Assembly (NCBI GenBank): GCA_017545485.1
Contig: JAFWMY010000011.1
Span: 1-64,000, forward strand
DNA length: 64,000 nt
Source of the DNA: Candidatus Saccharimonadota bacterium
Lineage (GTDB): Bacteria > Patescibacteriota > Saccharimonadia > Saccharimonadales > Saccharimonadaceae
Direction: 5' to 3'
This document shows, in pieces, positions 1 through 64,000 of this stretch. Positions within the stretch are counted from its first letter, which is position 1, and the number at the start of each line of letters is the position of its first letter. The notes below the pieces were generated by a model. It did not search any database, was not told where the DNA came from, and worked only from the letters and a program-made list of their open reading frames with translations. The translations under genes were made by a program, and so were the position numbers.

Positions 1-19
1 ATATATATATATATATATA
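1..19. repeat. AT dinucleotide tract at window edge
   Basis: Nine and a half perfect AT units open the window. The tract lies 40 bases before a small membrane-protein gene and could be part of its promoter or simple slippage sequence; the window edge hides what precedes it. Confidence 0.8.
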
Positions 20-60
20 ATTTAAGTAAGAGTAGATAAAATAAAAACTGAAAGGACAAT

Positions 61-468
61 ATGGCAACAAAAAACAACAAAACATCAGCAAGAGTTATGA
101 TAAACACATGTTTATTTATTTTAATGGCGATAGCGTTCGGTGCAATCACATTATGTGGCGTAAACAAGCTAGACACATTTAGGAAAAGTTTAGTTGGTAT
201 TTCAGACGCTCCAGCTCTTTGCTATGATGAAGAATTGTATAAAAAGAATAATGGAACAGTGATTCAAGATACTTACCCATGCGTAGAAAACGGAACCGAA
301 GAGGCGACCAGCCAGAGAGATCACACCATGTTCCTTTATGACAAAATCAACTTCACTGCTACTGTTAATGCGGAGCTAAATGATATTCTACTAATTACGA
401 TTGGTGGCATGATGACGCTCGCGAGTTTCGTTGGCGGTATTGTTTATTGGAATCACAATAGGAAATAG
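61..468 (+). CDS. Small two-pass membrane protein of unknown function
   Basis: A 135-residue protein I do not recognise. Two hydrophobic segments are visible, about residues 13-34 and 108-129, joined by a polar loop of roughly 70 residues containing two cysteines (C54, C74) that could form a disulfide outside the cell. The tail after the second segment is short and basic (ends HNRK), so both termini are probably cytoplasmic. The start is supported by an AAAGGA ribosome site 6-7 bases before the ATG. It ends 8 bases before the convergent HNH nuclease gene. No catalytic motif is seen; a role cannot be assigned. Confidence 0.7.
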   Translation: MATKNNKTSARVMINTCLFILMAIAFGAITLCGVNKLDTFRKSLVGISDAPALCYDEELYKKNNGTVIQDTYPCVENGTEEATSQRDHTMFLYDKINFTATVNAELNDILLITIGGMMTLASFVGGIVYWNHNRK

Positions 469-475
469 ATAGTAA

Positions 476-1639
476 TTATTTATTACCCTTCGCCCTGTTA
501 TGCGTCTTGCACAACATCTGGCAGTTTTCCTCTGTCGTGGCTCCGCCTTTACTCCAGGCGGAGACATGGTCAGCGTCCATCTCATTTAGTGCATAAATCT
601 TGTCTTTATTCGCTTCATGACCCACAGCGCAAAGCGGACAGTTTGAAATACCTTTTGCTTTCGCTTCCGCAGTTTGCTTGTTATAAACTCGGCGTTTCAC
701 CGCTTCGTCAAAAATCCGCACATCAAGTAACTTCGTATCTTTCTCGCCGCCAAGAATATATTCAAATATGCCTTTGTGATTCTTAATAAATGGATCGTCG
801 TAAAGTTCATGTACCTTTTCCGAAACCTTGCTAGGATTATAGGCGGTTTTATGATAATTATCATAAAGTCGCCCCCATTCCAGCCCACACATGTCGCTCG
901 TAAGGTCAATAAACACCGATGAAACCCAATCAATCACAGAAGTAAAATGCTTTTTCAGTTCGCTAATATCTGCATCTTTGCGATGGTTGCTCATATAATT
1001 ATCAATGTTTCCGCCCGATACCCAATCTAGCGCCGCTTTCAAGTAATCCTGGCGATTCACCGAACCAGCAATATACGCGCCCCATTTTTGAATATTTGCA
1101 TTCTGAGAATTACTAAACTCCTCCTTCGCAGCCGTTACAAACGGACCAGAATAAATCGCATTCAAAAGTTCCTGTTCATTAAGTGGAATCCCCACGATGT
1201 TGATAGTCTTGAACCAACTCTTGATTTCTTTTTCTTCGCCTTCGCAAATATAAATCGTCAGCGGATACTCCAAAATCTTCTTTTGGATTTCTTCATCCAA
1301 CCCAGAAAAATACTGTTCCATCCCATTTTGGTCTTTGACCGCAAATTTGTTTGTCACAAATCGCCCAAAACTCGTAATGCGTTGCTGACCGTCTAGAACT
1401 TCGTATTTGTCTTTACCGGCTTGGTTGAAATAAATCAAACCGAGCGGATAACCACTTAAAATCGATTCGATTACTGCCACATCACGCTTGCCGTCGGCAT
1501 AAATGTAGTTGCGCTGATATTCGGGCTGAATCGTGAGTTTGCCGGACAAGCCATAAAGGCCTCTACCTTCGAGTTCGTTATAAACAAATCCATCGCAGAT
1601 GTCTTTAATGGTGATGTCGGTTTTAAGAGTTGTTTTCAT
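476..1639 (-). CDS. DUF262-HNH nuclease (GmrSD/ParB-like N-terminus)
   Basis: A 387-residue two-domain protein. The N-terminal DUF262 (ParB/sulfiredoxin-like) domain shows the family motifs QPEYQR at 38-43 and DGQQR at 83-87, which in GmrS-type proteins bind or hydrolyse a nucleotide. The C-terminus is a zinc HNH nuclease: CPLC at 334-337, DADH with H358, and a second CxxxC (C373, C377) followed by H380-N381. The family includes type IV-like restriction enzymes and phage-defence nucleases that cut DNA. The start has an AAAGGAG site upstream. It overlaps the end of the methyltransferase gene by 4 bases, so the two are co-transcribed and probably act as one modification/restriction pair. Its true target (methylated or unmethylated DNA) cannot be read from sequence. 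Confidence 0.88.
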
Positions 1640-2826
1640 GGTTGCTCCTTTGCTTTTATAAATATTCTTGAAAAAGTTGAATGAACTATTTCACCAGTTT
1701 TTTCGTTCAAAAAATAATTGTTTTTCTCCTTTATGCCTGGCAAATTACCATTTCCGTTCGTTTTACTGCCAGAGGAACCAGTAGGTTTACCGGTTTTATA
1801 ATTTATCTCTTTATATTCTTCGTATGTTTTTAATTCTGGAACATTCTTGTGACAACCTCTTTGCGTGGCACCAATTATTTCAAATTGTTCTGGACAAAAC
1901 TTTTCTAGAAAAGTAATAGGCACCCCCATTAAGCCAGTGTAGTCTCTCGGGATTGCAGACGTATATGGAACCTCTATCGCATCGTAATTATCGTATTTTT
2001 GGTACTCCTTTCCCCTGATTTCACTATATTTACTATATCTAATATTTTCTTCCATCGTCATAAGTGGGATTGGTTTATGACGTCGCCCATGATCAATGTT
2101 TGTTATCCATATTGCAGCAACATTTTTATACTTTTTTCCATCTATTGTTTTATCATAATCATCAGATTCGCTGAATGTTTCAAACCACATTCCACCTTTC
2201 CAATCTTCTTTTCCAGACCATACGAGCTGATTCATAAAAAATGGGAAGACGTCTTTATTAGAAATGCTCGCCTTATTAATAATAAAAGCGAACTGTTTTT
2301 TACTTTCCATAATCCATGCAAAAAACTCCTTAAATAATGAAAATGGTGGATTTGTAATTATAATATCCGCCTCGTCGCGCAATTTTTTTATTTCAAGGCT
2401 TCTAAAATCGCCGTCACCTTTTAGATAATTCCATTCCAAATCATTGATATTGATTTTTTTATCTTTGTTTATATCTCGTTCAAGGATAAAAATCTTGCCA
2501 TGTGAGCGTGTTTTCTTTTTGTCATATTTTGGGCTATTCACTTCAAAAAGAGTTAATTGATAAGGGATATCATTTGGTTTACTATCGGCAGCATAACTCG
2601 TACTAATCAACTTTTTCAAGCCAAATCTCTCAAAGTTTTGAGCAAAATATTTAGTGAAATTGCTCCATTCTGGATCATCGCAAGGCAATAAGATAGTTTT
2701 ATCTTTAAATACATCAGGATTATAGTCAAGATAAGCATTCATTTCTCGTTCTATATCGCTAAACATAGTATAGAATTCATTATTCTTTTCGTTTTTTGCT
2801 TTGTGCATTTTTGAAACGCGTGGCAT
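1636..2826 (-). CDS. EcoRI-type adenine-specific DNA methyltransferase
   Basis: About 396 residues from the chosen start. It matches the EcoRI methylase family: an N-terminal HKAKN...EFYT...DIE stretch (about residues 7-26) and the catalytic NPPF motif at about 159-162 preceded by a run of isoleucines. It would transfer a methyl group from S-adenosylmethionine to adenine N6. The open frame extends 23 codons further upstream, but that extension is Cys/Arg-rich, falls in the palindromic control region, and lacks the family's N-terminus; the ATG at 2826 has an AGGAAAG site 8 bases before it and gives the MPRVSK start, so I chose it. It is the first gene of the pair with the DUF262-HNH nuclease, presumably protecting host DNA. 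Confidence 0.88.
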
Positions 2827-3076
2827 CTCTGTTGCTTTCCTACAACAGAAACGACATTGAACATCGCGCTGGGCACCACAACAAAAATCGGACATCGCAG
2901 CGGATGTCCAAATCTTTTACAACAGAGATACTCCGTGTGCTGCGGTGCCCGATTAATTCGGAGTATCGTCAGCAACAAGACTATCTCTGTGCTTCTGTTG
3001 TATATTATTAAAGATTTGGACTCTTTAATTATAACATAAAACACCGCCTTTTGTATTGTGCGATTCAACAGAGATA
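2825..3076. repeat. Cluster of inverted repeats in a divergent control region
   Basis: Between the methyltransferase and DUF3800 genes lie several nested palindromes. A 12-bp inverted repeat (2906-2917 with 3010-3021) encloses a second pair (2919-2925 with 2995-3001) and a 9-bp pair (2927-2935 with 2959-2967); just outside is a 7-bp hairpin with a 6-base loop (2890-2896 with 2903-2909). The decamer CAACAGAGAT occurs on the minus strand at 2825-2834, on the plus strand at 2920-2929 and 3066-3075, with a degenerate minus copy at 2982-3000. These could be operator sites, a structured RNA or a small foldback element. Confidence 0.7.
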
Positions 3077-3105
3077 ACAGATAATTTTTATGATATAATA
3101 AATAT

Positions 3106-3831
3106 ATGGAAAAATCAGAAATAAGAGTTTATCTTGATGAAACTAGGCATCTAAAAGTAAATGATGGCCCAATGGTACTAGGTGGTATTTGGGGGCCAAA
3201 AGATAATTGTATATCTTTCAACAAGAGAATTCAGATGATAAAAATACGGCATGGTATTCCTACAAACCAAGAATTAAAATGGACAAAAGTAAGTCCAGCA
3301 AAAATAGAGTATTATAAGGATGTTTTGATTTCCTTTCTGAATGAACCAAATATCAATTACCGTGGCGTAATAATTGACAAAAAATTAATAAATAATAAAC
3401 TTTATAACTTAACGGACGATGATTTTTATTACCGTATGCAATATTTGGTAATGCGAAATATAGCATCGCACAGAGTCGCAAAATATAGACTTTTCTTTGA
3501 TTACAAAGATACTTGGTCAAACCATAGAGCGAGTGGTACGGTTGATTATCTAAAAAAGACTAGCCGATTAGCCGGTAACGATTTTGAGTTTCAGCCTTTA
3601 CGCTCGGATGATGTAACATTACTACAGATTGCTGATTTTCTAAATGGATTATTTGCTTATGCTAATAGTAATTCAAGCCAACAAGTATCCGAAGCAAAAA
3701 AAGAACTAGTTAAACTATTAGAAGAAATATCTGGGGTTTGTCCAACATGTAATTCTCCGAGCGCAAGTGAAAAAATCAATATTTTAATATGGCAACCGAA
3801 AGTGACTTTTAAAAATGGATTGGCTTCCTGA
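3106..3831 (+). CDS. DUF3800 family protein
   Basis: A 241-residue protein of the DUF3800 family, which has an RNase H-like fold and is common in accessory and phage-related regions. Conserved acidic residues are visible: YLDE at 9-12, FDYKD around 131-135, and the signature LLQIADFLNG around 172-181 with D177. These acidic positions would coordinate metal ions if it is a nuclease, which has not been established for the family at large. A TATAAT hexamer ends 6 bases before the ATG, so the mRNA may be leaderless. It overlaps the following gene by 17 bases and is divergent from the methyltransferase gene, so the whole block may be one defence island. Confidence 0.82.
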   Translation: MEKSEIRVYLDETRHLKVNDGPMVLGGIWGPKDNCISFNKRIQMIKIRHGIPTNQELKWTKVSPAKIEYYKDVLISFLNEPNINYRGVIIDKKLINNKLYNLTDDDFYYRMQYLVMRNIASHRVAKYRLFFDYKDTWSNHRASGTVDYLKKTSRLAGNDFEFQPLRSDDVTLLQIADFLNGLFAYANSNSSQQVSEAKKELVKLLEEISGVCPTCNSPSASEKINILIWQPKVTFKNGLAS

Positions 3832-4312
3832 TGAACTCCAATTGGCATCTGGTAGTCTAGAAGAAGACTATAAAAAACTTTATAAAGTTTTTGAAAGCGA
3901 CTTTATTAAATCTAAAGTTTATTATAACGGTGAGAGAATAATATACCAAAAGGCAATAGATAATAAAACACCAGGTGGATATCCTTATGGTTTTACGCAT
4001 CTTATTACTAGGAAAAATGGCAATCAAAGAATAATTGACTATGATCGAGCGGTCAGATTACCATGGGTAAAAGCGGTGATAGAACATGCAGATGACCCCG
4101 CCGTAGTCATTTTGACCGCGAAAAGATACACTAAAAATAACGGATTAACTGATAACACATATCTTTGGCTAGAAGAAAAAAAGTTTCTTATTATTCTCTC
4201 ACGTATTAATCATGGTAAGAATCGTGGGCAAATGATTATAACTGCTTATACCATAACGGAAAACTACGTGGTAAAAAAACTCGAAGATATTCGCAGGAAA
4301 CTCTTAAATTAG
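3815..4312 (+). CDS. Possible BECR-fold RNase-like protein next to DUF3800
   Basis: A 165-residue protein. The central stretch has an order of motifs reminiscent of barnase/EndoU/colicin/RelE-like nuclease domains found in phage and toxin proteins: YGFTHLI (H62), a basic RxxW segment (R81, W84), a WLE motif near 118-120 and a TAY near 143-145 on the last strand. This assignment is by eye and weak. The gene starts inside the end of the DUF3800 gene and has no clear ribosome site of its own, which points to translational coupling and a joint function with DUF3800. No hydrophobic segment or signal peptide is present. Confidence 0.5.
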   Translation: MDWLPDELQLASGSLEEDYKKLYKVFESDFIKSKVYYNGERIIYQKAIDNKTPGGYPYGFTHLITRKNGNQRIIDYDRAVRLPWVKAVIEHADDPAVVILTAKRYTKNNGLTDNTYLWLEEKKFLIILSRINHGKNRGQMIITAYTITENYVVKKLEDIRRKLLN

Positions 4313-4542
4313 GCAATAAAGAAACGCCCAGGGGACGTCTCCATTGACTAATCATACACATGGTATGTCAGTGATTTAATTATATCATATTATTATATAA
4401 TAAGTCAATACATCTGTCAAAGTAGTTATGGCTAACAGGGGAGGTGGTTGTGGAAAACATAAGCAAAATAATCCGAAAAAGGTATTGACAAGTATTCCAC
4501 TGTTTATTAGTTGCGCTATGATTTTTGTGCTTCCGCTTCGTC

Positions 4543-4698
4543 CTTTCTGGCGGGGCGGGCGGGGGCGCCCCGCCAGAAAGTGATGGCTTTCGCGCCTTTC
4601 AGGGCCCTGCGGGCTTGGCGGGGGAAGCCCGCAGGGGCCCTGATCATGATGCTGGGGACTTTCGCGAGTTTGGCGGGGGGAAACTCGCGAAAGTCCCC
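4543..4698. repeat. Three GC-rich hairpins sharing one loop sequence
   Basis: Three long hairpins stand in tandem in an otherwise AT-rich intergenic region. Hairpin 1: 15-bp perfect stem, 4543-4557 with 4566-4580. Hairpin 2: 17-bp stem with one bulged G, 4600-4616 with 4625-4642. Hairpin 3: 18-bp perfect stem, 4654-4671 with 4681-4698. The three stems are unrelated in sequence but the loops are identical, GGCGGGGG (4558-4565, 4617-4624, 4672-4679, the last with one extra G). The stem of hairpin 1 holds a fourth GGCGGGG and the only exact complement, CCCCGCC at 4568-4574. None has a T-run after it, so these are not ordinary terminators. Confidence 0.9.
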
Positions 4699-4718
4699 CA
4701 CTTATTCGAGTTTTGTGG

Positions 4719-4798
4719 TATAATAGTTTCTAGCGGTGTTATATAAATGCACCATTATAGCAAAAAACTCAGGGTATTCGCGCTTAGGCGCATTTTTT
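4719..4798 (+). ncRNA. Possible short transcript: extended -10 promoter to terminator
   Basis: A TG-extended TATAAT (4719-4724) is followed about 55 bases later by a small hairpin, GCGC-TTAG-GCGC (4780-4791), and six Ts (4793-4798). Read literally this makes a transcript of about 65-70 bases starting just after the hairpin array. No reading frame of note is inside. It could be a small RNA or a leftover promoter; support is only the two signals. Confidence 0.35.
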
Positions 4799-4799
4799 A

Positions 4800-4828
4800 T
4801 TGACACGCATACTATTTTGTAGTATAAC
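4800..4828 (+). promoter_or_regulatory. Sigma-70 type promoter of the radical SAM operon
   Basis: A perfect TTGACA (4800-4805), a 17-base spacer and TATAAC (4823-4828). Transcription would begin near 4835, leaving a leader of about 75 bases before the maturase ATG. That leader carries a perfect 7-bp hairpin with a GTG loop (4853-4859 with 4863-4869) and an AAGGAGGG ribosome site at about 4899-4906. This is one of the best canonical promoters in the window. Confidence 0.8.
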
Positions 4829-4911
4829 AATGATAGTTTCGTATTCACAACGATTCTCCGTGGGAGAATTTTATTTTGCCCAAGTACATTAATAGCAAGG
4901 AGGGATAAGCA

Positions 4912-6222
4912 ATGGCTAAATTCTCATACTACAATTTTTTGGTCGAGAACCCAGATGGTGGTTATATTCTCTTCAACAGCTTAACAAAGAACATCATTTT
5001 AATGACGGCTGATGATAGAGAATGGATGGGGGCTGTTGACCTTAAAAATGTAGACGAAGGTGATGAGCGTTTCCAAACTCTTGCAGAGCTTAATTTCATC
5101 GTAGATGATGACTTTGATGAGCTGGAGTATTACAGATTGGAATGGTTTCGAAGCCTGTATTCATCTGGTATTCTACGTCATACTGTGATTCTAAATCTAG
5201 CGTGTAATTGCGATTGCCCGTATTGTTTTGAAAACAAGAACGGTCAATTTATGACCAAGGAGACAGCGGACGCATATTTGAAGTGGCTTGAACCTCAGGT
5301 CAAAGATATTAAATATTTCTGGATGAGTTGGTTCGGCGGGGAACCGCTACTTTCTAAGCAAATGATTGAATATCTTACTGACGGGATATTGAAGCTAGCT
5401 GAGAAGTACCATTTTGAATACGCCGCCTGCGTTGTTACGAATGGAGTACTGGCTGATGCTGACTTTGTCTCAAAGTGCGAGCGGCTGCATATTGCAAATC
5501 TGCAGGTCACTATTGATGGCGAACGAGAGACCCATAATAAATACCGTTTCTTGAAAGCAAATCATGGTGGAACTTTTGACACAATTTTGTCAAATCTGGC
5601 TGACTTTTGCACGCGCGTTCATTCAGACACAGCGAGTATACTTAGAGTTAACCTAACAGATGAGAATTATCCAACCATACCTCAGCTTTTGGATGAGATT
5701 CCAGACGTAGTGAGAGAAAACTGCGTGTTACTTCTTAGGTGGGTTTATTCCCATGTAGAAGGACGCAGCCCAGGCGTTGAGTTCTCAGCTGGAAAGAAAG
5801 GCACACGACCTTATGATAATCTAGCTCCGTTATATGAACTAGCACAGGCAAAAGGATTCACACCAAATTCTTTTGACGAAGGACCAAGTTGTAATTTCTG
5901 TGAGTGCGACTTTGATCATGCTTTTCAAATCAATTACGATGGAGACCTTTTTATGTGCACGCATAGCATGGACAAGTCTGAAGTAATTGGGAATGTCTAC
6001 GAAGGGTTCCGCACCCAAGGTAACCTCACAAGATATGCCAAATTCGTCAATACTAATCCTTTTGGTGATCAGGAATGTCTTGATTGTAAATTACTTCCTA
6101 TCTGCAAAGGTGGGTGCCGTAAAGCTCGCTACCTCGGACATAAAGTCTGCTCAGATGTGAAGTACAGCTACGAGCCGTATATTATTGAGAAGGCCAAAAA
6201 GGCCACTCTTGAAAATCAATAG
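4912..6222 (+). CDS. Radical SAM/SPASM peptide maturase
   Basis: A 436-residue radical SAM enzyme. The cluster-binding motif CX3CX2C is C98, C102, C105, and the SAM-contacting GGEP is at 142-145. A C-terminal SPASM region with cysteines at 327, 330, 332, 349, 389, 392, 398, 402 and 413 would bind one or two auxiliary iron-sulfur clusters. The first 90 residues are the typical substrate-side domain of such maturases. Enzymes of this layout use a 5'-deoxyadenosyl radical to install crosslinks or other changes in ribosomally made peptides. It has its own strong promoter and ribosome site. Seventeen bases downstream starts a 48-residue Cys-containing peptide gene, then a terminator, so the operon is maturase plus likely substrate. 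No exporter, protease or separate recognition protein is adjacent. Confidence 0.92.
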   Translation: MAKFSYYNFLVENPDGGYILFNSLTKNIILMTADDREWMGAVDLKNVDEGDERFQTLAELNFIVDDDFDELEYYRLEWFRSLYSSGILRHTVILNLACNCDCPYCFENKNGQFMTKETADAYLKWLEPQVKDIKYFWMSWFGGEPLLSKQMIEYLTDGILKLAEKYHFEYAACVVTNGVLADADFVSKCERLHIANLQVTIDGERETHNKYRFLKANHGGTFDTILSNLADFCTRVHSDTASILRVNLTDENYPTIPQLLDEIPDVVRENCVLLLRWVYSHVEGRSPGVEFSAGKKGTRPYDNLAPLYELAQAKGFTPNSFDEGPSCNFCECDFDHAFQINYDGDLFMCTHSMDKSEVIGNVYEGFRTQGNLTRYAKFVNTNPFGDQECLDCKLLPICKGGCRKARYLGHKVCSDVKYSYEPYIIEKAKKATLENQ

Positions 6223-6239
6223 CAAAAGGAGGTGAGTGT

Positions 6240-6386
6240 ATGAAAGCTATTAAGAAAAACGTCAACCGTGAGGACCTGGTTAACCAGAAAAACACGAGAG
6301 AAGAACGTTTGAACAACGGCCAATCTATCACTAAAGCAATTATAATGAATGGAAAGGCTTGTTGTGGCGGCGCTTACGTCAAGTAA
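6240..6386 (+). CDS. Candidate RiPP precursor peptide, 48 residues
   Basis: A short frame directly after the maturase gene, with an excellent AGGAGGTGA ribosome site. The first 35 or so residues are charged and polar (a leader-like MKAIKKNVNREDL start), and the last dozen form a distinct end, NGKACCGGAYVK, with two adjacent cysteines, two glycines and a tyrosine. A terminator begins 20 bases after the stop. Position, size and the Cys-rich tail fit a substrate of the radical SAM/SPASM enzyme; the tail vaguely recalls the IDGMCGVY-like end of mycofactocin precursors, but no MftB-like partner is present. The product and modification are unknown. I cannot place it in a named family. Confidence 0.75.
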   Translation: MKAIKKNVNREDLVNQKNTREERLNNGQSITKAIIMNGKACCGGAYVK

Positions 6387-6406
6387 GCAGTAACTTATCT
6401 CTATCC

Positions 6407-6437
6407 AAAAAGAGTCGCTTTATTAGCGGCTCTTTTT
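6407..6437. terminator. Bidirectional terminator
   Basis: A 12-bp stem beginning with five As and ending with five Ts around a 7-base loop. It sits between the plus-strand peptide gene and the convergent phosphorylase gene and would stop transcription from both sides. Confidence 0.9.
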
Positions 6438-6441
6438 CCTT

Positions 6442-7176
6442 TTAGATTTTGTTTAGGATTTCTAGTGCAACGTCAATTATTTCCTCATTGCGACGGGGGA
6501 GAGGTGCTTTCTCGCTATTCACGACCGGGTCTTCGCCGATTAGAAACTCAGTAAATTTGATATTTCGATACTTTGCAAGCGCGAGTAGAGCAGACAATTC
6601 CATGTCTACCCCTATGCAACCACGTTCTTGCATCAACTTAACCTTGCCTTCAGTCTCGCGATAAACAGCATCAGTAGTCCAAATTTTACCTTTTTCGTAT
6701 TCAAATTTATGCTCTTTGAAGACTTGTTCGGCAATGTTTAATGCATCTTCATCTATACCAATTTCATCTTCATCTGGAAGATAGTGATAGCTAGTACCTT
6801 CCTCGCGATAGGCGGAGGTCGGGAGAATAATAGTGTTTTGCGCGATGTCTGAACTGAGGCGGCCGCAAGTGCCAAAAGCAACGATCTTGTTAATACCACT
6901 AGCAATGATGAGCTCGGTATCGCAGACGCATCCAGCGGAGCCCATGGTTGGATAAACTAAAAGAATTTTTTCGCCATTTGTTTCAACATAACGATAAGTA
7001 TCAAAAACTCTGCCAAAAGCATTAGTGACAGGGAATGTTTCTATGTCTTTATTTGGTAAAACATAATCTTCCCAAATCTCATCATCAAAAATTAGCACAC
7101 ATTTGGTTGGTTTAGATTCTAGCTTTAGGTCGCTTGGACTAAAAACTGTTTTTCGTTCTGGGTCATATTTAATCAT
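6442..7176 (-). CDS. Nucleoside phosphorylase (PNP/UDP family)
   Basis: A 244-residue enzyme of the PNP_UDP_1 family, which splits nucleosides with phosphate to a free base and (deoxy)ribose-1-phosphate. The glycine-rich TMGSAG near residue 75, the FGTCGR segment that contacts phosphate, and the VDMELSALLALA stretch near 197 that holds the ribose-binding Met-Glu pair are visible, closest in style to uridine phosphorylases. It would supply ribose-1-phosphate to the pentose route encoded later in the window. A TATAAT hexamer lies exactly 6 bases before the ATG on the minus strand, predicting a leaderless mRNA. The exact base specificity is not readable. Confidence 0.85.
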   Translation of the reverse strand: MIKYDPERKTVFSPSDLKLESKPTKCVLIFDDEIWEDYVLPNKDIETFPVTNAFGRVFDTYRYVETNGEKILLVYPTMGSAGCVCDTELIIASGINKIVAFGTCGRLSSDIAQNTIILPTSAYREEGTSYHYLPDEDEIGIDEDALNIAEQVFKEHKFEYEKGKIWTTDAVYRETEGKVKLMQERGCIGVDMELSALLALAKYRNIKFTEFLIGEDPVVNSEKAPLPRRNEEIIDVALEILNKI

Positions 7177-7241
7177 GGTGCTATTATATCATAAGATTAT
7201 TTCTATTATTATATTTAAGGTGTTTTTGATATAATAGGGTT

Positions 7242-8018
7242 ATGAATAAATTGGGATTCATTAGATTTAAGACTATTCTGATAAATCTTTTTGTCGTTGC
7301 GATTGTGGTGGGGATTGGGTTTCTTGGCTATACGTGGGTTAAGGAAAAGAAACTTTTTATAAACGAGTGGTTTCTTGGCGAAGGGCTGCGCGGAGTAGAC
7401 ATTTCTAGCTACCAAGCTGACGTTGATATGAAAAGCTTGGCAAATCAAGGCATCAGATTTGTCTATATGAAAGCGACTGAAGGTAGTAACCATGTTGACG
7501 AAAAGTTTGCTACGAACTGGAAGAACATAAAGGACACCAACATGGCGGCTGGAGCATACCATTTTTTCTCGTATGAGAGCAGTGGGGAAACGCAGGCAGA
7601 AAATTATGTCTCTACAGTAGGGTCTTTGAATGGCCATTTAATCCCGGCAGTAGACGTAGAAATGTATGGCGAGTTTAAAGAGAACCCGCCTGAAAAAGAT
7701 AAAGTTGTACGCCAATTAAAAATATTCATGGCAGTGATGGAAGATGAATACAAAGCTAAACCAATAATTTACGCACAAAAAGATATATATGATAAATATT
7801 TAAAGGACGATTTCAAAGATTACCCAGTGTGGGCGCGCAATGTATATTTTCCGGTATATTTGGAGTTTGGTGGAGATTGGCTAATTTGGCAATACAAGGA
7901 TCGTGGCGAATTGGAAGGCTATAAAGGCGGAGAAAAATATATAGATTTAGACGTCTTGAATCCGGGAAAAAGTTTAGATGAATTAATGGTAAAAAATGCT
8001 AAGGATAGCGATAAATAA
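7242..8018 (+). CDS. Membrane-anchored GH25 family muramidase
   Basis: A 258-residue protein with one N-terminal membrane anchor (about residues 10-31) and a glycoside hydrolase family 25 domain. The opening RGVDISSYQ (D53), KATEG (E80) and PAVDVE (D138, E140) are the acidic active-site strands of this lysozyme family, which cuts the beta-1,4 bond between N-acetylmuramic acid and N-acetylglucosamine. It would act outside the membrane on the cell's own wall or on a host cell wall. A TATAAT hexamer is 6 bases before the ATG (leaderless). It ends 4 bases from the convergent cation transporter gene. Confidence 0.9.
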   Translation: MNKLGFIRFKTILINLFVVAIVVGIGFLGYTWVKEKKLFINEWFLGEGLRGVDISSYQADVDMKSLANQGIRFVYMKATEGSNHVDEKFATNWKNIKDTNMAAGAYHFFSYESSGETQAENYVSTVGSLNGHLIPAVDVEMYGEFKENPPEKDKVVRQLKIFMAVMEDEYKAKPIIYAQKDIYDKYLKDDFKDYPVWARNVYFPVYLEFGGDWLIWQYKDRGELEGYKGGEKYIDLDVLNPGKSLDELMVKNAKDSDK

Positions 8019-8022
8019 AGAG

Positions 8023-9135
8023 TTAGTCGTTAGCATCTATATCTAATGTAATATGAACTTTATAGTCTTTGTACTTTTCTTGTATTTCTTCGTAAATATG
8101 TTTACACAAAGAATCTCTGTCTTCAACTGCAAAATCAATAATAATATCACAGCTGATGGTTTTATCTTCTTCGTCATAATAAAAACCGTGCATTTCAAGC
8201 ACGCCTTGGTGGGAGAAAATAATATCTTTAATGTCGTTTTGGATTTTCGTAATCGCTTTATCTTTGGTGTTAACGGAATAAACGCCGATAGTGTGGAGAA
8301 TGACGCCATATTTCTGGAGAATATTCTTGGTAATGCGACGAGAGATTTTATCAACTTCAGACACGGTTAGGGTGTCTGGAACTTCTATATGGATGGAGCC
8401 TAAATATTTATCTGGGCCGTAGTCATATAAAACTAAATCAAAGGCCCCCTGAACATTTTCCTCTTTAGCTACTTCTTTTTTGATTTTGCGGGAGAGCGAA
8501 CTTTCTACCCTTACACCTACAATATTATTTACAGATTTTCTGATTAAGTCTATGCCAGTTTTAATGATGAAAAGGGAAACGAGAACGCCGACGTAAGCCT
8601 CAAGGCTAATTCCTGACAATAAATAAATAACGGCCGAAGCTAAGACGGAGATTGAGAGAATTGCGTCATTAAATGCATCTGTGCCGCTAGCGACAAGAGA
8701 ATCTGAATGGATTCTCTTTCCAGTCTTTTTGACGTATAACCCAAGGGCAAATTTGACGACTATACCAGCGATAAGAATTATGAGTGTGATAGTGCTGTAG
8801 TCTGGAGTTTCTGGTTGAATGATTTTTTTAACAGATTCTACAAGAGCAGTGATACCGGCATATAAAACAATCGCTGAGACTGTTAAGGAAGTCATGTATT
8901 CTAATCTACCATAACCGTAAGGGTGCTTTTTGTCTGGTGCCTTGCCAGCAAGTTTGGTACCAATAATGGTGATAATACTAGACAAAGCATCGCTTAAGTT
9001 GTTAATTGCGTCAGAGATAATGGCAATGGAATTTGAGAGAAACCCAACAAAAGCCTTAAACCCCACTAAAACCAAGTTTGCTACTATGCTAAGAAGGCTG
9101 ATTTTAACTACGGTATTCTCGCGTGATTTTTTCAT
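8023..9135 (-). CDS. Cation diffusion facilitator transporter
   Basis: A 370-residue CDF family transporter. The first metal-site helix reads SDAINNLSDAL (D42, D49) and a second, TDAFND, is near residue 153; several hydrophobic segments fill the first 200 residues. This family exports Zn, Mn, Fe or similar divalent ions in exchange for protons. The protein has a long cytoplasmic C-terminal region (about residues 205-370) that is roughly twice the usual 80-90 residues and looks like two consecutive cytoplasmic domains. A TATAAT hexamer is 6 bases before the ATG on the minus strand. The metal cannot be predicted with confidence. Confidence 0.9.
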   Translation of the reverse strand: MKKSRENTVVKISLLSIVANLVLVGFKAFVGFLSNSIAIISDAINNLSDALSSIITIIGTKLAGKAPDKKHPYGYGRLEYMTSLTVSAIVLYAGITALVESVKKIIQPETPDYSTITLIILIAGIVVKFALGLYVKKTGKRIHSDSLVASGTDAFNDAILSISVLASAVIYLLSGISLEAYVGVLVSLFIIKTGIDLIRKSVNNIVGVRVESSLSRKIKKEVAKEENVQGAFDLVLYDYGPDKYLGSIHIEVPDTLTVSEVDKISRRITKNILQKYGVILHTIGVYSVNTKDKAITKIQNDIKDIIFSHQGVLEMHGFYYDEEDKTISCDIIIDFAVEDRDSLCKHIYEEIQEKYKDYKVHITLDIDAND

Positions 9136-9205
9136 GAGGTTATTATAACATTAAAGAACATAATATTGTAATCTTGCGATGCTTTACTTTTGCATAAAAC
9201 AGGCA

Positions 9206-9239
9206 TATAATTAAGTATGAAAAGTATAACTGGTTATAC
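9206..9239 (+). promoter_or_regulatory. Promoter and palindromic operator of the AbrB-ABC cassette
   Basis: TATAAT (9206-9211) with a TTTACT 17 bases upstream, followed by a perfect 7-bp palindrome, GTATAAC-TG-GTTATAC (9224-9239), placed just after the expected start of transcription. A site there is well placed for repression, most simply by the AbrB-type protein encoded 16 bases downstream. Confidence 0.65.
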
Positions 9240-9254
9240 CTTAAGGAAGCATGT

Positions 9255-9455
9255 ATGAAAGATAAATTTATAGGTATTGCTAAAGTTGGAGAAAAAGGGC
9301 AGATAGTTATTCCAAAAGAGGCAAGAGATATGTTTGATATTAAATCAGGCGATTCTATTATAGTACTTTGTGATAAAGAAAAAGGAATTGCTTTGTTAAA
9401 AGCAGATGCAATTGAAGATTTGTCTGATAAAGTATTTCCAAAAGGAGATAATTAA
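9255..9455 (+). CDS. AbrB/SpoVT/MazE-type DNA-binding protein
   Basis: A 66-residue swapped-hairpin AbrB-like transcription factor. The core VGEKGQIVIPKEARDMFDIKSGD pattern is characteristic (given here only in part: GQIVIPKEAR near 15-24, IKSGD near 30-34). It precedes an ABC transporter ATPase by 2 bases, an arrangement seen in clostridial AbrB-ABC-2 cassettes. It likely controls its own operon through the palindrome upstream. A second ATG lies 4 bases before in another frame; the AAGGAAG site fits the chosen start. Confidence 0.85.
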   Translation: MKDKFIGIAKVGEKGQIVIPKEARDMFDIKSGDSIIVLCDKEKGIALLKADAIEDLSDKVFPKGDN

Positions 9456-9457
9456 TA

Positions 9458-10180
9458 ATGATTGCAATTGAAACAAAGAAGTTAACAAAAAAATTTAAAG
9501 ATAAAGTAGCTGTGAATGAAATAGATTTAAAAATTAAGCATGGTGAATTATTTGCACTTTTAGGAGTAAATGGTGCTGGCAAAACGACTACGATTAAAAT
9601 GTTGTCCGGTCTGATTCTCCCAACTTCTGGTGAGATAATAATAGAAAATATGAACATGAAAAAAGAAGTATTTAAAATAAAAGAAATTTTAAATGTATCA
9701 CCACAAGAAACCGCTATTGCACCAAATTTAACAGTAAAAGAAAATTTAGAATTTATGGCTGGAGTTTATCAAATAAAAGATAAAGAAAAAAAGATTAATG
9801 AACTTGTTAAGGAGTTTAAGCTTGAAGATGTGTTAAACAAAAGAGCAAAAACTTTATCAGGTGGTTGGCAAAGAAGAGTATCTATAGCAATAAGTTTAAT
9901 AAATAATCCAAAGATATTATTTTTAGACGAGCCAACACTGGGGTTAGATGTGATAGCAAGAAAAGAGCTATGGAAAGTTATTAATTCATTAAAAGGTAGA
10001 ATAACAATTATTTTGACAACCCATTATATGGAGGAAGCAGAAAGTTTATCAGACAGAATTGGTATAATGGCAAATGGCAGTATTGTTGAAGTTGGAACCG
10101 CTAAAGAATTAATCAAAAAAACTAAAGCTAAAAATTTTGAAGACGCTTTTGTATCGATCGCAACTGGAGGTGAGCTATAA
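9458..10180 (+). CDS. ABC transporter ATP-binding protein
   Basis: A 240-residue ATPase with Walker A GVNGAGKT at 36-43, signature LSGGW at 133-137 and Walker B ILFLDEPT at 153-160, followed by the switch histidine in TTHYMEEAE. It belongs to the ABC-2/DrrA-like group that works with a six-helix permease to export lipids, drugs or peptides. The next gene overlaps its stop by one base and encodes the permease. Base composition of this gene and its neighbours is clearly more AT-rich than the rest of the window (AAA, ATA, TTA codons dominate), which suggests acquisition from a low-GC Firmicute-like donor. Confidence 0.93.
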   Translation: MIAIETKKLTKKFKDKVAVNEIDLKIKHGELFALLGVNGAGKTTTIKMLSGLILPTSGEIIIENMNMKKEVFKIKEILNVSPQETAIAPNLTVKENLEFMAGVYQIKDKEKKINELVKEFKLEDVLNKRAKTLSGGWQRRVSIAISLINNPKILFLDEPTLGLDVIARKELWKVINSLKGRITIILTTHYMEEAESLSDRIGIMANGSIVEVGTAKELIKKTKAKNFEDAFVSIATGGEL

Positions 10181-10911
10181 TGAGAATGATTAATTTTGCT
10201 AAAAGAAATTTTAAGGAATTAATTAGAGATCCTTTAAGTTTAATATTTGAAATCGTTTTACCATTATTCTTATTATTTATCTTTCAACAATTTGATATTC
10301 CGGCAGAGAATTATAAATTAGAAAATTTTACTCCTTCCATTATATTATTTGGGTTTTCATTTATCACATTGTTTACTGCTACATTGATTGCAAAGGATAG
10401 AACATCTTCATTTTTAATTAGACTTGGAACTTCTCCAATGAAATCAAGTGATTATATATTGGGATATATACTATCATTGCTGCCAATAGTATTAATTCAG
10501 AATATTTTATTCTTTTTAACTGCTATTATGATGGGATTAGAATTTAGTATAAGTATAATACCGACTATATTAGTATCTATGATTATTTCTATATTCTTTA
10601 TATCACTTGGAATATTAATAGGTAGTTTAGTTAGTGAAAAAGGAACTGGTGGTTTAGGAAGTATCGTTGTCCAATTGGTATGCTTTACGAGTGGTATGTA
10701 TTTTCCTAAAGAAGTAATTGGTGGAGTTTTTGAAGTAATATGCAAAGCATTGCCATTTGAAGCTTGTTTAAATATAATTCAAGGTACATTACATAATGAT
10801 TTTAGTAATTTAACACTTATCCATATAATAGTATTTTTAATCTATTTTATAGCAGTTATATTATTCTCAATTATTGTATTCAAAAAAAGAATGATTAGTG
10901 ATAATAAATAA
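10180..10911 (+). CDS. ABC-2 type permease
   Basis: A 243-residue protein with about six hydrophobic segments, starting with a short basic N-terminus (MRMINFAKRNFKEL) that is typical of ABC-2 permeases, then the RDPLSLIFEIVLP segment leading into helix 1. It pairs with the ATPase gene whose stop codon it overlaps. The substrate is unknown; self-resistance or bacteriocin/drug export is common for this type. AT-rich like its two upstream partners. No terminator is obvious before the next gene, which has its own promoter. Confidence 0.9.
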   Translation: MRMINFAKRNFKELIRDPLSLIFEIVLPLFLLFIFQQFDIPAENYKLENFTPSIILFGFSFITLFTATLIAKDRTSSFLIRLGTSPMKSSDYILGYILSLLPIVLIQNILFFLTAIMMGLEFSISIIPTILVSMIISIFFISLGILIGSLVSEKGTGGLGSIVVQLVCFTSGMYFPKEVIGGVFEVICKALPFEACLNIIQGTLHNDFSNLTLIHIIVFLIYFIAVILFSIIVFKKRMISDNK

Positions 10912-10944
10912 TCGGAAGATTAAGATATTAGGTACAATATATAT

Positions 10945-11652
10945 ATGTCCACAATCCAAAAATATAACGAATTAAAGACTGCGTTGGCGCGGAATGCGGA
11001 TGATGAATACCGCGAGTTCAGCATGAAGGGAATCCCGAGTGAAAGACCATTCGTTGGAGTTAGAATTCCAAAAATCCGCGAAATTGTAGCTATGGTGCCA
11101 AATGATAAAATTAATGATTTTTTGGCAGAAGAGCCTGTGGCAATTGAAGAAGTGCTGGCACGCGGAATGCTAATTTCGCGACTGTCTTATGATGATGTAC
11201 TGGGTGCTAAGGCGGTAATATTTGATTCGCAGATTAGTTATATTGATAATTGGTGCACATGTGACGTGTTTTGTTCGGGGCTGAAGAAGCTAGTTAGAGG
11301 ACACCGCGACGAAGTACTTGAGCAAAGAATTGACCCCCTTTTAGAAAGTGGAGCGGAATTTGCGGTCAGAGTTGGGTTGGTATTATTAAAATGCTACTAC
11401 GTAGATTATGATTATCTTGCAGTAATTTTTGATCGCGTGGAAAAACTAAAAGACCGCAAGGAATATTATATTAAAATGGCAATTGCGTGGCTTGTTGCTG
11501 AGTGTTTTATAAAATACCCAGAAGAAACTTTGGCATATTTAAAAATATCACATTTGCCAAAATGGACATATAATAAAACCATTTCTAAGATTTGTGATTC
11601 ATACCGGGTGGAACCGGAAGTAAAAGAAGTATTAAAGAAAATGAGGAAATAA
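10945..11652 (+). CDS. AlkD-like DNA alkylation repair protein
   Basis: A 235-residue all-helical protein of the DNA alkylation repair (AlkD, HEAT-like) family. The [24 protein letters not shown] region opens the fold (in part: GVRIPKIRE near 37-45), and the [13 protein letters not shown] segment near 109-121 plus the WLVAECF helix near 173-179 are the usual family signatures. Such proteins excise positively charged alkylated bases by handling the DNA backbone. A TACAAT hexamer lies 6 bases before the ATG, so it may be leaderless. DUF1653 follows 1 base after its stop. Confidence 0.85.
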
Positions 11653-11653
11653 C

Positions 11654-11887
11654 ATGAAAAGAGAATTAGTTATACATGGCGTGTACAGACATTTCAAGGG
11701 ATATTTATATATTGTGGAAGACGTGGCAATAAATTCAGAAACGGACGAAAATTTAGTAATTTATCGTGCATTATATGGAGAGGGGTTGCTGTATGCAAGG
11801 CCCCTAAAGATGTTTCTTAGTCCTGTTGATACTAAAAAATATCCTGACGTAAAACAAAAATGGCGATTTGAATTAGTGGATAAATAA
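11654..11887 (+). CDS. DUF1653 protein
   Basis: A 77-residue protein matching the DUF1653 pattern: [12 protein letters not shown] near the start, a [15 protein letters not shown] middle and an [11 protein letters not shown] segment ending in a Phe-rich tail. The fold is a small beta barrel of unknown function, often found near repair or tRNA genes. Only one base separates it from the AlkD-like gene, so the two are read together. Confidence 0.85.
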
Positions 11888-11924
11888 TTGTTATAATAGT
11901 ATTAATAAAAAGCGGAGGAAGCTA

Positions 11925-12494
11925 GTGAAAATTGAATACTTAGGACATGCATGTTTTAGACTAGACGATGAGCTGGTGATTGACCCATATAAAGACGGCT
12001 CTGTGCCAGGGCTTCCACCTTTGCGTGTGAAAGCGACGAAGGTAATTTGTACGCATGAACACGCCGATCATAGTGGCAGAGAATGTGTAGAAATTGTGCC
12101 CGGCGAATGTGAGTTTGATATTAAAGAAGTGCCAAGTTTTCATGATGATGCCGGAGGAGCTCTGCGTGGGCCTAATACTATTTTCGTTATTACTTCTACA
12201 ACTGGAGAAAAACTAGTACATTTAGGAGATTTGGGGCATTTTCCGAATGAGGAACAATTAAAAGCTATTTCTGGCGCAGACTATTTACTAATACCTGTAG
12301 GAGGGTATTATACAATTGATGCAGAAATGGCAATAAAAATCTGCAAAGCTGCAGAGCCAAAACATATAATCCCGATGCATTATCGTACAGAAAAGTCAGG
12401 CTACCTAGAACTCGCGACGGTGGAAGAGTTTTTAAAATTAGCTGAAGAAAATAATATGAATAATAATATTTTCAACCCTGATACAATCGTATAA
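11925..12494 (+). CDS. Metallo-beta-lactamase fold hydrolase
   Basis: A 189-residue MBL-fold protein starting at GTG with a GCGGAGG ribosome site. The first residues KIEYLGHACF and the metal motif THEHADHS (HxHxDH, near 42-49) are as in the UPF0173/UlaG-like group of metal-dependent hydrolases; a further His in VHLGDLGH near 105 and the PMHYRT near 151 complete the site. The natural substrate of these short proteins is not known. A TATAAT at 11891-11896 is a plausible promoter. Confidence 0.85.
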   Translation: MKIEYLGHACFRLDDELVIDPYKDGSVPGLPPLRVKATKVICTHEHADHSGRECVEIVPGECEFDIKEVPSFHDDAGGALRGPNTIFVITSTTGEKLVHLGDLGHFPNEEQLKAISGADYLLIPVGGYYTIDAEMAIKICKAAEPKHIIPMHYRTEKSGYLELATVEEFLKLAEENNMNNNIFNPDTIV

Positions 12495-12568
12495 TTTGTT
12501 AAATATAATATCCGGTTTTTTCCGTTTTTATCTCTTGAATGGTATGGCGCTTGTGCTATAATAATAGT

Positions 12569-15457
12569 ATGCGAGTGTGGAGAGGTAAAGTTTTATTTTT
12601 GGGAGTTTGTATTTCCGTAGCACTGGCTGGTTTGACTAGTGGATTAGTTTTTGCAGAAGATGAAATAAGCATTGCTATTTCTGATGAATCTGCAGAGATG
12701 AATCTATTTCAGGGACAGTTCGGTGAAGATACGCAAACAATCACTGCCTCTACAACAAATGTTGCTGGATATACAATTAGAATGCGAACTACTGGGCAAA
12801 GTAGCGCGCTAACTAACGTTGTAGATAATAGTCATACTGTTCCAACTTTTACTGTGCCGAGCGGAGCCGATAGTATTCCGGTTAGTGAAATCGGCGACGG
12901 ATATGGATATAGCATAGACGGAGGAGAAAACTATCTTCCGGTTCCAGAACCTGGCATAAATGCAACAACTTTATTCAAAACTACTACTGACGGTACAAAT
13001 ACACATGACCTTACTTTTGGGATAAAAGTACCAATGGACGCTGTAGCTGGTACTTATACAAACACTTTCGTAATAGAGGCAGTAGCGAATTTAGAGCCCT
13101 GCGCAGAAGAGAGTATTTGCTACTATGGCAACGATGACGATGGAACTGGCGAGATGGAAGATCAAACTCTTGTGGCATCAGGTAGCAGTGTAATGCTGAC
13201 TCCAAGTAATTTCTCAAAGACCGGGTATGGGTTTGCAGGATGGAACACGGCAATGGATGGAATGGGAACAAATTATGGACCGAGCCAGACAATTACGGTG
13301 GGGGATTTATCAGAAGAAGGATTGCAACTTTATGCTAAATGGATACCATCGGCAGGAGATTTGCAAGGCTGGAGAGGTTGCGAAGCGATGAATGAGGGGG
13401 ACGTGACGGCGCTCACGGATACGAGGGATGGCAATACTTATGCAATAGCGAAATATGAAGATGGTAAATGCTGGATGATGGAGAATCTGAGGCTTGATTT
13501 GTCGGATCCGGATGTGACGATTACTGCTCAAAATACTAATAAGCCGAAAACTGAGTTTATGACGGCTGCAAATGCGCATCCGGCTTCTTCAAATACTTTT
13601 TGCTCTGGCAACAATGCTGGTTGTGTAGATAGAGTACTTTATAACACCAATAATATTAATCGTGAATTAACTCCGTCCTATAGTGCAAATAACTCTAGTA
13701 GCTCATGGTATTCTTATGGCGTATATTATAATTACTACACGGCGACGGCGGGGAATGGTGGGTATAGTTTAACTACGAGAGGGGCACAAGTAAATGGTGA
13801 TATTTGCCCGATGGGGTGGAGAATGCCCACAGCTTACACTAAGTCTAATGATTTGGGGAATCTTGATGTAAGGTATGGGGGAACTGGCATATCTCAAAAT
13901 GAAGAGCCAGTAGGCTCTGTTGCTTCGGAACGATGGCGAGCTTATCCACTGAATTTTATGTATAGCGGTGAATATAGGGATTCGGCTGGCTATAATAGGG
14001 GGAATTCGACCGGAATGAATTCTGCTAATAATAGTGCTGCAAATACAGCGTATAATTTATGGATCAGGGCGGCGGGCGTAAATATGACTGCAAATAACAC
14101 GTCAAAGCTACGCGGTCAGACGGTACGTTGTGTGGCCAAAGATGTTATAGATATAACAGGAAACGTCCATTATGAAGGAAATGGCGGAACCGGTACGATG
14201 GCCGATCAAACAAATGTGAATTTTGCGAATGCAGTTGCTTCCAGTAATCAATTTACAAGGGCGAATTATAAATTCACTGGTTGGAATACTAGGGCGAACG
14301 GTTCAGGTGTAGCAGTTTCAGAAGGAGGCGCACTTGATACAGCAGCGACACAATCGCAACTTGTGGATGGCGACACATTAACGCTTTATGCAATGTGGCA
14401 ACCGGTCTACCGCGTAGTATATGCTGGTAATGGGGCAGATGCTGGTTCAATGGCGAACGTAACGCAAGAGGATGTACCAAATAGCTTTAACTTGATAGCT
14501 TCAAATTATTCTAAAATTGGGTACGGATTCGCAGGCTGGAGTACAGATGCGAATGCTGGTACTAAACTATTAAACCATGAGTCTGTGACGGTATATGGGC
14601 CAAATCAAGCAGTGAAACTAGATAATGCATTTGTTAACGAGGCAGATGCTAATAACCAAATTACACTTTATGCGGTGTGGTTGCCGGCAGATACAACTGA
14701 TACGATGCAGACATTCAGTAGTACTCGTTGTGCTGTTATGAGTACAGGTGAATACTTGGCACTTAGAGACGAGCGTGATGGTGATGTGTATGCGGTGTCA
14801 AAACTGGCGGATGGACATTGTTGGATGACGGAGAATTTGAGACTGGATCCTTCGGCGGTGGCGTTTAGTGCTACTAATACAAATAGCCCAACTGCAGCAT
14901 TTATTGGCGAGGCACCTTTGTCACATGATTCTAATACGCTCTGTAATGACGATGACGCGAACTGCATTGATCAGGTGTTGTTTAATGCAAACGATATTAA
15001 TAGAAGTAATAGTTTGACGCCTTCACCTTCCGATAATGGGACAAGCAGTTCTTGGTATAGTTATGGCATAATGTATGGTTGGTACACGGCAACGGCAGGG
15101 AATGGTGATTACGCAATGTCGAGCGGTAATGTGGCTGGAGATATTTGTCCAGTAGGATGGCGCCTACCGACTGGTGGTGGAAGTGGAGAATACGTGAGCT
15201 TGACAAATGCGGTGGGCGGAGCGAATAACATGGAAAAGAATAATAACTTACTGGCATTTCCGAATAACTTCATCTATTCCGGTGATTATAATTATAATAC
15301 TAGTGGTGGGCGAGGTACCTATGGTAGGTACTGGAGCGCGACGCCGAATGGTAGGATAAAAGCGTATCGGTTGGGTGTGGCGCTATCTAACTGGGTGACA
15401 CCGGATGGCTCATGGAATAAGTGGGATGCGTTCGCAGTGAGATGCGTGGTGAAGTAG
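12569..15457 (+). CDS. Secreted protein with tandem InlB-like and FISUMP domains
   Basis: About 962 residues. A signal peptide (to about residue 29, ending FAED) is followed by a beta-rich domain, then an InlB/Listeria-Bacteroides repeat (GYGFAGWNT), a first FISUMP domain (WRGCEAMNEG...GKCWMMENLRL), two more InlB-type repeats (KFTGWNT; GYGFAGWST) and a second FISUMP domain ending in AVRCVVK. FISUMP is a C-type-lectin/FGE-like fold used for surface binding. No C-terminal membrane anchor or sortase signal is seen, so it is secreted or held by another protein. The ATG at 12569 has TATAAT 6 bases upstream; a TTG 30 bases earlier is in frame but would begin inside the promoter. It is a paralogue of the gene at 31314. 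Confidence 0.88.
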   Translation: MRVWRGKVLFLGVCISVALAGLTSGLVFAEDEISIAISDESAEMNLFQGQFGEDTQTITASTTNVAGYTIRMRTTGQSSALTNVVDNSHTVPTFTVPSGADSIPVSEIGDGYGYSIDGGENYLPVPEPGINATTLFKTTTDGTNTHDLTFGIKVPMDAVAGTYTNTFVIEAVANLEPCAEESICYYGNDDDGTGEMEDQTLVASGSSVMLTPSNFSKTGYGFAGWNTAMDGMGTNYGPSQTITVGDLSEEGLQLYAKWIPSAGDLQGWRGCEAMNEGDVTALTDTRDGNTYAIAKYEDGKCWMMENLRLDLSDPDVTITAQNTNKPKTEFMTAANAHPASSNTFCSGNNAGCVDRVLYNTNNINRELTPSYSANNSSSSWYSYGVYYNYYTATAGNGGYSLTTRGAQVNGDICPMGWRMPTAYTKSNDLGNLDVRYGGTGISQNEEPVGSVASERWRAYPLNFMYSGEYRDSAGYNRGNSTGMNSANNSAANTAYNLWIRAAGVNMTANNTSKLRGQTVRCVAKDVIDITGNVHYEGNGGTGTMADQTNVNFANAVASSNQFTRANYKFTGWNTRANGSGVAVSEGGALDTAATQSQLVDGDTLTLYAMWQPVYRVVYAGNGADAGSMANVTQEDVPNSFNLIASNYSKIGYGFAGWSTDANAGTKLLNHESVTVYGPNQAVKLDNAFVNEADANNQITLYAVWLPADTTDTMQTFSSTRCAVMSTGEYLALRDERDGDVYAVSKLADGHCWMTENLRLDPSAVAFSATNTNSPTAAFIGEAPLSHDSNTLCNDDDANCIDQVLFNANDINRSNSLTPSPSDNGTSSSWYSYGIMYGWYTATAGNGDYAMSSGNVAGDICPVGWRLPTGGGSGEYVSLTNAVGGANNMEKNNNLLAFPNNFIYSGDYNYNTSGGRGTYGRYWSATPNGRIKAYRLGVALSNWVTPDGSWNKWDAFAVRCVVK

Positions 15458-15534
15458 ATTTGATATAATCTAAATTAATGCACCGTAGAAGATACGACGT
15501 GTCGTAGAGTAATTGTATTGTTTTAGTAGTGTAA

Positions 15535-16245
15535 TTATTTCTTAACTTTATCGGTAATAGTGATGCCACCGAATCCGCCGGCTGCATCAATATAGATGGT
15601 GTATTTACCCTTGTCGGAAGGATCTTTGCGGTCATCAGAGAAGCCACCGAAAATGAAGCCGGATTTTAGTTTGATTTTGATGTCAGATGGGACGATAATA
15701 TCAATGCCGCCGAAGAGGGCGAAAGCTTTAATGACGGTGTCTCCAGTAAACTTGGCGTTGCGAAGATCGAGACTAACACCACCGAAGATAGCACTAATAT
15801 TGGAGCCACTAAAAGTTTCATCTTTGTAGACACGATCGGTACCGGAGAAAACAGCAAACTGAGAGTCCATGGATTTTCCGGATTTTTCGGCTTCGGCAAC
15901 TTTTTTCACAACTTCTTGGTCATTTTTGCGATGGAAGAGATTTCTCACAATAATTGAGAGACCAGCAGCGACGAGGAAGACGGCGAGGATAACCTTCCAA
16001 GCGACGTCGTAAGAAAAAACATCTTGAGCTGCGAGTAGCAGAATGACGCCGACAGCGATGAAGCCGAGACTCATAATTTTATCTTTGTCAGTGATGAAAC
16101 TAACAATACTAGGAATGATAATAAAGAGGGTCCACCAGCCGTCAAAAAAGATATCGAGGCTAAAAAGCCCGAGGGCGTTGCCGCCAAAGATAATACCTAG
16201 GGCGATAATAGCGATGCCCCAAATGATTGGTTTGATTTGTTTCAT
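15535..16245 (-). CDS. LiaF-like membrane protein
   Basis: About 236 residues. Four hydrophobic segments in the first 115 residues (two helical hairpins, starting IIWGIAIIALGIIFGG) match the LiaI/LiaF transmembrane region, and the C-terminal half matches the LiaF beta-helix domain (SGSNISAIFGGVSLDLRNA; IIVPSDIKIKL; GGFSDDR). LiaF-type proteins sit in the membrane and, in Firmicutes, restrain the LiaRS envelope-stress sensor. No LiaRS pair is nearby. The frame is open further upstream, but the ATG at 16245 preceded by AAAGGAG fits the family start. Confidence 0.82.
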   Translation of the reverse strand: MKQIKPIIWGIAIIALGIIFGGNALGLFSLDIFFDGWWTLFIIIPSIVSFITDKDKIMSLGFIAVGVILLLAAQDVFSYDVAWKVILAVFLVAAGLSIIVRNLFHRKNDQEVVKKVAEAEKSGKSMDSQFAVFSGTDRVYKDETFSGSNISAIFGGVSLDLRNAKFTGDTVIKAFALFGGIDIIVPSDIKIKLKSGFIFGGFSDDRKDPSDKGKYTIYIDAAGGFGGITITDKVKK

Positions 16246-16371
16246 TGTTATTGATGCTCCTTTGGAATAATTATAACATAGATTAATTCTGGCTAGACGC
16301 GAGGTGGGAATGGGTGATGAATATAATATTTCTGTGATGATATAATGGTAATAAATAAAGAAAGGATTTTT

Positions 16372-16629
16372 ATGGAACAAGCTATTTGTCAAAGTTGTGC
16401 GATGCCACTAACGTCGGATGATATGTTGGGCACGAATGCGGATGGGAGTATTAATAAGGATTATTGTAAGTGGTGTTATGATAAGGGTGAGTTTTTGGAT
16501 AAGTGTACGATGGAGGAATATATTGAGAAATGCTCGCAGTTTGGTGAGCAGGCGGGGATGACAAATGAGCAGATGAAGGAGTATTGTACAAAGGTGTTCC
16601 CGACGCTGAAGAGATGGAAGAAGGATTAG
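16372..16629 (+). CDS. Putative zinc ribbon protein
   Basis: An 85-residue protein with a zinc-binding N-terminus, CQSCAMPL at about 5-12 and CKWCYDKGEF near 37-46, followed by a helical stretch containing EQMKEYC. This matches the small putative zinc-ribbon (zf-ribbon_2) proteins, whose function is unknown. The chosen ATG has an AGAAAGGA ribosome site; an in-frame ATG 27 bases upstream lacks one. It precedes the deaminase gene by 32 bases and may be co-transcribed. Confidence 0.8.
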   Translation: MEQAICQSCAMPLTSDDMLGTNADGSINKDYCKWCYDKGEFLDKCTMEEYIEKCSQFGEQAGMTNEQMKEYCTKVFPTLKRWKKD

Positions 16630-16661
16630 GGTGACGGTGAGAGGGTTCTGGAAGGAGGTGA

Positions 16662-17129
16662 ATGTATAAAAAAGAATTCATGGAAATGGCGGCGAAAGAG
16701 GCAAGGGAAGGAATCGCTAACCATGACGGCGGGCCTTTTGGGGCAGTAGTAGTGAAAGACGGCGAGGTAGTTACGTCGGGACACAATAGGGTGCTTACTA
16801 GTAATGATTCGACTTGCCATGGCGAGATTGACGCAATCAGAAAAGCGGAAGAGAAGCTTGGAACTTACGACCTGACGGGTTGCGAAATTTATACGACGAG
16901 CGAACCTTGCCCGATGTGCCTTGCGGCGATTATGTGGGCAAATATTGGGAAAGTGTATTATGGGTGCTCTTTGATTGATAATGAGAGAATTGGATTTAGA
17001 GATGAAAGGTTTGACGAAATGATGGGCGGGAGAGCTAGGCTACCAGAAGGGTTTTTGGAAGAGAAAGATAGAGAGATGTGTCTAGAAGTATTTCGTGAGT
17101 ATGAAGAAACGAACGGGGTGAGGTACTAG
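16662..17129 (+). CDS. Cytidine/guanine deaminase-family enzyme
   Basis: A 155-residue zinc deaminase. The zinc site is CHGE (H53, E55) plus PCPMC (C83, C86), with GGPFGAVVV near 23-31 shaping the base pocket. The ISANIKK-like WANIGKVYYGC segment and the C-terminal RLPEGFLEE end resemble guanine deaminase-type nucleoside deaminases more than tRNA deaminase TadA, which has a different tail. It would deaminate a free base in nucleotide salvage, in line with the phosphorylase at 6442. An AAGGAGGTGA ribosome site precedes the ATG. Confidence 0.82.
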   Translation: MYKKEFMEMAAKEAREGIANHDGGPFGAVVVKDGEVVTSGHNRVLTSNDSTCHGEIDAIRKAEEKLGTYDLTGCEIYTTSEPCPMCLAAIMWANIGKVYYGCSLIDNERIGFRDERFDEMMGGRARLPEGFLEEKDREMCLEVFREYEETNGVRY

Positions 17130-17150
17130 GAGAATTGAGAATAAAGAAAA

Positions 17151-17957
17151 ATGATTGATATAGGGTTTGATTTTACTTCCGATTCGCCGGAGTATTGGGA
17201 TAGGTTTTGGGAGAACAATGACGGATTAGGGGGAGGGGGTTCTGATCCGGATTCGGCGAGTGCGGTTTTGCAGCGGTATAATCAGGAGCTATGGAGCAAG
17301 GAACTGCCGAATGGGGAAAAGATGGAGCTGGCGCTCGGCGAGAATGGGAGTTTGTCGTGGAATGGGTTTCGGTTTGGGAGCGATTCAATTATTACGAGTT
17401 TTCGGTATAAGAGGCAGAGGGCTTTGCTGGAGCAGGTGGCCGAATCGATGGATGATTATCGGGGATTTGTGGAGGATTTCTTGCGTAAGACTTATACGAT
17501 TGGTGGGGAGATTATTTTTCCGAAGCATGCGAGGAGTATTAACCAGGCGCGTGGGGTGAATCCTTTGATTTGCGATAGGTTTGATTTGACGCTGGAATGC
17601 ATTCGGCGGTATTATGCGGGTGTTTCTAGCCCGCTACACAAGGTGCTTTGCTCGGATGGCGCGTTTTTTGATTTGTTTGGGGATTTTAGGGGGTATGTGG
17701 AGTTTTTCTTGTTGCAGGATTTGGTGAGTGAGGATTATTCTGCCGTGAAGTTTTGGAATGGGTGGAAGGATTTTTCGGATAATCCGATTCCGCAGACGGT
17801 GGAGGGGTATTTGGAGTTTTTGGAGGGGGAAGTGGAGTTTGTGGGGAGGAGAAACAAGTGGATTGAGCTTAAAATTAAGGGAGATAGTAATCAAAGAGAT
17901 GTATCTGTTAAAAAACTTCTTAAAGTTCATAATCAGTCGCTTAAGATTAGAAAATAA
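17151..17957 (+). CDS. DUF6994 family protein
   Basis: A 268-residue protein matching my memory of the DUF6994 family: FDF.TDSP at the N-terminus, RYNQELWSKELPNG near 42-55, SINQARGVN near 128-136 and DRFDLTLECIRRYY near 141-154, then GDFRGYVEFFLLQDLV. No function is known. The plus strand of this gene is strikingly rich in G and T (GGG, TTT, TGG, GTG codons) compared with its neighbours. It starts 21 bases after the deaminase stop. Confidence 0.75.
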   Translation: MIDIGFDFTSDSPEYWDRFWENNDGLGGGGSDPDSASAVLQRYNQELWSKELPNGEKMELALGENGSLSWNGFRFGSDSIITSFRYKRQRALLEQVAESMDDYRGFVEDFLRKTYTIGGEIIFPKHARSINQARGVNPLICDRFDLTLECIRRYYAGVSSPLHKVLCSDGAFFDLFGDFRGYVEFFLLQDLVSEDYSAVKFWNGWKDFSDNPIPQTVEGYLEFLEGEVEFVGRRNKWIELKIKGDSNQRDVSVKKLLKVHNQSLKIRK

Positions 17958-18140
17958 TGAGCGAAGAAAATATAATAAAGAATTGAGAGTTTAAAAAAAT
18001 GAGAGACAGAATATTACTGATGTAAAATATGTATGTTTTTTCGGATTTCGTTATAGAGCCTAAATTATAAGCACGACAATACTGTGATATAATGATTTAA
18101 AGGAAAAGTGTATGAATTATAAAGGTAATGGAGGAGGTTT
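17958..18140. other. Intergenic region before the type III R-M operon
   Basis: AT-rich, no convincing gene. A TATAAT-like ATATAATG at about 18087-18094 and a GGAGGAGG ribosome site just before 18141 are the only signals; together they suggest a leader of about 40-50 bases for the methyltransferase gene. Confidence 0.5.
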
Positions 18141-19961
18141 ATGTCTAGAAATTTTGAGGAATATTCTAGAGAGGAGTTGATTGACGAAATCAAAAAGCTG
18201 AAGAGGCAAAAAAGATTCGGATTGGTGTGGGAAGACAAGCCGGAAAAGGTGGTGAAAGAATGTGAGGACAAGTTGCCAGTACTAAAAGAGGTAGAAGAGA
18301 AGGCAATTGGAGAGATAAATAGTGAGCCGACGAACATCATTATTGAGGGCGACAATTACCATGCGTTGTCGATATTGAACTATACACATACGGGCAAGAT
18401 TGATGTAATTTATATTGATCCGCCATATAATACTGGGAATAAAGATTTTATTTATAACGATTGTTATGTGGATAAGGAAGATACTTTTCGGCATTCAAAA
18501 TGGCTGAGTTTTATGGAAAAGCGCATGAAACTGGCGAAGAATTTGCTGGCTGATGACGGCGTGATTTTTATTTCGATTGATGATAACGAACAATCGCAGC
18601 TAAAGATGCTTTGTGATTCAATATTTGGTGAAAACAATTTTGTTTCCAATTCGTTTGTACTGGATAATTTAAAAGGGAAAACTAATGATAGTTATATTAC
18701 ATCAGTAGGTTCTAGGCTGATTGTCTATTGCAAAGTAAAAAAGAGTAAGGATGATGGGGCTATTTTTAGGAAAGTTGAGAATATTTTTGCGGATAAGATT
18801 GAAAATAAATATAAGAATGAAGATGAGTATGGTTTGTATAATTTAATTACTTTTACAAAAACTGGACAATCCAAGTTTAGAGAAGATAGACCAAATATGT
18901 ATTATCCAATTCTCATGAGAGATAATAAATTATATGCCATAAAAGAAGAACAATACAAAAGGATTTATGATAAGAGGAGCAAAAGCTTTAATGATGATTA
19001 TGTCGAGGAGTTAAGGGTTGAATATTCCGACTATACTTTTATTCTGCCAAAAAGTTCATCTGGCGAAAAGTTGAGGTGGACTAGTGGATATGAGACATTT
19101 TGTAAAAAAATAAATGAAGATGTCGTTTATGATAATGGTGTAAAACAAAAAACTAGGCCAGACGCGAATGAATTATTGCAAGTATATGCTAGTGGGACTC
19201 CGAAGAGCTTAATGTATAAACCATCATATTCTATGGGCACCCAAGATTTGAGTAATGTTTTGCCTAAAGTTGATTTCGATTTTCCTAAACCAATACAATT
19301 AATTAAAGATATTCTATTATTAATTAATAATAATGATTTGGTGATTTTGGATTTCTTTGCTGGATCGGGGACAACGGGGCAGGCGGTGATGGAACTGAAT
19401 AAAGAAGATGGCGGACATCGGCAGTTTATACTCGTGACGAATAATGAGGCAAATGGAAAGGCTGATGCGGGGGAAGAAGGGATTGCCGAGAAGGTAACTT
19501 ATCCGCGTATTAAAACCGTAATTACTGGAATTCGGCCAGATGGTTCAAAATATTCGGATGGGTTGCCGGCGAATTTGCGCTACTTTAAAACTGATTTTGT
19601 GGAGAAGGGTAAAACAACTGACGATACGCGTGAGGCATTGATTACGGAATGCTGTGATATGATTCGGATTCGAGAGAATGCATTTGAGCATGTGGCTAAT
19701 TCTTCGGAATATCGGTTTTATAAAAATGATAAGGTTTTCGTACCGATTATATTTGATCAATTTGCGATTGCGGAGACTTGGGAAAAAGTGGAAGAATTAA
19801 ATACCGAAAAACTGCCAGTGCATTGCTATAACTTTAGCTACAATCGCCATGCAAATGAAGAAGAAATTCCGGAAGATACTAAGCTAGAATGGACGGCTTG
19901 CTCGATTCCGGAGTCGGTGCTTGAGGTTTACAAAAGGATATTTAGAAAGAAGGAGAATTAG
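18141..19961 (+). CDS. Type III restriction-modification methyltransferase (Mod)
   Basis: A 606-residue beta-class N6-adenine/N4-cytosine methyltransferase. The catalytic DPPY is at 93-96 (IYIDPPYNTGN) and the SAM-binding FAGSGTT comes near 410, the order expected of Mod subunits; the stretch between holds the DNA-recognition domain. The product methylates one strand of a short asymmetric site and gives specificity to the Res subunit. An excellent GGAGGAGG ribosome site precedes the ATG. The Res gene starts 2 bases after its stop. The middle of the gene (about 18640-19300), which covers the recognition domain, is more AT-rich than its ends, as is usual for exchanged specificity regions. Confidence 0.93.
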   Translation: MSRNFEEYSREELIDEIKKLKRQKRFGLVWEDKPEKVVKECEDKLPVLKEVEEKAIGEINSEPTNIIIEGDNYHALSILNYTHTGKIDVIYIDPPYNTGNKDFIYNDCYVDKEDTFRHSKWLSFMEKRMKLAKNLLADDGVIFISIDDNEQSQLKMLCDSIFGENNFVSNSFVLDNLKGKTNDSYITSVGSRLIVYCKVKKSKDDGAIFRKVENIFADKIENKYKNEDEYGLYNLITFTKTGQSKFREDRPNMYYPILMRDNKLYAIKEEQYKRIYDKRSKSFNDDYVEELRVEYSDYTFILPKSSSGEKLRWTSGYETFCKKINEDVVYDNGVKQKTRPDANELLQVYASGTPKSLMYKPSYSMGTQDLSNVLPKVDFDFPKPIQLIKDILLLINNNDLVILDFFAGSGTTGQAVMELNKEDGGHRQFILVTNNEANGKADAGEEGIAEKVTYPRIKTVITGIRPDGSKYSDGLPANLRYFKTDFVEKGKTTDDTREALITECCDMIRIRENAFEHVANSSEYRFYKNDKVFVPIIFDQFAIAETWEKVEELNTEKLPVHCYNFSYNRHANEEEIPEDTKLEWTACSIPESVLEVYKRIFRKKEN

Positions 19962-19963
19962 CC

Positions 19964-22309
19964 ATGCAGCTTAAAGAGTTTCAATTAAATACCATAAACA
20001 AGGCCGTAAATAATATTTACGAATTACTTGCAGAGGCAAAAATTCGTGAAGCAAAAGGTGATTTGGAGCCGGCGCGATTTGTATTAAAGTCTTGCACTGG
20101 TTCTGGCAAAACGATTATGCTGGCTGAAATTTTGAGAGAGCTAAAAGAACGCGATCTTGAAGATCGATATGTATTCGTTTGGTCGGCACCAAATAAGCTT
20201 CACACTCAGAGTTTACATAAATTACAGAAACTGCTTGCAGATACAGAATATAAATTAATGGATATTGAATTACTCGAGTCTGGTGAACTTGCTGAAAATA
20301 CAATTTTATTCGCTAACTGGGAAAAGCTGTTTAAGATTGCAAAAAATGACGTACCAGAGAAGGACATTAAGAAAGGAGATTTTACTAATCGGTTAGTCCG
20401 GAAAGGCGAAGATGGACGAAACATACAGGATGTATTAGACGAGACACGCGAGGCTGGATTTAAGGTTATACTGATTGCCGATGAAAGTCATCAGACGTTT
20501 TTGGGCCCGAATTCTCAGCTGTTTATTCATGAAGTGGTTCGTCCAGTACTCACGATTGAGGCTTCGGCTACGCCAAAACTTGAAGCACAGGGACTTTCTA
20601 CTGATATTTATAGACGGATTGAAGTATCAACGGATGACGTGATTGATAGTGGTCTGATCAAAAAACAAGTATTAATTAATTATGATTTGGAAAGTATTGC
20701 AGAGGAACTGAACCGTGACGCAATTGAAACTGCGATTATAGCAGGGTTGAAAAAACGTGATGAACTTGAAAAGCTTTATGAGGAAAATGGCGTAAAAATT
20801 AGACCATTGATGTTGGTACAGCTACCGTCTGAAAACAAGGAGGAGCTGAGCGAATTGGATGCAAAAGTGAAAGGAATTGCGGAAGAGATTTTGTCGGACC
20901 ATGGTTATGAATATTATAATAAGAATTTGGCTGTTTGGCTTTCTGATGAAAAGGAAAATCTTGAAGGTATTACCGAAAATAGCAATCTAACTGAAGTGCT
21001 GATATTTAAACAAGCAATTGCACTTGGTTGGGATTGCCCAAGAGCGCAAGTACTTGTAATGCTTCGCGACATCAAGAGTGAAGCTTTTCAAATTCAAACC
21101 GTTGGAAGAATTCTTAGGATGCCGGAAGCGAAACACTATGGCGTTGAACAACTAGATAGCGCTTTTGTTTATACAAATAGTGGTAAAACAGTAAGGATTG
21201 ATCAAAATGATAAAGATGCAAAGAATTTAATAAAAGGTCAAAAATCGTTTTTGAATCCTTTGTTCAAAAATATTGTTTTGCCAGATTCAATTTATTTACA
21301 TCGTATTGATTACGGTGATTTAAAAGCGAACTTTAAACAAGTCTTGGAGGGAGAGCTGGATTTGGCTTTTCAAGTCAATGAGCCGGATTCTGAAAAAAAT
21401 AGGTATGAAAAACTCGATGAAAGACTCGAAGTTTATCCAGACGAGTTAACTACGCCGGTAATTGCGGATGTAGTGATTGAAAATGTTGACGACGTTTTTG
21501 AACAAAACGAGATTAAGACAATTAACCTTGTAGCGAATCAAGTTAGCATTGAGCGAATCTTTCGAGACGTTTTGCGTGGTTTCTGTGGAAAGTTTAAAAG
21601 CTTCGCTCGTTCTGAAACTAAAATCAAAGGAACACTTAAGCCTTGGTTTAGGAAAGCGGGAATAGATTGGGAATTAGCGCAAAGAATAATTACGTGCTCA
21701 GAAAATAATCAAAGAATTTTTAAGAATATTTTTGATCGAGCAGTTGATAAATATGACAGCGTGAATGCCGAAGAGATGCGTGTGCGAAGGCAAAAACAAG
21801 AGAAAATATTTGATTTTAGTATTCCACAGATTGATGAATTTAATGAGCATTATACCGTAACGCGGGCACAAAAGAACATGATGGTGCCGTATTATCGTTT
21901 CGACAATGCACCAGAAACGGAAATAAAATTTGAAAAATTGATTGAAGAAAGTGAAAAAGTTGAGTGGTGGTATAAGAATGGTGAAAAAATGGATAAGTAT
22001 TTTGCCGTGAAGTATTTAGAGCTCGGTGATGATGCAAAGAGTTATGGGAAGGCGTTTTATCCAGATTATATTATTAAATTTGTTGATGGAAGAATTGGGA
22101 TTTTTGATACAAAAAGTGGGTGGACGGCCGTAGATGAGAAAGCCGCACAAAAAGCAAACGCGTTACAAAAATATATTAAGGAGCATGAGGATTTGAATTT
22201 ATTTGGCGGGATTATCAATGTAGTAAATGAGCAGTTTTATTTGAACAGCAATTCGGATTATGAATTTGGGGATGGGAAGACGGGGCAGTGGAAGTCATTC
22301 GACCTTTAG
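19964..22309 (+). CDS. Type III restriction endonuclease helicase subunit (Res)
   Basis: A 781-residue superfamily 2 translocase-nuclease. Walker A is TGSGKT at 45-50, motif II is DESH near 173-176, SAT (EASATPK) follows, and motif VI-like QTVGRILRMPEAKH lies near 383-396. The C-terminal endonuclease site YPDYIIKF...FDTKSG (PD-ExK type) is near 700-720. With Mod it forms the ATP-dependent enzyme that cuts foreign DNA away from its site. All key motifs are intact, so the system looks functional. Confidence 0.93.
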   Translation: MQLKEFQLNTINKAVNNIYELLAEAKIREAKGDLEPARFVLKSCTGSGKTIMLAEILRELKERDLEDRYVFVWSAPNKLHTQSLHKLQKLLADTEYKLMDIELLESGELAENTILFANWEKLFKIAKNDVPEKDIKKGDFTNRLVRKGEDGRNIQDVLDETREAGFKVILIADESHQTFLGPNSQLFIHEVVRPVLTIEASATPKLEAQGLSTDIYRRIEVSTDDVIDSGLIKKQVLINYDLESIAEELNRDAIETAIIAGLKKRDELEKLYEENGVKIRPLMLVQLPSENKEELSELDAKVKGIAEEILSDHGYEYYNKNLAVWLSDEKENLEGITENSNLTEVLIFKQAIALGWDCPRAQVLVMLRDIKSEAFQIQTVGRILRMPEAKHYGVEQLDSAFVYTNSGKTVRIDQNDKDAKNLIKGQKSFLNPLFKNIVLPDSIYLHRIDYGDLKANFKQVLEGELDLAFQVNEPDSEKNRYEKLDERLEVYPDELTTPVIADVVIENVDDVFEQNEIKTINLVANQVSIERIFRDVLRGFCGKFKSFARSETKIKGTLKPWFRKAGIDWELAQRIITCSENNQRIFKNIFDRAVDKYDSVNAEEMRVRRQKQEKIFDFSIPQIDEFNEHYTVTRAQKNMMVPYYRFDNAPETEIKFEKLIEESEKVEWWYKNGEKMDKYFAVKYLELGDDAKSYGKAFYPDYIIKFVDGRIGIFDTKSGWTAVDEKAAQKANALQKYIKEHEDLNLFGGIINVVNEQFYLNSNSDYEFGDGKTGQWKSFDL

Positions 22310-22324
22310 TTTTTTGGCGATGTC

Positions 22325-22375
22325 TACCATATGCCTATAAAACATACTCTCTATCCCAGAGAGTCTAGAATGGTA
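22325..22375. other. Two-part hairpin after the R-M operon
   Basis: A perfect 7-bp hairpin ACTCTCT-ATCCC-AGAGAGT (22346-22364) is enclosed by TACCAT (22325-22330) and ATGGTA (22370-22375). There is no T-run, so it may be a transcript end or a processing signal rather than a standard terminator. Confidence 0.5.
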
Positions 22376-22425
22376 AACAATATGATTGATATTATGTACT
22401 GACTTTATTAATATGAAAGGATTGT

Positions 22426-22839
22426 ATGAACTCGGTTTTCGAAACAGCATTGGAAATAGCCGTGAGGGCGCATAAGGGGCAGGTGGATAAAAATGGGGTG
22501 GCGTATATTTTGCATCCGCTGGCGGTGGCGGGGCTTCTTAATTCGTTGGAGCTCAAAACCATTGCGGTTCTACATGATACGATTGAGGATACGGATGTGA
22601 CGGCGGAGTATTTGCTGGAAAAGGGAATTCCGAAACACATTGTGGAGGCGGTGCAGCTTTTGACGAAGCCGGAGGATGAGGAATACGAATCGTATCTTCG
22701 GCGAGTAAAGGAGAATCCTTTGGCAAAGCAGGTGAAGCTGGCGGATCTCGCGAACAACACCGACCCGAAGCGGGCGAGTGGGTTGAATGAGGCGCGGCAG
22801 GTAAAGTATGAGATGGCGAAGAGGGTGCTAGCTGAATAG
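22426..22839 (+). CDS. Small HD-domain phosphohydrolase (SpoT/Mesh1-like)
   Basis: A 137-residue stand-alone HD hydrolase. The metal residues are seen in order: AHKGQ (H16), ILHPLAVA (H30), VLHDTIED (H50-D51, E54-D55) and DLANNTD near 108. This layout is that of the hydrolase half of RelA/SpoT and of Mesh1-type small alarmone hydrolases, which remove pyrophosphate from (p)ppGpp; other nucleotides are possible substrates. No synthetase domain is attached. GAAAGGA precedes the ATG. Confidence 0.8.
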   Translation: MNSVFETALEIAVRAHKGQVDKNGVAYILHPLAVAGLLNSLELKTIAVLHDTIEDTDVTAEYLLEKGIPKHIVEAVQLLTKPEDEEYESYLRRVKENPLAKQVKLADLANNTDPKRASGLNEARQVKYEMAKRVLAE

Positions 22840-23271
22840 TTATTATTCTTGTGTTAAGTAATCGACCAACATGGGGTTGAATTTTTGTTTGTGCCGTGTT
22901 AATTTTGGTGGCAGGTCTTGGGAGCAGATTAGTTTTGCGATTCGCAGGTTCTGGATGGTGGGCCGTTAGGGTCGAATCTCTCAACGGGAATCTGCCGCGA
23001 TGATGCTAGATAGTTGGGTTGTAGATTTCCGTAGTATTTTGTGAAAACAAAAACGAAAGGAGTCGCGATGCTAGAGATTGAATTCTATTTCAAACTGGTT
23101 CGTAAACCTAAAGCTAAAAAAATTACTGTTCAAGCCGATCTTGAACAGTAAGGTCTCCCGTAGACCTAGCAAGTTTCTAGCACTTGCTATTAAGATAATT
23201 GTAGAATAACGGTTCGGAAAATGCAAGTGGTTTTGTAATTCTGCGGTGCCTCGTGGTAATATATAAATATC
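22840..23271. other. Structured intergenic region with a possible leader peptide
   Basis: 430 bases without a normal gene. A 72-base segment (22924-22995) is closed by a perfect 7-bp pair GCAGATT/AATCTGC and contains a CCGTT/AACGG stem. Further on are a short frame with a strong ribosome site (23068-23151), a perfect 10-bp hairpin at its end, and a perfect 8-bp hairpin (23167-23174 with 23182-23189). The pattern resembles a structured leader RNA ahead of the HAD-like gene; no known riboswitch class is recognised. Confidence 0.45.
23068..23151 (+). CDS. Possible 27-residue peptide
   Basis: ATG preceded by AAAGGAGTCGCG, one of the stronger ribosome sites in the region. The product MLEIEFYFKLVRKP... 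is amphipathic and basic and ends DLEQ. The last third of the frame lies in a perfect 10-bp hairpin (23125-23134 with 23140-23149), so translation to the stop would open this stem. That is typical of leader peptides that tune downstream expression, or it may be an independent small protein. No homologue is known to me. Confidence 0.4.
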   Translation: MLEIEFYFKLVRKPKAKKITVQADLEQ

Positions 23272-23694
23272 ATGCAGAAAATAGATAAGATTTATTTCGA
23301 CATCGATGGCGTGATTAGGGGCGTGGCTTCGCCAAAAGAAGACGTAATGGCGCTTCTAAGATTTTGTGTAGACAATTATCCGGGGGCGGTTTATTGGCTT
23401 ACTACGCATTGCCGTGGTGGAGAGAATCATGTTTATTATGCGCTAAAGGATGAGTTCCCAGATGAATTTGTAGAAGAACTTTGCCAGAAGATTTTGCCGA
23501 CTGATTGGGGAGCGCTGAAAACTGATGCGATTGATATGGACTCGGATTTTGTGTGGTTTGACGATAATTTGTTTGGGGCGGAACGGATTGTGCTGGAACG
23601 AAATTATGTTCTAGATGGATTCTTTAAAATGGATCCACGGGATCCGGAAATGGCAAAAAAAGCATTAGAGTTTTTGAAGAGTTTTTCAAAGTGA
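23272..23694 (+). CDS. HAD-like phosphatase, function unknown
   Basis: A 140-residue minimal HAD-superfamily protein. Motif I is FDIDGV (D10, D12), motif II LTTHCR (T44/T45), a motif III lysine is K83 and motif IV is WFDDN (D97, D98). There is almost no cap domain, which suggests a macromolecular or accessible substrate, as in small 5'-nucleotidase or phosphatase-like members. A TATATA hexamer 6 bases before the ATG may allow a leaderless message. The next gene follows after 12 bases. Confidence 0.75.
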   Translation: MQKIDKIYFDIDGVIRGVASPKEDVMALLRFCVDNYPGAVYWLTTHCRGGENHVYYALKDEFPDEFVEELCQKILPTDWGALKTDAIDMDSDFVWFDDNLFGAERIVLERNYVLDGFFKMDPRDPEMAKKALEFLKSFSK

Positions 23695-23706
23695 TATTAT
23701 AAAGGT

Positions 23707-24174
23707 ATGATTATTTTTGAGTACAAAGTGTCATCGGTGTGTGAGCATATCGGTAAAAATAATGAAAGGTTTGCGATAGGAATTACCGACGATGTCAAAG
23801 ACAATGTCGTGACTAGTTTTTATGGAAAGAAATACCGCCATACGATTTCGGAAAAAGATTTAAAAAGAATTATAAAGATTATTAATGATAGTCCGGAGAT
23901 TTTTGATATTCCAAAAGATTTGGAACCAAATGATGTGTTGGATGGAGATGAGTACTCGTTTAGATTTTCAAATGGAGTGAAGAGCAATACATTTTCGGGA
24001 TTTAATATTCTAGAATATGGTAGAAAGCCACGTAAAAATGCGACTTTGGCCTTACGCGTAGCAAGAAGAATTAAAGAGGAGGTGCTTTTAGATTACAAAA
24101 TCCGGACGATGATTCCTAGTCGTTTACAAAATTGGCCGAGATATAGAAAAGCTTCGGGTGTAATTAAAATATAG
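23707..24174 (+). CDS. Unrecognised 155-residue protein
   Basis: I do not recognise this protein. It is soluble, basic towards the C-terminus (RRIKEEV...RLQNWPRYRKAS), and has a mixed alpha/beta look with no cysteine cluster or catalytic motif apart from a single early Cys. A TATTAT hexamer ends 6 bases before the ATG, so it may be transcribed alone rather than with the HAD-like gene 12 bases upstream. It converges on the unknown gene on the minus strand. Confidence 0.6.
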   Translation: MIIFEYKVSSVCEHIGKNNERFAIGITDDVKDNVVTSFYGKKYRHTISEKDLKRIIKIINDSPEIFDIPKDLEPNDVLDGDEYSFRFSNGVKSNTFSGFNILEYGRKPRKNATLALRVARRIKEEVLLDYKIRTMIPSRLQNWPRYRKASGVIKI

Positions 24175-24206
24175 TTATCGTGTGATGATAAGTTAGTGTT
24201 TAGTTC

Positions 24207-25409
24207 TTAAGAATTGCGGTTAATAAGGTTTTTAACAATATTCTCGCGCTCGCGTGCTAAATTCGCGACGTAGGTCTTGGCATGTTTAATGGCGCGGCGA
24301 ACTAGCTTGACGGCATTGGCTGGAGCGTCTGGGGAGCTTTCGGCGAAAGGAATTAGCTTTTCTTCGGCGATAGTTTGGAGCTTTGAAGCAGAATCATCGT
24401 CGTAGACATAGTTGGTCAGGATGAAGAATAGATTGAGTAGCTCTTCCAGGTTTTTGTCGTTAGAATCAAGTTTTTCTAATAGTATGCTTTCGTGATGGGC
24501 AAATTCGTCTGGGTCGGTGTCGTGTTTGAAGGTTGCGTAGTCGGTGCTAAGCTCCGGTAGGCGCTCATTCAAATCGTCTAAAACTTGAAGCCAACCGATA
24601 GAGTCTTTTAAGATTCTAGAGTCTTCGTCGTAATCGAAATCAATTTTATCCTCATTTAATAGTGGCCAGATACTATTGACGCGAGGCCAGAAGATATCAA
24701 AAACTTCGTCGCGGAACCATTTTTGAGATTTCGCGTCTTGTGGCGCGGCTTTCCAGATAATAGAAAGGATATCGCCGGCGGTCCAGAAAACGTGAGAACC
24801 GTGAGTGGTTTTTAAAATATGTTTCGCAACTTTGAACCACTGATCGTAGTGTGCTATGTCATCACTGGCGCCGAGAAAATAATCGATTTGTTCGTCGGAA
24901 AGCTTGTCTTGTAAAATTTTGTCAAAAATGAGCTGGTTGGCTTCGTCGGTGAAATCAAGCCAGCACGGATATGCGAAAAGTTGACTGAGATTATCCGCCA
25001 TTTCTTTGGTGACGATGAGTTTTTCTTGAGTGAAGATGAAGGAGTCAAGTGAGGCGTGGAATTTTTGCTCGAATAATTCGAAAATGCCTTTGTGTTTTTC
25101 AGGGGTTTGAGCGAAAAATTGATTGAGGATTTTCAGAATATCAGGTTTCTTGAGATGTTCGGTAGTATAGATAACCTCATAAATCAGAATCGCATATTTG
25201 GCATTTTTGATTTGTTCCTCGTTCAGAGACCAGACATCGCGCTGTCTAAATCTGATATAGATTACAGCATCTTGCCAGAGCGCTGGCGTGGCGATAGGTT
25301 TCTCGTCAAAGAGAATATATCTCACGAGATATTCCGCGAAGAGTTTTTCGGCCACTATATCGAAAAGATAATCGTACGAGGCCGGAATAATTGGATTAAT
25401 TGTTTGCAT
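24207..25409 (-). CDS. Unrecognised 400-residue protein, mostly helical
   Basis: I do not recognise this protein. It appears almost entirely alpha-helical and acidic, with many aromatic residues (WLDF, WFKV, HVFWTAGDIL, VFDIFWPRV) and no signal peptide or membrane segment, in the style of a helical-repeat scaffold. The C-terminal 60 residues are basic and could form one long helix. The start is supported by AAAGGAGG 3-4 bases from ATATG, so the first ATG is likely used. No conserved catalytic pattern is seen. Confidence 0.65.
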   Translation of the reverse strand: MQTINPIIPASYDYLFDIVAEKLFAEYLVRYILFDEKPIATPALWQDAVIYIRFRQRDVWSLNEEQIKNAKYAILIYEVIYTTEHLKKPDILKILNQFFAQTPEKHKGIFELFEQKFHASLDSFIFTQEKLIVTKEMADNLSQLFAYPCWLDFTDEANQLIFDKILQDKLSDEQIDYFLGASDDIAHYDQWFKVAKHILKTTHGSHVFWTAGDILSIIWKAAPQDAKSQKWFRDEVFDIFWPRVNSIWPLLNEDKIDFDYDEDSRILKDSIGWLQVLDDLNERLPELSTDYATFKHDTDPDEFAHHESILLEKLDSNDKNLEELLNLFFILTNYVYDDDSASKLQTIAEEKLIPFAESSPDAPANAVKLVRRAIKHAKTYVANLARERENIVKNLINRNS

Positions 25410-25531
25410 ATGCCTCCTTTATTTAAGATTAGTTGCTATGTGTTTAAAACATAGTGTGGTCATATATATTATAGCATTATTTTGTGGTTCTGGCAAGTAT
25501 TAGCCCGTTGATGCTGTGCTATAATTAGCTT

Positions 25532-26437
25532 ATGAATATTCTAGAATACGCAAAAGGGGTGGAAAGATTGGTGGACCCAATGGAAGTTGGGAAAGTAACT
25601 TATATGCAAACGAAACTGCGACGGTTGCCGGTGTGGATGCAACGCAAAACCGTGTCGTCGGCAACGAAGAAGGCGGATAAGATGCCGTTTGTGGTGGAAC
25701 CGTATTGTTCGTTTATGTTTTATGAAATCACGGAGCCGGGGAAAATGCAGAAATTTCTGCCGGAGGGGTTCGTGCCGGCGAAGGCGGCTGTGTTTGAAGG
25801 AGATGCGCCGAAATACTATGGTATCGTGACGATGTTTCGGGTGCATTCGAGCGTGTTTTGGGGTGCGAGAACGGAGTTTTATCTTGTAGCGGAGAATGCA
25901 GACACGGGACTGCTCTCGTGGATTATTTGCGATTACATTAGCGATACGATATCGTATGATGCGAAGCATGGGTTAAAGTCGCCGGATGCCTCAAGGGCTG
26001 TGATGACGACAACGTGCGAAGGGGATTTTGTCTGCGATATGATGGATGAAACTCGGAAGAAATATGCGCGCTGCGAAATGAATCTTGAGGACGCAAAGAT
26101 GCGAAAACTGGATAGTCGGTTGTGGATTGAAGGGAATACCTCAATTGCCTATGGTCGGCTGGCGGGAGAAGAAGATGCGGATTTGTTCTCCTTAACATTC
26201 TTTCCGGAAGAAATGAAACAGGCTTTAGAAATCCCAATTAGCAAGGTGAGAAAAGCGGAAGTGCTTTGTGGAACTGGTAAGCTTGGCGGAGTTTTGGAAC
26301 GGGCTGTTAGCTTCCCGTATGCACAACATATGTTGTCAGATGCGCCAGAAAGAAGAACGCATTATGGGTCGGAGAAAGCTCTGCGCGCGGCAGTAGAAAA
26401 AGTAGATTTCAAGAAAATTAAGACACTCGGGAATTAG
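25532..26437 (+). CDS. Unrecognised protein, possibly acetoacetate decarboxylase-like fold
   Basis: A 301-residue protein with no signal peptide. The segments EPYCSFMFYEI, KYYGIVTMFRVHSSVFWGARTEFYLVAEN (in part) and an internal WIEGNTSIAYGRLAG give a beta-barrel impression that recalls acetoacetate decarboxylase-like or DUF2071-type proteins, but the catalytic lysine of the former cannot be placed with confidence. A TATAAT hexamer is exactly 6 bases before the ATG (leaderless). It is followed by 120 bases without a gene. Function unknown. Confidence 0.6.
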   Translation: MNILEYAKGVERLVDPMEVGKVTYMQTKLRRLPVWMQRKTVSSATKKADKMPFVVEPYCSFMFYEITEPGKMQKFLPEGFVPAKAAVFEGDAPKYYGIVTMFRVHSSVFWGARTEFYLVAENADTGLLSWIICDYISDTISYDAKHGLKSPDASRAVMTTTCEGDFVCDMMDETRKKYARCEMNLEDAKMRKLDSRLWIEGNTSIAYGRLAGEEDADLFSLTFFPEEMKQALEIPISKVRKAEVLCGTGKLGGVLERAVSFPYAQHMLSDAPERRTHYGSEKALRAAVEKVDFKKIKTLGN

Positions 26438-26557
26438 TCTTTCTTGCGACGGCGAAGATAACATAATGATTATGATTTTTGTACAAGTTAAACATAAGCT
26501 AAACATGGGTGTAGTTCTAATAAGATAAGTAATGCAATAAAAATAATGATATAAAAA

Positions 26558-26917
26558 TTATTCGTCGTCGCTTAGGTCGTAGTCTTCGGCACCGATACCA
26601 TAACCGAGCTCATAAGCCTCACGTTGATCATCGCTAAGCTCATCTAAATTAACGGATGAACCAAACCCGGAATGGGGAAGCATATGGTGCTCTCTGTCAA
26701 ATCGGCCATCGTCTATACCGAGCGCTTCATAATAAGAAGCGTCGTGATAACCGTCGTCATCAGCGTCAAGACTCTCGTCATCTAAGTCATCATCGTAATT
26801 ATCGTAATCATCGTCTAACTCGTCCTCGTCAGATGAATCATAGTCGTCGTCATATAGTTCATCATCTTCTTTTTCAAGACCATATTCTTCGTCATCGTAA
26901 TCATCGTAATCATCCAT
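26558..26917 (-). CDS. Extremely acidic Asp/Tyr-rich small protein
   Basis: A 119-residue protein whose first 58 residues are nearly all Asp, Glu and Tyr in DDYDDYDD-like repeats; the second half (DASYYEALGIDDGRF...LSDDQREAYELGYGIG) is less biased and could fold. The repeat shows as ATC/GTC trinucleotide runs in DNA. The predicted isoelectric point is very low. A TATAAT hexamer lies 6 bases before the ATG, the same spacing as in other leaderless genes, which argues that the frame is real. Possible roles are DNA mimicry, cation binding or chaperoning; none can be shown. Confidence 0.65.
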   Translation of the reverse strand: MDDYDDYDDEEYGLEKEDDELYDDDYDSSDEDELDDDYDNYDDDLDDESLDADDDGYHDASYYEALGIDDGRFDREHHMLPHSGFGSSVNLDELSDDQREAYELGYGIGAEDYDLSDDE

Positions 26918-26957
26918 AGCCTCATTATATCACGCTAAACCTCCTATATATTAATAT

Positions 26958-27140
26958 ATGCATGTTATAATTAAGAAAAGGAAAGCAATTTCTAAGATTC
27001 CCGGCGTATCACACGAAGAAGGTTTTATTAAATGGAATTTTACTAAATTCGTCGTATCGCGCAATGGAAAAGTTGAATACCGTTTCGGGCCGACTGATAA
27101 ACCCGAAGAAATGGAAGAGGATATTAAAAATCTGCTTTAA
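26958..27140 (+). pseudogene. C-terminal remnant of glutathione peroxidase
   Basis: The last 40 residues (IKWNFTKFVVSRNGKVEYRFGP...EEMEEDIKNLL) match the end of glutathione peroxidase-family thiol peroxidases, including the WNF-KF motif whose Trp and Asn belong to the catalytic tetrad. A full enzyme has about 160 residues; the upstream two thirds with the peroxidatic Cys are absent and the preceding DNA carries the opposite-strand acidic gene. Eighteen unrelated residues replace it. The 60-residue frame may still be translated, but it cannot be an active peroxidase. Confidence 0.75.
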
Positions 27141-27158
27141 TTAACAGAAAGGAGACAA

Positions 27159-28040
27159 ATGGCAAAAGTATATTTTACAAAAGAAATCACACCGGAAAGT
27201 TTACAAAAAATCTACCAAGCCCTAGGCGTGAAGCTTAAAGGTAAAATTGGGATAAAAGTTTCTACTGGCGAAAAAGGCGCTAAAGGCTATTTGAAGGCGG
27301 ATTTAATTGGGCCATTTGTTAAATCATTAAATGGCACAATCGTAGAATGCAATACTGCATACCCAGGCGAGCGCAACAACGCAAAAGACCATTTAAAAGT
27401 AGCCGAAGAACATGGTTTCACATCATTTGCGGAAGTTGATATTATGGATGCAGAAGGTGAGATTAAAATTCCTGTTCATAATGGTAAACACTTGAAATAC
27501 GACTTGCTCGGCTCACATTTTGATAATTATGATGCATTTATTAATCTGGCGCATGGTAAAGGGCATATGATGGGCGGGTTTGGAGCTAATTTAAAGAACC
27601 AATCAATCGGTTTCGCCTCCCGCGATGGTAAGGCTTATATTCATTCTTGCGGCAAGACAAAAAGTCCGAAGCTATGTTGGATTTCCAAGCACGAACAAAT
27701 TGATTTTATAGAGTCAATGGCGGAAGCGGCGACAGCTGTAGCAGATTATCTAAAGGAGCAAAACAAGCCTATTATATATATCACTGTAATGAATGCTATA
27801 TCTACGTCTTGCGATTGCGATAAAGACCAGGATGACCCGGTGATGGAAGACCTTGGTATCGTGACATCGCTAGACCCAGTAGCAAACGACCAGGCATTTA
27901 TTGATATGGTATGGACAAGTAAGGACCCAGGTGCGGAAAAGCTAAAAGAGCGAATTGATTCACGACTCGGACGAGAGATTTTGCCTTACGCCGAATCACT
28001 TGGATTAGGTGAGCGAAAATATGAGCTCGTAGAAATATAA
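27159..28040 (+). CDS. DUF362 family protein
   Basis: A 293-residue DUF362 protein. The GIKVSTGEKGAKGYLKADLI region and the HGKGHMMGGFGANLKNQSIG segment (in part) near 125-145 are family signatures, as is the cluster CDCDKDQDDPVMEDLGI near 221-237 where cysteines and acidic residues could bind a metal or cluster. DUF362 domains are often joined to ferredoxins; here the ferredoxin part is missing. GAAAGGAGA is a clear ribosome site. It lies 18 bases after the peroxidase remnant. Confidence 0.85.
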   Translation: MAKVYFTKEITPESLQKIYQALGVKLKGKIGIKVSTGEKGAKGYLKADLIGPFVKSLNGTIVECNTAYPGERNNAKDHLKVAEEHGFTSFAEVDIMDAEGEIKIPVHNGKHLKYDLLGSHFDNYDAFINLAHGKGHMMGGFGANLKNQSIGFASRDGKAYIHSCGKTKSPKLCWISKHEQIDFIESMAEAATAVADYLKEQNKPIIYITVMNAISTSCDCDKDQDDPVMEDLGIVTSLDPVANDQAFIDMVWTSKDPGAEKLKERIDSRLGREILPYAESLGLGERKYELVEI

Positions 28041-28091
28041 CCCTCCAAATTTACTTAAATATTATATGCTATAATGAAAAAAAGGAGGTTT

Positions 28092-28322
28092 ATGGAGTTC
28101 GTACGAGTCAAATATGCCAATAACAAATTAATTAATGCCGAGATTAAAGAGCATCGGGAAATTATTGAAGAATACACAGAAAAAAAGGGTTACAAATATG
28201 TTGGCTTTATTCCTGTGATATTCGGGCCAAGTGGCAAAACCTTAGAAGCTGATTTATTATTTGAAAAACCAAAAGCCGAGAAAGAAATCAAAGAGCCAGA
28301 GCAAAAAGAAGCCAAAAAATAG
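28092..28322 (+). CDS. Unrecognised 76-residue charged protein
   Basis: Begins MEFVRVKYANNKLINAEI and ends in a Lys/Glu-rich tail (EKEIKEPEQKEAKK). An in-frame ATG 18 bases upstream exists, but it overlaps the TATAAT hexamer of the promoter and the AAAGGAGG site lies between the two, so the second ATG is more likely, though the spacing of 3-4 bases is tight. The HREIIEEYTEKKGYKYVGFIPVIFGPSGK stretch (in part) suggests one small alpha/beta domain. Function unknown. Confidence 0.6.
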   Translation: MEFVRVKYANNKLINAEIKEHREIIEEYTEKKGYKYVGFIPVIFGPSGKTLEADLLFEKPKAEKEIKEPEQKEAKK

Positions 28323-28349
28323 ATTATTTATGGTATAATCGTAAGCAAT

Positions 28350-29936
28350 ATGGGCAAAATTACGAAGTATCTTAATCAGTTGATTGTCGGAAATGTTTTT
28401 GATACGCCAGAAATTTTGGAAACATATGCAACGGACCGTTCTGTCTTGGAAATTAAGCCGAAGTTTGTGGCGTTTCCAGAATCAACTGAAGACATTCGTA
28501 AACTAATGAGGTTTTTTAACCAAATTGCCGCCAAAGAAATACCAGTGACTGTGAATGTACGTGGTTCTGGTCTTGATGAAGGCGGAGCAGATCTTGGTAC
28601 AGGATTAATTATTTCTACTGAAAAACTCAATAAAATGCTAGAAATTGACCCGCGCGAGCGACTAGTGAGAGTCCAAGCCGGAATGACTCTAAAAGAATTA
28701 AATACAGCACTATCTGTGTCGGGTTTAACTGTGCCGATAGGCGGTCATGAAAACGAAACAATCGGTGGGCTAATTTCCAATGCGCCAGTTGATGATTATA
28801 TGGGCAAGTATGGAGGAATTAGCAAATATGTTGAACGTATTGAAGCAGTGCTCGCAAACGGTGAAGTTCTCCAAACTATGCGTTATCGTAAGTATGCTGC
28901 CGCAAAGAAAACTGCCGAAAAATCTCTAGAAGGTGACATTTATCGTAAAATTACAAAACTAATTGATAAACAAAAACGATTAATTAGCAGCATTAGCAAA
29001 GACGAGCATAATAATATTGGCTACTGCAATATTACGAACGTTTTGCAGAAAGAATCGTGGGATTTAAAGCCATTATTCTTTGGCGCGCAGGGAACCTTAG
29101 GAATTATTTCTGAAGTGATTTTACGTGCAATACCAATTTCTAAAAAACCCGCACGCACGGTGGCTACTTTTAAAACCTTAGAACAAGCAATTGAATTCAT
29201 GGACGCAGTAAGCGTCTTAAGACCTCGTGAACTTAATTTATATGATTTAAAAATCGTACAAGAAGCGCGTGATTCTGGCAAAAACTTGGATGGTGTTATT
29301 CGTAAACTTGAAGATGGTTTTGTAGTTTATTTGGCTTTTGATGAAAGACAAAACTATTATATGAAAAAACTCACTGCTATGCGTGACAAGTTCCCGCGTA
29401 ATGCAAAATTTATTTATGAAAGTCCCGAGAATAAGCTAATTCTAAACGAGTTTGAAAACACACTCGCTAATTATCTAAATAATATGCGGGGCGGGGAAAG
29501 AGTGCCGGTTTTAACTGATTTTTATCTGCCACCAGAAAACTTAGAAAATTTCTTAAAAGACCTAAAAATTTTAGGTGAAAAATTAGAATTAGATTTGGCT
29601 TTATATGGCTCATATTCTTCTTCGGTTTATAGTTTACGGCCGAAGTTTAATTTGGAAGAGGAAGGATATAACAGAAAGATGGCGACGTTCTTGCGAGCTG
29701 GGGCATATATTATTGACCGTCAGGAGGGCAAATTGACTGGAGGCACACCAGAAGGAAGAGTTAAGGCCGTGGTAACAAATTCCGAAATACCAGAACCACA
29801 AAAAGCATTATATGATGAGGTTAAAAAAATCTTTGACCAAAACAATATCCTAGGGGCAGACATAAAACTCCAGGCCAGTTCTAAATTTACTTTGACACAC
29901 CTTCGCACTACGAATTCCCCGAGAATTATGTTATAA
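28350..29936 (+). CDS. FAD-binding oxidoreductase (GlcD/D-lactate dehydrogenase-like)
   Basis: A 528-residue enzyme of the FAD_binding_4 (VAO/PCMH) family. The FAD domain is recognisable by VTVNVRGSGLDEGGADLGTGLII (in part) near 69-91, where the RGSG loop holds the pyrophosphate, the VQAGMTLKELN near 107-117 and the GGHENETIGGLISNAP segment near 136-151. The C-terminal half is the cap that binds a 2-hydroxy acid. Such enzymes oxidise D-lactate or glycolate, which would fit a fermenting cell. The promoter is TATAAT 10 bases before the ATG. Confidence 0.85.
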   Translation: MGKITKYLNQLIVGNVFDTPEILETYATDRSVLEIKPKFVAFPESTEDIRKLMRFFNQIAAKEIPVTVNVRGSGLDEGGADLGTGLIISTEKLNKMLEIDPRERLVRVQAGMTLKELNTALSVSGLTVPIGGHENETIGGLISNAPVDDYMGKYGGISKYVERIEAVLANGEVLQTMRYRKYAAAKKTAEKSLEGDIYRKITKLIDKQKRLISSISKDEHNNIGYCNITNVLQKESWDLKPLFFGAQGTLGIISEVILRAIPISKKPARTVATFKTLEQAIEFMDAVSVLRPRELNLYDLKIVQEARDSGKNLDGVIRKLEDGFVVYLAFDERQNYYMKKLTAMRDKFPRNAKFIYESPENKLILNEFENTLANYLNNMRGGERVPVLTDFYLPPENLENFLKDLKILGEKLELDLALYGSYSSSVYSLRPKFNLEEEGYNRKMATFLRAGAYIIDRQEGKLTGGTPEGRVKAVVTNSEIPEPQKALYDEVKKIFDQNNILGADIKLQASSKFTLTHLRTTNSPRIML

Positions 29937-29957
29937 TGTAATCAAATAGGAGTTTTT

Positions 29958-31235
29958 ATGAAAACAAAGTATAAAAAGATATCTGATTCGCGTGCAGAAA
30001 TAACTGTAACGCTTGATGCGGATGACCTAAAAAAGGCCGAAAAAAAGGCTTTGGAAAAATTGGCTAAGGAAATAAAAGTTGAAGGATTCCGTAAAGGCAA
30101 AGTCCCGACGGAAGTTGCCAAGAAATTTATTCCAGAGAATGATTTAAATGCCGAAACGATTGACCTCGCTGTGCGAGCTACTGTAATTGAAGCTTTCCAA
30201 AAAGAAGAAAAATCACCATTGGTACTACCTAGTGTAAACGTTACAAAATACGTTCCTGGCGAAATGGCAGAATATACTGCTACAGCAGATATAATTCCTG
30301 AAGTAAAGATTGGCGATTACAAAAACCTTGGCGTAAAGAAGCCGGCAGTTAAGATTGCTAAGAAAGACGTTGATGGCGTATTAGACAATATCGCGACTTC
30401 GTTCGCCGAGAAAAAGGCAGTAAAAAAGGCTGCTGCACTTGGAGATGAAGTTATCATTGATTTCGTAGGCAAAAAAGACGGCAAAGCCTTTAATGGTGGC
30501 ACAGCAAAAGATTACAAATTGGTTTTAGGTTCGGCAACATTTATTCCGGGATTTGAAGATGGAATTGTAGGGCACGAACCCGGCGATAAATTTGACCTTA
30601 AACTAACATTTCCTAAAGATTATGGTGTAGCAGATTTGGCTGGAGCTAAAACCGTATTTGAAGTTTTGGTAAAGCAGGTTAATGAGGTTAAAAAGCCAGC
30701 CATAGACGATGAATTAGCCAAGAAATGTGGTCCATTTAAAAACCTGGATGAACTTAAAAAAGACATAGAGAAGAATTTAGAAGCACAAAATTCTCATCGT
30801 GAAGAAGAAAAGTATAAAGATGAGTTAATTAAGGCTTTTGTCGCAAAATCCAAAGTTCCTGCTCCTGAAATTCTAATTGACGATCAAATGCGTGCTATTC
30901 GCGATGATATGACTAGGAACGCACAGAGTCGGGGAATGAGTTTTGAAGATTTTCTAAAAGCCAATAATGAGACAATGGAGAATTGGGAAAAAGAAGCTCG
31001 CAAAATCGCAACTGATAGAGTTAAAGCATCATTAGCTTTGCAAACTTTGGCAGTTGAACAAAAAATTACCGTTTCCGATGATTTAGTTAATGCCAAAATT
31101 GCAGAGCTTCGCGATGTATATAAGAAATCACCAGAAGCTTTGAAAAATCTGAAAAACCCAAATGTCAAAATGGACATTAAAAACCGGATGATTATTGAAG
31201 CAACGATTAATTTCTTAGCCGACGCTAATAAATAA
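29958..31235 (+). CDS. tig: Trigger factor
   Basis: A 425-residue ribosome-associated chaperone and prolyl isomerase. The ribosome-docking GFRKGKVP signature is near residues 43-50, the FKBP-like domain follows (DEVIIDFVGKKDGKAF..., LGSATFIPGFEDGIVGH) near 150-245, and the helical substrate arms fill the C-terminus. Length is usual. AGGAG precedes the ATG. A strong terminator follows its stop. Confidence 0.95.
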   Translation: MKTKYKKISDSRAEITVTLDADDLKKAEKKALEKLAKEIKVEGFRKGKVPTEVAKKFIPENDLNAETIDLAVRATVIEAFQKEEKSPLVLPSVNVTKYVPGEMAEYTATADIIPEVKIGDYKNLGVKKPAVKIAKKDVDGVLDNIATSFAEKKAVKKAAALGDEVIIDFVGKKDGKAFNGGTAKDYKLVLGSATFIPGFEDGIVGHEPGDKFDLKLTFPKDYGVADLAGAKTVFEVLVKQVNEVKKPAIDDELAKKCGPFKNLDELKKDIEKNLEAQNSHREEEKYKDELIKAFVAKSKVPAPEILIDDQMRAIRDDMTRNAQSRGMSFEDFLKANNETMENWEKEARKIATDRVKASLALQTLAVEQKITVSDDLVNAKIAELRDVYKKSPEALKNLKNPNVKMDIKNRMIIEATINFLADANK

Positions 31236-31246
31236 TTATCGTACTT

Positions 31247-31279
31247 AAAAGCACTATATATAATATATAGTGCTTTTTT
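31247..31279 (+). terminator. Rho-independent terminator of tig
   Basis: A perfect 14-bp stem (31247-31260 with 31264-31277) around a TAA loop, ending in six Ts. A-tract on the 5' side means it could also work from the other strand. Confidence 0.92.
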
Positions 31280-31313
31280 GATTGTTTTATAATAGTTATG
31301 CTATAATGATGTT

Positions 31314-33167
31314 ATGAGTAGAAGGCTTTCTGGTGTAATAATTGGTCGGAGTGTGTTTGTTGGCGCTTTAGCTATAGCTAGTGCTGGTTTTATGGTTTCT
31401 TCCGCCTCCGCCCTCACCTACTCATCAGACGTAGATGTCAGTTTTACCTTTAATTCTGTAATTAGTGTGCAGTTATCTTCTGCAAATATCTATATTAATA
31501 ATTTAGCTCCTGGTACTGCTTCTGATAGTAATATTATTACAGTAGGAGCTAATACTAATGCTTCTGCTGGATTTCAACTTAGTGCTACAGTAGGAGTGAA
31601 GAATGGTACTACTGCACTTGTGAATAATTCAGATAATAATTATACATTTACTAATCTATCATCTACTAAAGCAGCTCTAGCTAACTTTAGTGATAATACA
31701 TGGGGATATTCATACTGTGCTAATACTGCAGCTAACTGTAATGGTGGTAGCGGTACATGGGTAAGTGGTAATGTAGGTAGTGCTGTAGCTGGCTATAATG
31801 GCCTGCCACTTGATAATAATACTAATGCAGATGAACGTGGTAAAGGTGGAGTGACATTAATTAGTACTACAGGAACTCAAGGTGAACTAAATACTGTGCA
31901 GTTTAAGATAGGTGCTAAAGCTAGTAATTCACAAGTTGCTGGGACCTATACTAATACTATTAACTTTTATGCTGTGGCGAATCCGGAACCGGAGCTAGGG
32001 CCAGTTGATTGTGTGGCTGGTAAGGTCTGTTATAATGTCAATGCTCTTTATGGTGCAGAGGGCACTATGGGGCAGCAAACGGCTACTGCTGATGGGACTG
32101 AATTGGTTTTACTTGCCTCTAATTTCTCTCGTCCTGGCTATGGTTTTGCTGGTTGGTCTGACACATATGATTATAGTGGTAATAAATACGGTCCTAATGA
32201 AACCATTACTGTTCCTACTGGTACTGCTTCTAACGGCTTAAGCCTTTATGCTATATGGGTGAAGTCTGCTGGTAGTATCCAGAACTGGAGCGGATGTTCT
32301 GGTCTAGCTAGCGGTGCAGTCACTGCTCTAACAGACCAAAGAGATAACAATACTTATGCCGTAGCTAAACTGGCAGACGGTAAATGCTGGATGATTGAAA
32401 ATCTGCGTCTAGAAAGCACTGCCAATGGTAATTCCGATGGCTCACTAGCACAAGGCTATGGCACATCTGCTACTTATGGTAATTTTTCTGGTTTAGCCAC
32501 TGCCGAAACTGCAAATTTTGCCAATTCTACTACCGCAAATAGCCTCTACTATAGCGGTACACAAAGTGGCACTGCTAGTGTGGATATTGGCACAACAAAT
32601 TATCCTGGTAATCGTGTGCCGCGTTACAGTAATGCCAATACTTCTGCGAGAGCATCGAATCCTACTACTAAAAATGCAGCTCTATACTCTTATGGCAATT
32701 ACTACACCTGGTCTGCTGCTATTGCAGATACTACATACTACAATACTAATAATCAATCCATCACAACTACTTCACTTTGCCCAGCTGGTTGGAGATTGCC
32801 AAGAGGAGGTGATAAAAACAATGAATCTAATAATGACTTCTGGTCACTTATTGTAGATGGTATAAATAACGGTACTGATCCAGCTAATTATAGTAGTGAA
32901 AATGCTCCGTATTATGATGAGGCCGAGGAAGCTGCCCCAGTAAGCACTGCCTTAAGAACCTATCCAAATAACTTTGTTTATCCCGGCCTTATCAATGGGG
33001 GTAATATTAGCGGTCGCGGTAGCGGCGGCTACTATTGGTCGTCTACGGTGTCAAATAACGACTCCTCTACCTACCGCTTGTACTTCGTCAGAACCCGCGT
33101 CTACCCTGGTACGAGCAACGTCTACAAGTACGCTGGGTTACCTATGCGTTGTATGGTTGGTTCTTAG
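31314..33167 (+). CDS. Secreted FISUMP protein, candidate DGR-diversified adhesin
   Basis: A 617-residue protein: signal peptide to about residue 33, an Asn/Thr-rich beta domain, an InlB-type repeat (GYGFAGWSD near 280), and a C-terminal FISUMP domain (WSGCSGLASG...GKCWMIENLRL; CPAGWRLPRGG). It ends GYYWSSTVSN...LPMRCMVGS, the usual end of this C-type-lectin-like fold. The last 40 codons before the invariant LPMRC switch to a remarkable excess of NNC codons, the mark of a diversity-generating retroelement variable region (see separate entry). No anchor is seen. TATAAT lies 6 bases before the ATG. It is a paralogue of the gene at 12569, whose C-terminus lacks this codon signature. Confidence 0.9.
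   Translation: MSRRLSGVIIGRSVFVGALAIASAGFMVSSASALTYSSDVDVSFTFNSVISVQLSSANIYINNLAPGTASDSNIITVGANTNASAGFQLSATVGVKNGTTALVNNSDNNYTFTNLSSTKAALANFSDNTWGYSYCANTAANCNGGSGTWVSGNVGSAVAGYNGLPLDNNTNADERGKGGVTLISTTGTQGELNTVQFKIGAKASNSQVAGTYTNTINFYAVANPEPELGPVDCVAGKVCYNVNALYGAEGTMGQQTATADGTELVLLASNFSRPGYGFAGWSDTYDYSGNKYGPNETITVPTGTASNGLSLYAIWVKSAGSIQNWSGCSGLASGAVTALTDQRDNNTYAVAKLADGKCWMIENLRLESTANGNSDGSLAQGYGTSATYGNFSGLATAETANFANSTTANSLYYSGTQSGTASVDIGTTNYPGNRVPRYSNANTSARASNPTTKNAALYSYGNYYTWSAAIADTTYYNTNNQSITTTSLCPAGWRLPRGGDKNNESNNDFWSLIVDGINNGTDPANYSSENAPYYDEAEEAAPVSTALRTYPNNFVYPGLINGGNISGRGSGGYYWSSTVSNNDSSTYRLYFVRTRVYPGTSNVYKYAGLPMRCMVGS
33024..33131 (+). other. Candidate DGR variable region (VR)
   Basis: In the 36 codons from 33024 to 33131, 21 end in C with diverse first two bases (TAC, GAC, TCC, ACC, CGC, GTC, TTC, AGC, AAC, GGC), whereas about 12 of the preceding 61 codons do. 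Adenine mutagenesis of AAC codons in a template repeat produces exactly this set. The region sits at the ligand-binding end of a FISUMP (C-type-lectin-like) domain, a known target class of diversity-generating retroelements. The template repeat and reverse transcriptase are not in this window and would have to act from elsewhere. Confidence 0.7.
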
Positions 33168-33171
33168 TTTG

Positions 33172-33198
33172 TGTCGTTCCAAGAGCCCTAGGAACACA
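33172..33198. other. Hairpin just downstream of the candidate VR
   Basis: GTTCC (33176-33180) pairs with GGAAC (33191-33195), extended by TGT/ACA outside one bulged C. It begins 5 bases after the FISUMP stop codon. DGR targets often have a hairpin or cruciform shortly after the variable region; this stem is shorter than the well-studied example. Confidence 0.5.
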
Positions 33199-33337
33199 TA
33201 TATAATATATAGTGAGGTTGATGCGCTAGATATGGTGTGTCATATTAAGTGCTTTACGCTATATATATCGTATAGCTGAACAAAAATCACACATATTGTT
33301 ATTTGTCGTATTTCTAGACTTTTTTGGATAAGTGTGA

Positions 33338-33390
33338 TATAATTACCGCAAGAGTTTCGGCTTGTCTGCTATTGCTGTAAACAGATAAGC
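33338..33390 (+). promoter_or_regulatory. Promoter and leader stem of rpsL-rpsG
   Basis: An extended -10, TGTGATATAAT (hexamer 33338-33343), gives a leader of about 73 bases. It contains GCTTGTCTG (33360-33368) pairing with CAGATAAGC (33382-33390), a 9-bp stem with one G-U pair. Together with an AGAGGA ribosome site this is a plausible ribosomal-protein autoregulatory leader, though I cannot match it to a named motif. Confidence 0.55.
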
Positions 33391-33422
33391 ACCATATATT
33401 AAAGTAATAAGAGGATATTTTA

Positions 33423-33836
33423 ATGCCAACTATTAATCAGTTGATTCGCAAGCCTCGTAAAAAGGCTGCAAAAAAATCCAAATCTCCTGCTCTTGGTTCT
33501 ATTGTAAATACCTTAAAGACCAAGAAGTATGAGAGAGCTGCGCCACTAAAGCGTGGTGTTTGTATTAAGGTGACTACCAAAACTCCAAAGAAACCAAACT
33601 CCGCTATGCGTAAAGTCGCTCGTGTGCGTCTTACTAATGGCCAAGAAGTTTGGGCTTATATTGGTGGTGAAGGTCACAACTTGCAGGAACATGCCGTAGT
33701 ATTAGTCCGTGGTGGTCGTGTGCCAGATCTTCCTGGTGTACGTTATCATATTGTACGTGGCACTTTAGATTTGCAAGGCGTGCAGGGTCGCAAACAAGGT
33801 CGCTCCAAGTATGGTGCGAAGAAGGAGGATAAGTAA
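33423..33836 (+). CDS. rpsL: 30S ribosomal protein S12
   Basis: A 137-residue S12. [12 protein letters not shown] starts it, and the [18 protein letters not shown] and the [28 protein letters not shown] segments (in part) are intact, including the lysines ([16 protein letters not shown]) where streptomycin-resistance changes occur. It belongs to the decoding centre of the small subunit. rpsG follows 2 bases later. The usual fusA-tuf continuation is absent; gap follows instead. Confidence 0.97.
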
Positions 33837-33838
33837 TT

Positions 33839-34315
33839 ATGCCACGTAAAGTTACCAAATCCTTACAAAGGAAAGTCAGTCCTGATCGTAAATATCAATC
33901 TATCATGGTGCAAAGACTTATTAACAAATCCATGTTGAATGGTAAAAAGCAAGTTGCAGAACGTGCAGTTTACTCTGCGATTGAAGGCGCTGCTAAGAAA
34001 TTAAAATCAGAAAATCCAGTAGAAGTATTGGAAAAAGCAATTGCAAATGTATCGCCAGATTTTGAAGTTAAATCTCGCCGTGTTGGTGGTGCTAACTATC
34101 AAATTCCATTCCCAATTTCGGGACACAGACAATTACACTTTGCCTTTTCATGGCTAGTACAATCTGCCCGTGCACGTGGTGGCATGCCATATGCTAAGCG
34201 TTTGGAAGCAGAAATCGTAGACGCTTACAACGAAACTGGTGCAGCCTTCAAGAAGAAAGAAGACTGCCACAGAATGGCAGAAGCAAACAGAGCATTTGCG
34301 CATTTTGCTCGCTAA
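33839..34315 (+). CDS. rpsG: 30S ribosomal protein S7
   Basis: A 158-residue S7, the primary 16S rRNA 3'-domain binder of the 30S head. The MPRKV start, the GGANYQIPFPISGHRQLHFAFSW region and the C-terminal KKKEDCHRMAEANRAFAHFAR tail (in part) are typical. It is co-transcribed with rpsL (2 bases apart) and preceded by AAGGAGG inside the end of rpsL. The transcript probably ends in the hairpin at 34334-34370. Confidence 0.97.
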   Translation: MPRKVTKSLQRKVSPDRKYQSIMVQRLINKSMLNGKKQVAERAVYSAIEGAAKKLKSENPVEVLEKAIANVSPDFEVKSRRVGGANYQIPFPISGHRQLHFAFSWLVQSARARGGMPYAKRLEAEIVDAYNETGAAFKKKEDCHRMAEANRAFAHFAR

Positions 34316-34333
34316 AATTGGTCTACAATTTTT

Positions 34334-34370
34334 AATCTACTTATGCTATAATTAGCGTAAGTAGATTTTT
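34334..34370 (+). promoter_or_regulatory. Promoter of gap enclosed in a terminator-like hairpin
   Basis: A perfect 10-bp inverted repeat (34334-34343 with 34358-34367) followed by Ts can end rpsG transcripts. Its 14-base loop contains the extended -10 TGCTATAAT (hexamer 34347-34352), so the promoter of the next gene lies inside the hairpin, with the start near 34359. Only the 3' arm would be in the new transcript. Confidence 0.7.
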
Positions 34371-34382
34371 TAGGAGGTAAAA

Positions 34383-35387
34383 ATGGTAAAAGTCGCGATT
34401 AACGGTTTTGGTAGAATCGGCCGTAATGCGCTAAAGATATTATTGGAAAGGCGTGATGTGTCTGTTGTCGCAATTAATGATATTACTGATGCAAGGACTT
34501 TGGCACATCTTTTGAAACACGATTCTTCTTATGGTGCTTATGACAAGAAAGTTTCGGCTACTGATAAATCTATCATCGTTAACACGCGTGAAATTCCTGT
34601 TTTTGCCGAGAAAGAGCCAGTGAATCTGCCTTGGAAAAAACTAGGTGTAGATGTCGTAATTGAATGTACTGGTTTCTTTACAAAACCAGAAGACGCTAAG
34701 GCTCATATTACGGCCGGAGCAAAAAGAGTGGTGATTTCTGCCCCAGCAAAAGGCGAGGGAGCAAAAACTATAGTATTAGGTGTTAATGAAGACGCTGTGA
34801 CGAATGACGACATTATTTTGTCTAACGCTTCTTGCACTACCAACTGTATCGCACCAATCATGAAGGTTTTGGAAGATGAATTTGGTATAGAAAAGGCCAT
34901 GATGACAACCGTGCATTCCTATACCGGCTCACAAAGAATTTTGGATGCCCCAGCAAAAGATTTGCGCGAGGCACGTTCAGCAGCAGAAAATATCGTACCA
35001 ACTACCACGGGCGCATCTAAGGCTGCAGCGCTGACGATACCTACTCTAAAAGATAAATTCAATGGTTTGTCGGTACGTGTCCCTACACCGGTGGTGTCTT
35101 TATCTGATATTACTGCGTTAATTAAACGCAATACTACTAAGGAAGAATTGATTTCTGTGTTTAAAAAAGCTGCCAAAGAGCCTTATTATGAAGGCATCAT
35201 TGGCATAACCGAGGAGGAATTAGTTTCTTCTGATTTTATTGGTGATCCGCATTCTTGCATCGTAGATTTGCCTTTAATTGACGTTGTGGATGGCAACATG
35301 ATTAAAGTTGTTGCTTGGTATGATAACGAGTGGGGTTATTCTAATCGCCTCGTAGAACTGGCAACAGATTTCGGGAAGGGAATTTAA
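34383..35387 (+). CDS. gap: Glyceraldehyde-3-phosphate dehydrogenase
   Basis: A 334-residue phosphorylating GAPDH. The Rossmann start VKVAINGFGRIGRNALK, the catalytic SNASCTTNC near 149-157 and the WYDNEWGYSNR near 312-322 are all present. It converts GAP, NAD and phosphate to 1,3-bisphosphoglycerate. It heads a five-gene run with rpiB, rpe, a PfkB kinase and a LOG-family gene; stop and start codons overlap by one base with rpiB. Own promoter and AGGAGG site. Confidence 0.97.
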   Translation: MVKVAINGFGRIGRNALKILLERRDVSVVAINDITDARTLAHLLKHDSSYGAYDKKVSATDKSIIVNTREIPVFAEKEPVNLPWKKLGVDVVIECTGFFTKPEDAKAHITAGAKRVVISAPAKGEGAKTIVLGVNEDAVTNDDIILSNASCTTNCIAPIMKVLEDEFGIEKAMMTTVHSYTGSQRILDAPAKDLREARSAAENIVPTTTGASKAAALTIPTLKDKFNGLSVRVPTPVVSLSDITALIKRNTTKEELISVFKKAAKEPYYEGIIGITEEELVSSDFIGDPHSCIVDLPLIDVVDGNMIKVVAWYDNEWGYSNRLVELATDFGKGI

Positions 35388-35836
35388 TGAAAATATACAT
35401 AGGCGCAGATTATCGTGGGTACGAAAGCAAAAATCATTTAAAGGATTATTTGCTGAGTTTAGGCCACGACGTGACTGATGATGGGGCCTATGCATATAAT
35501 GAGGGTGATGATTTCAATGACCCAGCAGTTAAGGTTGCTATGGACGTACGTGAAGATTATGGTTCAGTTGGCATTCTGATTTGCGATTCGGCGCATGGTG
35601 TTACGATGCAAGCTAATCGTTTTAAGGGAGTGCGCGCCGCACACTGTGAAAACGCAGAATCAGCCAAACTAGCACGAGAACATGATGATGCAAATATACT
35701 TTGCTTGTCCGCTCATTTTATGGATGATGCAAAAATTCAAGAAATAGCAACTACGTTTTTGGAAACAAATTTTATAAATTACGAGCGCCGAGTAAGGCGA
35801 ATTAATCGTTTAGACGAAAGGGAAGATTATGATTAG
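35387..35836 (+). CDS. rpiB: Ribose-5-phosphate isomerase B-like
   Basis: A 149-residue RpiB/LacAB family protein that would interconvert ribose-5-P and ribulose-5-P. The start KIYIGADYRGYESK corresponds to the usual GADHAGFELK, with the active-site His replaced by Tyr; the catalytic Cys is kept in LICDSAHGVTMQANRFKGVRAA (in part) near 66. The changed GADHAG motif and SAHG instead of GTGIG make this a diverged member, so the exact sugar could differ. It overlaps gap by 1 base and rpe by 8. Confidence 0.82.
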   Translation: MKIYIGADYRGYESKNHLKDYLLSLGHDVTDDGAYAYNEGDDFNDPAVKVAMDVREDYGSVGILICDSAHGVTMQANRFKGVRAAHCENAESAKLAREHDDANILCLSAHFMDDAKIQEIATTFLETNFINYERRVRRINRLDEREDYD

Positions 35837-36485
35837 AACCGTTTCAATCGTTCCGACAATCATGACAGATAATAAGCAGGATTATCGGGCACAGGCGGAA
35901 AGAATAAACGTGTTCACAAGGCGCGTGCAAATTGATGTAACCGATGGAGTGTTTGCTCCAACCCAGACCTTAGATATTACTAATGTTTGGTGGCCAAAAA
36001 ACTGGGAAGCAGATTTGCATTTGATGGCGACAAACCCTTCAGAACATCTAGACACAATTCTAAAGCTAAACCCGTCACTTTGTATTTTGCATGCAGAAGC
36101 GAGTGAAGACTTACTACCTAGTTTTCAAATCTTAAAAGACGCCGGAATCAAGGTTGGCGTGGCGCTACTCCCTACTACTTTTCCAGGTAGTGTACAACAA
36201 TATATTGAAGCTGCCGATCATGTGCTGATATTTGCTGGGCAACTTGGCATACAAGGCTCGCAAGCCGATTTAATGCAAATGGAGAAGATTCCATTAATTA
36301 GAAACATGAAGCCAGAGCTTGAAATTGGTTGGGATGGCGGAGCTAATATGACAAACGTACGTGCAATTGCGCATGCGGATGTAGACGTAATTAATGTAGG
36401 CTCAGCAATTGCGCAAGCGCCAGACCCAGCACAAGCCTTCCAAGAATTGGTTGCAGAAATTGATAAAAATGGAGTGGTGCTCTGA
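35829..36485 (+). CDS. rpe: Ribulose-phosphate 3-epimerase-like
   Basis: A 218-residue TIM-barrel protein. The first strand VSIVPTIM, QIDVTDGVFAPTQT (metal-site Asp), DLHLMATNP (metal-site His) and the closing IGWDGGANMTNV with NVGSAIAQA follow the Rpe order. It would interconvert ribulose-5-P and xylulose-5-P, the phosphoketolase substrate. Some residues diverge from canonical Rpe (VDGG is WDGG). It overlaps rpiB by 8 bases and the PfkB gene by 1. Confidence 0.85.
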   Translation: MIRTVSIVPTIMTDNKQDYRAQAERINVFTRRVQIDVTDGVFAPTQTLDITNVWWPKNWEADLHLMATNPSEHLDTILKLNPSLCILHAEASEDLLPSFQILKDAGIKVGVALLPTTFPGSVQQYIEAADHVLIFAGQLGIQGSQADLMQMEKIPLIRNMKPELEIGWDGGANMTNVRAIAHADVDVINVGSAIAQAPDPAQAFQELVAEIDKNGVVL

Positions 36486-37447
36486 TGGCAAGAATTGTTT
36501 CACTTGGTTCTGCCTTACAAGATATTTACCTAGTGGACCATGACGATCTTAAACCAACTACAATTGGCGAAAATGCTATTTTTGGCAAAGTGTTAGTAGG
36601 TTCTAAAGTAGATATTGATAGGATTTCTTACGAAGTGGGAGGTGGGGGTGTCAACTCGGCAATTTCGTTTGCAAGACATGGACACGAAGCAATTTTCTTT
36701 GGCAATATCGCACATGATCCGGCCGGCATGGCTATTTTAAAAGCTTTAGACCGCGAAGGCGTAGATACAAGTTATGTGAATTTTTTGGAAAGAAAAACCA
36801 CTGGAACTTCTATTGTGTTGCTTGATTCTGGCAGCGGTGAGCGAACTATTTTGACTTGCCGGGGAGCATCAGAACAGTTTGGAAACTATAGTCCTTCTGA
36901 TTTGGACACAATTTCGCCTGATTGGTTATATGTAACAACTCTGCGTGGCGATATGGAAACACTTAAGAAATTCTTCGTTTATGCAAAAAAACTTGGTATC
37001 AAAACTATGTTTAATCCTGGTGTCAGAGAATTAGACGCGAGCCATGAATTAATTGATTTACTAAAATATGTTGATGTTTTGAATGTAAATAAGTCCGAGG
37101 CGGCCAGAATAGTACCTGGAGTAATGCTAACTGAGCTACTTTACCATTTAAATAACTATGTGAATACGGTGATTATTACTGATGGTCCGATGGGTGGAAT
37201 TGCTGGTAACGGCAGCGAAGTGTATCGGTTCGGGATTTATGAGGATACGCGTATAAAAGATGCGACTGGCGCAGGTGATGCGTTTGGCTCTGGATTCTTA
37301 GCGCATTTTGCGGCTGGTCATTCGTTCAGAAACTCTCTCATATTTGCTTCGGCAAATTCTACTGCGGTCGTATCACGCCTAGGAGCTAACAGGGGATTAT
37401 TATGTGGCGATGAGCCTTTGCATCCGATGCCAATCCAAAAATTATGA
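36485..37447 (+). CDS. PfkB family sugar or nucleoside kinase
   Basis: A 320-residue ribokinase/adenosine kinase family protein. The N-terminal GGGGVNSAISFARHG near 56-70 and the C-terminal anion hole/catalytic DATGAGDAFGSGFLAHF near 258-274 (Asp262/265 region) are the PfkB signatures. In the setting of rpiB and rpe, phosphorylation of ribose or a nucleoside is likely, feeding the pentose phosphates. It overlaps rpe by one base and precedes the LOG-family gene by 12. Confidence 0.88.
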   Translation: MARIVSLGSALQDIYLVDHDDLKPTTIGENAIFGKVLVGSKVDIDRISYEVGGGGVNSAISFARHGHEAIFFGNIAHDPAGMAILKALDREGVDTSYVNFLERKTTGTSIVLLDSGSGERTILTCRGASEQFGNYSPSDLDTISPDWLYVTTLRGDMETLKKFFVYAKKLGIKTMFNPGVRELDASHELIDLLKYVDVLNVNKSEAARIVPGVMLTELLYHLNNYVNTVIITDGPMGGIAGNGSEVYRFGIYEDTRIKDATGAGDAFGSGFLAHFAAGHSFRNSLIFASANSTAVVSRLGANRGLLCGDEPLHPMPIQKL

Positions 37448-37459
37448 AAGGAATGACCT

Positions 37460-38173
37460 ATGAGTAAACTTGAAGAAGAATTACTGAAAAAATTATCAAT
37501 CGCTGATTTAGAGCGAGCTAATGCCTATGCGAAAGATTTGGGGCGTGGTTTACAAATTGTGCGAACTTTCCCGCAGGGTGTAACGATTTTTGGTTCAGCA
37601 AGGCTTCCTCAAGATAATAAATATTGTAAGATGGCTTATGATCTTGGGCGAATGTTAGCAGAGAATGGCCATGCTGTAATTACTGGTGGTGGCCCTGGTA
37701 TCATGGAAGCTGCCTCACACGGAGCTTACGAGATTGGTGGACGCACGATTGGACTAAATATAACCTTGGCACACGAACAACATCCAAATCCATACTTAAC
37801 CGATTGTCTGACTTTTGAATATTTCTTTGCGCGTAAAGTATCCCTAGCGATGTCAGCCAAAGTATTTGTGTTTTTTCCAGGGGGTTTTGGCACAATGGAT
37901 GAAATTTCAGAAGTGTTATGTTTAATGCAAGAAAAGAAAATGCCAAAAATGCCAGTATTTCTAATCGGTGAAGATTTTTGGAAAGGTTTTGACAAAACAA
38001 TTGGAAAAATGATTTCTCTAAAAATGATTTCAGCCGGGGATATAGATATTTTCCATATTACCGATGATATTAACAAGGTCGTAGAAGCTGCCAACAAAAT
38101 TGGGCATCCAAAGGTTTCTGAAAACTTTTATGATGGTTTTCGTGAAGCTAGTGCGGTAGTGGGTAAAAACTAG
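37460..38173 (+). CDS. LOG family nucleotide-hydrolysing protein
   Basis: A 237-residue Rossmann-fold protein of the LOG/TIGR00730 group. GSARLPQDN, GGGPGIMEAASHGAY and the diagnostic PGGFGTMDE (near 140-148) are visible. Family members cleave the N-glycosidic bond of nucleotide monophosphates, releasing ribose-5-phosphate, which suits its place after the pentose-phosphate genes. AAAGGAATGACC precedes the ATG. About 40 extra N-terminal residues precede the core. Confidence 0.88.
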   Translation: MSKLEEELLKKLSIADLERANAYAKDLGRGLQIVRTFPQGVTIFGSARLPQDNKYCKMAYDLGRMLAENGHAVITGGGPGIMEAASHGAYEIGGRTIGLNITLAHEQHPNPYLTDCLTFEYFFARKVSLAMSAKVFVFFPGGFGTMDEISEVLCLMQEKKMPKMPVFLIGEDFWKGFDKTIGKMISLKMISAGDIDIFHITDDINKVVEAANKIGHPKVSENFYDGFREASAVVGKN

Positions 38174-38227
38174 CCAAGTTTTAAACTCGTGTTTTAAATG
38201 CGTAATTGCTTTTGGTCTTAAATAAGT

Positions 38228-39508
38228 TTAGAATGGGTCGTTAAGCCCGAGGCGAGAATTCGTATCTGCAATGCGAATGAGCTCATTATACTTAGCAATG
38301 CGTTCGCTGCGAGAAAGGGAACCAGTTTTAATCTGGCCAGTACCGAGGCCAACAGCTAGATGAGCAATTGTTACGTCTTCGGTTTCACCGGAGCGATGGG
38401 ACATTACGGTGCGATAACCAGCTTTTTTGGCCATCAAAACCGCATTAATGGTTTCAGATAAGGTGCCAATTTGGTTTGGTTTAATTAAAATTGCATTAGC
38501 TACACCGGACGTAATCCCTTTTTCTAAGAGCTTAGTATTTGTTACAAATAAATCATCGCCAACTAATTGAATGCGGTCGCCAAGACGGTCTGTTAGAGTT
38601 TTCCAATTATCCCAATCGTTCTCGGCGAGACCATCTTCTATGGAAACAACTGGATAGTTATCGGCAATCCATTCGTACCAATTAATGAGATCATCGGCGG
38701 TTTTCCAATCGCCGTTAGTTTTAAGAACGTAGTGGTCTTTGTCGTAAAACTCACTTGCGGCAATGTCCATAGCTATTGCGATGTCGGTATCTAATTTAAG
38801 CCCAACGCGTTCAGTGGCGAGCTTAATGCATTCTAGCGGTTCATTATCGCCTTCACGAACCCTAGGCGCATAACCACCTTCATCGCCAACTGTAGTAGGA
38901 TAATCACGCTCTTTTAGAACGTCTTTTAGGGCATGAAAAACTTCTGCGCCATAACGTACGGCTTCGGCAATACTGCCTGCGCCACGTGGCACAATCATAT
39001 ACTCTTGAAAATCAGTAGCCCAAGATGCGTGTTCGCCACCATTCATCACGTTCATCATTGGCATTGGTATAGACATTTCGTCTGTAGTGCCTGCAAGTTC
39101 AGCAATGTAGCGATAAAATGGCATTTTCATAGCCTTAGCATTGGCTTTAGCATTGGCGAGAGAAACGGCCAAAATTGCATTGGCGCCAAGGTTAGTCTTG
39201 TTTTCTGTGCCGTCTAGCTCACACATCATTTGGTCAACAATTTCAGGATTAGATGTATTGTCACATAAAATATCACGAATTTTAGAATTAACATTCCAAA
39301 CGGCCTTTAATACGCCTTTACCATTGTAGCGAGTTTTGTCGCCATCACGAAGTTCCAAAGCTTCGCCTGAACCGGTAGATGCACCAGACGGTACAATTGC
39401 ACGCCCAAAAGCGCCATTATCTAAATAAACTTCTGCTTCTACAGTGGGATTACCACGAGAATCTAAGACTTGTCTTGCCTTAATATTCGTTATAATAAAA
39501 CTATCCAT
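38228..39508 (-). CDS. eno: Enolase
   Basis: A 426-residue enolase from the chosen start, converting 2-phosphoglycerate to phosphoenolpyruvate. The RQVLDSRGNPTVE start, GDEGGYAP, the metal ligands in SIEDGLAEND and LVGDDLFVTN, the catalytic Lys in ILIKPNQIGT and SHRSGETED are all present. The frame opens 6 codons upstream, but the ATG at 39508 has TATAAT exactly 6 bases ahead and gives the normal N-terminus. It is transcribed against the neighbouring operons and converges on the LOG gene. Confidence 0.97.
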   Translation of the reverse strand: MDSFIITNIKARQVLDSRGNPTVEAEVYLDNGAFGRAIVPSGASTGSGEALELRDGDKTRYNGKGVLKAVWNVNSKIRDILCDNTSNPEIVDQMMCELDGTENKTNLGANAILAVSLANAKANAKAMKMPFYRYIAELAGTTDEMSIPMPMMNVMNGGEHASWATDFQEYMIVPRGAGSIAEAVRYGAEVFHALKDVLKERDYPTTVGDEGGYAPRVREGDNEPLECIKLATERVGLKLDTDIAIAMDIAASEFYDKDHYVLKTNGDWKTADDLINWYEWIADNYPVVSIEDGLAENDWDNWKTLTDRLGDRIQLVGDDLFVTNTKLLEKGITSGVANAILIKPNQIGTLSETINAVLMAKKAGYRTVMSHRSGETEDVTIAHLAVGLGTGQIKTGSLSRSERIAKYNELIRIADTNSRLGLNDPF

Positions 39509-39582
39509 AGCTAAATTATATAACATTTTTATAAAACTTATGCTAAAATGTTATTAAGGTTAATAAATTAAGGAGTTATTTT

Positions 39583-40962
39583 ATGAACGAAAACTCGGGG
39601 GAGACACCAAATCCCTTAAACTCAGGCGGGACTATGCCTACAGCTAATCCCACACCTACACCGTCGCCAGTAGCAACACCAACGCCTACAGCGGCAACTA
39701 CACCAGCAACAGCTCCGGCACCATCACCTGTGCAAACGACACAAGTAGAGTCGCTTGATCCGGATGGCAGACCTATGGAAAAGGTGGAAGAAACTGGAAC
39801 TACGTCTGGCGAGCCAAAGAAAAAAACTGGCTTAATTGTTGGGATAATTATAGCAGCCGTAGTACTAATTGGTGGCATTGTGGCCGCCGTGATGCTATTA
39901 CCTAATTTAAACAAAGGTGATGCAGTCGCTACAGCTATGCAAAAGCTCATGAATGGTCAAGCACCAGGAAATGTCGCTATTGATGGCAGTATCAATATAC
40001 TTGTGAACCAAGAAGGAACGCCAATTAAGCGAGTAAACGTTGCCTTAGATTCTGATATTATTGTTGGTTCGTTAATTAATACTTCGTCCGCCGTGTTGAC
40101 TTTCACTACCTATGACGATAAAGATTATTCTGTCAATTTTGACGAAGTGTATGCGGCAAATGGCGATTTATACTTTAAAGTTGAAGGTGCAACAGCCGCA
40201 CTTGAAGATTCAAAATTATTGAATTTATTAATGAACAACGAAGTTAATGAAGTAGTTGATTGTGACGGGGAAGAAACTGATTGTGTCGTAGAGGAAACTG
40301 TGGAAACCACTACAGAGACAACTGTAGAAGATCCAACCTCCGGCATTATTGATGTCTTTGAAGTAGTGGATGGAGTTTGGCTAAAGATTTCTGTAGATGA
40401 AATAAGCGAAGCAAGCAAAAGTTTCACGAGCGGAGAAAGTGCTATTAGCTGTATTACTGATATGGTCAGTGATTTGAATAAAAATAGTAATTCCGCTGCT
40501 GAGTTATACAACAAATATCCATTTGTTGCATCGTCAACCGAGAATGTTAAAGTTCCTGCCAAAAACGGTCCTGTTTATTTAATAGAAATAGATAGCAAGA
40601 ATTTTACAAACTATGTTAACTCAATTAATAACTCTGAAATAACGAGCAATTTATATTCCTGCATGGGGGCAGAAAACAATGTGAGCTTAAATGAAGAAGA
40701 CGTAGCGGAGTTATTAGCAGAAATGCCAAAGGTTTATGCCGAGGTAAATGGCAATTATGATTTTACAAGATTATATTTAGAGACGGATATTAGCGACGGA
40801 ATGGCAAGTGCAACGATTGATTTAGGTTTTAGCTATCCTCAGAATGTCAATGCCTCTGAACCAGTTGAATACACCGATTTCTCGGAAGTGATTCAACAAA
40901 TTATGTCTGGATTATTTGAAATGCCAAATACTCAGCCAAGCGTAATTGAAGTAGACGATTAG
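39583..40962 (+). CDS. Membrane-anchored extracytoplasmic protein, unknown
   Basis: A 459-residue protein I do not recognise. The first 80 residues are a disordered Pro/Thr/Ala-rich cytoplasmic stretch (TPTPSPVATPTPT), then a lysine patch and one membrane helix at about 83-106. The remaining 350 residues lie outside and contain an acidic Thr/Glu insert (VEETVETTTETTVED) and four to five cysteines. The C-terminal beta-rich part recalls lipoprotein-like folds but no family is certain. AAGGAG precedes the ATG. It lies between eno and uvrC with its own promoter region. Confidence 0.7.
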   Translation: MNENSGETPNPLNSGGTMPTANPTPTPSPVATPTPTAATTPATAPAPSPVQTTQVESLDPDGRPMEKVEETGTTSGEPKKKTGLIVGIIIAAVVLIGGIVAAVMLLPNLNKGDAVATAMQKLMNGQAPGNVAIDGSINILVNQEGTPIKRVNVALDSDIIVGSLINTSSAVLTFTTYDDKDYSVNFDEVYAANGDLYFKVEGATAALEDSKLLNLLMNNEVNEVVDCDGEETDCVVEETVETTTETTVEDPTSGIIDVFEVVDGVWLKISVDEISEASKSFTSGESAISCITDMVSDLNKNSNSAAELYNKYPFVASSTENVKVPAKNGPVYLIEIDSKNFTNYVNSINNSEITSNLYSCMGAENNVSLNEEDVAELLAEMPKVYAEVNGNYDFTRLYLETDISDGMASATIDLGFSYPQNVNASEPVEYTDFSEVIQQIMSGLFEMPNTQPSVIEVDD

Positions 40963-40969
40963 GGCAAAT

Positions 40970-40998
40970 TTGACATTTTAACGTAAGTGTGATATAAT
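40970..40998 (+). promoter_or_regulatory. Consensus promoter of uvrC giving a leaderless start
   Basis: TTGACA (40970-40975), a 17-base spacer with TGTGA extension and TATAAT (40993-40998). The uvrC ATG begins 6 bases later, exactly where transcription should start. This is the best single example of the leaderless arrangement in the window because both promoter boxes are perfect. Confidence 0.85.
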
Positions 40999-41004
40999 TA
41001 GGGT

Positions 41005-42351
41005 ATGAATGAGGCCCTGAAACAAAAACTCAGTAAACTCCCGGCCGCACCGGGAGTTTATTTTCATAAAAACGAATCTGGTGAAATAATTTACGTGGGC
41101 AAAGCGGCCGTACTTAAAAACCGCGTGAGACAATATTTTCAAAAAACACGTAAGGATCCGAAAACTGAGGCATTAGTACATGAAATTGCTGATACTGACT
41201 GGATTGTCGTAGACACGGAAATGGACGCGTTGTTTTTAGAGTCGGAGATGATAAAAAGATACATGCCGAAATGGAATATTCTCCTTCGTGATGACAAAAC
41301 TGTTTCTTACGTAAGAATTACTATGAACGAGGAAGTGCCGTATATTTCATTCACGCGAAATCCAGTAGACGATAAAGCTACTTATATCGGGCCATTTTAT
41401 GGTAAATCTTCCGCTGAAAATGCTGTCCGCATCTTAAGGCGAGTTTTTCCATACTATGTCAAACCTTATACTGGACGCAAAACTTTAGACACAGATTTAG
41501 GGTTAACACCTGGAATTGAAATTGGACGATGCGAACCAAAAGATTATAAACGAAATTTGCGAAAACTAATACGTTATATAGAAGGTGATAGGGAAAAGTT
41601 ATTGAAAGATTTGGAGAAGACTATGCGAGACGAAGCCGCAAAGGGGAATTATGAATTAGCGGCAGAAGCACGCGACCAATTATTCGGGCTAAAAGAGCTA
41701 AAGAAAAAAATCGTGTTTTCTGACAAAGAATTTTTGGATATTTCTTCTGATCAAGCTTTAAAACAATTGCAAGAACTAATAGGATTAAAAGAGCCACCAC
41801 GACGAATTGAGGGTTATGACATATCGCACCAATCCGGCGAAAACACGGTTGGAAGTATGGTGGTATTTATTAATGGTACCGCAGCACGCAGTGAGTATCG
41901 CAAATTTAAAATTAGGACGTCGCGAAATGACGACCTGAAAAGCATGACAGAAGTAATTTCACGAAGATTGAAACATAAAGAGTGGGACTATCCGGATTTA
42001 ATTATTCTTGATGGTGGGATAACGCAGGTCAATGCTATTTTGCCGCTTATTAAACCATACAATATACCAGTAATTGGACGCGATAAGTCTGGTGACCATA
42101 CGCGCAATGCGAAAATTAAACTGGTAATTCCAAATTATTCCAAACTGAGGGTATTCCGGAGCGCGGCAGCGCGAGGTTTAGCGCGCGAGCCCCATGGCGA
42201 TGGGCGCGAGCGACGCGACCCGAAGTTGGAATATTTGGAATTACCAGGTTCCTCCCACATCGCGCGTTTGATTGCACGTATTGACGAGGAAGCGCACCGT
42301 TTTGCAATCACTTATCATTCTTTACTTAAAAGAAAATCCATGTTAAAATAG
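41005..42351 (+). CDS. uvrC: Excinuclease ABC subunit C, short form
   Basis: A 448-residue UvrC; usual length is about 600. The GIY-YIG nuclease (PGVYFHK...IIYVGKA) at 15-35, the UvrB-interacting UVR motif (NYELAAEARDQL) near 211-222 and the RNase H-like nuclease (GYDISHQSG; LIILDGG) are present. Absent are the four iron-sulfur cysteines between GIY-YIG and UVR (only the one in GRCEP remains) and the C-terminal helix-hairpin-helix DNA-binding domain. A GC-rich palindromic insert in frame adds about 35 residues near 375-410. It would make the dual incisions of nucleotide excision repair with UvrB, also encoded here. Confidence 0.92.
   Translation: MNEALKQKLSKLPAAPGVYFHKNESGEIIYVGKAAVLKNRVRQYFQKTRKDPKTEALVHEIADTDWIVVDTEMDALFLESEMIKRYMPKWNILLRDDKTVSYVRITMNEEVPYISFTRNPVDDKATYIGPFYGKSSAENAVRILRRVFPYYVKPYTGRKTLDTDLGLTPGIEIGRCEPKDYKRNLRKLIRYIEGDREKLLKDLEKTMRDEAAKGNYELAAEARDQLFGLKELKKKIVFSDKEFLDISSDQALKQLQELIGLKEPPRRIEGYDISHQSGENTVGSMVVFINGTAARSEYRKFKIRTSRNDDLKSMTEVISRRLKHKEWDYPDLIILDGGITQVNAILPLIKPYNIPVIGRDKSGDHTRNAKIKLVIPNYSKLRVFRSAAARGLAREPHGDGRERRDPKLEYLELPGSSHIARLIARIDEEAHRFAITYHSLLKRKSMLK
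42121..42248. repeat. Long imperfect palindrome inserted in uvrC
   Basis: The arms 42121-42146 and 42224-42248 are inverted copies of each other, 24 matched bases with two single-base gaps. They enclose a centre of about 77 bases that is far more GC-rich than the surrounding gene and holds further small palindromes (CCCAT-GGCG-ATGGG at 42192-42204; GGGT/ACCC at its ends). The reading frame stays open and the protein gains a basic loop. The structure looks like a small mobile foldback element accepted by a coding gene. Confidence 0.85.
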
Positions 42352-42369
42352 TTTCATAAGGAGTTATTT

Positions 42370-42597
42370 ATGCAATTCGGAAATTTCTTAGAAGTTGTTA
42401 CATTCATCTCGGCAATTCTTACTATAATATTGGTTTTGTTGCAGCAAAGAGGCGCTTCACTTGGAGCAGGCTTCGGTAGTTCAGGGGAATTGTACACTAC
42501 TCGTCGTGGTCTAGAAAAATCCCTATTTATCGCTACAATTGTATTTGCAGTAATTTTCGTTTTATCAATTTTGGGGCTATTATTAATTCCGGCATAA
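42370..42597 (+). CDS. secG: Preprotein translocase subunit SecG
   Basis: A 75-residue protein with two membrane helices (about 6-25 and 51-73) joined by the typical glycine-rich loop QQRGASLGAGFGSSG and the short TTRRGLEK. This is the small subunit of the SecYEG channel. AAGGAG precedes the ATG. The substrate-binding protein gene starts 1 base after its stop. Confidence 0.93.
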   Translation: MQFGNFLEVVTFISAILTIILVLLQQRGASLGAGFGSSGELYTTRRGLEKSLFIATIVFAVIFVLSILGLLLIPA

Positions 42598-42598
42598 T

Positions 42599-44335
42599 AT
42601 GAAAAAAACTATCAAAAAGCGTGGGCAAAAATTATTTAAGAAGGTTTCTAAAGCTTCTTTGCAAGCTGGGGAAGATAGTAAGGAGCATATTAAGGAAAAT
42701 CTGTTCCAGCGTTTTTCGCATATTGCTAATATCAAACTGTTAATTTTAGAGTGGGGTTTGCTGGTCGTAGCATTGATTTTACTCGCGATGACGCAGGCTT
42801 TTTGGTTCGGTGATTCATACGCTGAAGACACCTGGACCGAAAAAGGTACTTACACCGAGGCAACTATTGGCGAAGTAAACTCCATGAACCCACTTTTTGC
42901 TACGACGAATAGCGAAAAAGTTTTGAGTCGTCTGATGTTCGCTACGATTGCCACCATTGATTATTCCGGGCATCCTAGGCCAGATTTAGCCAGTACAATT
43001 TCAGCTAGTGAAGATGGAAAAGTATGGAAAGTGACTTTGAGAGATAATTTAAAATGGTCCGATGGGGAGCCACTAACGAAGGAGGATTTGCTTTTTACTT
43101 TAAGCATTATTAAGAGTCCAGCAGTAAAGACTTCCTACGATGCAAATTTGGCGAACGTCAAAGTAACCGAAGGCGAGAACGGTGAAATAATCTTCACTCT
43201 GCCTACCGCTTATGCCGATTTTATTTCAGCTTTAATAATTCCAATCGTGCCAAAGCATATTTTAGGGGATAGCGATCCAAAAACTATGATTGAACATAGT
43301 TTTTCTAATGCTCCGATCACTTCTGGCCCATTTAGTTTTAACGCTATGCAAGGAAATTCTTTAACTGACGAGAGAACGTACTATCTGTCTAAGAATGAAA
43401 ACTATTTTGGCGGAAGAGTATTGTTAGATAGTTTTGCTGTAAGGGTGTTTTCTTCTAAAGAAGCAGTCATTAACGCTCTAAATAACGGCGTTGTGACTGC
43501 CACGGCGGAATTGTCTGGAGCTGACGCCGAAGCAATAACCGCAAGACAAATATATCTGAAAAACTCTAGTTTAAATTCTGGCGCATTTTTATTCTTTAAT
43601 ACTACTAGTGAACGCATGAAGGATGCAAATGTGCGAGCAGCAATTAGGCAGGGGATAAACATGGCTGAAATTAGAGAGAACGCTCCAGAGGCTGAAGCGA
43701 TAGATTATCCATTGCTTAACTCTCAAATTAAACTCACAAATTATGCTGCATTACCAGGTTATGATTACGAAGCTGCCAAAGCCGTAATCAGTGGGGCGAT
43801 TGGCGAGAGTCCGGTAACGCTTGAAATAGCAACTGTAAATGATAGCTTTTTACCAAAAGTAACAGAAGCAATTTCTGAAGTCCTCAAATCTCTTGGGTAT
43901 GATACTCATGTTTCAGTTTACGAAGAGAACCAGGAATTTATATCTAATATTCTTTCCAAACGAAGTTATGATATTTTAGTTTACGAGGTAGAGTTAGGAG
44001 CAGATCCTGATCCTTTGCCATATTATCATTCTTCTCAAGCGTCTAATTCAGGCCTAAATTTGTCAAATTATCGCAATGTATTAGTAGATGACTTGTTGTT
44101 AGGTGGTCGCGAAACGCTTGATGAATCTTTGCGAATCAAAAAATATGAGAGGTTTTTGGAATATTGGGTTTCTAATGTGCCGGCGATTGGAATATACCAG
44201 CCGAATTTAGCATATTATTATAATCGCAACGTGAGGACATTTAGTAATGACCTTCGTTTGGTGACCGCATTAGATAGATTTTCTGATGTAGAGGATTGGG
44301 CAGTAAACAAAACTACTAAAAATAAAACCCCTTAA
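42599..44335 (+). CDS. Family 5 extracellular solute-binding protein, membrane-anchored
   Basis: A 578-residue peptide/nickel-type (SBP_bac_5) binding protein. A basic cytoplasmic start and one helix at about 48-66 replace the usual lipoprotein signal; the binding domain follows with GTYTEATIGEVNSMNPLF (in part), WKVTLRDNLKWSDGEPLTKEDL (in part) and the closing EYWVSNVPAIGIYQP. It would capture oligopeptides at the cell surface. No ABC permease is adjacent, so it may work with one elsewhere or with secG-linked secretion. It is followed by tRNA-Leu. Confidence 0.88.
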   Translation: MKKTIKKRGQKLFKKVSKASLQAGEDSKEHIKENLFQRFSHIANIKLLILEWGLLVVALILLAMTQAFWFGDSYAEDTWTEKGTYTEATIGEVNSMNPLFATTNSEKVLSRLMFATIATIDYSGHPRPDLASTISASEDGKVWKVTLRDNLKWSDGEPLTKEDLLFTLSIIKSPAVKTSYDANLANVKVTEGENGEIIFTLPTAYADFISALIIPIVPKHILGDSDPKTMIEHSFSNAPITSGPFSFNAMQGNSLTDERTYYLSKNENYFGGRVLLDSFAVRVFSSKEAVINALNNGVVTATAELSGADAEAITARQIYLKNSSLNSGAFLFFNTTSERMKDANVRAAIRQGINMAEIRENAPEAEAIDYPLLNSQIKLTNYAALPGYDYEAAKAVISGAIGESPVTLEIATVNDSFLPKVTEAISEVLKSLGYDTHVSVYEENQEFISNILSKRSYDILVYEVELGADPDPLPYYHSSQASNSGLNLSNYRNVLVDDLLLGGRETLDESLRIKKYERFLEYWVSNVPAIGIYQPNLAYYYNRNVRTFSNDLRLVTALDRFSDVEDWAVNKTTKNKTP

Positions 44336-44364
44336 TAAGCGATTTTGTGTTATAATAATTGTAC

Positions 44365-44455
44365 GCGCCTGTGGTGGAATTGGTAGACACGCTACCTTGA
44401 GGTGGTAGTGGCCACATTTACGGCTGTGCTAGTTCGAGTCTAGTCAGGCGCACCA
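44365..44455 (+). tRNA. tRNA-Leu (anticodon GAG)
   Basis: A 7-bp acceptor stem GCGCCTG/CAGGCGC, a D-arm with GGTAGAC, an anticodon stem CTACC/GGTAG around loop TTGAGGT (anticodon GAG, 44399-44401), a long variable arm as expected for leucine, a T-arm with GTTCGAGTC and an encoded CCA end. A TATAAT at 44351-44356 places the transcript start about one base before the tRNA. Confidence 0.97.
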
Positions 44456-44521
44456 TTTATCTTTAGATTTTGAAATTGATAATTAAACCACTACTAGTTG
44501 AAAACTTGGCGGGGAGGAGCT

Positions 44522-45625
44522 ATGAAAGAAACTATTAAATACCAAGACAAAGCACGCGGGATGCTCGTTGGGCTGGCAGTTGGTGATGCTTTGGGTGCTC
44601 CGGTTGAGTTTTTGCCAGGTGCAGCTGATGTCTATATAAAAGAAATGGGCGATAAGATAGAGCATTTTCACCAGAACTACCGTGCACCGGAAGGCGTTTG
44701 GACTGATGATACGGAAATGGCGCTTTGTATCGCTGATAGCCTTATCGTAAACAAGGGTTATGATTCTTATGACATCATGCGAAGATTTAAAGCTTGGAGC
44801 GAAGAAGGATATCGCACATATGACGGAAAACCAGCTTCAGATGTTGGTAGACAAACTTTGCGTGCAATTGAGGAATTTACTAACTACCCAGTAGTATGGG
44901 AAGATGCACCAAAAACTGATTCTGCGGGTAATGGGGCAATTATGCGTTTGGCACCTATTATTATTGCAAATACTTTTCCGAGAAAAAAATATCCAACCCT
45001 AAAAGATGGTTTTGAAAAAGGGAATTTAGTTTTAGAGCCAGAAGACGACGAAGGCGAGTTTGTCGCGCAGGAGGATATTGCACCGACGATTGATATGGCT
45101 GTGCTTTCTTGTAGAGAAACACACAATTCCATCGCTGCCGAAACGACAACTGCGCTTTTTGCTACAATGCTTTATTGCGCTTTACATGGTCTTTCCAAAC
45201 AAAACATTGCCGCGTATTGTTCGCGTTGGTTCAAAGGTGAAGAATATGACAAGTTTTGGATTAATAATACTGATGAACTTGTTGGACGTGCTTTAAAACC
45301 AAGCGACAGACAATTTCGTAATCTCGGTGGCTATATTGTTGACGCTTTTGCAATTTCTCTTTGGGGATTAATGCATTTTGATACTTTTAAAGATGGCATG
45401 ATGGCTGTGATACGGCTCGGTGGCGATACTGATACGAACGCTGCCTGCTATGGACAATTGGCGGGAGCATACTATGGCTATAAAAATATTCCGAAAGAAT
45501 GGCGAGATGAAGTTTATCTTGCGGATGAACTTGTCAAAATAGCTGATGATCTCCTAAAAATGCCCAAGTGCCCGATCCTAAAAACTCGTTTTGAGGATAA
45601 TAACTATTTTAAGGAGCCAGCATGA
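44522..45625 (+). CDS. ADP-ribosylglycohydrolase family protein
   Basis: A 367-residue (from the chosen start) ARH/DraG-type hydrolase. The family motifs are GMLVGLAVGDALGAPVEF near 13-30, the metal-binding TDDTEM near 62-67, and GGDTDTNAACYGQLAGA near 299-315, whose aspartates hold two magnesium ions. These enzymes remove ADP-ribose from proteins or nucleic acids or cleave related compounds. The ATG at 44522 follows GGGGAGGAG; an upstream frame extension has no site. The next gene overlaps by 4 bases (ATGA), so the two are coupled. Confidence 0.92.
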   Translation: MKETIKYQDKARGMLVGLAVGDALGAPVEFLPGAADVYIKEMGDKIEHFHQNYRAPEGVWTDDTEMALCIADSLIVNKGYDSYDIMRRFKAWSEEGYRTYDGKPASDVGRQTLRAIEEFTNYPVVWEDAPKTDSAGNGAIMRLAPIIIANTFPRKKYPTLKDGFEKGNLVLEPEDDEGEFVAQEDIAPTIDMAVLSCRETHNSIAAETTTALFATMLYCALHGLSKQNIAAYCSRWFKGEEYDKFWINNTDELVGRALKPSDRQFRNLGGYIVDAFAISLWGLMHFDTFKDGMMAVIRLGGDTDTNAACYGQLAGAYYGYKNIPKEWRDEVYLADELVKIADDLLKMPKCPILKTRFEDNNYFKEPA

Positions 45626-46203
45626 AGCCAGAGGAACACCTTGGTGAGTTAATTAAAATAAAAATTGACCGTCCAATGGGGAGCAAACATCCAAAACATG
45701 GTTTTATTTATCCAGTGAATTACGGGTTCGTTCCGGGTGTTATTGGCGGAGACGGTGAAGAACTTGACGCATATCTACTTGGTGTTTTTGAGCCTGTCAC
45801 GGAATATGAAGGCCGGCTGATTGCCGTGATTTATCGCGAAAACGACAACGAAGAAAAAATCGTAGTAGCACCAAAAGCTTATACCGCAGAGCAAATTCGG
45901 GCACTTACCGAGTTTCAAGAGCGCTGGTTTAAGAGTTGGGTGGCATATAGCTACGATAAGCCGTATTGGCCAGATACATTTAATATAAATATGCCTGATG
46001 TACAAAAAGCTATTAAGCTCGCCATTGAACATGGCTCCTATTCTATTACTTATATGCAGGTAAAACTTAAAAAAGGCTATGGATACGTATCAAAACTGTG
46101 CGCATGGCTGGAAGATAATGACATTATCACAAAAGGCACTGGTTCCAAACCACGAAAATTAAAGGTAAAATCTTACGAAGAAGCAATTGATATTGTTGCA
46201 TAA
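45622..46203 (+). CDS. Inorganic pyrophosphatase-like domain fused to an FtsK gamma-like winged helix
   Basis: A 193-residue fusion. Residues about 8-105 resemble small inorganic pyrophosphatase-like proteins (DRPMGSKHPKHGFIYPVNYG; GGDGEELDAYLLG, close to the family DxDPxD site; VVAPKAYT). Residues about 126-182 (DVQKAIKLAIEHGSYSITYM, KKGYGYVSKL, GSKPRKL) match the FtsK/SpoIIIE gamma winged helix that reads KOPS sequences, including the GSKPR end. I know of no such fusion. Coupling to the ADP-ribosylglycohydrolase gene suggests a nucleotide-linked process with DNA targeting or regulation. A pure enzyme role is uncertain because one acidic site residue differs. Confidence 0.75.
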   Translation: MKPEEHLGELIKIKIDRPMGSKHPKHGFIYPVNYGFVPGVIGGDGEELDAYLLGVFEPVTEYEGRLIAVIYRENDNEEKIVVAPKAYTAEQIRALTEFQERWFKSWVAYSYDKPYWPDTFNINMPDVQKAIKLAIEHGSYSITYMQVKLKKGYGYVSKLCAWLEDNDIITKGTGSKPRKLKVKSYEEAIDIVA

Positions 46204-46305
46204 TTCTAGTTTTTGGAAGGACAATGTGCTATAATAGAATAAATATAAAAGAGTGTTATTATTGACGCGCAATATATTTAGGTATTGGTGGTAAAAAGGA
46301 GGTAA

Positions 46306-47319
46306 ATGAATAAAAAAATAGTTACAGGATTATTAATTGCTTTAGCGCTGGTGTTTTGTCCGGCTTTTTTTGCGCCTGAAAGAACATTTGCAGACGAAGA
46401 AACTAGTGAAGAGACCAGTGAAAACTCTGACGTAAATGCAACTAATATTAGCTTAACTCCTGTGAGTAAAATTTTACAGATTGCATCCGGGTCTGTCTAC
46501 GACAATACTTTTACCGTTAATAATGAGGGCAGTAGAGACTTAGAAATTGAAGTTTTCGCAGCACCATATTCTTACATTTATTCTGAAGAAAGTGATTCTT
46601 ACCAGCTAGGTTTTAATAACCAAAACAGTTTCACTCAACTATCGCGCTGGATTACCTTTAAAGGTGAAGATGGTAGCTATGATAAAAACATTCATTTAAC
46701 TTTAGCCCCAAACAGCAAAAAAGACATTGAATTTAGAATTAGCACTCCAGGCAGTATTCCAGCTGGCGGTCAATATGCGGTGATTTTCGCTAGAACCATG
46801 AATGGCGTCGCCTCGGCCAATGGTATCAAGACTGAAGCAAGCCCTGGTATGGTAGTGTATGGTCGCTCCACCGAGGGTGAGACGATTATTTCGGCAGAAG
46901 TTTCTGGTCTCACGATAGAGCAATCTATTACGGATGGCGAGAAGAATAGGAACAATATTAACGCTTATGCAAAAGTCAAGAATACCGGTAACGTTGACTT
47001 TACAGCCGTTGGTAAACTGGTAGTAGACGGAATTCTTGGTGGTGGCCATTATGAGACCGAAACTGGAGGTAGAGTATCAGTTATACCAGAAACTGAGCTA
47101 ATAGTCTCTGATGAATGGAAAGAAACTCCTGGTTTTGGTATATTTAAAGTAACTTGGACGGTTGAGGCTGCAGACAAAACAGAGACGACCGAAAAAATTA
47201 TAGTAATAAATGTCATTCCGGTAATTATTTTAATCATAATCGTATTGACAATTGTGATTGTTTGGTGTATAATGAGGGGTAAGAAGCGTAAAGAGCGCCG
47301 TTCTAGGCTATCAGTCTAG
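46306..47319 (+). CDS. DUF916-like surface protein with C-terminal membrane anchor
   Basis: A 337-residue protein with a signal peptide (to about residue 29, ending TFAD), a short acidic linker, two beta-sandwich domains (SLTPVSKILQIASGSVYDNTFTVNN in part; IPAGGQYAVIFAR) and a C-terminal helix (about 302-325) followed by a basic tail. The layout is that of DUF916/DUF3324-type proteins that hold WxL or other proteins on the surface. AAAAGGAGG precedes the ATG. The next gene encodes another anchored surface protein 72 bases on. Confidence 0.75.
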   Translation: MNKKIVTGLLIALALVFCPAFFAPERTFADEETSEETSENSDVNATNISLTPVSKILQIASGSVYDNTFTVNNEGSRDLEIEVFAAPYSYIYSEESDSYQLGFNNQNSFTQLSRWITFKGEDGSYDKNIHLTLAPNSKKDIEFRISTPGSIPAGGQYAVIFARTMNGVASANGIKTEASPGMVVYGRSTEGETIISAEVSGLTIEQSITDGEKNRNNINAYAKVKNTGNVDFTAVGKLVVDGILGGGHYETETGGRVSVIPETELIVSDEWKETPGFGIFKVTWTVEAADKTETTEKIIVINVIPVIILIIIVLTIVIVWCIMRGKKRKERRSRLSV

Positions 47320-47391
47320 CGCCGGCAGCCAGTGCGAGTGGCTATCTTTACAAATCAAAACAAATATTAAATATAAACAAGAGTGTAGAGT

Positions 47392-48312
47392 ATGAAAAAG
47401 ACACAAAAAAAGATCTTTGGCTTTTTCGGATTAGGCGTCGTTGTTGCAATGACGTCGGTTGCGTTGACTTTGCCTAATCCGGGAGTATCAGCCGTGTCCT
47501 CTGTAACGGACACAGTAATAGTAGTAGTAAGGTCGGACACACCGGATGTAAACATTGACGGTATTGATCCTGGGGAGGTAATCACGGATCCGTCAAAGAG
47601 TTTTGAAGTTGATTATTCAAACGTAGAGACAATTAAAGTAGTTTTGAGATACACGAATAAAGGCGGTTATACGCAAGATTTTGTTTTAGCAGATGGACCA
47701 GTGAGTGGAATGCCAAATCCTCTTCCTTTGAATATTGATTTTAGTAATCCGGATTATGGGTATGGCGATTACGTATTGACGGTGACTGGGGAAGGCAGCG
47801 ATGGGATAAAAGATATTGATATTAAAGAATTCTCGTATGAAGCGTTTGCAGCTAGATTAAAAGAAGACGAAGAAAAAGGGAAGACTTACGTTGATTTAGA
47901 CTACAAACCGGATGACGGAACCGAAGCGGGAGAAGGTAACGTTGCGAGAATTGAGCTTAACGTTTATGATCCAGATGGAAATCTTGTAACTGAATTATCA
48001 CCTATTACAGTTTTAGCACCTCAGGATAGCGTAGAAATTCCTTTTGATAAGTATGATTTGAAACCTGGTATGTACACAATTAAGATAGTGGCTTATGATA
48101 GGGATGGTGAACCACTATTTAACAGAGAGTTAAGTAAAAAGATTGAAGAGGATATGCCAGTGCCTGATACTAACGCGCCTGATACTGGTGGATTGTTTAA
48201 GAACATTGGGGTATCACAGTCGGATTTTCTCATAACTGGTTTAATAATGTTCTTTGTAGCGGGAATTACTGGCGCATTTATAATTGGAAAGAAGAATAAG
48301 AATAGAAGATAA
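47392..48312 (+). CDS. Surface protein with sortase-like PDTG signal
   Basis: A 306-residue protein: signal peptide to about residue 34, Ig-like/beta domains (VVLRYTNKGGYTQDFVL; IELNVYDPDGNLVTEL) and a C-terminal sorting-type end with APDTGG, a hydrophobic helix (about 277-298) and the basic tail KKNKNRR. The APDTG is a variant of LPxTG and could be cleaved by a sortase and linked to the wall; otherwise it is a plain membrane anchor. It shares the surface role of the gene before it and ends in a strong terminator. Confidence 0.75.
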   Translation: MKKTQKKIFGFFGLGVVVAMTSVALTLPNPGVSAVSSVTDTVIVVVRSDTPDVNIDGIDPGEVITDPSKSFEVDYSNVETIKVVLRYTNKGGYTQDFVLADGPVSGMPNPLPLNIDFSNPDYGYGDYVLTVTGEGSDGIKDIDIKEFSYEAFAARLKEDEEKGKTYVDLDYKPDDGTEAGEGNVARIELNVYDPDGNLVTELSPITVLAPQDSVEIPFDKYDLKPGMYTIKIVAYDRDGEPLFNRELSKKIEEDMPVPDTNAPDTGGLFKNIGVSQSDFLITGLIMFFVAGITGAFIIGKKNKNRR

Positions 48313-48331
48313 ATAAAAATACTCTGCACAA

Positions 48332-48371
48332 AAAACTCGGACGCTTAAAACTGCGAGGGCGTCCGAGTTTT
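48332..48371. terminator. Bidirectional terminator between surface protein and tsf
   Basis: A perfect 13-bp stem AAAACTCGGACGC (48332-48344) with its complement at 48359-48371, with A-run and T-run at the two ends. It serves both the plus-strand surface gene and the minus-strand rpsB-tsf operon. Confidence 0.93.
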
Positions 48372-48382
48372 GGTCGTTTGTT

Positions 48383-48979
48383 TTATTCAGTCACACCAAG
48401 CTCTATGCGTTTGAATTGACGAATAGTGATATTCTCACCAGTCTTAGCAATAGCTTCTTTAATGAACTGCTCCACGGTCTTAGTATCATCTAAGATATAC
48501 GGTTGGTTCATTAATACTTTGTCTGCAAAAGCTTTTTTCATTTGACCTTCAAGGATTTTGTCCTTCATGTTTTCTGGACCTTTGAAGTTAGCTTCAAGTT
48601 CTTTAATTTTGGCTTTACGAGCTTCTTCTGGAATGTCTTCTTCAGAAACGTAAAGAGGGTTCATTGAAGCAATTTGCATAGCAATTTGATGAGCTAAAGT
48701 TTTAAATTCATCTGTTTTTGCAACGAAAGAAGTTTCACAGTTAACCTCTACGATAGCACCAAGACGACCATCGTGGATATAAGCTTCTACTAAACCTTCA
48801 CGGGTTTCGCGGTCACCGCGTTTTTCGGCCTTGGTGAGACCTTTTTTGCGCATAGCTTCTAGAGCTTTGTCAAAATCACCACCGGCTTCTACTAATGCTT
48901 TTTTAGCATCAGTAAGGCCTGCGCCTGATAGTTCTTTGAGTTTTTTGATTTGTTCAATGGTTACTTCTGTTTTTGCCAT
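48383..48979 (-). CDS. tsf: Elongation factor Ts
   Basis: A 198-residue EF-Ts from the chosen start MAKTEVTIEQIK, the guanine nucleotide exchange factor for EF-Tu. The N-terminal UBA-like LSGAGLTDAKKALVEAGGDFDKA (in part), the EAYIHDGRLGAIVEVNCETSFVA core and the shortened second dimerisation half are visible; it is shorter than the 283-residue E. coli protein, as in many small genomes. The start at 48979 has AGGAGG ahead; an 18-codon upstream extension overlaps rpsB and is unlikely. rpsB lies directly upstream in the operon. Confidence 0.95.
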   Translation of the reverse strand: MAKTEVTIEQIKKLKELSGAGLTDAKKALVEAGGDFDKALEAMRKKGLTKAEKRGDRETREGLVEAYIHDGRLGAIVEVNCETSFVAKTDEFKTLAHQIAMQIASMNPLYVSEEDIPEEARKAKIKELEANFKGPENMKDKILEGQMKKAFADKVLMNQPYILDDTKTVEQFIKEAIAKTGENITIRQFKRIELGVTE

Positions 48980-48992
48980 TTTGTGCCTCCTA

Positions 48993-49679
48993 TTATTTTT
49001 TACCTTCCTTAATTGCTTCGGCGAAGTAGTCAAGGATTAATTTAACTGCTTTAATTGAATCATCGTTTGCTGGAATAACATAATCTATAGGTGTTGGGTC
49101 AACATTTGAATCAGTAATTGCAAAAACTGGAATATGCAAAGTATTTGCCTCTTTTACTGCATTCTTATCTTCCAAAGCGTCGGTGACAATAATTGCAGCT
49201 GGTTGTTCGGTCATATCTTTGATACCACCATAACGCTCATTCAAGAGGTCAATTTCTTCCTGGAAACGTTGAACTTCAAGTTTAGAATAACGATTTTCAA
49301 GTTCACCGGAAGCCATGCGACGTTCCAAGTCTTTGAGTTTTTTGATTTGGCGATTAACCGTCTCTACATTAGTAAGAGTACCGCCTACCCAACGAACTGT
49401 CACGTAAGGCATTTCGGTTGCTTCGGCTGCTTCTTGAACGATTTTCTTCATTTGTTTTTTGGTGCCCACGAATAAAATCTTTTTACCGTTCTTTACGATG
49501 TCGGTAATTTTTGGAAGAGCAGTTTCTAAGCCTTCTACTGTCTTCTCTAAATTAATAATATGGGCATCACCACGTTTGCTGTGGATATATGGCGCCATTT
49601 TAGGGTGCCAGCGACTAGTCTTGTGACCAAAATGTGCGCCAGCCTCCAAAAGTGCTTTCATATCAACATTGACTGTCAT
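48993..49679 (-). CDS. rpsB: 30S ribosomal protein S2
   Basis: A 228-residue S2. The GAHFGHKTSRWHPKM start, RWVGGTLTN, and the PAAIIVTDALEDKNAVKEA region are typical, and the last helix ends EAIKEGKK. AAAGGAAA lies 7 bases before the ATG. Its leader begins at the promoter around 49777 and is about 90 bases, containing GGGC/GCCC pairing that may serve S2 autoregulation. tsf follows 13 bases downstream. Confidence 0.96.
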   Translation of the reverse strand: MTVNVDMKALLEAGAHFGHKTSRWHPKMAPYIHSKRGDAHIINLEKTVEGLETALPKITDIVKNGKKILFVGTKKQMKKIVQEAAEATEMPYVTVRWVGGTLTNVETVNRQIKKLKDLERRMASGELENRYSKLEVQRFQEEIDLLNERYGGIKDMTEQPAAIIVTDALEDKNAVKEANTLHIPVFAITDSNVDPTPIDYVIPANDDSIKAVKLILDYFAEAIKEGKK

Positions 49680-49776
49680 ATATGATTTCCTTTCTCTTTG
49701 TCTTTGGGCTAATTTGAGCGCACGCGTCGCCCAGGAAACCTCCCAAAAACTGTTTCGTTAATTAATATATGCTATT

Positions 49777-49782
49777 ATTATA
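49777..49782 (-). promoter_or_regulatory. -10 element of the rpsB-tsf operon
   Basis: On the minus strand TGTGCTATAAT with its hexamer at 49777-49782. Transcription would start near 49770, leaving a leader of about 90 bases before rpsB with a TGGGC/GCCCA stem. Confidence 0.65.
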
Positions 49783-49864
49783 GCACATATGCTTGAGGAA
49801 TGCAAGACAATGCGATAAAATAACTGGCAAGGATAGTGTTGTACGTTAAAAGGAGGTGGAAGAA

Positions 49865-50482
49865 ATGTTTCTTGATATTCCTGATAAGAACTTACATGTA
49901 AACTGTAGTTTAATAGAATACCAATACTTCAAGGACTATGAAGACCGGAGATTATTTCTTGACAGCGAAATTGAAGCAAATGGTGATGGGTCAATTGCAG
50001 AGCTAAAAGAGCGAATCATGAATTATAATCGTGATGATAAAGGCATTAAGCCTAAAGAGCGCAAGCCAATCCTGCTTTTTATCAATTCACCTGGCGGAGA
50101 TGTGCAGGAAGGATTCTCTTTAGTGTCATTTATGTCGCTAAGTAAAACTCCAATTTATACAGTAAACATTGGACTTTGGGCTTCAATGTCGTTCTTGATT
50201 GGTATTGCGGGACATAAAAGGTTCTCATTACCAAATATGACATTTCTGATGCACGATGGACTGTCTGTTGCGTGGGGTTCTACTAGCAAAGTGCAAGACC
50301 AAATTGAATTTAGCAAACGCTACGATTCAGAAGTGGTTAAAAAGCATGTCCTCCAGCATAGCACCATGAAAGAATGCGATTACGATGCACTCTCCAGGGT
50401 TGAATTATATATGTTACCGAAAGATGCTTTGGAACATGGTTTTATCGACGAGATAATAACCGATATAGACACTATCCTTTAA
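49865..50482 (+). CDS. Divergent ClpP-like serine protease
   Basis: About 205 residues. The ClpP fold is shown by FINSPGGDVQEGFSL near 73-87, the nucleophile region GLWASMSF (Ser about 107) and the His in LMHDG (about 130). In the place of the third catalytic residue, where ClpP has Asp before the FMxAxEAxEYGLID end, this protein has Glu (RVELYMLPKDALEHGFID in part). It also lacks the usual QLLFL start and has a charged insert (GDGSIAELKERIMNYNRDDKG in part). It may be a ClpP2-like partner or an altered-activity homologue. The AAAGGAGG site favours this ATG over a GTG 9 bases earlier. Confidence 0.82.
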   Translation: MFLDIPDKNLHVNCSLIEYQYFKDYEDRRLFLDSEIEANGDGSIAELKERIMNYNRDDKGIKPKERKPILLFINSPGGDVQEGFSLVSFMSLSKTPIYTVNIGLWASMSFLIGIAGHKRFSLPNMTFLMHDGLSVAWGSTSKVQDQIEFSKRYDSEVVKKHVLQHSTMKECDYDALSRVELYMLPKDALEHGFIDEIITDIDTIL

Positions 50483-50486
50483 CGGC

Positions 50487-50507
50487 AGGCGGGCCTGAGG
50501 CCCGCCT
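50487..50507 (+). terminator. Terminator-like hairpin after the ClpP-like gene
   Basis: AGGCGGGCC-TGA-GGCCCGCCT, a perfect 9-bp GC-rich stem. The tail is only moderately T-rich (ACTTCTTTAC), so it is a weak or structure-only terminator. Confidence 0.7.
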
Positions 50508-50552
50508 ACTTCTTTACATTTTTATTTTTATCTGATATAATAGGGAGCAGTT

Positions 50553-50906
50553 ATGAGTAAAAAAGAATTACATCCTAAAGATTATCGGTTTGTCGTGTTC
50601 TCTGATGAATCGGCTGGTTTTTCGTTTTTGACGAAATCAACTGCAAAAAGCGAAGAAACTATAAAATGGAAAGATGGCAACGAATATCCTTTGGTAAAGG
50701 TGCAGATTTCTTCAGCCTCACATCCATTCTTTACAGGCGAAGAGAAGATTATTGATACCGAAGGTCGTGTGGACCGCTTTAAGGCGCGTGCCGCAAAAGC
50801 AGCAAAGCTAAAAGCCGCCTTAGAGAACAAAGCCAAAAAAGCTGCTAAAGAAGCAGAGAAAAAGGCTAAAGCTAACGATAAGATTGAAGAAACCGTTAAA
50901 GAATAA
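50553..50906 (+). CDS. rpmE: 50S ribosomal protein L31 type B with long basic tail
   Basis: A 117-residue L31 of the zinc-free type [31 protein letters not shown] and [32 protein letters not shown] (in part) follow the family closely. The final 45 residues are an Ala/Lys-rich helix ([14 protein letters not shown]), much longer than the usual 80-90-residue protein. TATAAT is 11 bases before the ATG. A terminator follows. Confidence 0.92.
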
Positions 50907-50915
50907 TCTTGCAAG

Positions 50916-50939
50916 ACTGGCCCTACGGGGCCGGTTTTT
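50916..50939 (+). terminator. Rho-independent terminator after rpmE
   Basis: ACTGGCCC-TAC-GGGGCCGGT stem, with one G-T pair, followed by five Ts. Confidence 0.88.
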
Positions 50940-50974
50940 GTATGTTATAATCAAAATATAATAAAGGAGTATTT

Positions 50975-51520
50975 ATGTTTGACGTAAAAGAAGATCGTAA
51001 AAAGATGGAAGGAATTATTGAACGATTTAAGGGTGAAATGAAAAAAGTGCGTACAGGACGTGCGCATCCTGATATGATTGCAGGGGTAAAAGTTGAAGTA
51101 TACGGTCAATTTATGCCATTAAACCAAGTCGCCAATATCACTGCTGCTGATGCGACTTTGTTAGTAGTCACGCCATTTGACCCGACAAATATTCAGGCAA
51201 TTGCGGCAGCTATCAGAGGCGACCAATCTTTGGGTCTTAACCCTTCAGATGACGGAAGAGTAATTCGTGTACCAATTCCTGCCCTTACCGAGGAAAGACG
51301 TAAGGAAATTGTAAAAACTGCCTCGGCGAAGGTTGAAGAAGCAAAAGTTGCAATTAGAAATGTACGCGAAGACGCCCGTAAGGCTGTTAAAATTGCTACT
51401 GAAATGGGCGAGGATGTAAAAAAGCGTGCAGAAAAAGAAATTGATGAACTCACTAAAGAGTTTAACGATAAAGTTGAATCAGAATTCAAAGCTAAATCTG
51501 AAGAAATAATGAAATTATGA
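50975..51520 (+). CDS. frr: Ribosome recycling factor
   Basis: A 181-residue RRF. VRTGRAHPDMIAGVKVEVYG near the N-terminus, GLNPSDDGRVIRVPIPALTEERRKE (in part) in the hinge and the long coiled helix to the end are standard. It splits post-termination ribosomes with EF-G. AAAGGAG precedes the ATG. It overlaps uppS by 4 bases, the classic frr-uppS coupling. Confidence 0.96.
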   Translation: MFDVKEDRKKMEGIIERFKGEMKKVRTGRAHPDMIAGVKVEVYGQFMPLNQVANITAADATLLVVTPFDPTNIQAIAAAIRGDQSLGLNPSDDGRVIRVPIPALTEERRKEIVKTASAKVEEAKVAIRNVREDARKAVKIATEMGEDVKKRAEKEIDELTKEFNDKVESEFKAKSEEIMKL

Positions 51521-52188
51521 GTTTAATACATCTTGGTATTATTGCAGACGGAAACCGACGTTGGGCTAAAGAACATGGTTTGCCTTCCATAGAAGGCCAT
51601 AAAAAAGGCCTTGATGCTATTCAGGCTTTAGTAGATGGAGCTAGAGAAGCTGGTATTAAATACATTACTTTTTATGTTTTTAGCACTGAAAACTGGGGCA
51701 GGAGCAAAACAGAGGTCTCTTATATATTAAAGCTAGCTGAGACTCGCATCTTGAAATATGCCAAAAAAATGAAAGAGAAAAATGGCAAGATGATTATCTT
51801 GGGCTCCAAGAACAAAATCCCGCCTAAGCTACTTACCACAATTGAACAAGCTGAGAAGCTAACGGAAAAATGTGATGGCATTACGGTTGGTTTTTGTTTT
51901 AATTATGGAGGAGAGCAGGAAATCGCCGATGCGGCAAAAATTGCAGCAGAGAACGAAAAAGACATTACGCCAGAAACTATTCGCAAACACTTGTACCATC
52001 CAGAAGTACCTGATATTGATATGGTAGTTAGAACTTCTGGTGAAGAACGTATTTCTGGATTTATGTTATGGAGAGCGTCATATGCCGAATTTATGTTCAT
52101 AAAAAAATATTTCCCAGAAATGACAGCCGACGATATCACAGCAATAATAAAGGAATACGAAAACCGTAACCGTAGATTCGGAAAATAA
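51517..52188 (+). CDS. uppS: Isoprenyl transferase (undecaprenyl diphosphate synthase)
   Basis: A 223-residue cis-prenyltransferase. The active site HLGIIADGNRRWAKEHG, STENWGRSK and the closing DMVVRTSGEERISGFMLWRASYAEFMF (in part) are present. It makes the C55 lipid carrier for wall synthesis. It is coupled to frr by overlap; cdsA, common next in other bacteria, is missing and rseP follows. Confidence 0.95.
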   Translation: MSLIHLGIIADGNRRWAKEHGLPSIEGHKKGLDAIQALVDGAREAGIKYITFYVFSTENWGRSKTEVSYILKLAETRILKYAKKMKEKNGKMIILGSKNKIPPKLLTTIEQAEKLTEKCDGITVGFCFNYGGEQEIADAAKIAAENEKDITPETIRKHLYHPEVPDIDMVVRTSGEERISGFMLWRASYAEFMFIKKYFPEMTADDITAIIKEYENRNRRFGK

Positions 52189-52203
52189 TGATATAATAAG
52201 TTT

Positions 52204-53520
52204 ATGGATATATTTTTAGGTGTCGTAGTCGGTTTAATTGTTTTAATGATTCTTGTAACAGTACATGAATTCGGACATTTTTTGGCAGCTCGCCATAATG
52301 GTGTGAACGTTTTGGAATTTGGGATTGGGTTCCCGCCGAGAGCAATAGCGTGGAAAAAGGATCCGAAAACTGGTAAGTGGAAAAGATTACCAAGAAGCGA
52401 GTGGCAAAAAGAAAAAGTCGCCAAAGTAGTTTATTCTGACGAAAAAGACAGTAAACTAGCACAGAAAGGCATGATATTCAGCTTAAACTGGTTACCGATC
52501 GGTGGTTTTTGCCAGATGGACGGTGAGTCTGCAGCCGATAATAGAGTGGGGACTTTTGGCAAGGCAAAGTACTGGGCAAAAACTAGAATATTATTTGCAG
52601 GTGTGGCAATGAACTGGCTAATTGCTATCATCATTTTTACAATTTTAGCGTGGACTGGAATGCCTGAATTTCTAGATGGACAGTTTACGATTCCAGATGA
52701 TACTAGAAGAGACGCCACACCGGTTCAAATTAAATCCGTGGCAGAGGATTCTCCGGCTGAAAGGGCAGGGTTAAAAGCTGATGATTATATCATCGCCGTA
52801 GATGGGAACGAATTTACCTATGCAAGCGAAATAACAGATTACAATGAAAAACACGCTGGAGGAGAAGTACTTTACAAAGTTTCTCGTATTGGCGAGATGT
52901 GTGTAAATCAGCCTGATTGTGTTCAGGAACCATGCCCGTGTTTAGAAACTGCAGAAGGGAAACAGGTGTTTGAATTTCCAGTAACCTTAAATCCAGCCGA
53001 TGCTGAATACTTATTAGGTGTGACTATGGCATCTTCGCAAGCGTTATCATATTCTACTTGGTCTGCACCAATAGTTGGCGTAGGATTAACGGCTCAATTG
53101 ACGGGTGAAACATTTAAAGGAATCGGCATAATGATTGGCAATTTAGTTTCTGGAACCGCAAGATTGTTTAGCCCAAATTCCGAAGTGAGAGAAGAAGGAC
53201 AAGAAGCCTTAAATGAAGTAAGAGATTCAGTATCTGGACCGGTGGGAATAATTGGAGTGCTATTTCCGGCTTTCACTTCCGCTGGACCGACTAATTTAGC
53301 ATTTTTGGCAGCGTTGATATCGGTCTCTTTGGCATGTATGAACGTATTGCCGGTCCCAGCATTAGATGGAGGAAGATGGTTACTTATCACAATATTTAAA
53401 TTACGTAAGAAAAAATTAACAAAAGAAACTGAAGAACGCATCGTCTCGCGCGCAATGATAGTACTTTTAGCCTTAATATTTATTGTGACAATTTTAGATA
53501 TCGTAAGGATTGTGCAATAA
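52204..53520 (+). CDS. rseP: Site-2 family intramembrane metalloprotease RseP
   Basis: A 438-residue zinc protease of the RseP/SpoIVFB type. HEFGH at 21-25 lies in the first helix, a PDZ domain (SPAERAGLKADDYIIAVDGNEF in part) is near 182-205, and the third zinc ligand is in ALDGGRW near 386. Two extra cysteine pairs (CVNQPDCVQEPCPC) interrupt the PDZ area. It cleaves membrane-bound signal proteins. TATAAT ends 6 bases before the ATG, so it has its own leaderless transcript besides reading from uppS. Confidence 0.93.
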   Translation: MDIFLGVVVGLIVLMILVTVHEFGHFLAARHNGVNVLEFGIGFPPRAIAWKKDPKTGKWKRLPRSEWQKEKVAKVVYSDEKDSKLAQKGMIFSLNWLPIGGFCQMDGESAADNRVGTFGKAKYWAKTRILFAGVAMNWLIAIIIFTILAWTGMPEFLDGQFTIPDDTRRDATPVQIKSVAEDSPAERAGLKADDYIIAVDGNEFTYASEITDYNEKHAGGEVLYKVSRIGEMCVNQPDCVQEPCPCLETAEGKQVFEFPVTLNPADAEYLLGVTMASSQALSYSTWSAPIVGVGLTAQLTGETFKGIGIMIGNLVSGTARLFSPNSEVREEGQEALNEVRDSVSGPVGIIGVLFPAFTSAGPTNLAFLAALISVSLACMNVLPVPALDGGRWLLITIFKLRKKKLTKETEERIVSRAMIVLLALIFIVTILDIVRIVQ

Positions 53521-54311
53521 TGCCAAAAAAATCTAATCCAGTTTGGTGGAGAATTGTTTTAACCGTTATTGGCCTGCTAGTTTGGGTGGGGGTTTCTATT
53601 ATTGCGTCACAACTTATAATTGGCTATCTGATGATATGGATACTCGGTTCAGATAATTTTTCACAGCCAGTTTCAATGGCTGTTTATTCTGCGCTGTCAT
53701 ACTTGTTTGCTATGGTTTTAATCATAGCCATACCTCCAATCTTGAAGTCAAAGCAAAAAAATAACAAAGAGAAACAAGCTTTAAAAAATGATAAAAAAGA
53801 GTCATTCCGTGAGAGTTTAGGTCTGAGAGATTGGCCAACTTGGACCGACGTTGGATTAGCCCCAGCAGGGTTTATAGCCTATCTGCTTCTAGCCTGGCTA
53901 TTTACTACTTTATTTACTATCTTTCCTTGGTTTAATGTGGCTGAAGCCCAAGATGTAGGTTTTAACTATTATCTCACAGGAATTGATAGATTTATTGCTT
54001 TTACAGTGCTTGTTGTAGTGGCGCCAATCGCCGAGGAAATCATATTCCGGGGTTGGCTATATGATAAGCTAAGAGGTAAACTTTTGGAAAAATATTCTAA
54101 TATAGTTTCCATAATCGTATCATGTTTTTTGACATCGCTATTGTTTGGCATTATTCACCTACAATGGAATGTCGGTGTTAATGTATTTGCAATGTCACTA
54201 GTACTCTGTGTGATGCGCGAAATAACAGGAACTATTTACGCTGGGATTCTACTTCATATGATTAAAAACGGCTTGGCATTTTATCTACTTTATGTGCTTG
54301 GCATAAGGTGA
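53520..54311 (+). CDS. CPBP family intramembrane metalloprotease
   Basis: A 263-residue membrane protein with about seven helices and the CPBP/Abi motif EEIIFRGWLYDKL near 177-189 plus the second-motif His in LLFGIIHLQWN. Such Rce1-like proteases are used for bacteriocin self-immunity or peptide processing; here the gene overlaps the rseP stop by one base. It could act on the products of surface or RiPP genes, but nothing shows this. Confidence 0.88.
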   Translation: MPKKSNPVWWRIVLTVIGLLVWVGVSIIASQLIIGYLMIWILGSDNFSQPVSMAVYSALSYLFAMVLIIAIPPILKSKQKNNKEKQALKNDKKESFRESLGLRDWPTWTDVGLAPAGFIAYLLLAWLFTTLFTIFPWFNVAEAQDVGFNYYLTGIDRFIAFTVLVVVAPIAEEIIFRGWLYDKLRGKLLEKYSNIVSIIVSCFLTSLLFGIIHLQWNVGVNVFAMSLVLCVMREITGTIYAGILLHMIKNGLAFYLLYVLGIR

Positions 54312-54328
54312 TGTGATATAATTATGCT

Positions 54329-55558
54329 ATGAGACTAACTAATACTTTTGTTAAAACATTAAGGGAGGCACCAAAGGATGAGACCGCCAAAAATGGTGCA
54401 TTGCTTTCTAGGGCGGGCTATATTCATAAAGAAATGGCCGGAGTATACGATTATTTACCGCTAGGACTTCGTGTAATTGAAAATATTAAAAACATAATTC
54501 GTGAAGAATTAAATAAAATTGGTTGTGAAGAAATTTTAATGTCTACTTTACAAAATCCAGAACCTTGGGAGAAAACTGGGCGATTCGCCGACCAGGAAGT
54601 AGATATTTGGTTTAAGACTGAACTATCCTCTGGTGGAATAATGGGGTTAGCACCTACTCACGAGGAACCAGTTACAGAGATGATGAAGAGCTACATTACT
54701 AGTTATAAAGATTTACCGCTTTATATTTACCAATTTCAGACGAAATTCCGCAACGAACTAAGAGCAAAATCTGGGATTTTGCGTGGTCGCGAGTTCTTGA
54801 TGAAGGATTTATATAGTTTCCATACTTCAGAAGAAGATTTAAATGATTTTTATGCAAAAGTTGAAGAAGCATACCACCAAATTTTTGCAAGGCTCGGAAT
54901 AGGCGATTGCACATATGAGACTTTTGCGAGCGGTGGGATATTCTCTAAATACTCACATGAGTTCCAAACCTTCTTACCAGTAGGTGAAGATACGGTTTAT
55001 TATAATACCGATAAATCAATCGTATTAAACAAAGAAGTTTATAATGACGAAGTTTTGGCAGATCTAGGTGCAACTGGAGAGAGTTTTGAAGAAGCCACCG
55101 CTGCAGAAGTAGGGAATATCTTTAAACTCAAGTTTAAATATTCGGAACCTTTGGGCTTAAATTATAATGACGAGAATAACGAAGTGAAGACAGTTTATAT
55201 GGGTTGCTACGGGATTGGCGTTTCGCGTCTGATGGGTGTTATTGCAGAAAAGTTTTCTGATGATAAAGGCCTGGTTTGGCCAGAAGTTATTGCTCCATAT
55301 AAATATTATTTAGTGGGGATTGGCGAAAAAGGTATAGCCGAGGCGGAGAAGTTTTACAGTGGTCGCGAAGATATAGTATTATATGATGATCGCGATAAAA
55401 GACCGGGTGAAAAATTTGCCGATAGTGAACTAATGGGGCTACCACTTAGAATAGTAATTTCTGATAAAACTTTATCTGAAAACTCGGCAGAAATTACTGA
55501 TAGAAAAACTGGCGAAACATGGCGAGTTGGTTTAGGCGAACTGTTTGAAAAGTTTTAA
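54329..55558 (+). CDS. proS: Prolyl-tRNA synthetase, short form
   Basis: A 409-residue class II ProRS. Motif 1 is near the PLGLRVIENIKNIIREEL start, motif 2 near FRNELRAKSGILRGREFLMKD (in part), motif 3 in CYGIGVSRLMGVI, and the anticodon domain follows. The 180-residue editing insertion found between motifs 2 and 3 in E. coli is absent, so Ala-tRNAPro proofreading must be done elsewhere or not at all. TATAAT lies 6 bases before the ATG. Confidence 0.95.
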   Translation: MRLTNTFVKTLREAPKDETAKNGALLSRAGYIHKEMAGVYDYLPLGLRVIENIKNIIREELNKIGCEEILMSTLQNPEPWEKTGRFADQEVDIWFKTELSSGGIMGLAPTHEEPVTEMMKSYITSYKDLPLYIYQFQTKFRNELRAKSGILRGREFLMKDLYSFHTSEEDLNDFYAKVEEAYHQIFARLGIGDCTYETFASGGIFSKYSHEFQTFLPVGEDTVYYNTDKSIVLNKEVYNDEVLADLGATGESFEEATAAEVGNIFKLKFKYSEPLGLNYNDENNEVKTVYMGCYGIGVSRLMGVIAEKFSDDKGLVWPEVIAPYKYYLVGIGEKGIAEAEKFYSGREDIVLYDDRDKRPGEKFADSELMGLPLRIVISDKTLSENSAEITDRKTGETWRVGLGELFEKF

Positions 55559-55644
55559 TAAAATAGGGTTGACACTTAAGTAGTTTTCATATAAACTAGA
55601 CTTTGGTTTTATAATTTTTATTTTGTTTGTAATTTGGAGTATTT

Positions 55645-56091
55645 ATGATAAAGAAAACTATCAGCCTCACGGCCGAGGGGAAAAAAGAGCTTGAGCAAGA
55701 ATTGCAAGAGTTAATTGATGGGCGTCCAGCGATTTCTGAAAGAATTGCAACGGCGCGAGCTTTTGGTGATTTATCAGAAAATGAGGAGTATAGCTCAGCA
55801 CGCAACGAACAAAAAATTGCAGAAAGTAGAATCTTAGAAATACAAGATATTTTGAAGAATGCAAAAATCATCCGTGGCGGGAAAAGAACCAAAGTTGATC
55901 TTGGAGCGACTGTGGCTATAGATTTAGGTGGGCGTAAATTGACTTATACCGTCGTTGGCCCAACTGAGGCTAACCCGTTAGATGGTAAAATTTCCAATGA
56001 ATCGCCTATTGGCAAAGCATTGCTTGGTCATAAAGCAGGTGAATCATTTGATTTTAATGGAAAAAAGGTTAAGATTGTTGAAATTCAGTAA
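55645..56091 (+). CDS. greA: Transcription elongation factor GreA
   Basis: A 148-residue GreA with the N-terminal coiled coil (LTAEGKKELEQELQEL; GDLSENEEYSSARNEQ, whose acidic tip DLSENEEY enters the polymerase channel) and C-terminal FKBP-like domain (NESPIGKALLGHKAGESF). TTGACA at 55569-55574 and TATAAA 15 bases on are a likely promoter, with GGAG before the ATG. Confidence 0.95.
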   Translation: MIKKTISLTAEGKKELEQELQELIDGRPAISERIATARAFGDLSENEEYSSARNEQKIAESRILEIQDILKNAKIIRGGKRTKVDLGATVAIDLGGRKLTYTVVGPTEANPLDGKISNESPIGKALLGHKAGESFDFNGKKVKIVEIQ

Positions 56092-56111
56092 CATGGTATA
56101 ATATATATATT

Positions 56112-57563
56112 ATGTTACTTGAAGATTATCGCAAAGAAAGACTAAAAAAACTTGATGAACTAAGGGAACGGGGTATTGAGCCGTATCCTTCTGAATCAGA
56201 ACGCAATTGCAAAATACAAGACGTAATTAACCATTTTGACGAGAAGCAGGGACAGGAAGTCTGCGTAGTGGGACGTATCGTTGCAATTCGTTCATTTGGG
56301 AAATTAGTTTTTTTGAAACTACGCGATTATACTGGCGAAGTACAAATCTTTATGCGTGCATCCAAAGAAGATGGTCCGAAAGACATGATTGGTGTCAGCG
56401 ATATTCGCTTGCTAGACACAGGAGATTTCATAGAAGTTACCGGTAAAGTGGACAAGTCACAAACTGGCGAAATTTCAGTGTTTTCTGATTATGTAAAACT
56501 ACTGACTAAATCCTTGCGTCCTTTGCCTGAGAAATTTACTAACAAAGAGGAGCGCTATCGCCGACGTTATGTAGATATGAATGTAAACCCTGAGGTGCGC
56601 GAGAGATTGGTACGTCGTTCACGATTCTGGCAAGCAACGCGTGATTTTATGAATTCACATGGGTATATTGAGATTAATATTCCAGTACTAGAACACACAA
56701 CTGGTGGCGCGGATGCTCAGCCATTTGTGACGCATATGAACGCATTAGACGAAGATTTTTATCTTCGTATTTCACATGAGTTGCCCCTAAAGCGACTACT
56801 CGGCGGTGGTTTTGAAAAGGTATATGATATTGGACCAAGATTTCGCAATGAAGGCGTTGATGATGAACATTTGCCGGAGCATATTGCATTTGAAGCCTAT
56901 GCGGCATATGAAAACTATGAAGATGGCATGAAGTTTTATGAAGAGATGATAAAGTATGTCTGTAAAGAGACTTGGGGAACTTTGAAATTTAATGTAGGTG
57001 GATTTGAGATTGATTTAGATTGTGAATGGCCACGATATAAATACGCTGATTTACTAAAAGAAAAATATAATGTTGATGTATTTAACCCAGATAGAGAACA
57101 ACTAATTAAAATATTAAAAGATGCTGGGGTAGAGTCTAACTTTGATATGACTACTCCGCACTTGATTGATCATGTCTGGAAACTAATTCGTAAAACTTCA
57201 GCTGGACCATATTGGGTGATTGAGGAACCCTTATCATTGTCGCCACTTGCGAAGAAATCTACTGAAAATCCTTTGGTAACGGAAAGATTCCACCCAGTAA
57301 TCGCAGGGACCGAAATGGGGAATGGTTTCTCAGAATTAAATGATCCACTAGACCAATTGGAAAGATTCCAAGAGCAACAAGCGGCACGAGACGCAGGCGA
57401 TGAGGAAGCTCAGATGCTAGATATGGATTTCGTGGAGATGCTAGAATATGGCATGCCACCGGCTTGCGGATGGGGAAATAGTGAGCGTAATTTCTGGCTC
57501 TTAGAAGGTGTACCGGGCCGCGAGGCGGTGCCTTTCCCGACAATGAAGAGTAAAGAAGACTAG
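56112..57563 (+). CDS. lysS: Lysyl-tRNA synthetase, class II
   Basis: A 483-residue LysRS. An OB-fold anticodon-binding domain (VVGRIVAIRSFGKLVFLKLRD in part) comes first; motif 1 near RSRFWQATRDFM, motif 2 in YDIGPRFRNEGVDDEHLPEH, and motif 3 in the C-terminal half (the usual GIGIDR replaced by GMPPACGWGNSERN-like end). The end is diverged from the E. coli GLGIGIDRL motif. TATAAT is 9 bases before the ATG. It overlaps the convergent DUF167 gene by 4 bases. Confidence 0.92.
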   Translation: MLLEDYRKERLKKLDELRERGIEPYPSESERNCKIQDVINHFDEKQGQEVCVVGRIVAIRSFGKLVFLKLRDYTGEVQIFMRASKEDGPKDMIGVSDIRLLDTGDFIEVTGKVDKSQTGEISVFSDYVKLLTKSLRPLPEKFTNKEERYRRRYVDMNVNPEVRERLVRRSRFWQATRDFMNSHGYIEINIPVLEHTTGGADAQPFVTHMNALDEDFYLRISHELPLKRLLGGGFEKVYDIGPRFRNEGVDDEHLPEHIAFEAYAAYENYEDGMKFYEEMIKYVCKETWGTLKFNVGGFEIDLDCEWPRYKYADLLKEKYNVDVFNPDREQLIKILKDAGVESNFDMTTPHLIDHVWKLIRKTSAGPYWVIEEPLSLSPLAKKSTENPLVTERFHPVIAGTEMGNGFSELNDPLDQLERFQEQQAARDAGDEEAQMLDMDFVEMLEYGMPPACGWGNSERNFWLLEGVPGREAVPFPTMKSKED

Positions 57564-57775
57564 AAATCTATTATTTTAATACGAGATTTTTGACCATGAA
57601 TAATATGTATGGAAGTTTTTGGGATATCAAAATGTTTCGCTAGGAGCTTGATGAGAGCAGTATTGGCTTCGCCATCATGAGCTTTGGCACGTAAATAAAC
57701 AGTAATTTCATGTTTTCCGTTTAAAATAATCTTCTCTTGAGACGAACCTGGTTTAACAGTTACAGTGTACTTCAT
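57560..57775 (-). CDS. DUF167 (YggU-like) protein
   Basis: A 71-residue protein of the DUF167 family: YTVTVKPGSSQE at the N-terminus, VYLRAKAHDGEANTALIKLLAKHF in the middle (in part) and a C-terminal HGQKSRIKIIDF strand. The function is unknown. TATAAT is exactly 6 bases before the ATG on the minus strand, back to back with the uvrB promoter. Confidence 0.88.
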   Translation of the reverse strand: MKYTVTVKPGSSQEKIILNGKHEITVYLRAKAHDGEANTALIKLLAKHFDIPKTSIHIIHGQKSRIKIIDF

Positions 57776-57816
57776 AGCTATATTATATAATAATTTAGCA
57801 TGTTATAATAATAGAT

Positions 57817-59793
57817 ATGGCTAAATTTAAACTGGTGTCAAAATATCAGCCGACCGGCGATCAGCCTTCTGCAATCAAACAACTTGTGGAGGGCGTTAAT
57901 AAAGGTGTTCATGAACAGACATTGCTAGGCGTGACTGGTTCTGGCAAGACTTTTACTATGGCCAATATCATTGAGAAGACACAGCGTCCGACTTTAATTT
58001 TGGCACATAATAAAACTCTAGCGGCACAACTCTATTCTGAATTTCGTGAATTTTTTCCGGAAAATGAAGTCCACTATTTCGTGTCATATTTTGACTACTA
58101 TCAACCAGAAGCCTATATTGCTTCTACGGATACCTATATTGAAAAAGATTCAGCCATTAATGATGAGATTGACCGCCTACGTCATGGTGCAACTGAAGCA
58201 CTACTGACTCATCGCGATGTAATTGTAGTGGCGTCAGTGTCATGTATTTATGGTATTGGTTCACCGGAAAACTACTTAGAGATGTCATTTGAGGTGAAAA
58301 AGAACGGAAACTTGTCGCAATTAGATTTTATTAGAAAGCTAGTTAATATTCAGTATCATCGCAATGATTTGGCGTTTGAAAGAGGCAACTTCCGAGTGAT
58401 GGGGGATACGGTTGATTTGTTCCCAGCTAATGGAGAGTACGCTTACCGCTTTGAATTTGGATTTGATACTTTGGAAGAAATTAAAATCGTAGATCCATTG
58501 ACCTTTGAAACGCGAGAAAAACCAGAAAGCTTACATATTTTCCCAAACACTCATTACGCAACACCGATGGACCAGTTAGAAAGAGCTTTAGTGACAATTC
58601 GGGCAGAGTATGAGGATAGATTAAAATATTTTGAAAAACACCAGAAATATTTAGAAGCACAGAGACTTTCACAGCGAACTAAATATGATTTAGAAATGTT
58701 AAAAGAAACGGGGTTTGTAAAGGGAATTGAAAATTATTCAAGACATCTAGATGGGCGCAAACCTGGAGAGCCACCTGCAACGTTACTTGACTTCTTCCCG
58801 AAGGACTTTTTGCTAATTGTTGATGAGTCACATATGACTTTGCCACAAGTTCGTGGCATGTATAATGGTGACCATGCAAGAAAAGTAGCTTTGGTAGATT
58901 ACGGGTTTCGTTTGCCGTCGGCACTGGACAATCGTCCTTTAACTTATGGCGAGTTTCAGAAACATATTAATCAAGCTATTTATGTATCAGCAACTCCTGG
59001 CGAATATGAACTAGAAGTTTCGCCTAGTCCAGCCGAGCAAGTGATTCGTCCAACTGGGCTACTTGATCCTGAAGTTGAAGTAAGAGGTTCAGATGGACAG
59101 ATTGATAATTTAATGGAAGAAATAGACCAAAGAATTGCAAAAGGACAAAGAACATTAATTACGACCTTAACTAAACGTATGGCAGAAGACCTCACTGACC
59201 ACCTAAAAGAGCGTGGCGTCAAAACGGCATATATTCATTCAGATATTGACACATTAGAGCGTGGAGATATTCTACGTGATTTGCGTGAGGGAGTATATGA
59301 CGTGCTAGTAGGGATAAACTTATTGCGTGAAGGATTGGACTTGCCTGAAGTTTCCTTGGTAGCAATATTGGATGCAGATAAGGAAGGATTTTTGCGCTCG
59401 GAATCAGCGTTAATTCAGACGATTGGACGTGCTGCACGACATGAAGAGGGCAAAGTTATTATGTATGCAAATTATATTACCGAAAGTATGGAAAAAGCGA
59501 TTAGTGAAACCAATCGGCGGCGCGAAATTCAGAAGGAGTACAATGAAAAACACGGCATCACGCCACATTCAGTGCAAAAAGAAATCTCTATGGGGCTTCG
59601 TGCTATTATCCCCGAAAAAGAAAAGGAAAATAAATATGATATTAAGCGTATTCCGAAAGATGAATTGCCTGGATTAATTAAGCAGCTTACTTCTGAGATG
59701 CAACTTGCGGCCGCAAATCTTGAATTTGAAAAGGCAGCAGCCCTGCGTGATGAAATTGCTAGAATTAAAGATTTTATAGACGGAAAGAAATAA
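57817..59793 (+). CDS. uvrB: Excinuclease ABC subunit B
   Basis: A 658-residue UvrB of normal length. Walker A GVTGSGKT near 38-45, the beta-hairpin region [21 protein letters not shown] (in part) near 91-111, DESH near 336, and helicase motif [11 protein letters not shown]. The C-terminal UVR domain ([18 protein letters not shown]) that contacts UvrC is intact. It loads onto damage with UvrA and guides UvrC, which is encoded 15 kb away in short form. TATAAT is 7 bases before the ATG. Confidence 0.97.
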
Positions 59794-59830
59794 GATTTAA
59801 AAACATTTGCGTTTATGCTATACTAATAGC

Positions 59831-60760
59831 ATGAGTGCGGTGGGCATTGCTGAGATTGAAAAAATCAGAAATCGCATTAAATTTTGCGATTATTTATGTG
59901 TAGCGCAATTATTTTTACAAGATAATTATTTATTAAAACGTGAATTAACCCATGACGATATTAAACCGAGGCTTTTAGGGCACTGGGGCACTTGCCACGG
60001 AATTAATGTGGCGTACGCTAATTTAAAAGCACATTTTGACAATGATGAAAACTATAGTTTTATACTCGGACCAGGGCACGGCTTTCCTGCTTTACAAGCA
60101 AATTTATGGTTAGATGGGGAACTAGTAAAAGTAGATCGGCGAGCGACCGTGGATGAAGCAGGGTTAAATTATATTTGTCATGAGTTTTCGTGGCCAGATG
60201 GTTTTCCAAGCCATGCTAGCCCAATTACACCAGGTGTTATTACGGAAGGTGGTGAATTAGGATACGCTCTTGCTAATGGGTACGGAATGTGCCTGGGCCA
60301 CCCTGAAAAAACTGTCGCAGTGCTAATAGGTGACGGCGAGTTAGAAACTGCTACTGCGCTAGATTCCTTAAATCTAAATAGTTTATTAGATGGTTCGGCC
60401 AATGGGGCAGTAATACCTATTTTGCACTTAAATGGTTATAAGATATCCGCACCATCGCTTTATGCGCGAAAATCTGAGCGAGAAGTTAACGAAATGATAC
60501 GTGGTTTTGGTTTTACTCCGGTCACAATTGTTGGAGATGACACAGAAGAATTTCAAAATACGTTGGACATAAATGTAGAAAAGCCATTTTACATTATGAA
60601 AACTGATAAAGGTTTTGGTGGGCCTAATCGTTTCCATTTGTCACACCAGATACCATTAAAGAGCCCAAAGACCGATGACGACGAATTGCAACAACTTGAA
60701 AAATGGCTAAAGAGCTATAATCCAAGTTCACTCATAAAGGAGGTTTTGCATGATAGATAG
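59831..60760 (+). CDS. Phosphoketolase N-terminal subunit (split gene)
   Basis: A 309-residue protein equal to the thiamine-diphosphate-binding half of D-xylulose-5-phosphate/fructose-6-phosphate phosphoketolase. GHWGTCHGINVAYA, ILGPGHGFPALQANLWL, ITEGGELGYALANGYG and the cofactor motif IGDGELETATAL...HLNGYKI are intact. It stops where normal 800-residue enzymes have an interdomain linker. The ATG at 59831 has TATACT 6 bases before it; a TTG 24 bases earlier is in frame but inside the promoter. The second half follows as an overlapping gene in another frame with its own ribosome site. Confidence 0.9.
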   Translation: MSAVGIAEIEKIRNRIKFCDYLCVAQLFLQDNYLLKRELTHDDIKPRLLGHWGTCHGINVAYANLKAHFDNDENYSFILGPGHGFPALQANLWLDGELVKVDRRATVDEAGLNYICHEFSWPDGFPSHASPITPGVITEGGELGYALANGYGMCLGHPEKTVAVLIGDGELETATALDSLNLNSLLDGSANGAVIPILHLNGYKISAPSLYARKSEREVNEMIRGFGFTPVTIVGDDTEEFQNTLDINVEKPFYIMKTDKGFGGPNRFHLSHQIPLKSPKTDDDELQQLEKWLKSYNPSSLIKEVLHDR

Positions 60761-61919
60761 AGTGGAAAACCCCGGCCAAGAATCATATTCGCCTGCAAAG
60801 AAAATTGGTGAACTTTTAACTGCCGAATTTAAAAATAACCCACATTTTTATTTCTTTTCGCCAGACGAAACCACTTCTAATAAATTTGATCAAATATATG
60901 AAGCTGAAAAACGAGCTTGGGGATGCTTAAAACAAGAGCCATGGGATTTGCCTGAATCTGAAAATGGACGAATTGTAGAAATGCTATCGGAAAATGTTTT
61001 ATTCTCAGTGATGACCGGTCATTTGATGAACGGGGAGCCGGCCATGATGGGAAGTTATGAAGCATTTTATCCAATTATCGCTGCACAGTTGCTACAGCAA
61101 ATGAAGTTTATCAAACAATTAAAAGGCGTACATTGGCGCAAACCAATGCCTGCTATTAATCTATTGTCTACATCTACTTGCTGGAGACAAGATCATAATG
61201 GGTTTACGCACCAATCACCGGCTTTAATATCGTTTTTGCTATCTGTCCCGTCCAACCTGGCTAACTGCATCTTCCCAATTGACGATGTAGCAGCAGAAGA
61301 ATCATTTAGGTTCATGATGGATGCAGAAAATGTTGTAAATCTTACAACATTTGACAAAAATGATCGCCCTCGCTATATTGACTCGCATCACGCTAATTAT
61401 GAATTCGTAAATGGCGGGGCGAGTATCTACCAATTTGCTTCTGATAATGATCCAGATATTGTGTTTACGGCTTGCGGAGATATAGTAGGACACGAAATGC
61501 TAGAAGCAATAAAAATATTAAAACAAGATTTACCTGAACTTAGAATCAGATTTGTTTATATCAATTCTTTATCTTATAGAGCAATTGGAACCACTAATAA
61601 TAAATTAAGTAAAGAAAAATTTGATGAATTATTTACAACAAGAAGACCTATTATCGCTAACTTTCATGGCTATCCTGAAACGTTAGAAAACATTCTGGAA
61701 AACTATACTGAGCGTGGAAGATTGCGGGTGCATGGGTTCAATGAAGAAGGTTCTACCACTGCACCACACGAAATGTTACGTCGTAATATGGCTTCTCGCT
61801 ATGATATCGCAAGCGACGTGGCAGAAATCTTTGAAAGGAAAGATTTGGTTTCTAAATACGAGATGTTCTTGGAACAAAATCACTTCCACGCTATACAAGA
61901 TGGCACAGATTTAATATAA
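60750..61919 (+). CDS. Phosphoketolase C-terminal subunit (split gene)
   Basis: A 389-residue protein matching the second and third domains of phosphoketolase: FFSPDETTSNKF, SENVLFSVMTGHLMNGEPAMMGSYEAF (in part), STSTCWRQDHNGFTHQSPALI and HGFNEEGSTTAPHEMLRRN. These residues complete the active site that turns xylulose-5-P and phosphate into acetyl-phosphate and glyceraldehyde-3-P. The start overlaps the first gene by 11 bases in a different frame, with AAAGGAGG 6 bases ahead, so it is a designed separate start, not a frameshift. The two products together have about 700 residues against about 800 in the fused enzyme. Confidence 0.9.
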   Translation: MIDRVENPGQESYSPAKKIGELLTAEFKNNPHFYFFSPDETTSNKFDQIYEAEKRAWGCLKQEPWDLPESENGRIVEMLSENVLFSVMTGHLMNGEPAMMGSYEAFYPIIAAQLLQQMKFIKQLKGVHWRKPMPAINLLSTSTCWRQDHNGFTHQSPALISFLLSVPSNLANCIFPIDDVAAEESFRFMMDAENVVNLTTFDKNDRPRYIDSHHANYEFVNGGASIYQFASDNDPDIVFTACGDIVGHEMLEAIKILKQDLPELRIRFVYINSLSYRAIGTTNNKLSKEKFDELFTTRRPIIANFHGYPETLENILENYTERGRLRVHGFNEEGSTTAPHEMLRRNMASRYDIASDVAEIFERKDLVSKYEMFLEQNHFHAIQDGTDLI

Positions 61920-61926
61920 TTGGTGC

Positions 61927-62616
61927 ATGGATATATTTATTTTAATCATAGTTTTAATTATTTTGTTGGAAACAACATTCCTTATTTTTAAGAAACATGC
62001 GCCCTTGCGAAGTGGCGTAAGAAAAATCTACGTAGATACTTCTGCATTAATAGATGGTAGAATTTTGAATATAGCACGAACTGGGTTCATTGATGGAGAT
62101 TTAATAATATTAAAAAGTGTATTAAGGGAACTACAGCTGCTAGCAGATGGCAAGGATAACGAAAAACGAAATAGGGCTCGGGCGGGCTTAGATAACGTGG
62201 CTGAACTGGAGAGAGTGTTGGAAGTAAATACTGAAATAGTTGATGATGGGGATGATATTAAAAAGGTTGACGAACAATTATTAAAGTATGCAAAAGAGAA
62301 CAAAGGTGCAATCCTTACAATTGATTACAATTTAATAAAAGTCGCTGAAGCAGAAAAAACGATGGCATTAAATGTAAATGATCTTGCCTTGGCGGTTAGG
62401 ACAGAGTTTTTGCCGGGTGAGAGAATTAATTTGCGTATTACTGAAAAAGGTTCTGGGCGAGGTCAAGGCGTAGGGCATTTAGCTGACGGCACTATGGTGG
62501 TAGTTGACAAAGCTTCTGGAAAAATTGGACAGGAAATAACCGTAGAGTTTATGAGATTTCACGAAACATCTTCTGGAAAGATGATTTTTGCTAAAATTGC
62601 TGGACGTAAACGTTAG
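61927..62616 (+). CDS. Membrane-anchored PIN-TRAM domain protein
   Basis: A 229-residue protein of the YacL-type: one N-terminal helix (3-21), a PIN ribonuclease domain (YVDTSALIDGRI; DYNLIKVAE; ALNVNDLA) with its four acidic residues, and a C-terminal TRAM RNA-binding domain (GRGQGVGHLADGTMVVVD). It is likely an RNA-processing enzyme at the membrane. TATAAT ends 6 bases before the ATG, overlapping the phosphoketolase stop. It converges on the PBP gene, 7 bases away. Confidence 0.9.
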   Translation: MDIFILIIVLIILLETTFLIFKKHAPLRSGVRKIYVDTSALIDGRILNIARTGFIDGDLIILKSVLRELQLLADGKDNEKRNRARAGLDNVAELERVLEVNTEIVDDGDDIKKVDEQLLKYAKENKGAILTIDYNLIKVAEAEKTMALNVNDLALAVRTEFLPGERINLRITEKGSGRGQGVGHLADGTMVVVDKASGKIGQEITVEFMRFHETSSGKMIFAKIAGRKR

Positions 62617-62623
62617 GGGCGCT

Positions 62624-64000
62624 TTAAGAATTATCGTCTACTTTGGGTTTTGGTGTTAAAGTGATATCGCTAGAAGCAACATAGCCAGCCGAGTCGGAAA
62701 TTATTAACTTGATATTTGACTCTGTGCCTTTTAATGTATAGCCATATACTATACCATCTGAACCAACTGAGATATTATTATAGTCCGTCGTATTACCTTG
62801 AACTGTAACTTGCAAGGTATAGCCAGCAATATCATAACTCCCTTTCTTTATGGTAGCAATTATTTTGTCACCACTAGTTGAAATCGCTAGTTGTGGTGGT
62901 GTATATGAACACGTATCGGCAGTTTCACGATCATATGGCTCTGGTACGCTATAAACAGCATTGCCAGTCATAGGATCGGTTACTTTAGTAACTTCTACTT
63001 CAATCTTATAGTCTGCAGGAGTACAATCTGCTGCTAATAAATGATTATAGCGGTTAAAAGTGAGGGTTTCTTTAGCAATGCCAGAGTTTTTGGAGGCATT
63101 GAACCAGCTTGGCCAAATATCTGTCTTGCCATTGACTGTTAAAGTCTTAATGCCGGCTGGCTTAGCAGGCTGATCGCCTGATTGCCATTTACCGTCAGGA
63201 CCATATACTTCGTGATGGACTCGCTCCATGAAGTGGCCTACAACATAACGTACTGGGTCACCTGAGCCAACTGCGAAACCGGAGCCGTCGTGATTACCGT
63301 TCCAAACAAAGGTAGAAACTGCAGTAGAATAACTTTCAATGAGAGAGTCTTTCACTTCGGTAGACCTAGCAGTAGTGGTAGTACCAGTCTTTGTAGCAGT
63401 CCAAACTCCTGGAATATTGAAACCTATTGTACTGTTAGCCCAACGCGCAGAACGATCGCTTAAAATGTTTGAAATCATGTATGCAACTTGGTCGTCTACT
63501 ACGCGAGTCGCCTCAGAATCAGTCCAAGACTCAATTACTTCACCAGAAGAATTTTTAACTTCTAGAACGTAGGCGAGGTCTTTGTATGAGCCACCGCGAG
63601 CAAGGGAAGCATATGCGTTAGCATGTTCTACCATTTTTACGCCACAGCCTGAACCAATAGCGATGGAGAGACCATATCCTTCACGACCATCACAATATGT
63701 TTTGTCGCCTAAAGCATGTGCTACTTCCAAAGAATTATCTATACCATTTATATATAGTGCTTTAACGGCTGCAATATTTAATGAGTGTCCTAGAGAGAAA
63801 CGAATGGTAACATTGCCATAAAAGGTATTTGTTGCGTTAGTGAGCGAACAACTGCCCGAAAAACCTGCACAGTATATTTTATTAATATTCTCATCCTTAA
63901 GGACAGAACCTGGACCATAATTAATACCTTCTCGTTCCATGAAGAGTGGAGCGTAATCTAGGATAGGCTTGATTGAAGAACCTGGTTCAATGATAGAATC
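62624..64000 (-). CDS. Penicillin-binding protein, C-terminal part (5' end outside window)
   Basis: The gene runs off the right edge; 458 codons are inside. The frame remains open to base 64000 without a start. The transpeptidase motifs are SxxK in EPGSSIKPI just inside the edge, SLN in GHSLNIAAVK, and KTGT in WTATKTGTTTT. A C-terminal extension of about 200 residues contains two beta-rich domains and a Pro/Lys tail. It is the transpeptidase domain of a class A-type enzyme (the glycosyltransferase part would be outside) that crosslinks peptidoglycan. Confidence 0.92.
   Translation of the reverse strand, partial: DSIIEPGSSIKPILDYAPLFMEREGINYGPGSVLKDENINKIYCAGFSGSCSLTNATNTFYGNVTIRFSLGHSLNIAAVKALYINGIDNSLEVAHALGDKTYCDGREGYGLSIAIGSGCGVKMVEHANAYASLARGGSYKDLAYVLEVKNSSGEVIESWTDSEATRVVDDQVAYMISNILSDRSARWANSTIGFNIPGVWTATKTGTTTTARSTEVKDSLIESYSTAVSTFVWNGNHDGSGFAVGSGDPVRYVVGHFMERVHHEVYGPDGKWQSGDQPAKPAGIKTLTVNGKTDIWPSWFNASKNSGIAKETLTFNRYNHLLAADCTPADYKIEVEVTKVTDPMTGNAVYSVPEPYDRETADTCSYTPPQLAISTSGDKIIATIKKGSYDIAGYTLQVTVQGNTTDYNNISVGSDGIVYGYTLKGTESNIKLIISDSAGYVASSDITLTPKPKVDDNS

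Follow-up and report, generated by a model that had tools for sequence, protein, structure and literature searches.

The window (the whole 64,000-nucleotide stretch of Candidatus Saccharimonadota DNA analyzed here) carries a restriction enzyme and methylase pair, a DUF3800 gene with its PDC-M04B partner, three long hairpins, a predicted attachment half-site and a radical-SAM (RiPP) operon, with the Radical_SAM domain assigned to 4912–6222 (Table 1). Near the PDC-M04B gene, the minus strand of 4420–4320 holds a perfect TTGACA-N17-TATAAT promoter with GACGTCCCCTGGGCGTTTCTTT ∼70 nt further on; this region recurs behind related ORFs in L009, L013, L015, L018, L020 and L024 and may possibly give rise to a small RNA.

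Table 1. Features of the window around the hairpin array
Feature	Position	Strand	Basis or remark
Cargo: GmrSD/HNH restriction enzyme (476–1639) and EcoRI-type methylase (1636–2895)	476–2895	-	type II pair
Cargo: DUF3800 protein (PADLOC PDC-M04A; 3106–3831) and PDC-M04B (3815–4312)	3106–4312	+	
Right terminal arm (B arm): three hairpins and attachment half-site	4505–4754	+	left limit approximate
Hairpin 1	4543–4580	+	15/15 bp; loop GGCGGGGG at 4558–4565
Hairpin 2	4599–4643	+	18 bp with one bulged G; loop GGCGGGGG at 4617–4624
Hairpin 3	4654–4698	+	18/18 bp; nine-base loop GGCGGGGGG at 4672–4680
TATAAT, conserved as TAnAAAT beside the half-site	4719–4724	+	alignment of relatives
Predicted attP half-site (P half) TTCTAGCGGTGTTATATAAATGCACCA, kept in attR	4728–4754	+	pattern search, covarying internal dyad, family consensus
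CACCA, putative exchange core, common to the tRNA-Leu(TAG) 3′ end	4750–4754	+	core 5-mer comparison
Right flank of the insertion, including tRNA terminator (4780–4798)	4749–4800	+	follows tRNA-Leu(TAG) in relative G039
Radical-SAM (RiPP) operon promoter TTGACA-17-TATAAC	4800–4828	+	read directly; outside the element

The initial annotation described the hairpins as sharing one identical loop, and this is so for hairpins 1 and 2, but the loop of hairpin 3 has one extra G. The fourth GGCGGGG that it reported is present at 4549–4555, with the complement at 4568–4574, both within hairpin 1. GGCGGGG occurs 13 times in the window versus 2.7 expected, a count reached in none of 100 shuffles, and the fold of 4530–4730 (−117.2 kcal/mol, z = −7.2) is matched in strength by none of 200 shuffles. 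Across the 885-kb genome, loops of this type in such hairpins are found at 4543–4698 only, the remaining four GGCGGGGG sites being one terminator stem and three sites without such a hairpin. An assembly artefact, which had been considered a danger in this stretch, can be set aside: the block 4505–4754 is conserved in many independently assembled congeners, and in a DNA search of the genus the rightward matches stop at ∼4754–4760. A G-quadruplex, also envisaged, finds no support, each hairpin having a single G tract.

Comparison with relatives makes it very probable that a large serine recombinase (LSR) has placed an integrative element at the 3′ end of tRNA-Leu(TAG) and that the three hairpins form the right terminal arm of that element, a judgement that concerns what the feature is and is separate from the role of the loops. 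The initial annotation had seen the conserved loop with free stems but overlooked the end of an integrated element. A relative without the insertion (G039) is collinear with contig C6 of the same genome as far as tRNA-Leu(TAG), where it switches at GCACCA to the equivalent of window 4749–4800 (locus L053 10636–10687; 90.6% match) and then continues with window 11904–12385 and beyond. Elsewhere, the sequence beyond 4749 lies directly behind an intact tRNA-Leu gene. On C6, tRNA-Leu(TAG) (49998–50082) is followed by a T segment and then by an LSR gene that reads toward the tRNA and is cut by the end of the contig; its product is 61–63% identical to P0002 and matches the Recombinase and Zn-ribbon domains (the latter just under the Pfam cut-off), with full-length relatives additionally having a Resolvase domain. 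The order on C6 and the switch in G039 thus point to the end of C6 and the start of the window flanking an insertion at tRNA-Leu(TAG), and from this synteny we infer that C6 and C23 flank one insertion. As assembled, the left end of this copy (tRNA, attL, T arm and LSR) would lie on C6 and the right B arm in the window, with a gap between them and the left B arm unassembled. Three tyrosine integrases (PF00589) are encoded in the genome, on C2, C14 and C24; none of them lies in the assembled parts of the element (i.e., outside the remaining gap), which makes a tyrosine integrase a less likely mover. The 3.3-kb contig C24 of G000 (L088), with its tyrosine integrase and an azoreductase-like gene, looks foreign and may be a contaminant, and C2 (L087) has a region whose ORFs, which include a tyrosine recombinase and a portal-like protein, suggest that it is prophage-like.

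The same junction bears on the RiPP operon, directly ahead of which the hairpins had been placed. By position this is correct, but the attachment site, the tRNA terminator and the operon's own promoter intervene, and a link between hairpins and operon is unsupported, the hairpins being the element's right arm and the operon having its own promoter. That the hairpins form a leader or riboswitch for the operon, or an RNA associated with the DUF3800 gene, is therefore very improbable. They do lie upstream of 4912, and the presence of a DUF3800 gene at 3106–3831 goes with a match to the Rfam model DUF3800-IV over hairpin 3; however, the operon promoter lies beyond attR and the insertion junction contradicts the RiPP link, the Rfam match is weak and below threshold (25.8 bits against a cut-off of 60.7; E = 0.066) over a hairpin that draws a miRNA model too, and the hairpins are present in elements where no DUF3800 gene was seen (e.g., L049). 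Window 4801–11900, which holds the operon, is extra relative to G039, where the sequence runs from the tRNA terminator to an MBL-fold gene; it is perhaps an older, possibly tandem, insertion.

Complete relatives in other genera have the order tRNA, T1-LSR-T2′, B1′-cargo-B2, flank, with both modules bounded by inverted arms (median identity 100%). Across 35 LSR loci, the tRNA 3′ end faces the LSR C-terminus in 30 and the reverse is never seen (no tRNA was called in five), with 13 amino acids represented among the target tRNAs. T arms were found in 27 of these loci (56–174 bp, 89–100% identity, 15 exactly 100%) and B arms in 16 (132–251 bp, 94–100% identity, 12 exactly 100%). The complete elements measured span 3.2 to 10.3 kb, and the LSR module, at ∼1.8 kb, has room for one LSR gene. 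Within the window's own genus, L038, L049 and L091 are without an LSR and retain only T1-T2′ remnants beside the tRNA, and further copies are reduced to single arms. Two identical inverted attP sites should permit both orientations of the LSR; all oriented cases run one way, which speaks against free flipping of the LSR module, and one possible cause is selection against an LSR gene driven from the tRNA. Two variants of the layout were also seen: L050 contains at 9284–11925 a second unit within inverted arms (225 bp, 92%) that carries a reverse transcriptase-like protein (RVT_1), and deletions in the right arms of L041, L046 and L048 have left a fused hairpin, its left side from hairpin 1 and its right side from hairpin 3, with the common loop sequence as the joint.

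The attachment sites can be read from the same comparison. In all 20 elements where both are readable, the P half ends in the same 5-mer as the target tRNA, namely CACCA (11), TACCA (4, with Arg/Met), CTCCA (3, with Lys/Thr) and AGCCA (2, with Gln). The P-half consensus is AAAATaGGTTCtaGC-n-GTAaAa-n-CCA, and the half-site end pattern occurs in 20 of 174 congeners with no control matches. In nearly all target tRNAs, GGTTC begins 25 nt before the end; in the readable P halves this distance is almost always 29 nt, the exceptions being L211 and L216, with changed motifs, and L215, which is cut short. The LSR would thus read the T-loop sequence GGTTC, 25 nt (attB) or 29 nt (attP) from the end, and would probably exchange strands within NNCCA at the tRNA end. 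In known LSR sites, the zinc-domain motifs are 5 bp closer to the center in attB than in attP (PMC3783163), whereas the shift in the present family is 4 bp, hence an analogy rather than a demonstration. Some more distant Patescibacteria elements have GTTCGAA-like P halves, with a spacing that varies by a few bases. The internal dyad of the half-site is paired in 86.4% of cells, with two-sided changes in three of five pairs and some G-U pairs, and the adjoining TATAAT looks promoter-like and is perhaps part of the attachment site.

The proposal that the loop is kept while the stems are free holds true well beyond the window, in the genus as well as in other genera of the family. In the genus, the hairpins lie at fixed distances from the CACCA end (54–59 nt for hairpin 3, 107–114 nt for hairpin 2 and 168–177 nt for hairpin 1, with hairpin 1 homologues at the last position in L045, L050, L051 and L052), and in the single-arm copy L038 the first hairpin occupies the hairpin-2 position. 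The loops of hairpins 2 and 3 are almost invariant across the genus; hairpin 2 is paired in 92.7% of cells, with two-sided changes in 8 of 19 pairs (covariation 0.434 versus 0.201 shuffled), and hairpin 3 in 91.7%, with 9 of 18 such pairs (0.449 versus 0.185). Slid controls are far lower, and the shuffles overstate significance because the aligned sequences are related. Few one-sided G-U changes were seen in hairpin 3 or the inner stretch of hairpin 2, and this scarcity leans, tentatively, toward pairing at the level of DNA.

In other genera of the family, the GGCGGGGG motif again occupies an open loop while the stems are quite different, and an alternative form, GGTCGGGGG, occurs in tight hairpins. 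CGGCGGG-G is invariant in 13 aligned hairpins with differing stems, for which RNAalifold gives 13 pairs, seven of them with two-sided changes, with almost no net covariation energy. GGCGGG[AG]G or GGTCGGGGG is present on the B strand of 18 of 24 B arms and on the opposite strand of none, compared with 1.15 expected by chance and a maximum of 6 in 500 resamples. Within these arms, the motif has an unpaired probability of 0.78 (RNA) or 0.81 (DNA) versus 0.23 and 0.32 for other Gs, a part of this openness being trivial because a run of five Gs has few partners. Some arms (L159, L206, L211, L219 and L225) lack the G-rich motif or have only a weak form of it, and in some the tract is in the C orientation; distant elements have G- or C-run loops in several arms, not all. 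The T arms have a hairpin of their own, with the loop GTGCGGGGGT or AAAGGGGG, that is paired in 96.7% of cells with two-sided changes in 5 of 18 pairs; GTGCGGGGGT occurs in 19 copies in 13 genomes, and the copies whose surroundings were read adjoin an attachment site.

With a conserved loop and free stems recurring beyond the window, recognition of the single-stranded loop, as first suggested, is a fair reading of the hairpins. A kissing interaction, likewise suggested there, is possible between loops, because those of inverted arm copies are complementary by construction. Recognition of the loops as single-stranded DNA during transfer or integration is the most likely of the roles considered, although we give it somewhat less than even weight. 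The LSR would move the element, and the hairpins would keep the G-rich motif (GGCGGGGG and its variants) exposed in a loop of single-stranded DNA to either side of the attachment site, acting when the element is single-stranded or extruded (i.e., in natural-competence uptake, transfer or synapsis). The loop could be a protein-binding or priming signal, or the starter of pairing between the two inverted arms, by which one strand would form a double-stranded attP within itself, and selection would act on the loop and on pairing, leaving the stem sequence free. Saccharibacteria are naturally competent and take up DNA (PMC10633639), and single-stranded entry is therefore plausible. A more far-reaching version, in which the element is single-stranded while it travels or recombines and folds its own double-stranded attP for a serine recombinase, with the loops as nucleation, protein-binding or priming signals, seems improbable to us at present. 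In such a folded strand, B-NNCCA-T would pair with T′-TGGNN-B′, since the two attP regions are near-perfect inverted copies.

Two other roles for the hairpins, each of which we regard as unlikely, have to be weighed against recognition of the loops in single-stranded DNA. In the first, the hairpins would act in RNA or as insulators, that is, as structured transcript ends or as barriers that stop transcription of the cargo or the tRNA from passing the attachment site; this concerns the role of the loops and leaves the identity of the element untouched. The strong RNA fold (z = −7.2), the −10-like TATAAT and the tRNA terminator on either side of the half-site and some G-U pairs in the internal dyad of the P half are in its favor. 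However, the stems have no T tract after them and a terminator scan finds no terminator at 4543–4698, neither the arm nor any of seven related loci gives an Rfam match at the gathering score of the family, almost all changes in the stems are double and only a few cells are G-U, and the same hairpins can occur, inverted, on both arms of an element. In the second, hairpins and arms would be a by-product of foldback or template switching, with self-templated synthesis keeping arms and stems perfect and the G-rich loop being its leftover or start. Arms that are up to 100% identical over 94–251 bp within an element while differing between elements, stem changes that are mostly double-sided and the above deletions through the loop shared by hairpins 1 and 3 are consistent with such synthesis, which leaves unexplained, however, why the motif is retained on one strand (18 versus 0) and why its distances from the core are fixed within the genus; moreover, ordinary gene conversion could equally keep the arms alike. 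As to foldback copying from a GGCGGGG priming site, which the initial annotation had put forward, nothing shows it, although the near-identical inverted arms leave room for a copying step.

Hairpins with unpaired signal bases that are read in single-stranded DNA are known from integron attC sites, the attP of CTX phage and ssi/sso origins. These are work-alikes only, with other enzymes and no sequence relation to the present hairpins, for which single-strand use would be an analogous trait. A direct kinship, with the hairpins as REP/BIME-like or IS200/IS605-like structures read by a Y1 HUH transposase or as integron attC-type sites, is extremely improbable: conserved unpaired bases in hairpins at the element ends and a cassette-like variable cargo would fit it, but there is no Y1_Tnp (PF01797) gene in the organism's own genome (controls were positive in 5 of 14 genomes), copies are confined to element ends rather than dispersed, and the linked enzyme is an LSR instead of the IntI-type tyrosine recombinase that accompanies attC in integrons. 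An integron-like cassette array and a CCA-ended RNA were likewise dropped once C6 showed an LSR beside attL and complete elements had been seen.

LSR islands offer the closer comparison, since the present elements have an LSR with Resolvase, Recombinase and Zn-ribbon domains (in full-length relatives), site-specific insertion and a core common to attP and attB; we class the element among them, with recombinase activity on these sites as a prediction. The SCCmec/ECC islands, with their CcrAB LSRs, are alike in being LSR-driven islands at a conserved gene 3′ end, with inverted repeats in the att sites, very variable cargo and compound islands (PMC6222049). They differ in their target, rlmH (orfX) rather than tRNA genes, and in using paired CcrA and CcrB rather than one LSR, and, unlike them, the present elements are ∼3–10 kb long and have long, near-identical, hairpin-bearing inverted arms around two modules. 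The Dehalococcoides ssrA islands (DsiB, a CcrB-like LSR) also have the LSR gene beside attL at the 3′ part of an RNA gene, form tandem islands and keep the integration module separate from the cargo, but they use only tmRNA and have a 20-bp direct repeat, a crossover in the T-loop region and a six-gene module (PMC3146451); the paper describing them mentions neither "inverted" nor "hairpin" (PMC3146451). Tyrosine-integrase tRNA islands (Islander) similarly leave the tRNA 3′ end intact and have a short copy of this end at their boundary; they use tyrosine integrases, whereas the enzyme linked to the present element is an LSR. As of 2014, serine integrases were not known at tRNA genes, a survey knowing only tyrosine integrases there (PMC4383910), and our searches of a limited literature collection listed no paper describing elements such as these, which is not proof of absence.

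The LSR clade is present in 17 of 61 genera in a sample of the family and in 71 of 313 Patescibacteria genera sampled; of 20 loci opened from the phylum sample, most show T arms and a nearest tRNA of like orientation, and B arms are present in several. Neither the LSR clade, searched in phages, plasmids and viral contigs, nor the B-core and loop patterns, searched in viral contigs, were found there, and a phage or plasmid origin was set aside. Matches to the B-core pattern in Verrucomicrobiota, Leptospiraceae and others are, by our estimate, about as many as expected by chance for a pattern of this length. The restriction enzyme and methylase pair of the window recurs in other elements, and cargo elsewhere includes type II restriction-modification with Shedu SduA, MMPL, YcaO-nitroreductase, reverse transcriptase and tRNA synthetase genes.

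The genomes of Patescibacteria are small, and few mobile elements particular to them have been described. The element near the start of the window appears, from sequence comparison, to belong to a phylum-wide family whose members insert at the 3′ ends of many different tRNA genes and bring small cargo with them, restriction-modification, Shedu-like and YcaO genes among it. A core that follows the tRNA end (NNCCA), together with an outer motif that matches the T-loop, would account for the many tRNA targets of a single enzyme family. With two sets of inverted arms that are nearly identical and a G-rich loop that is conserved, these elements raise the question of movement as folded single strands; if true, this would be a folded-strand counterpart of the integron attC for a serine recombinase, across a phylum of naturally competent epibionts. 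In bacteria that are difficult to manipulate, the LSR enzymes might also find use as tools.
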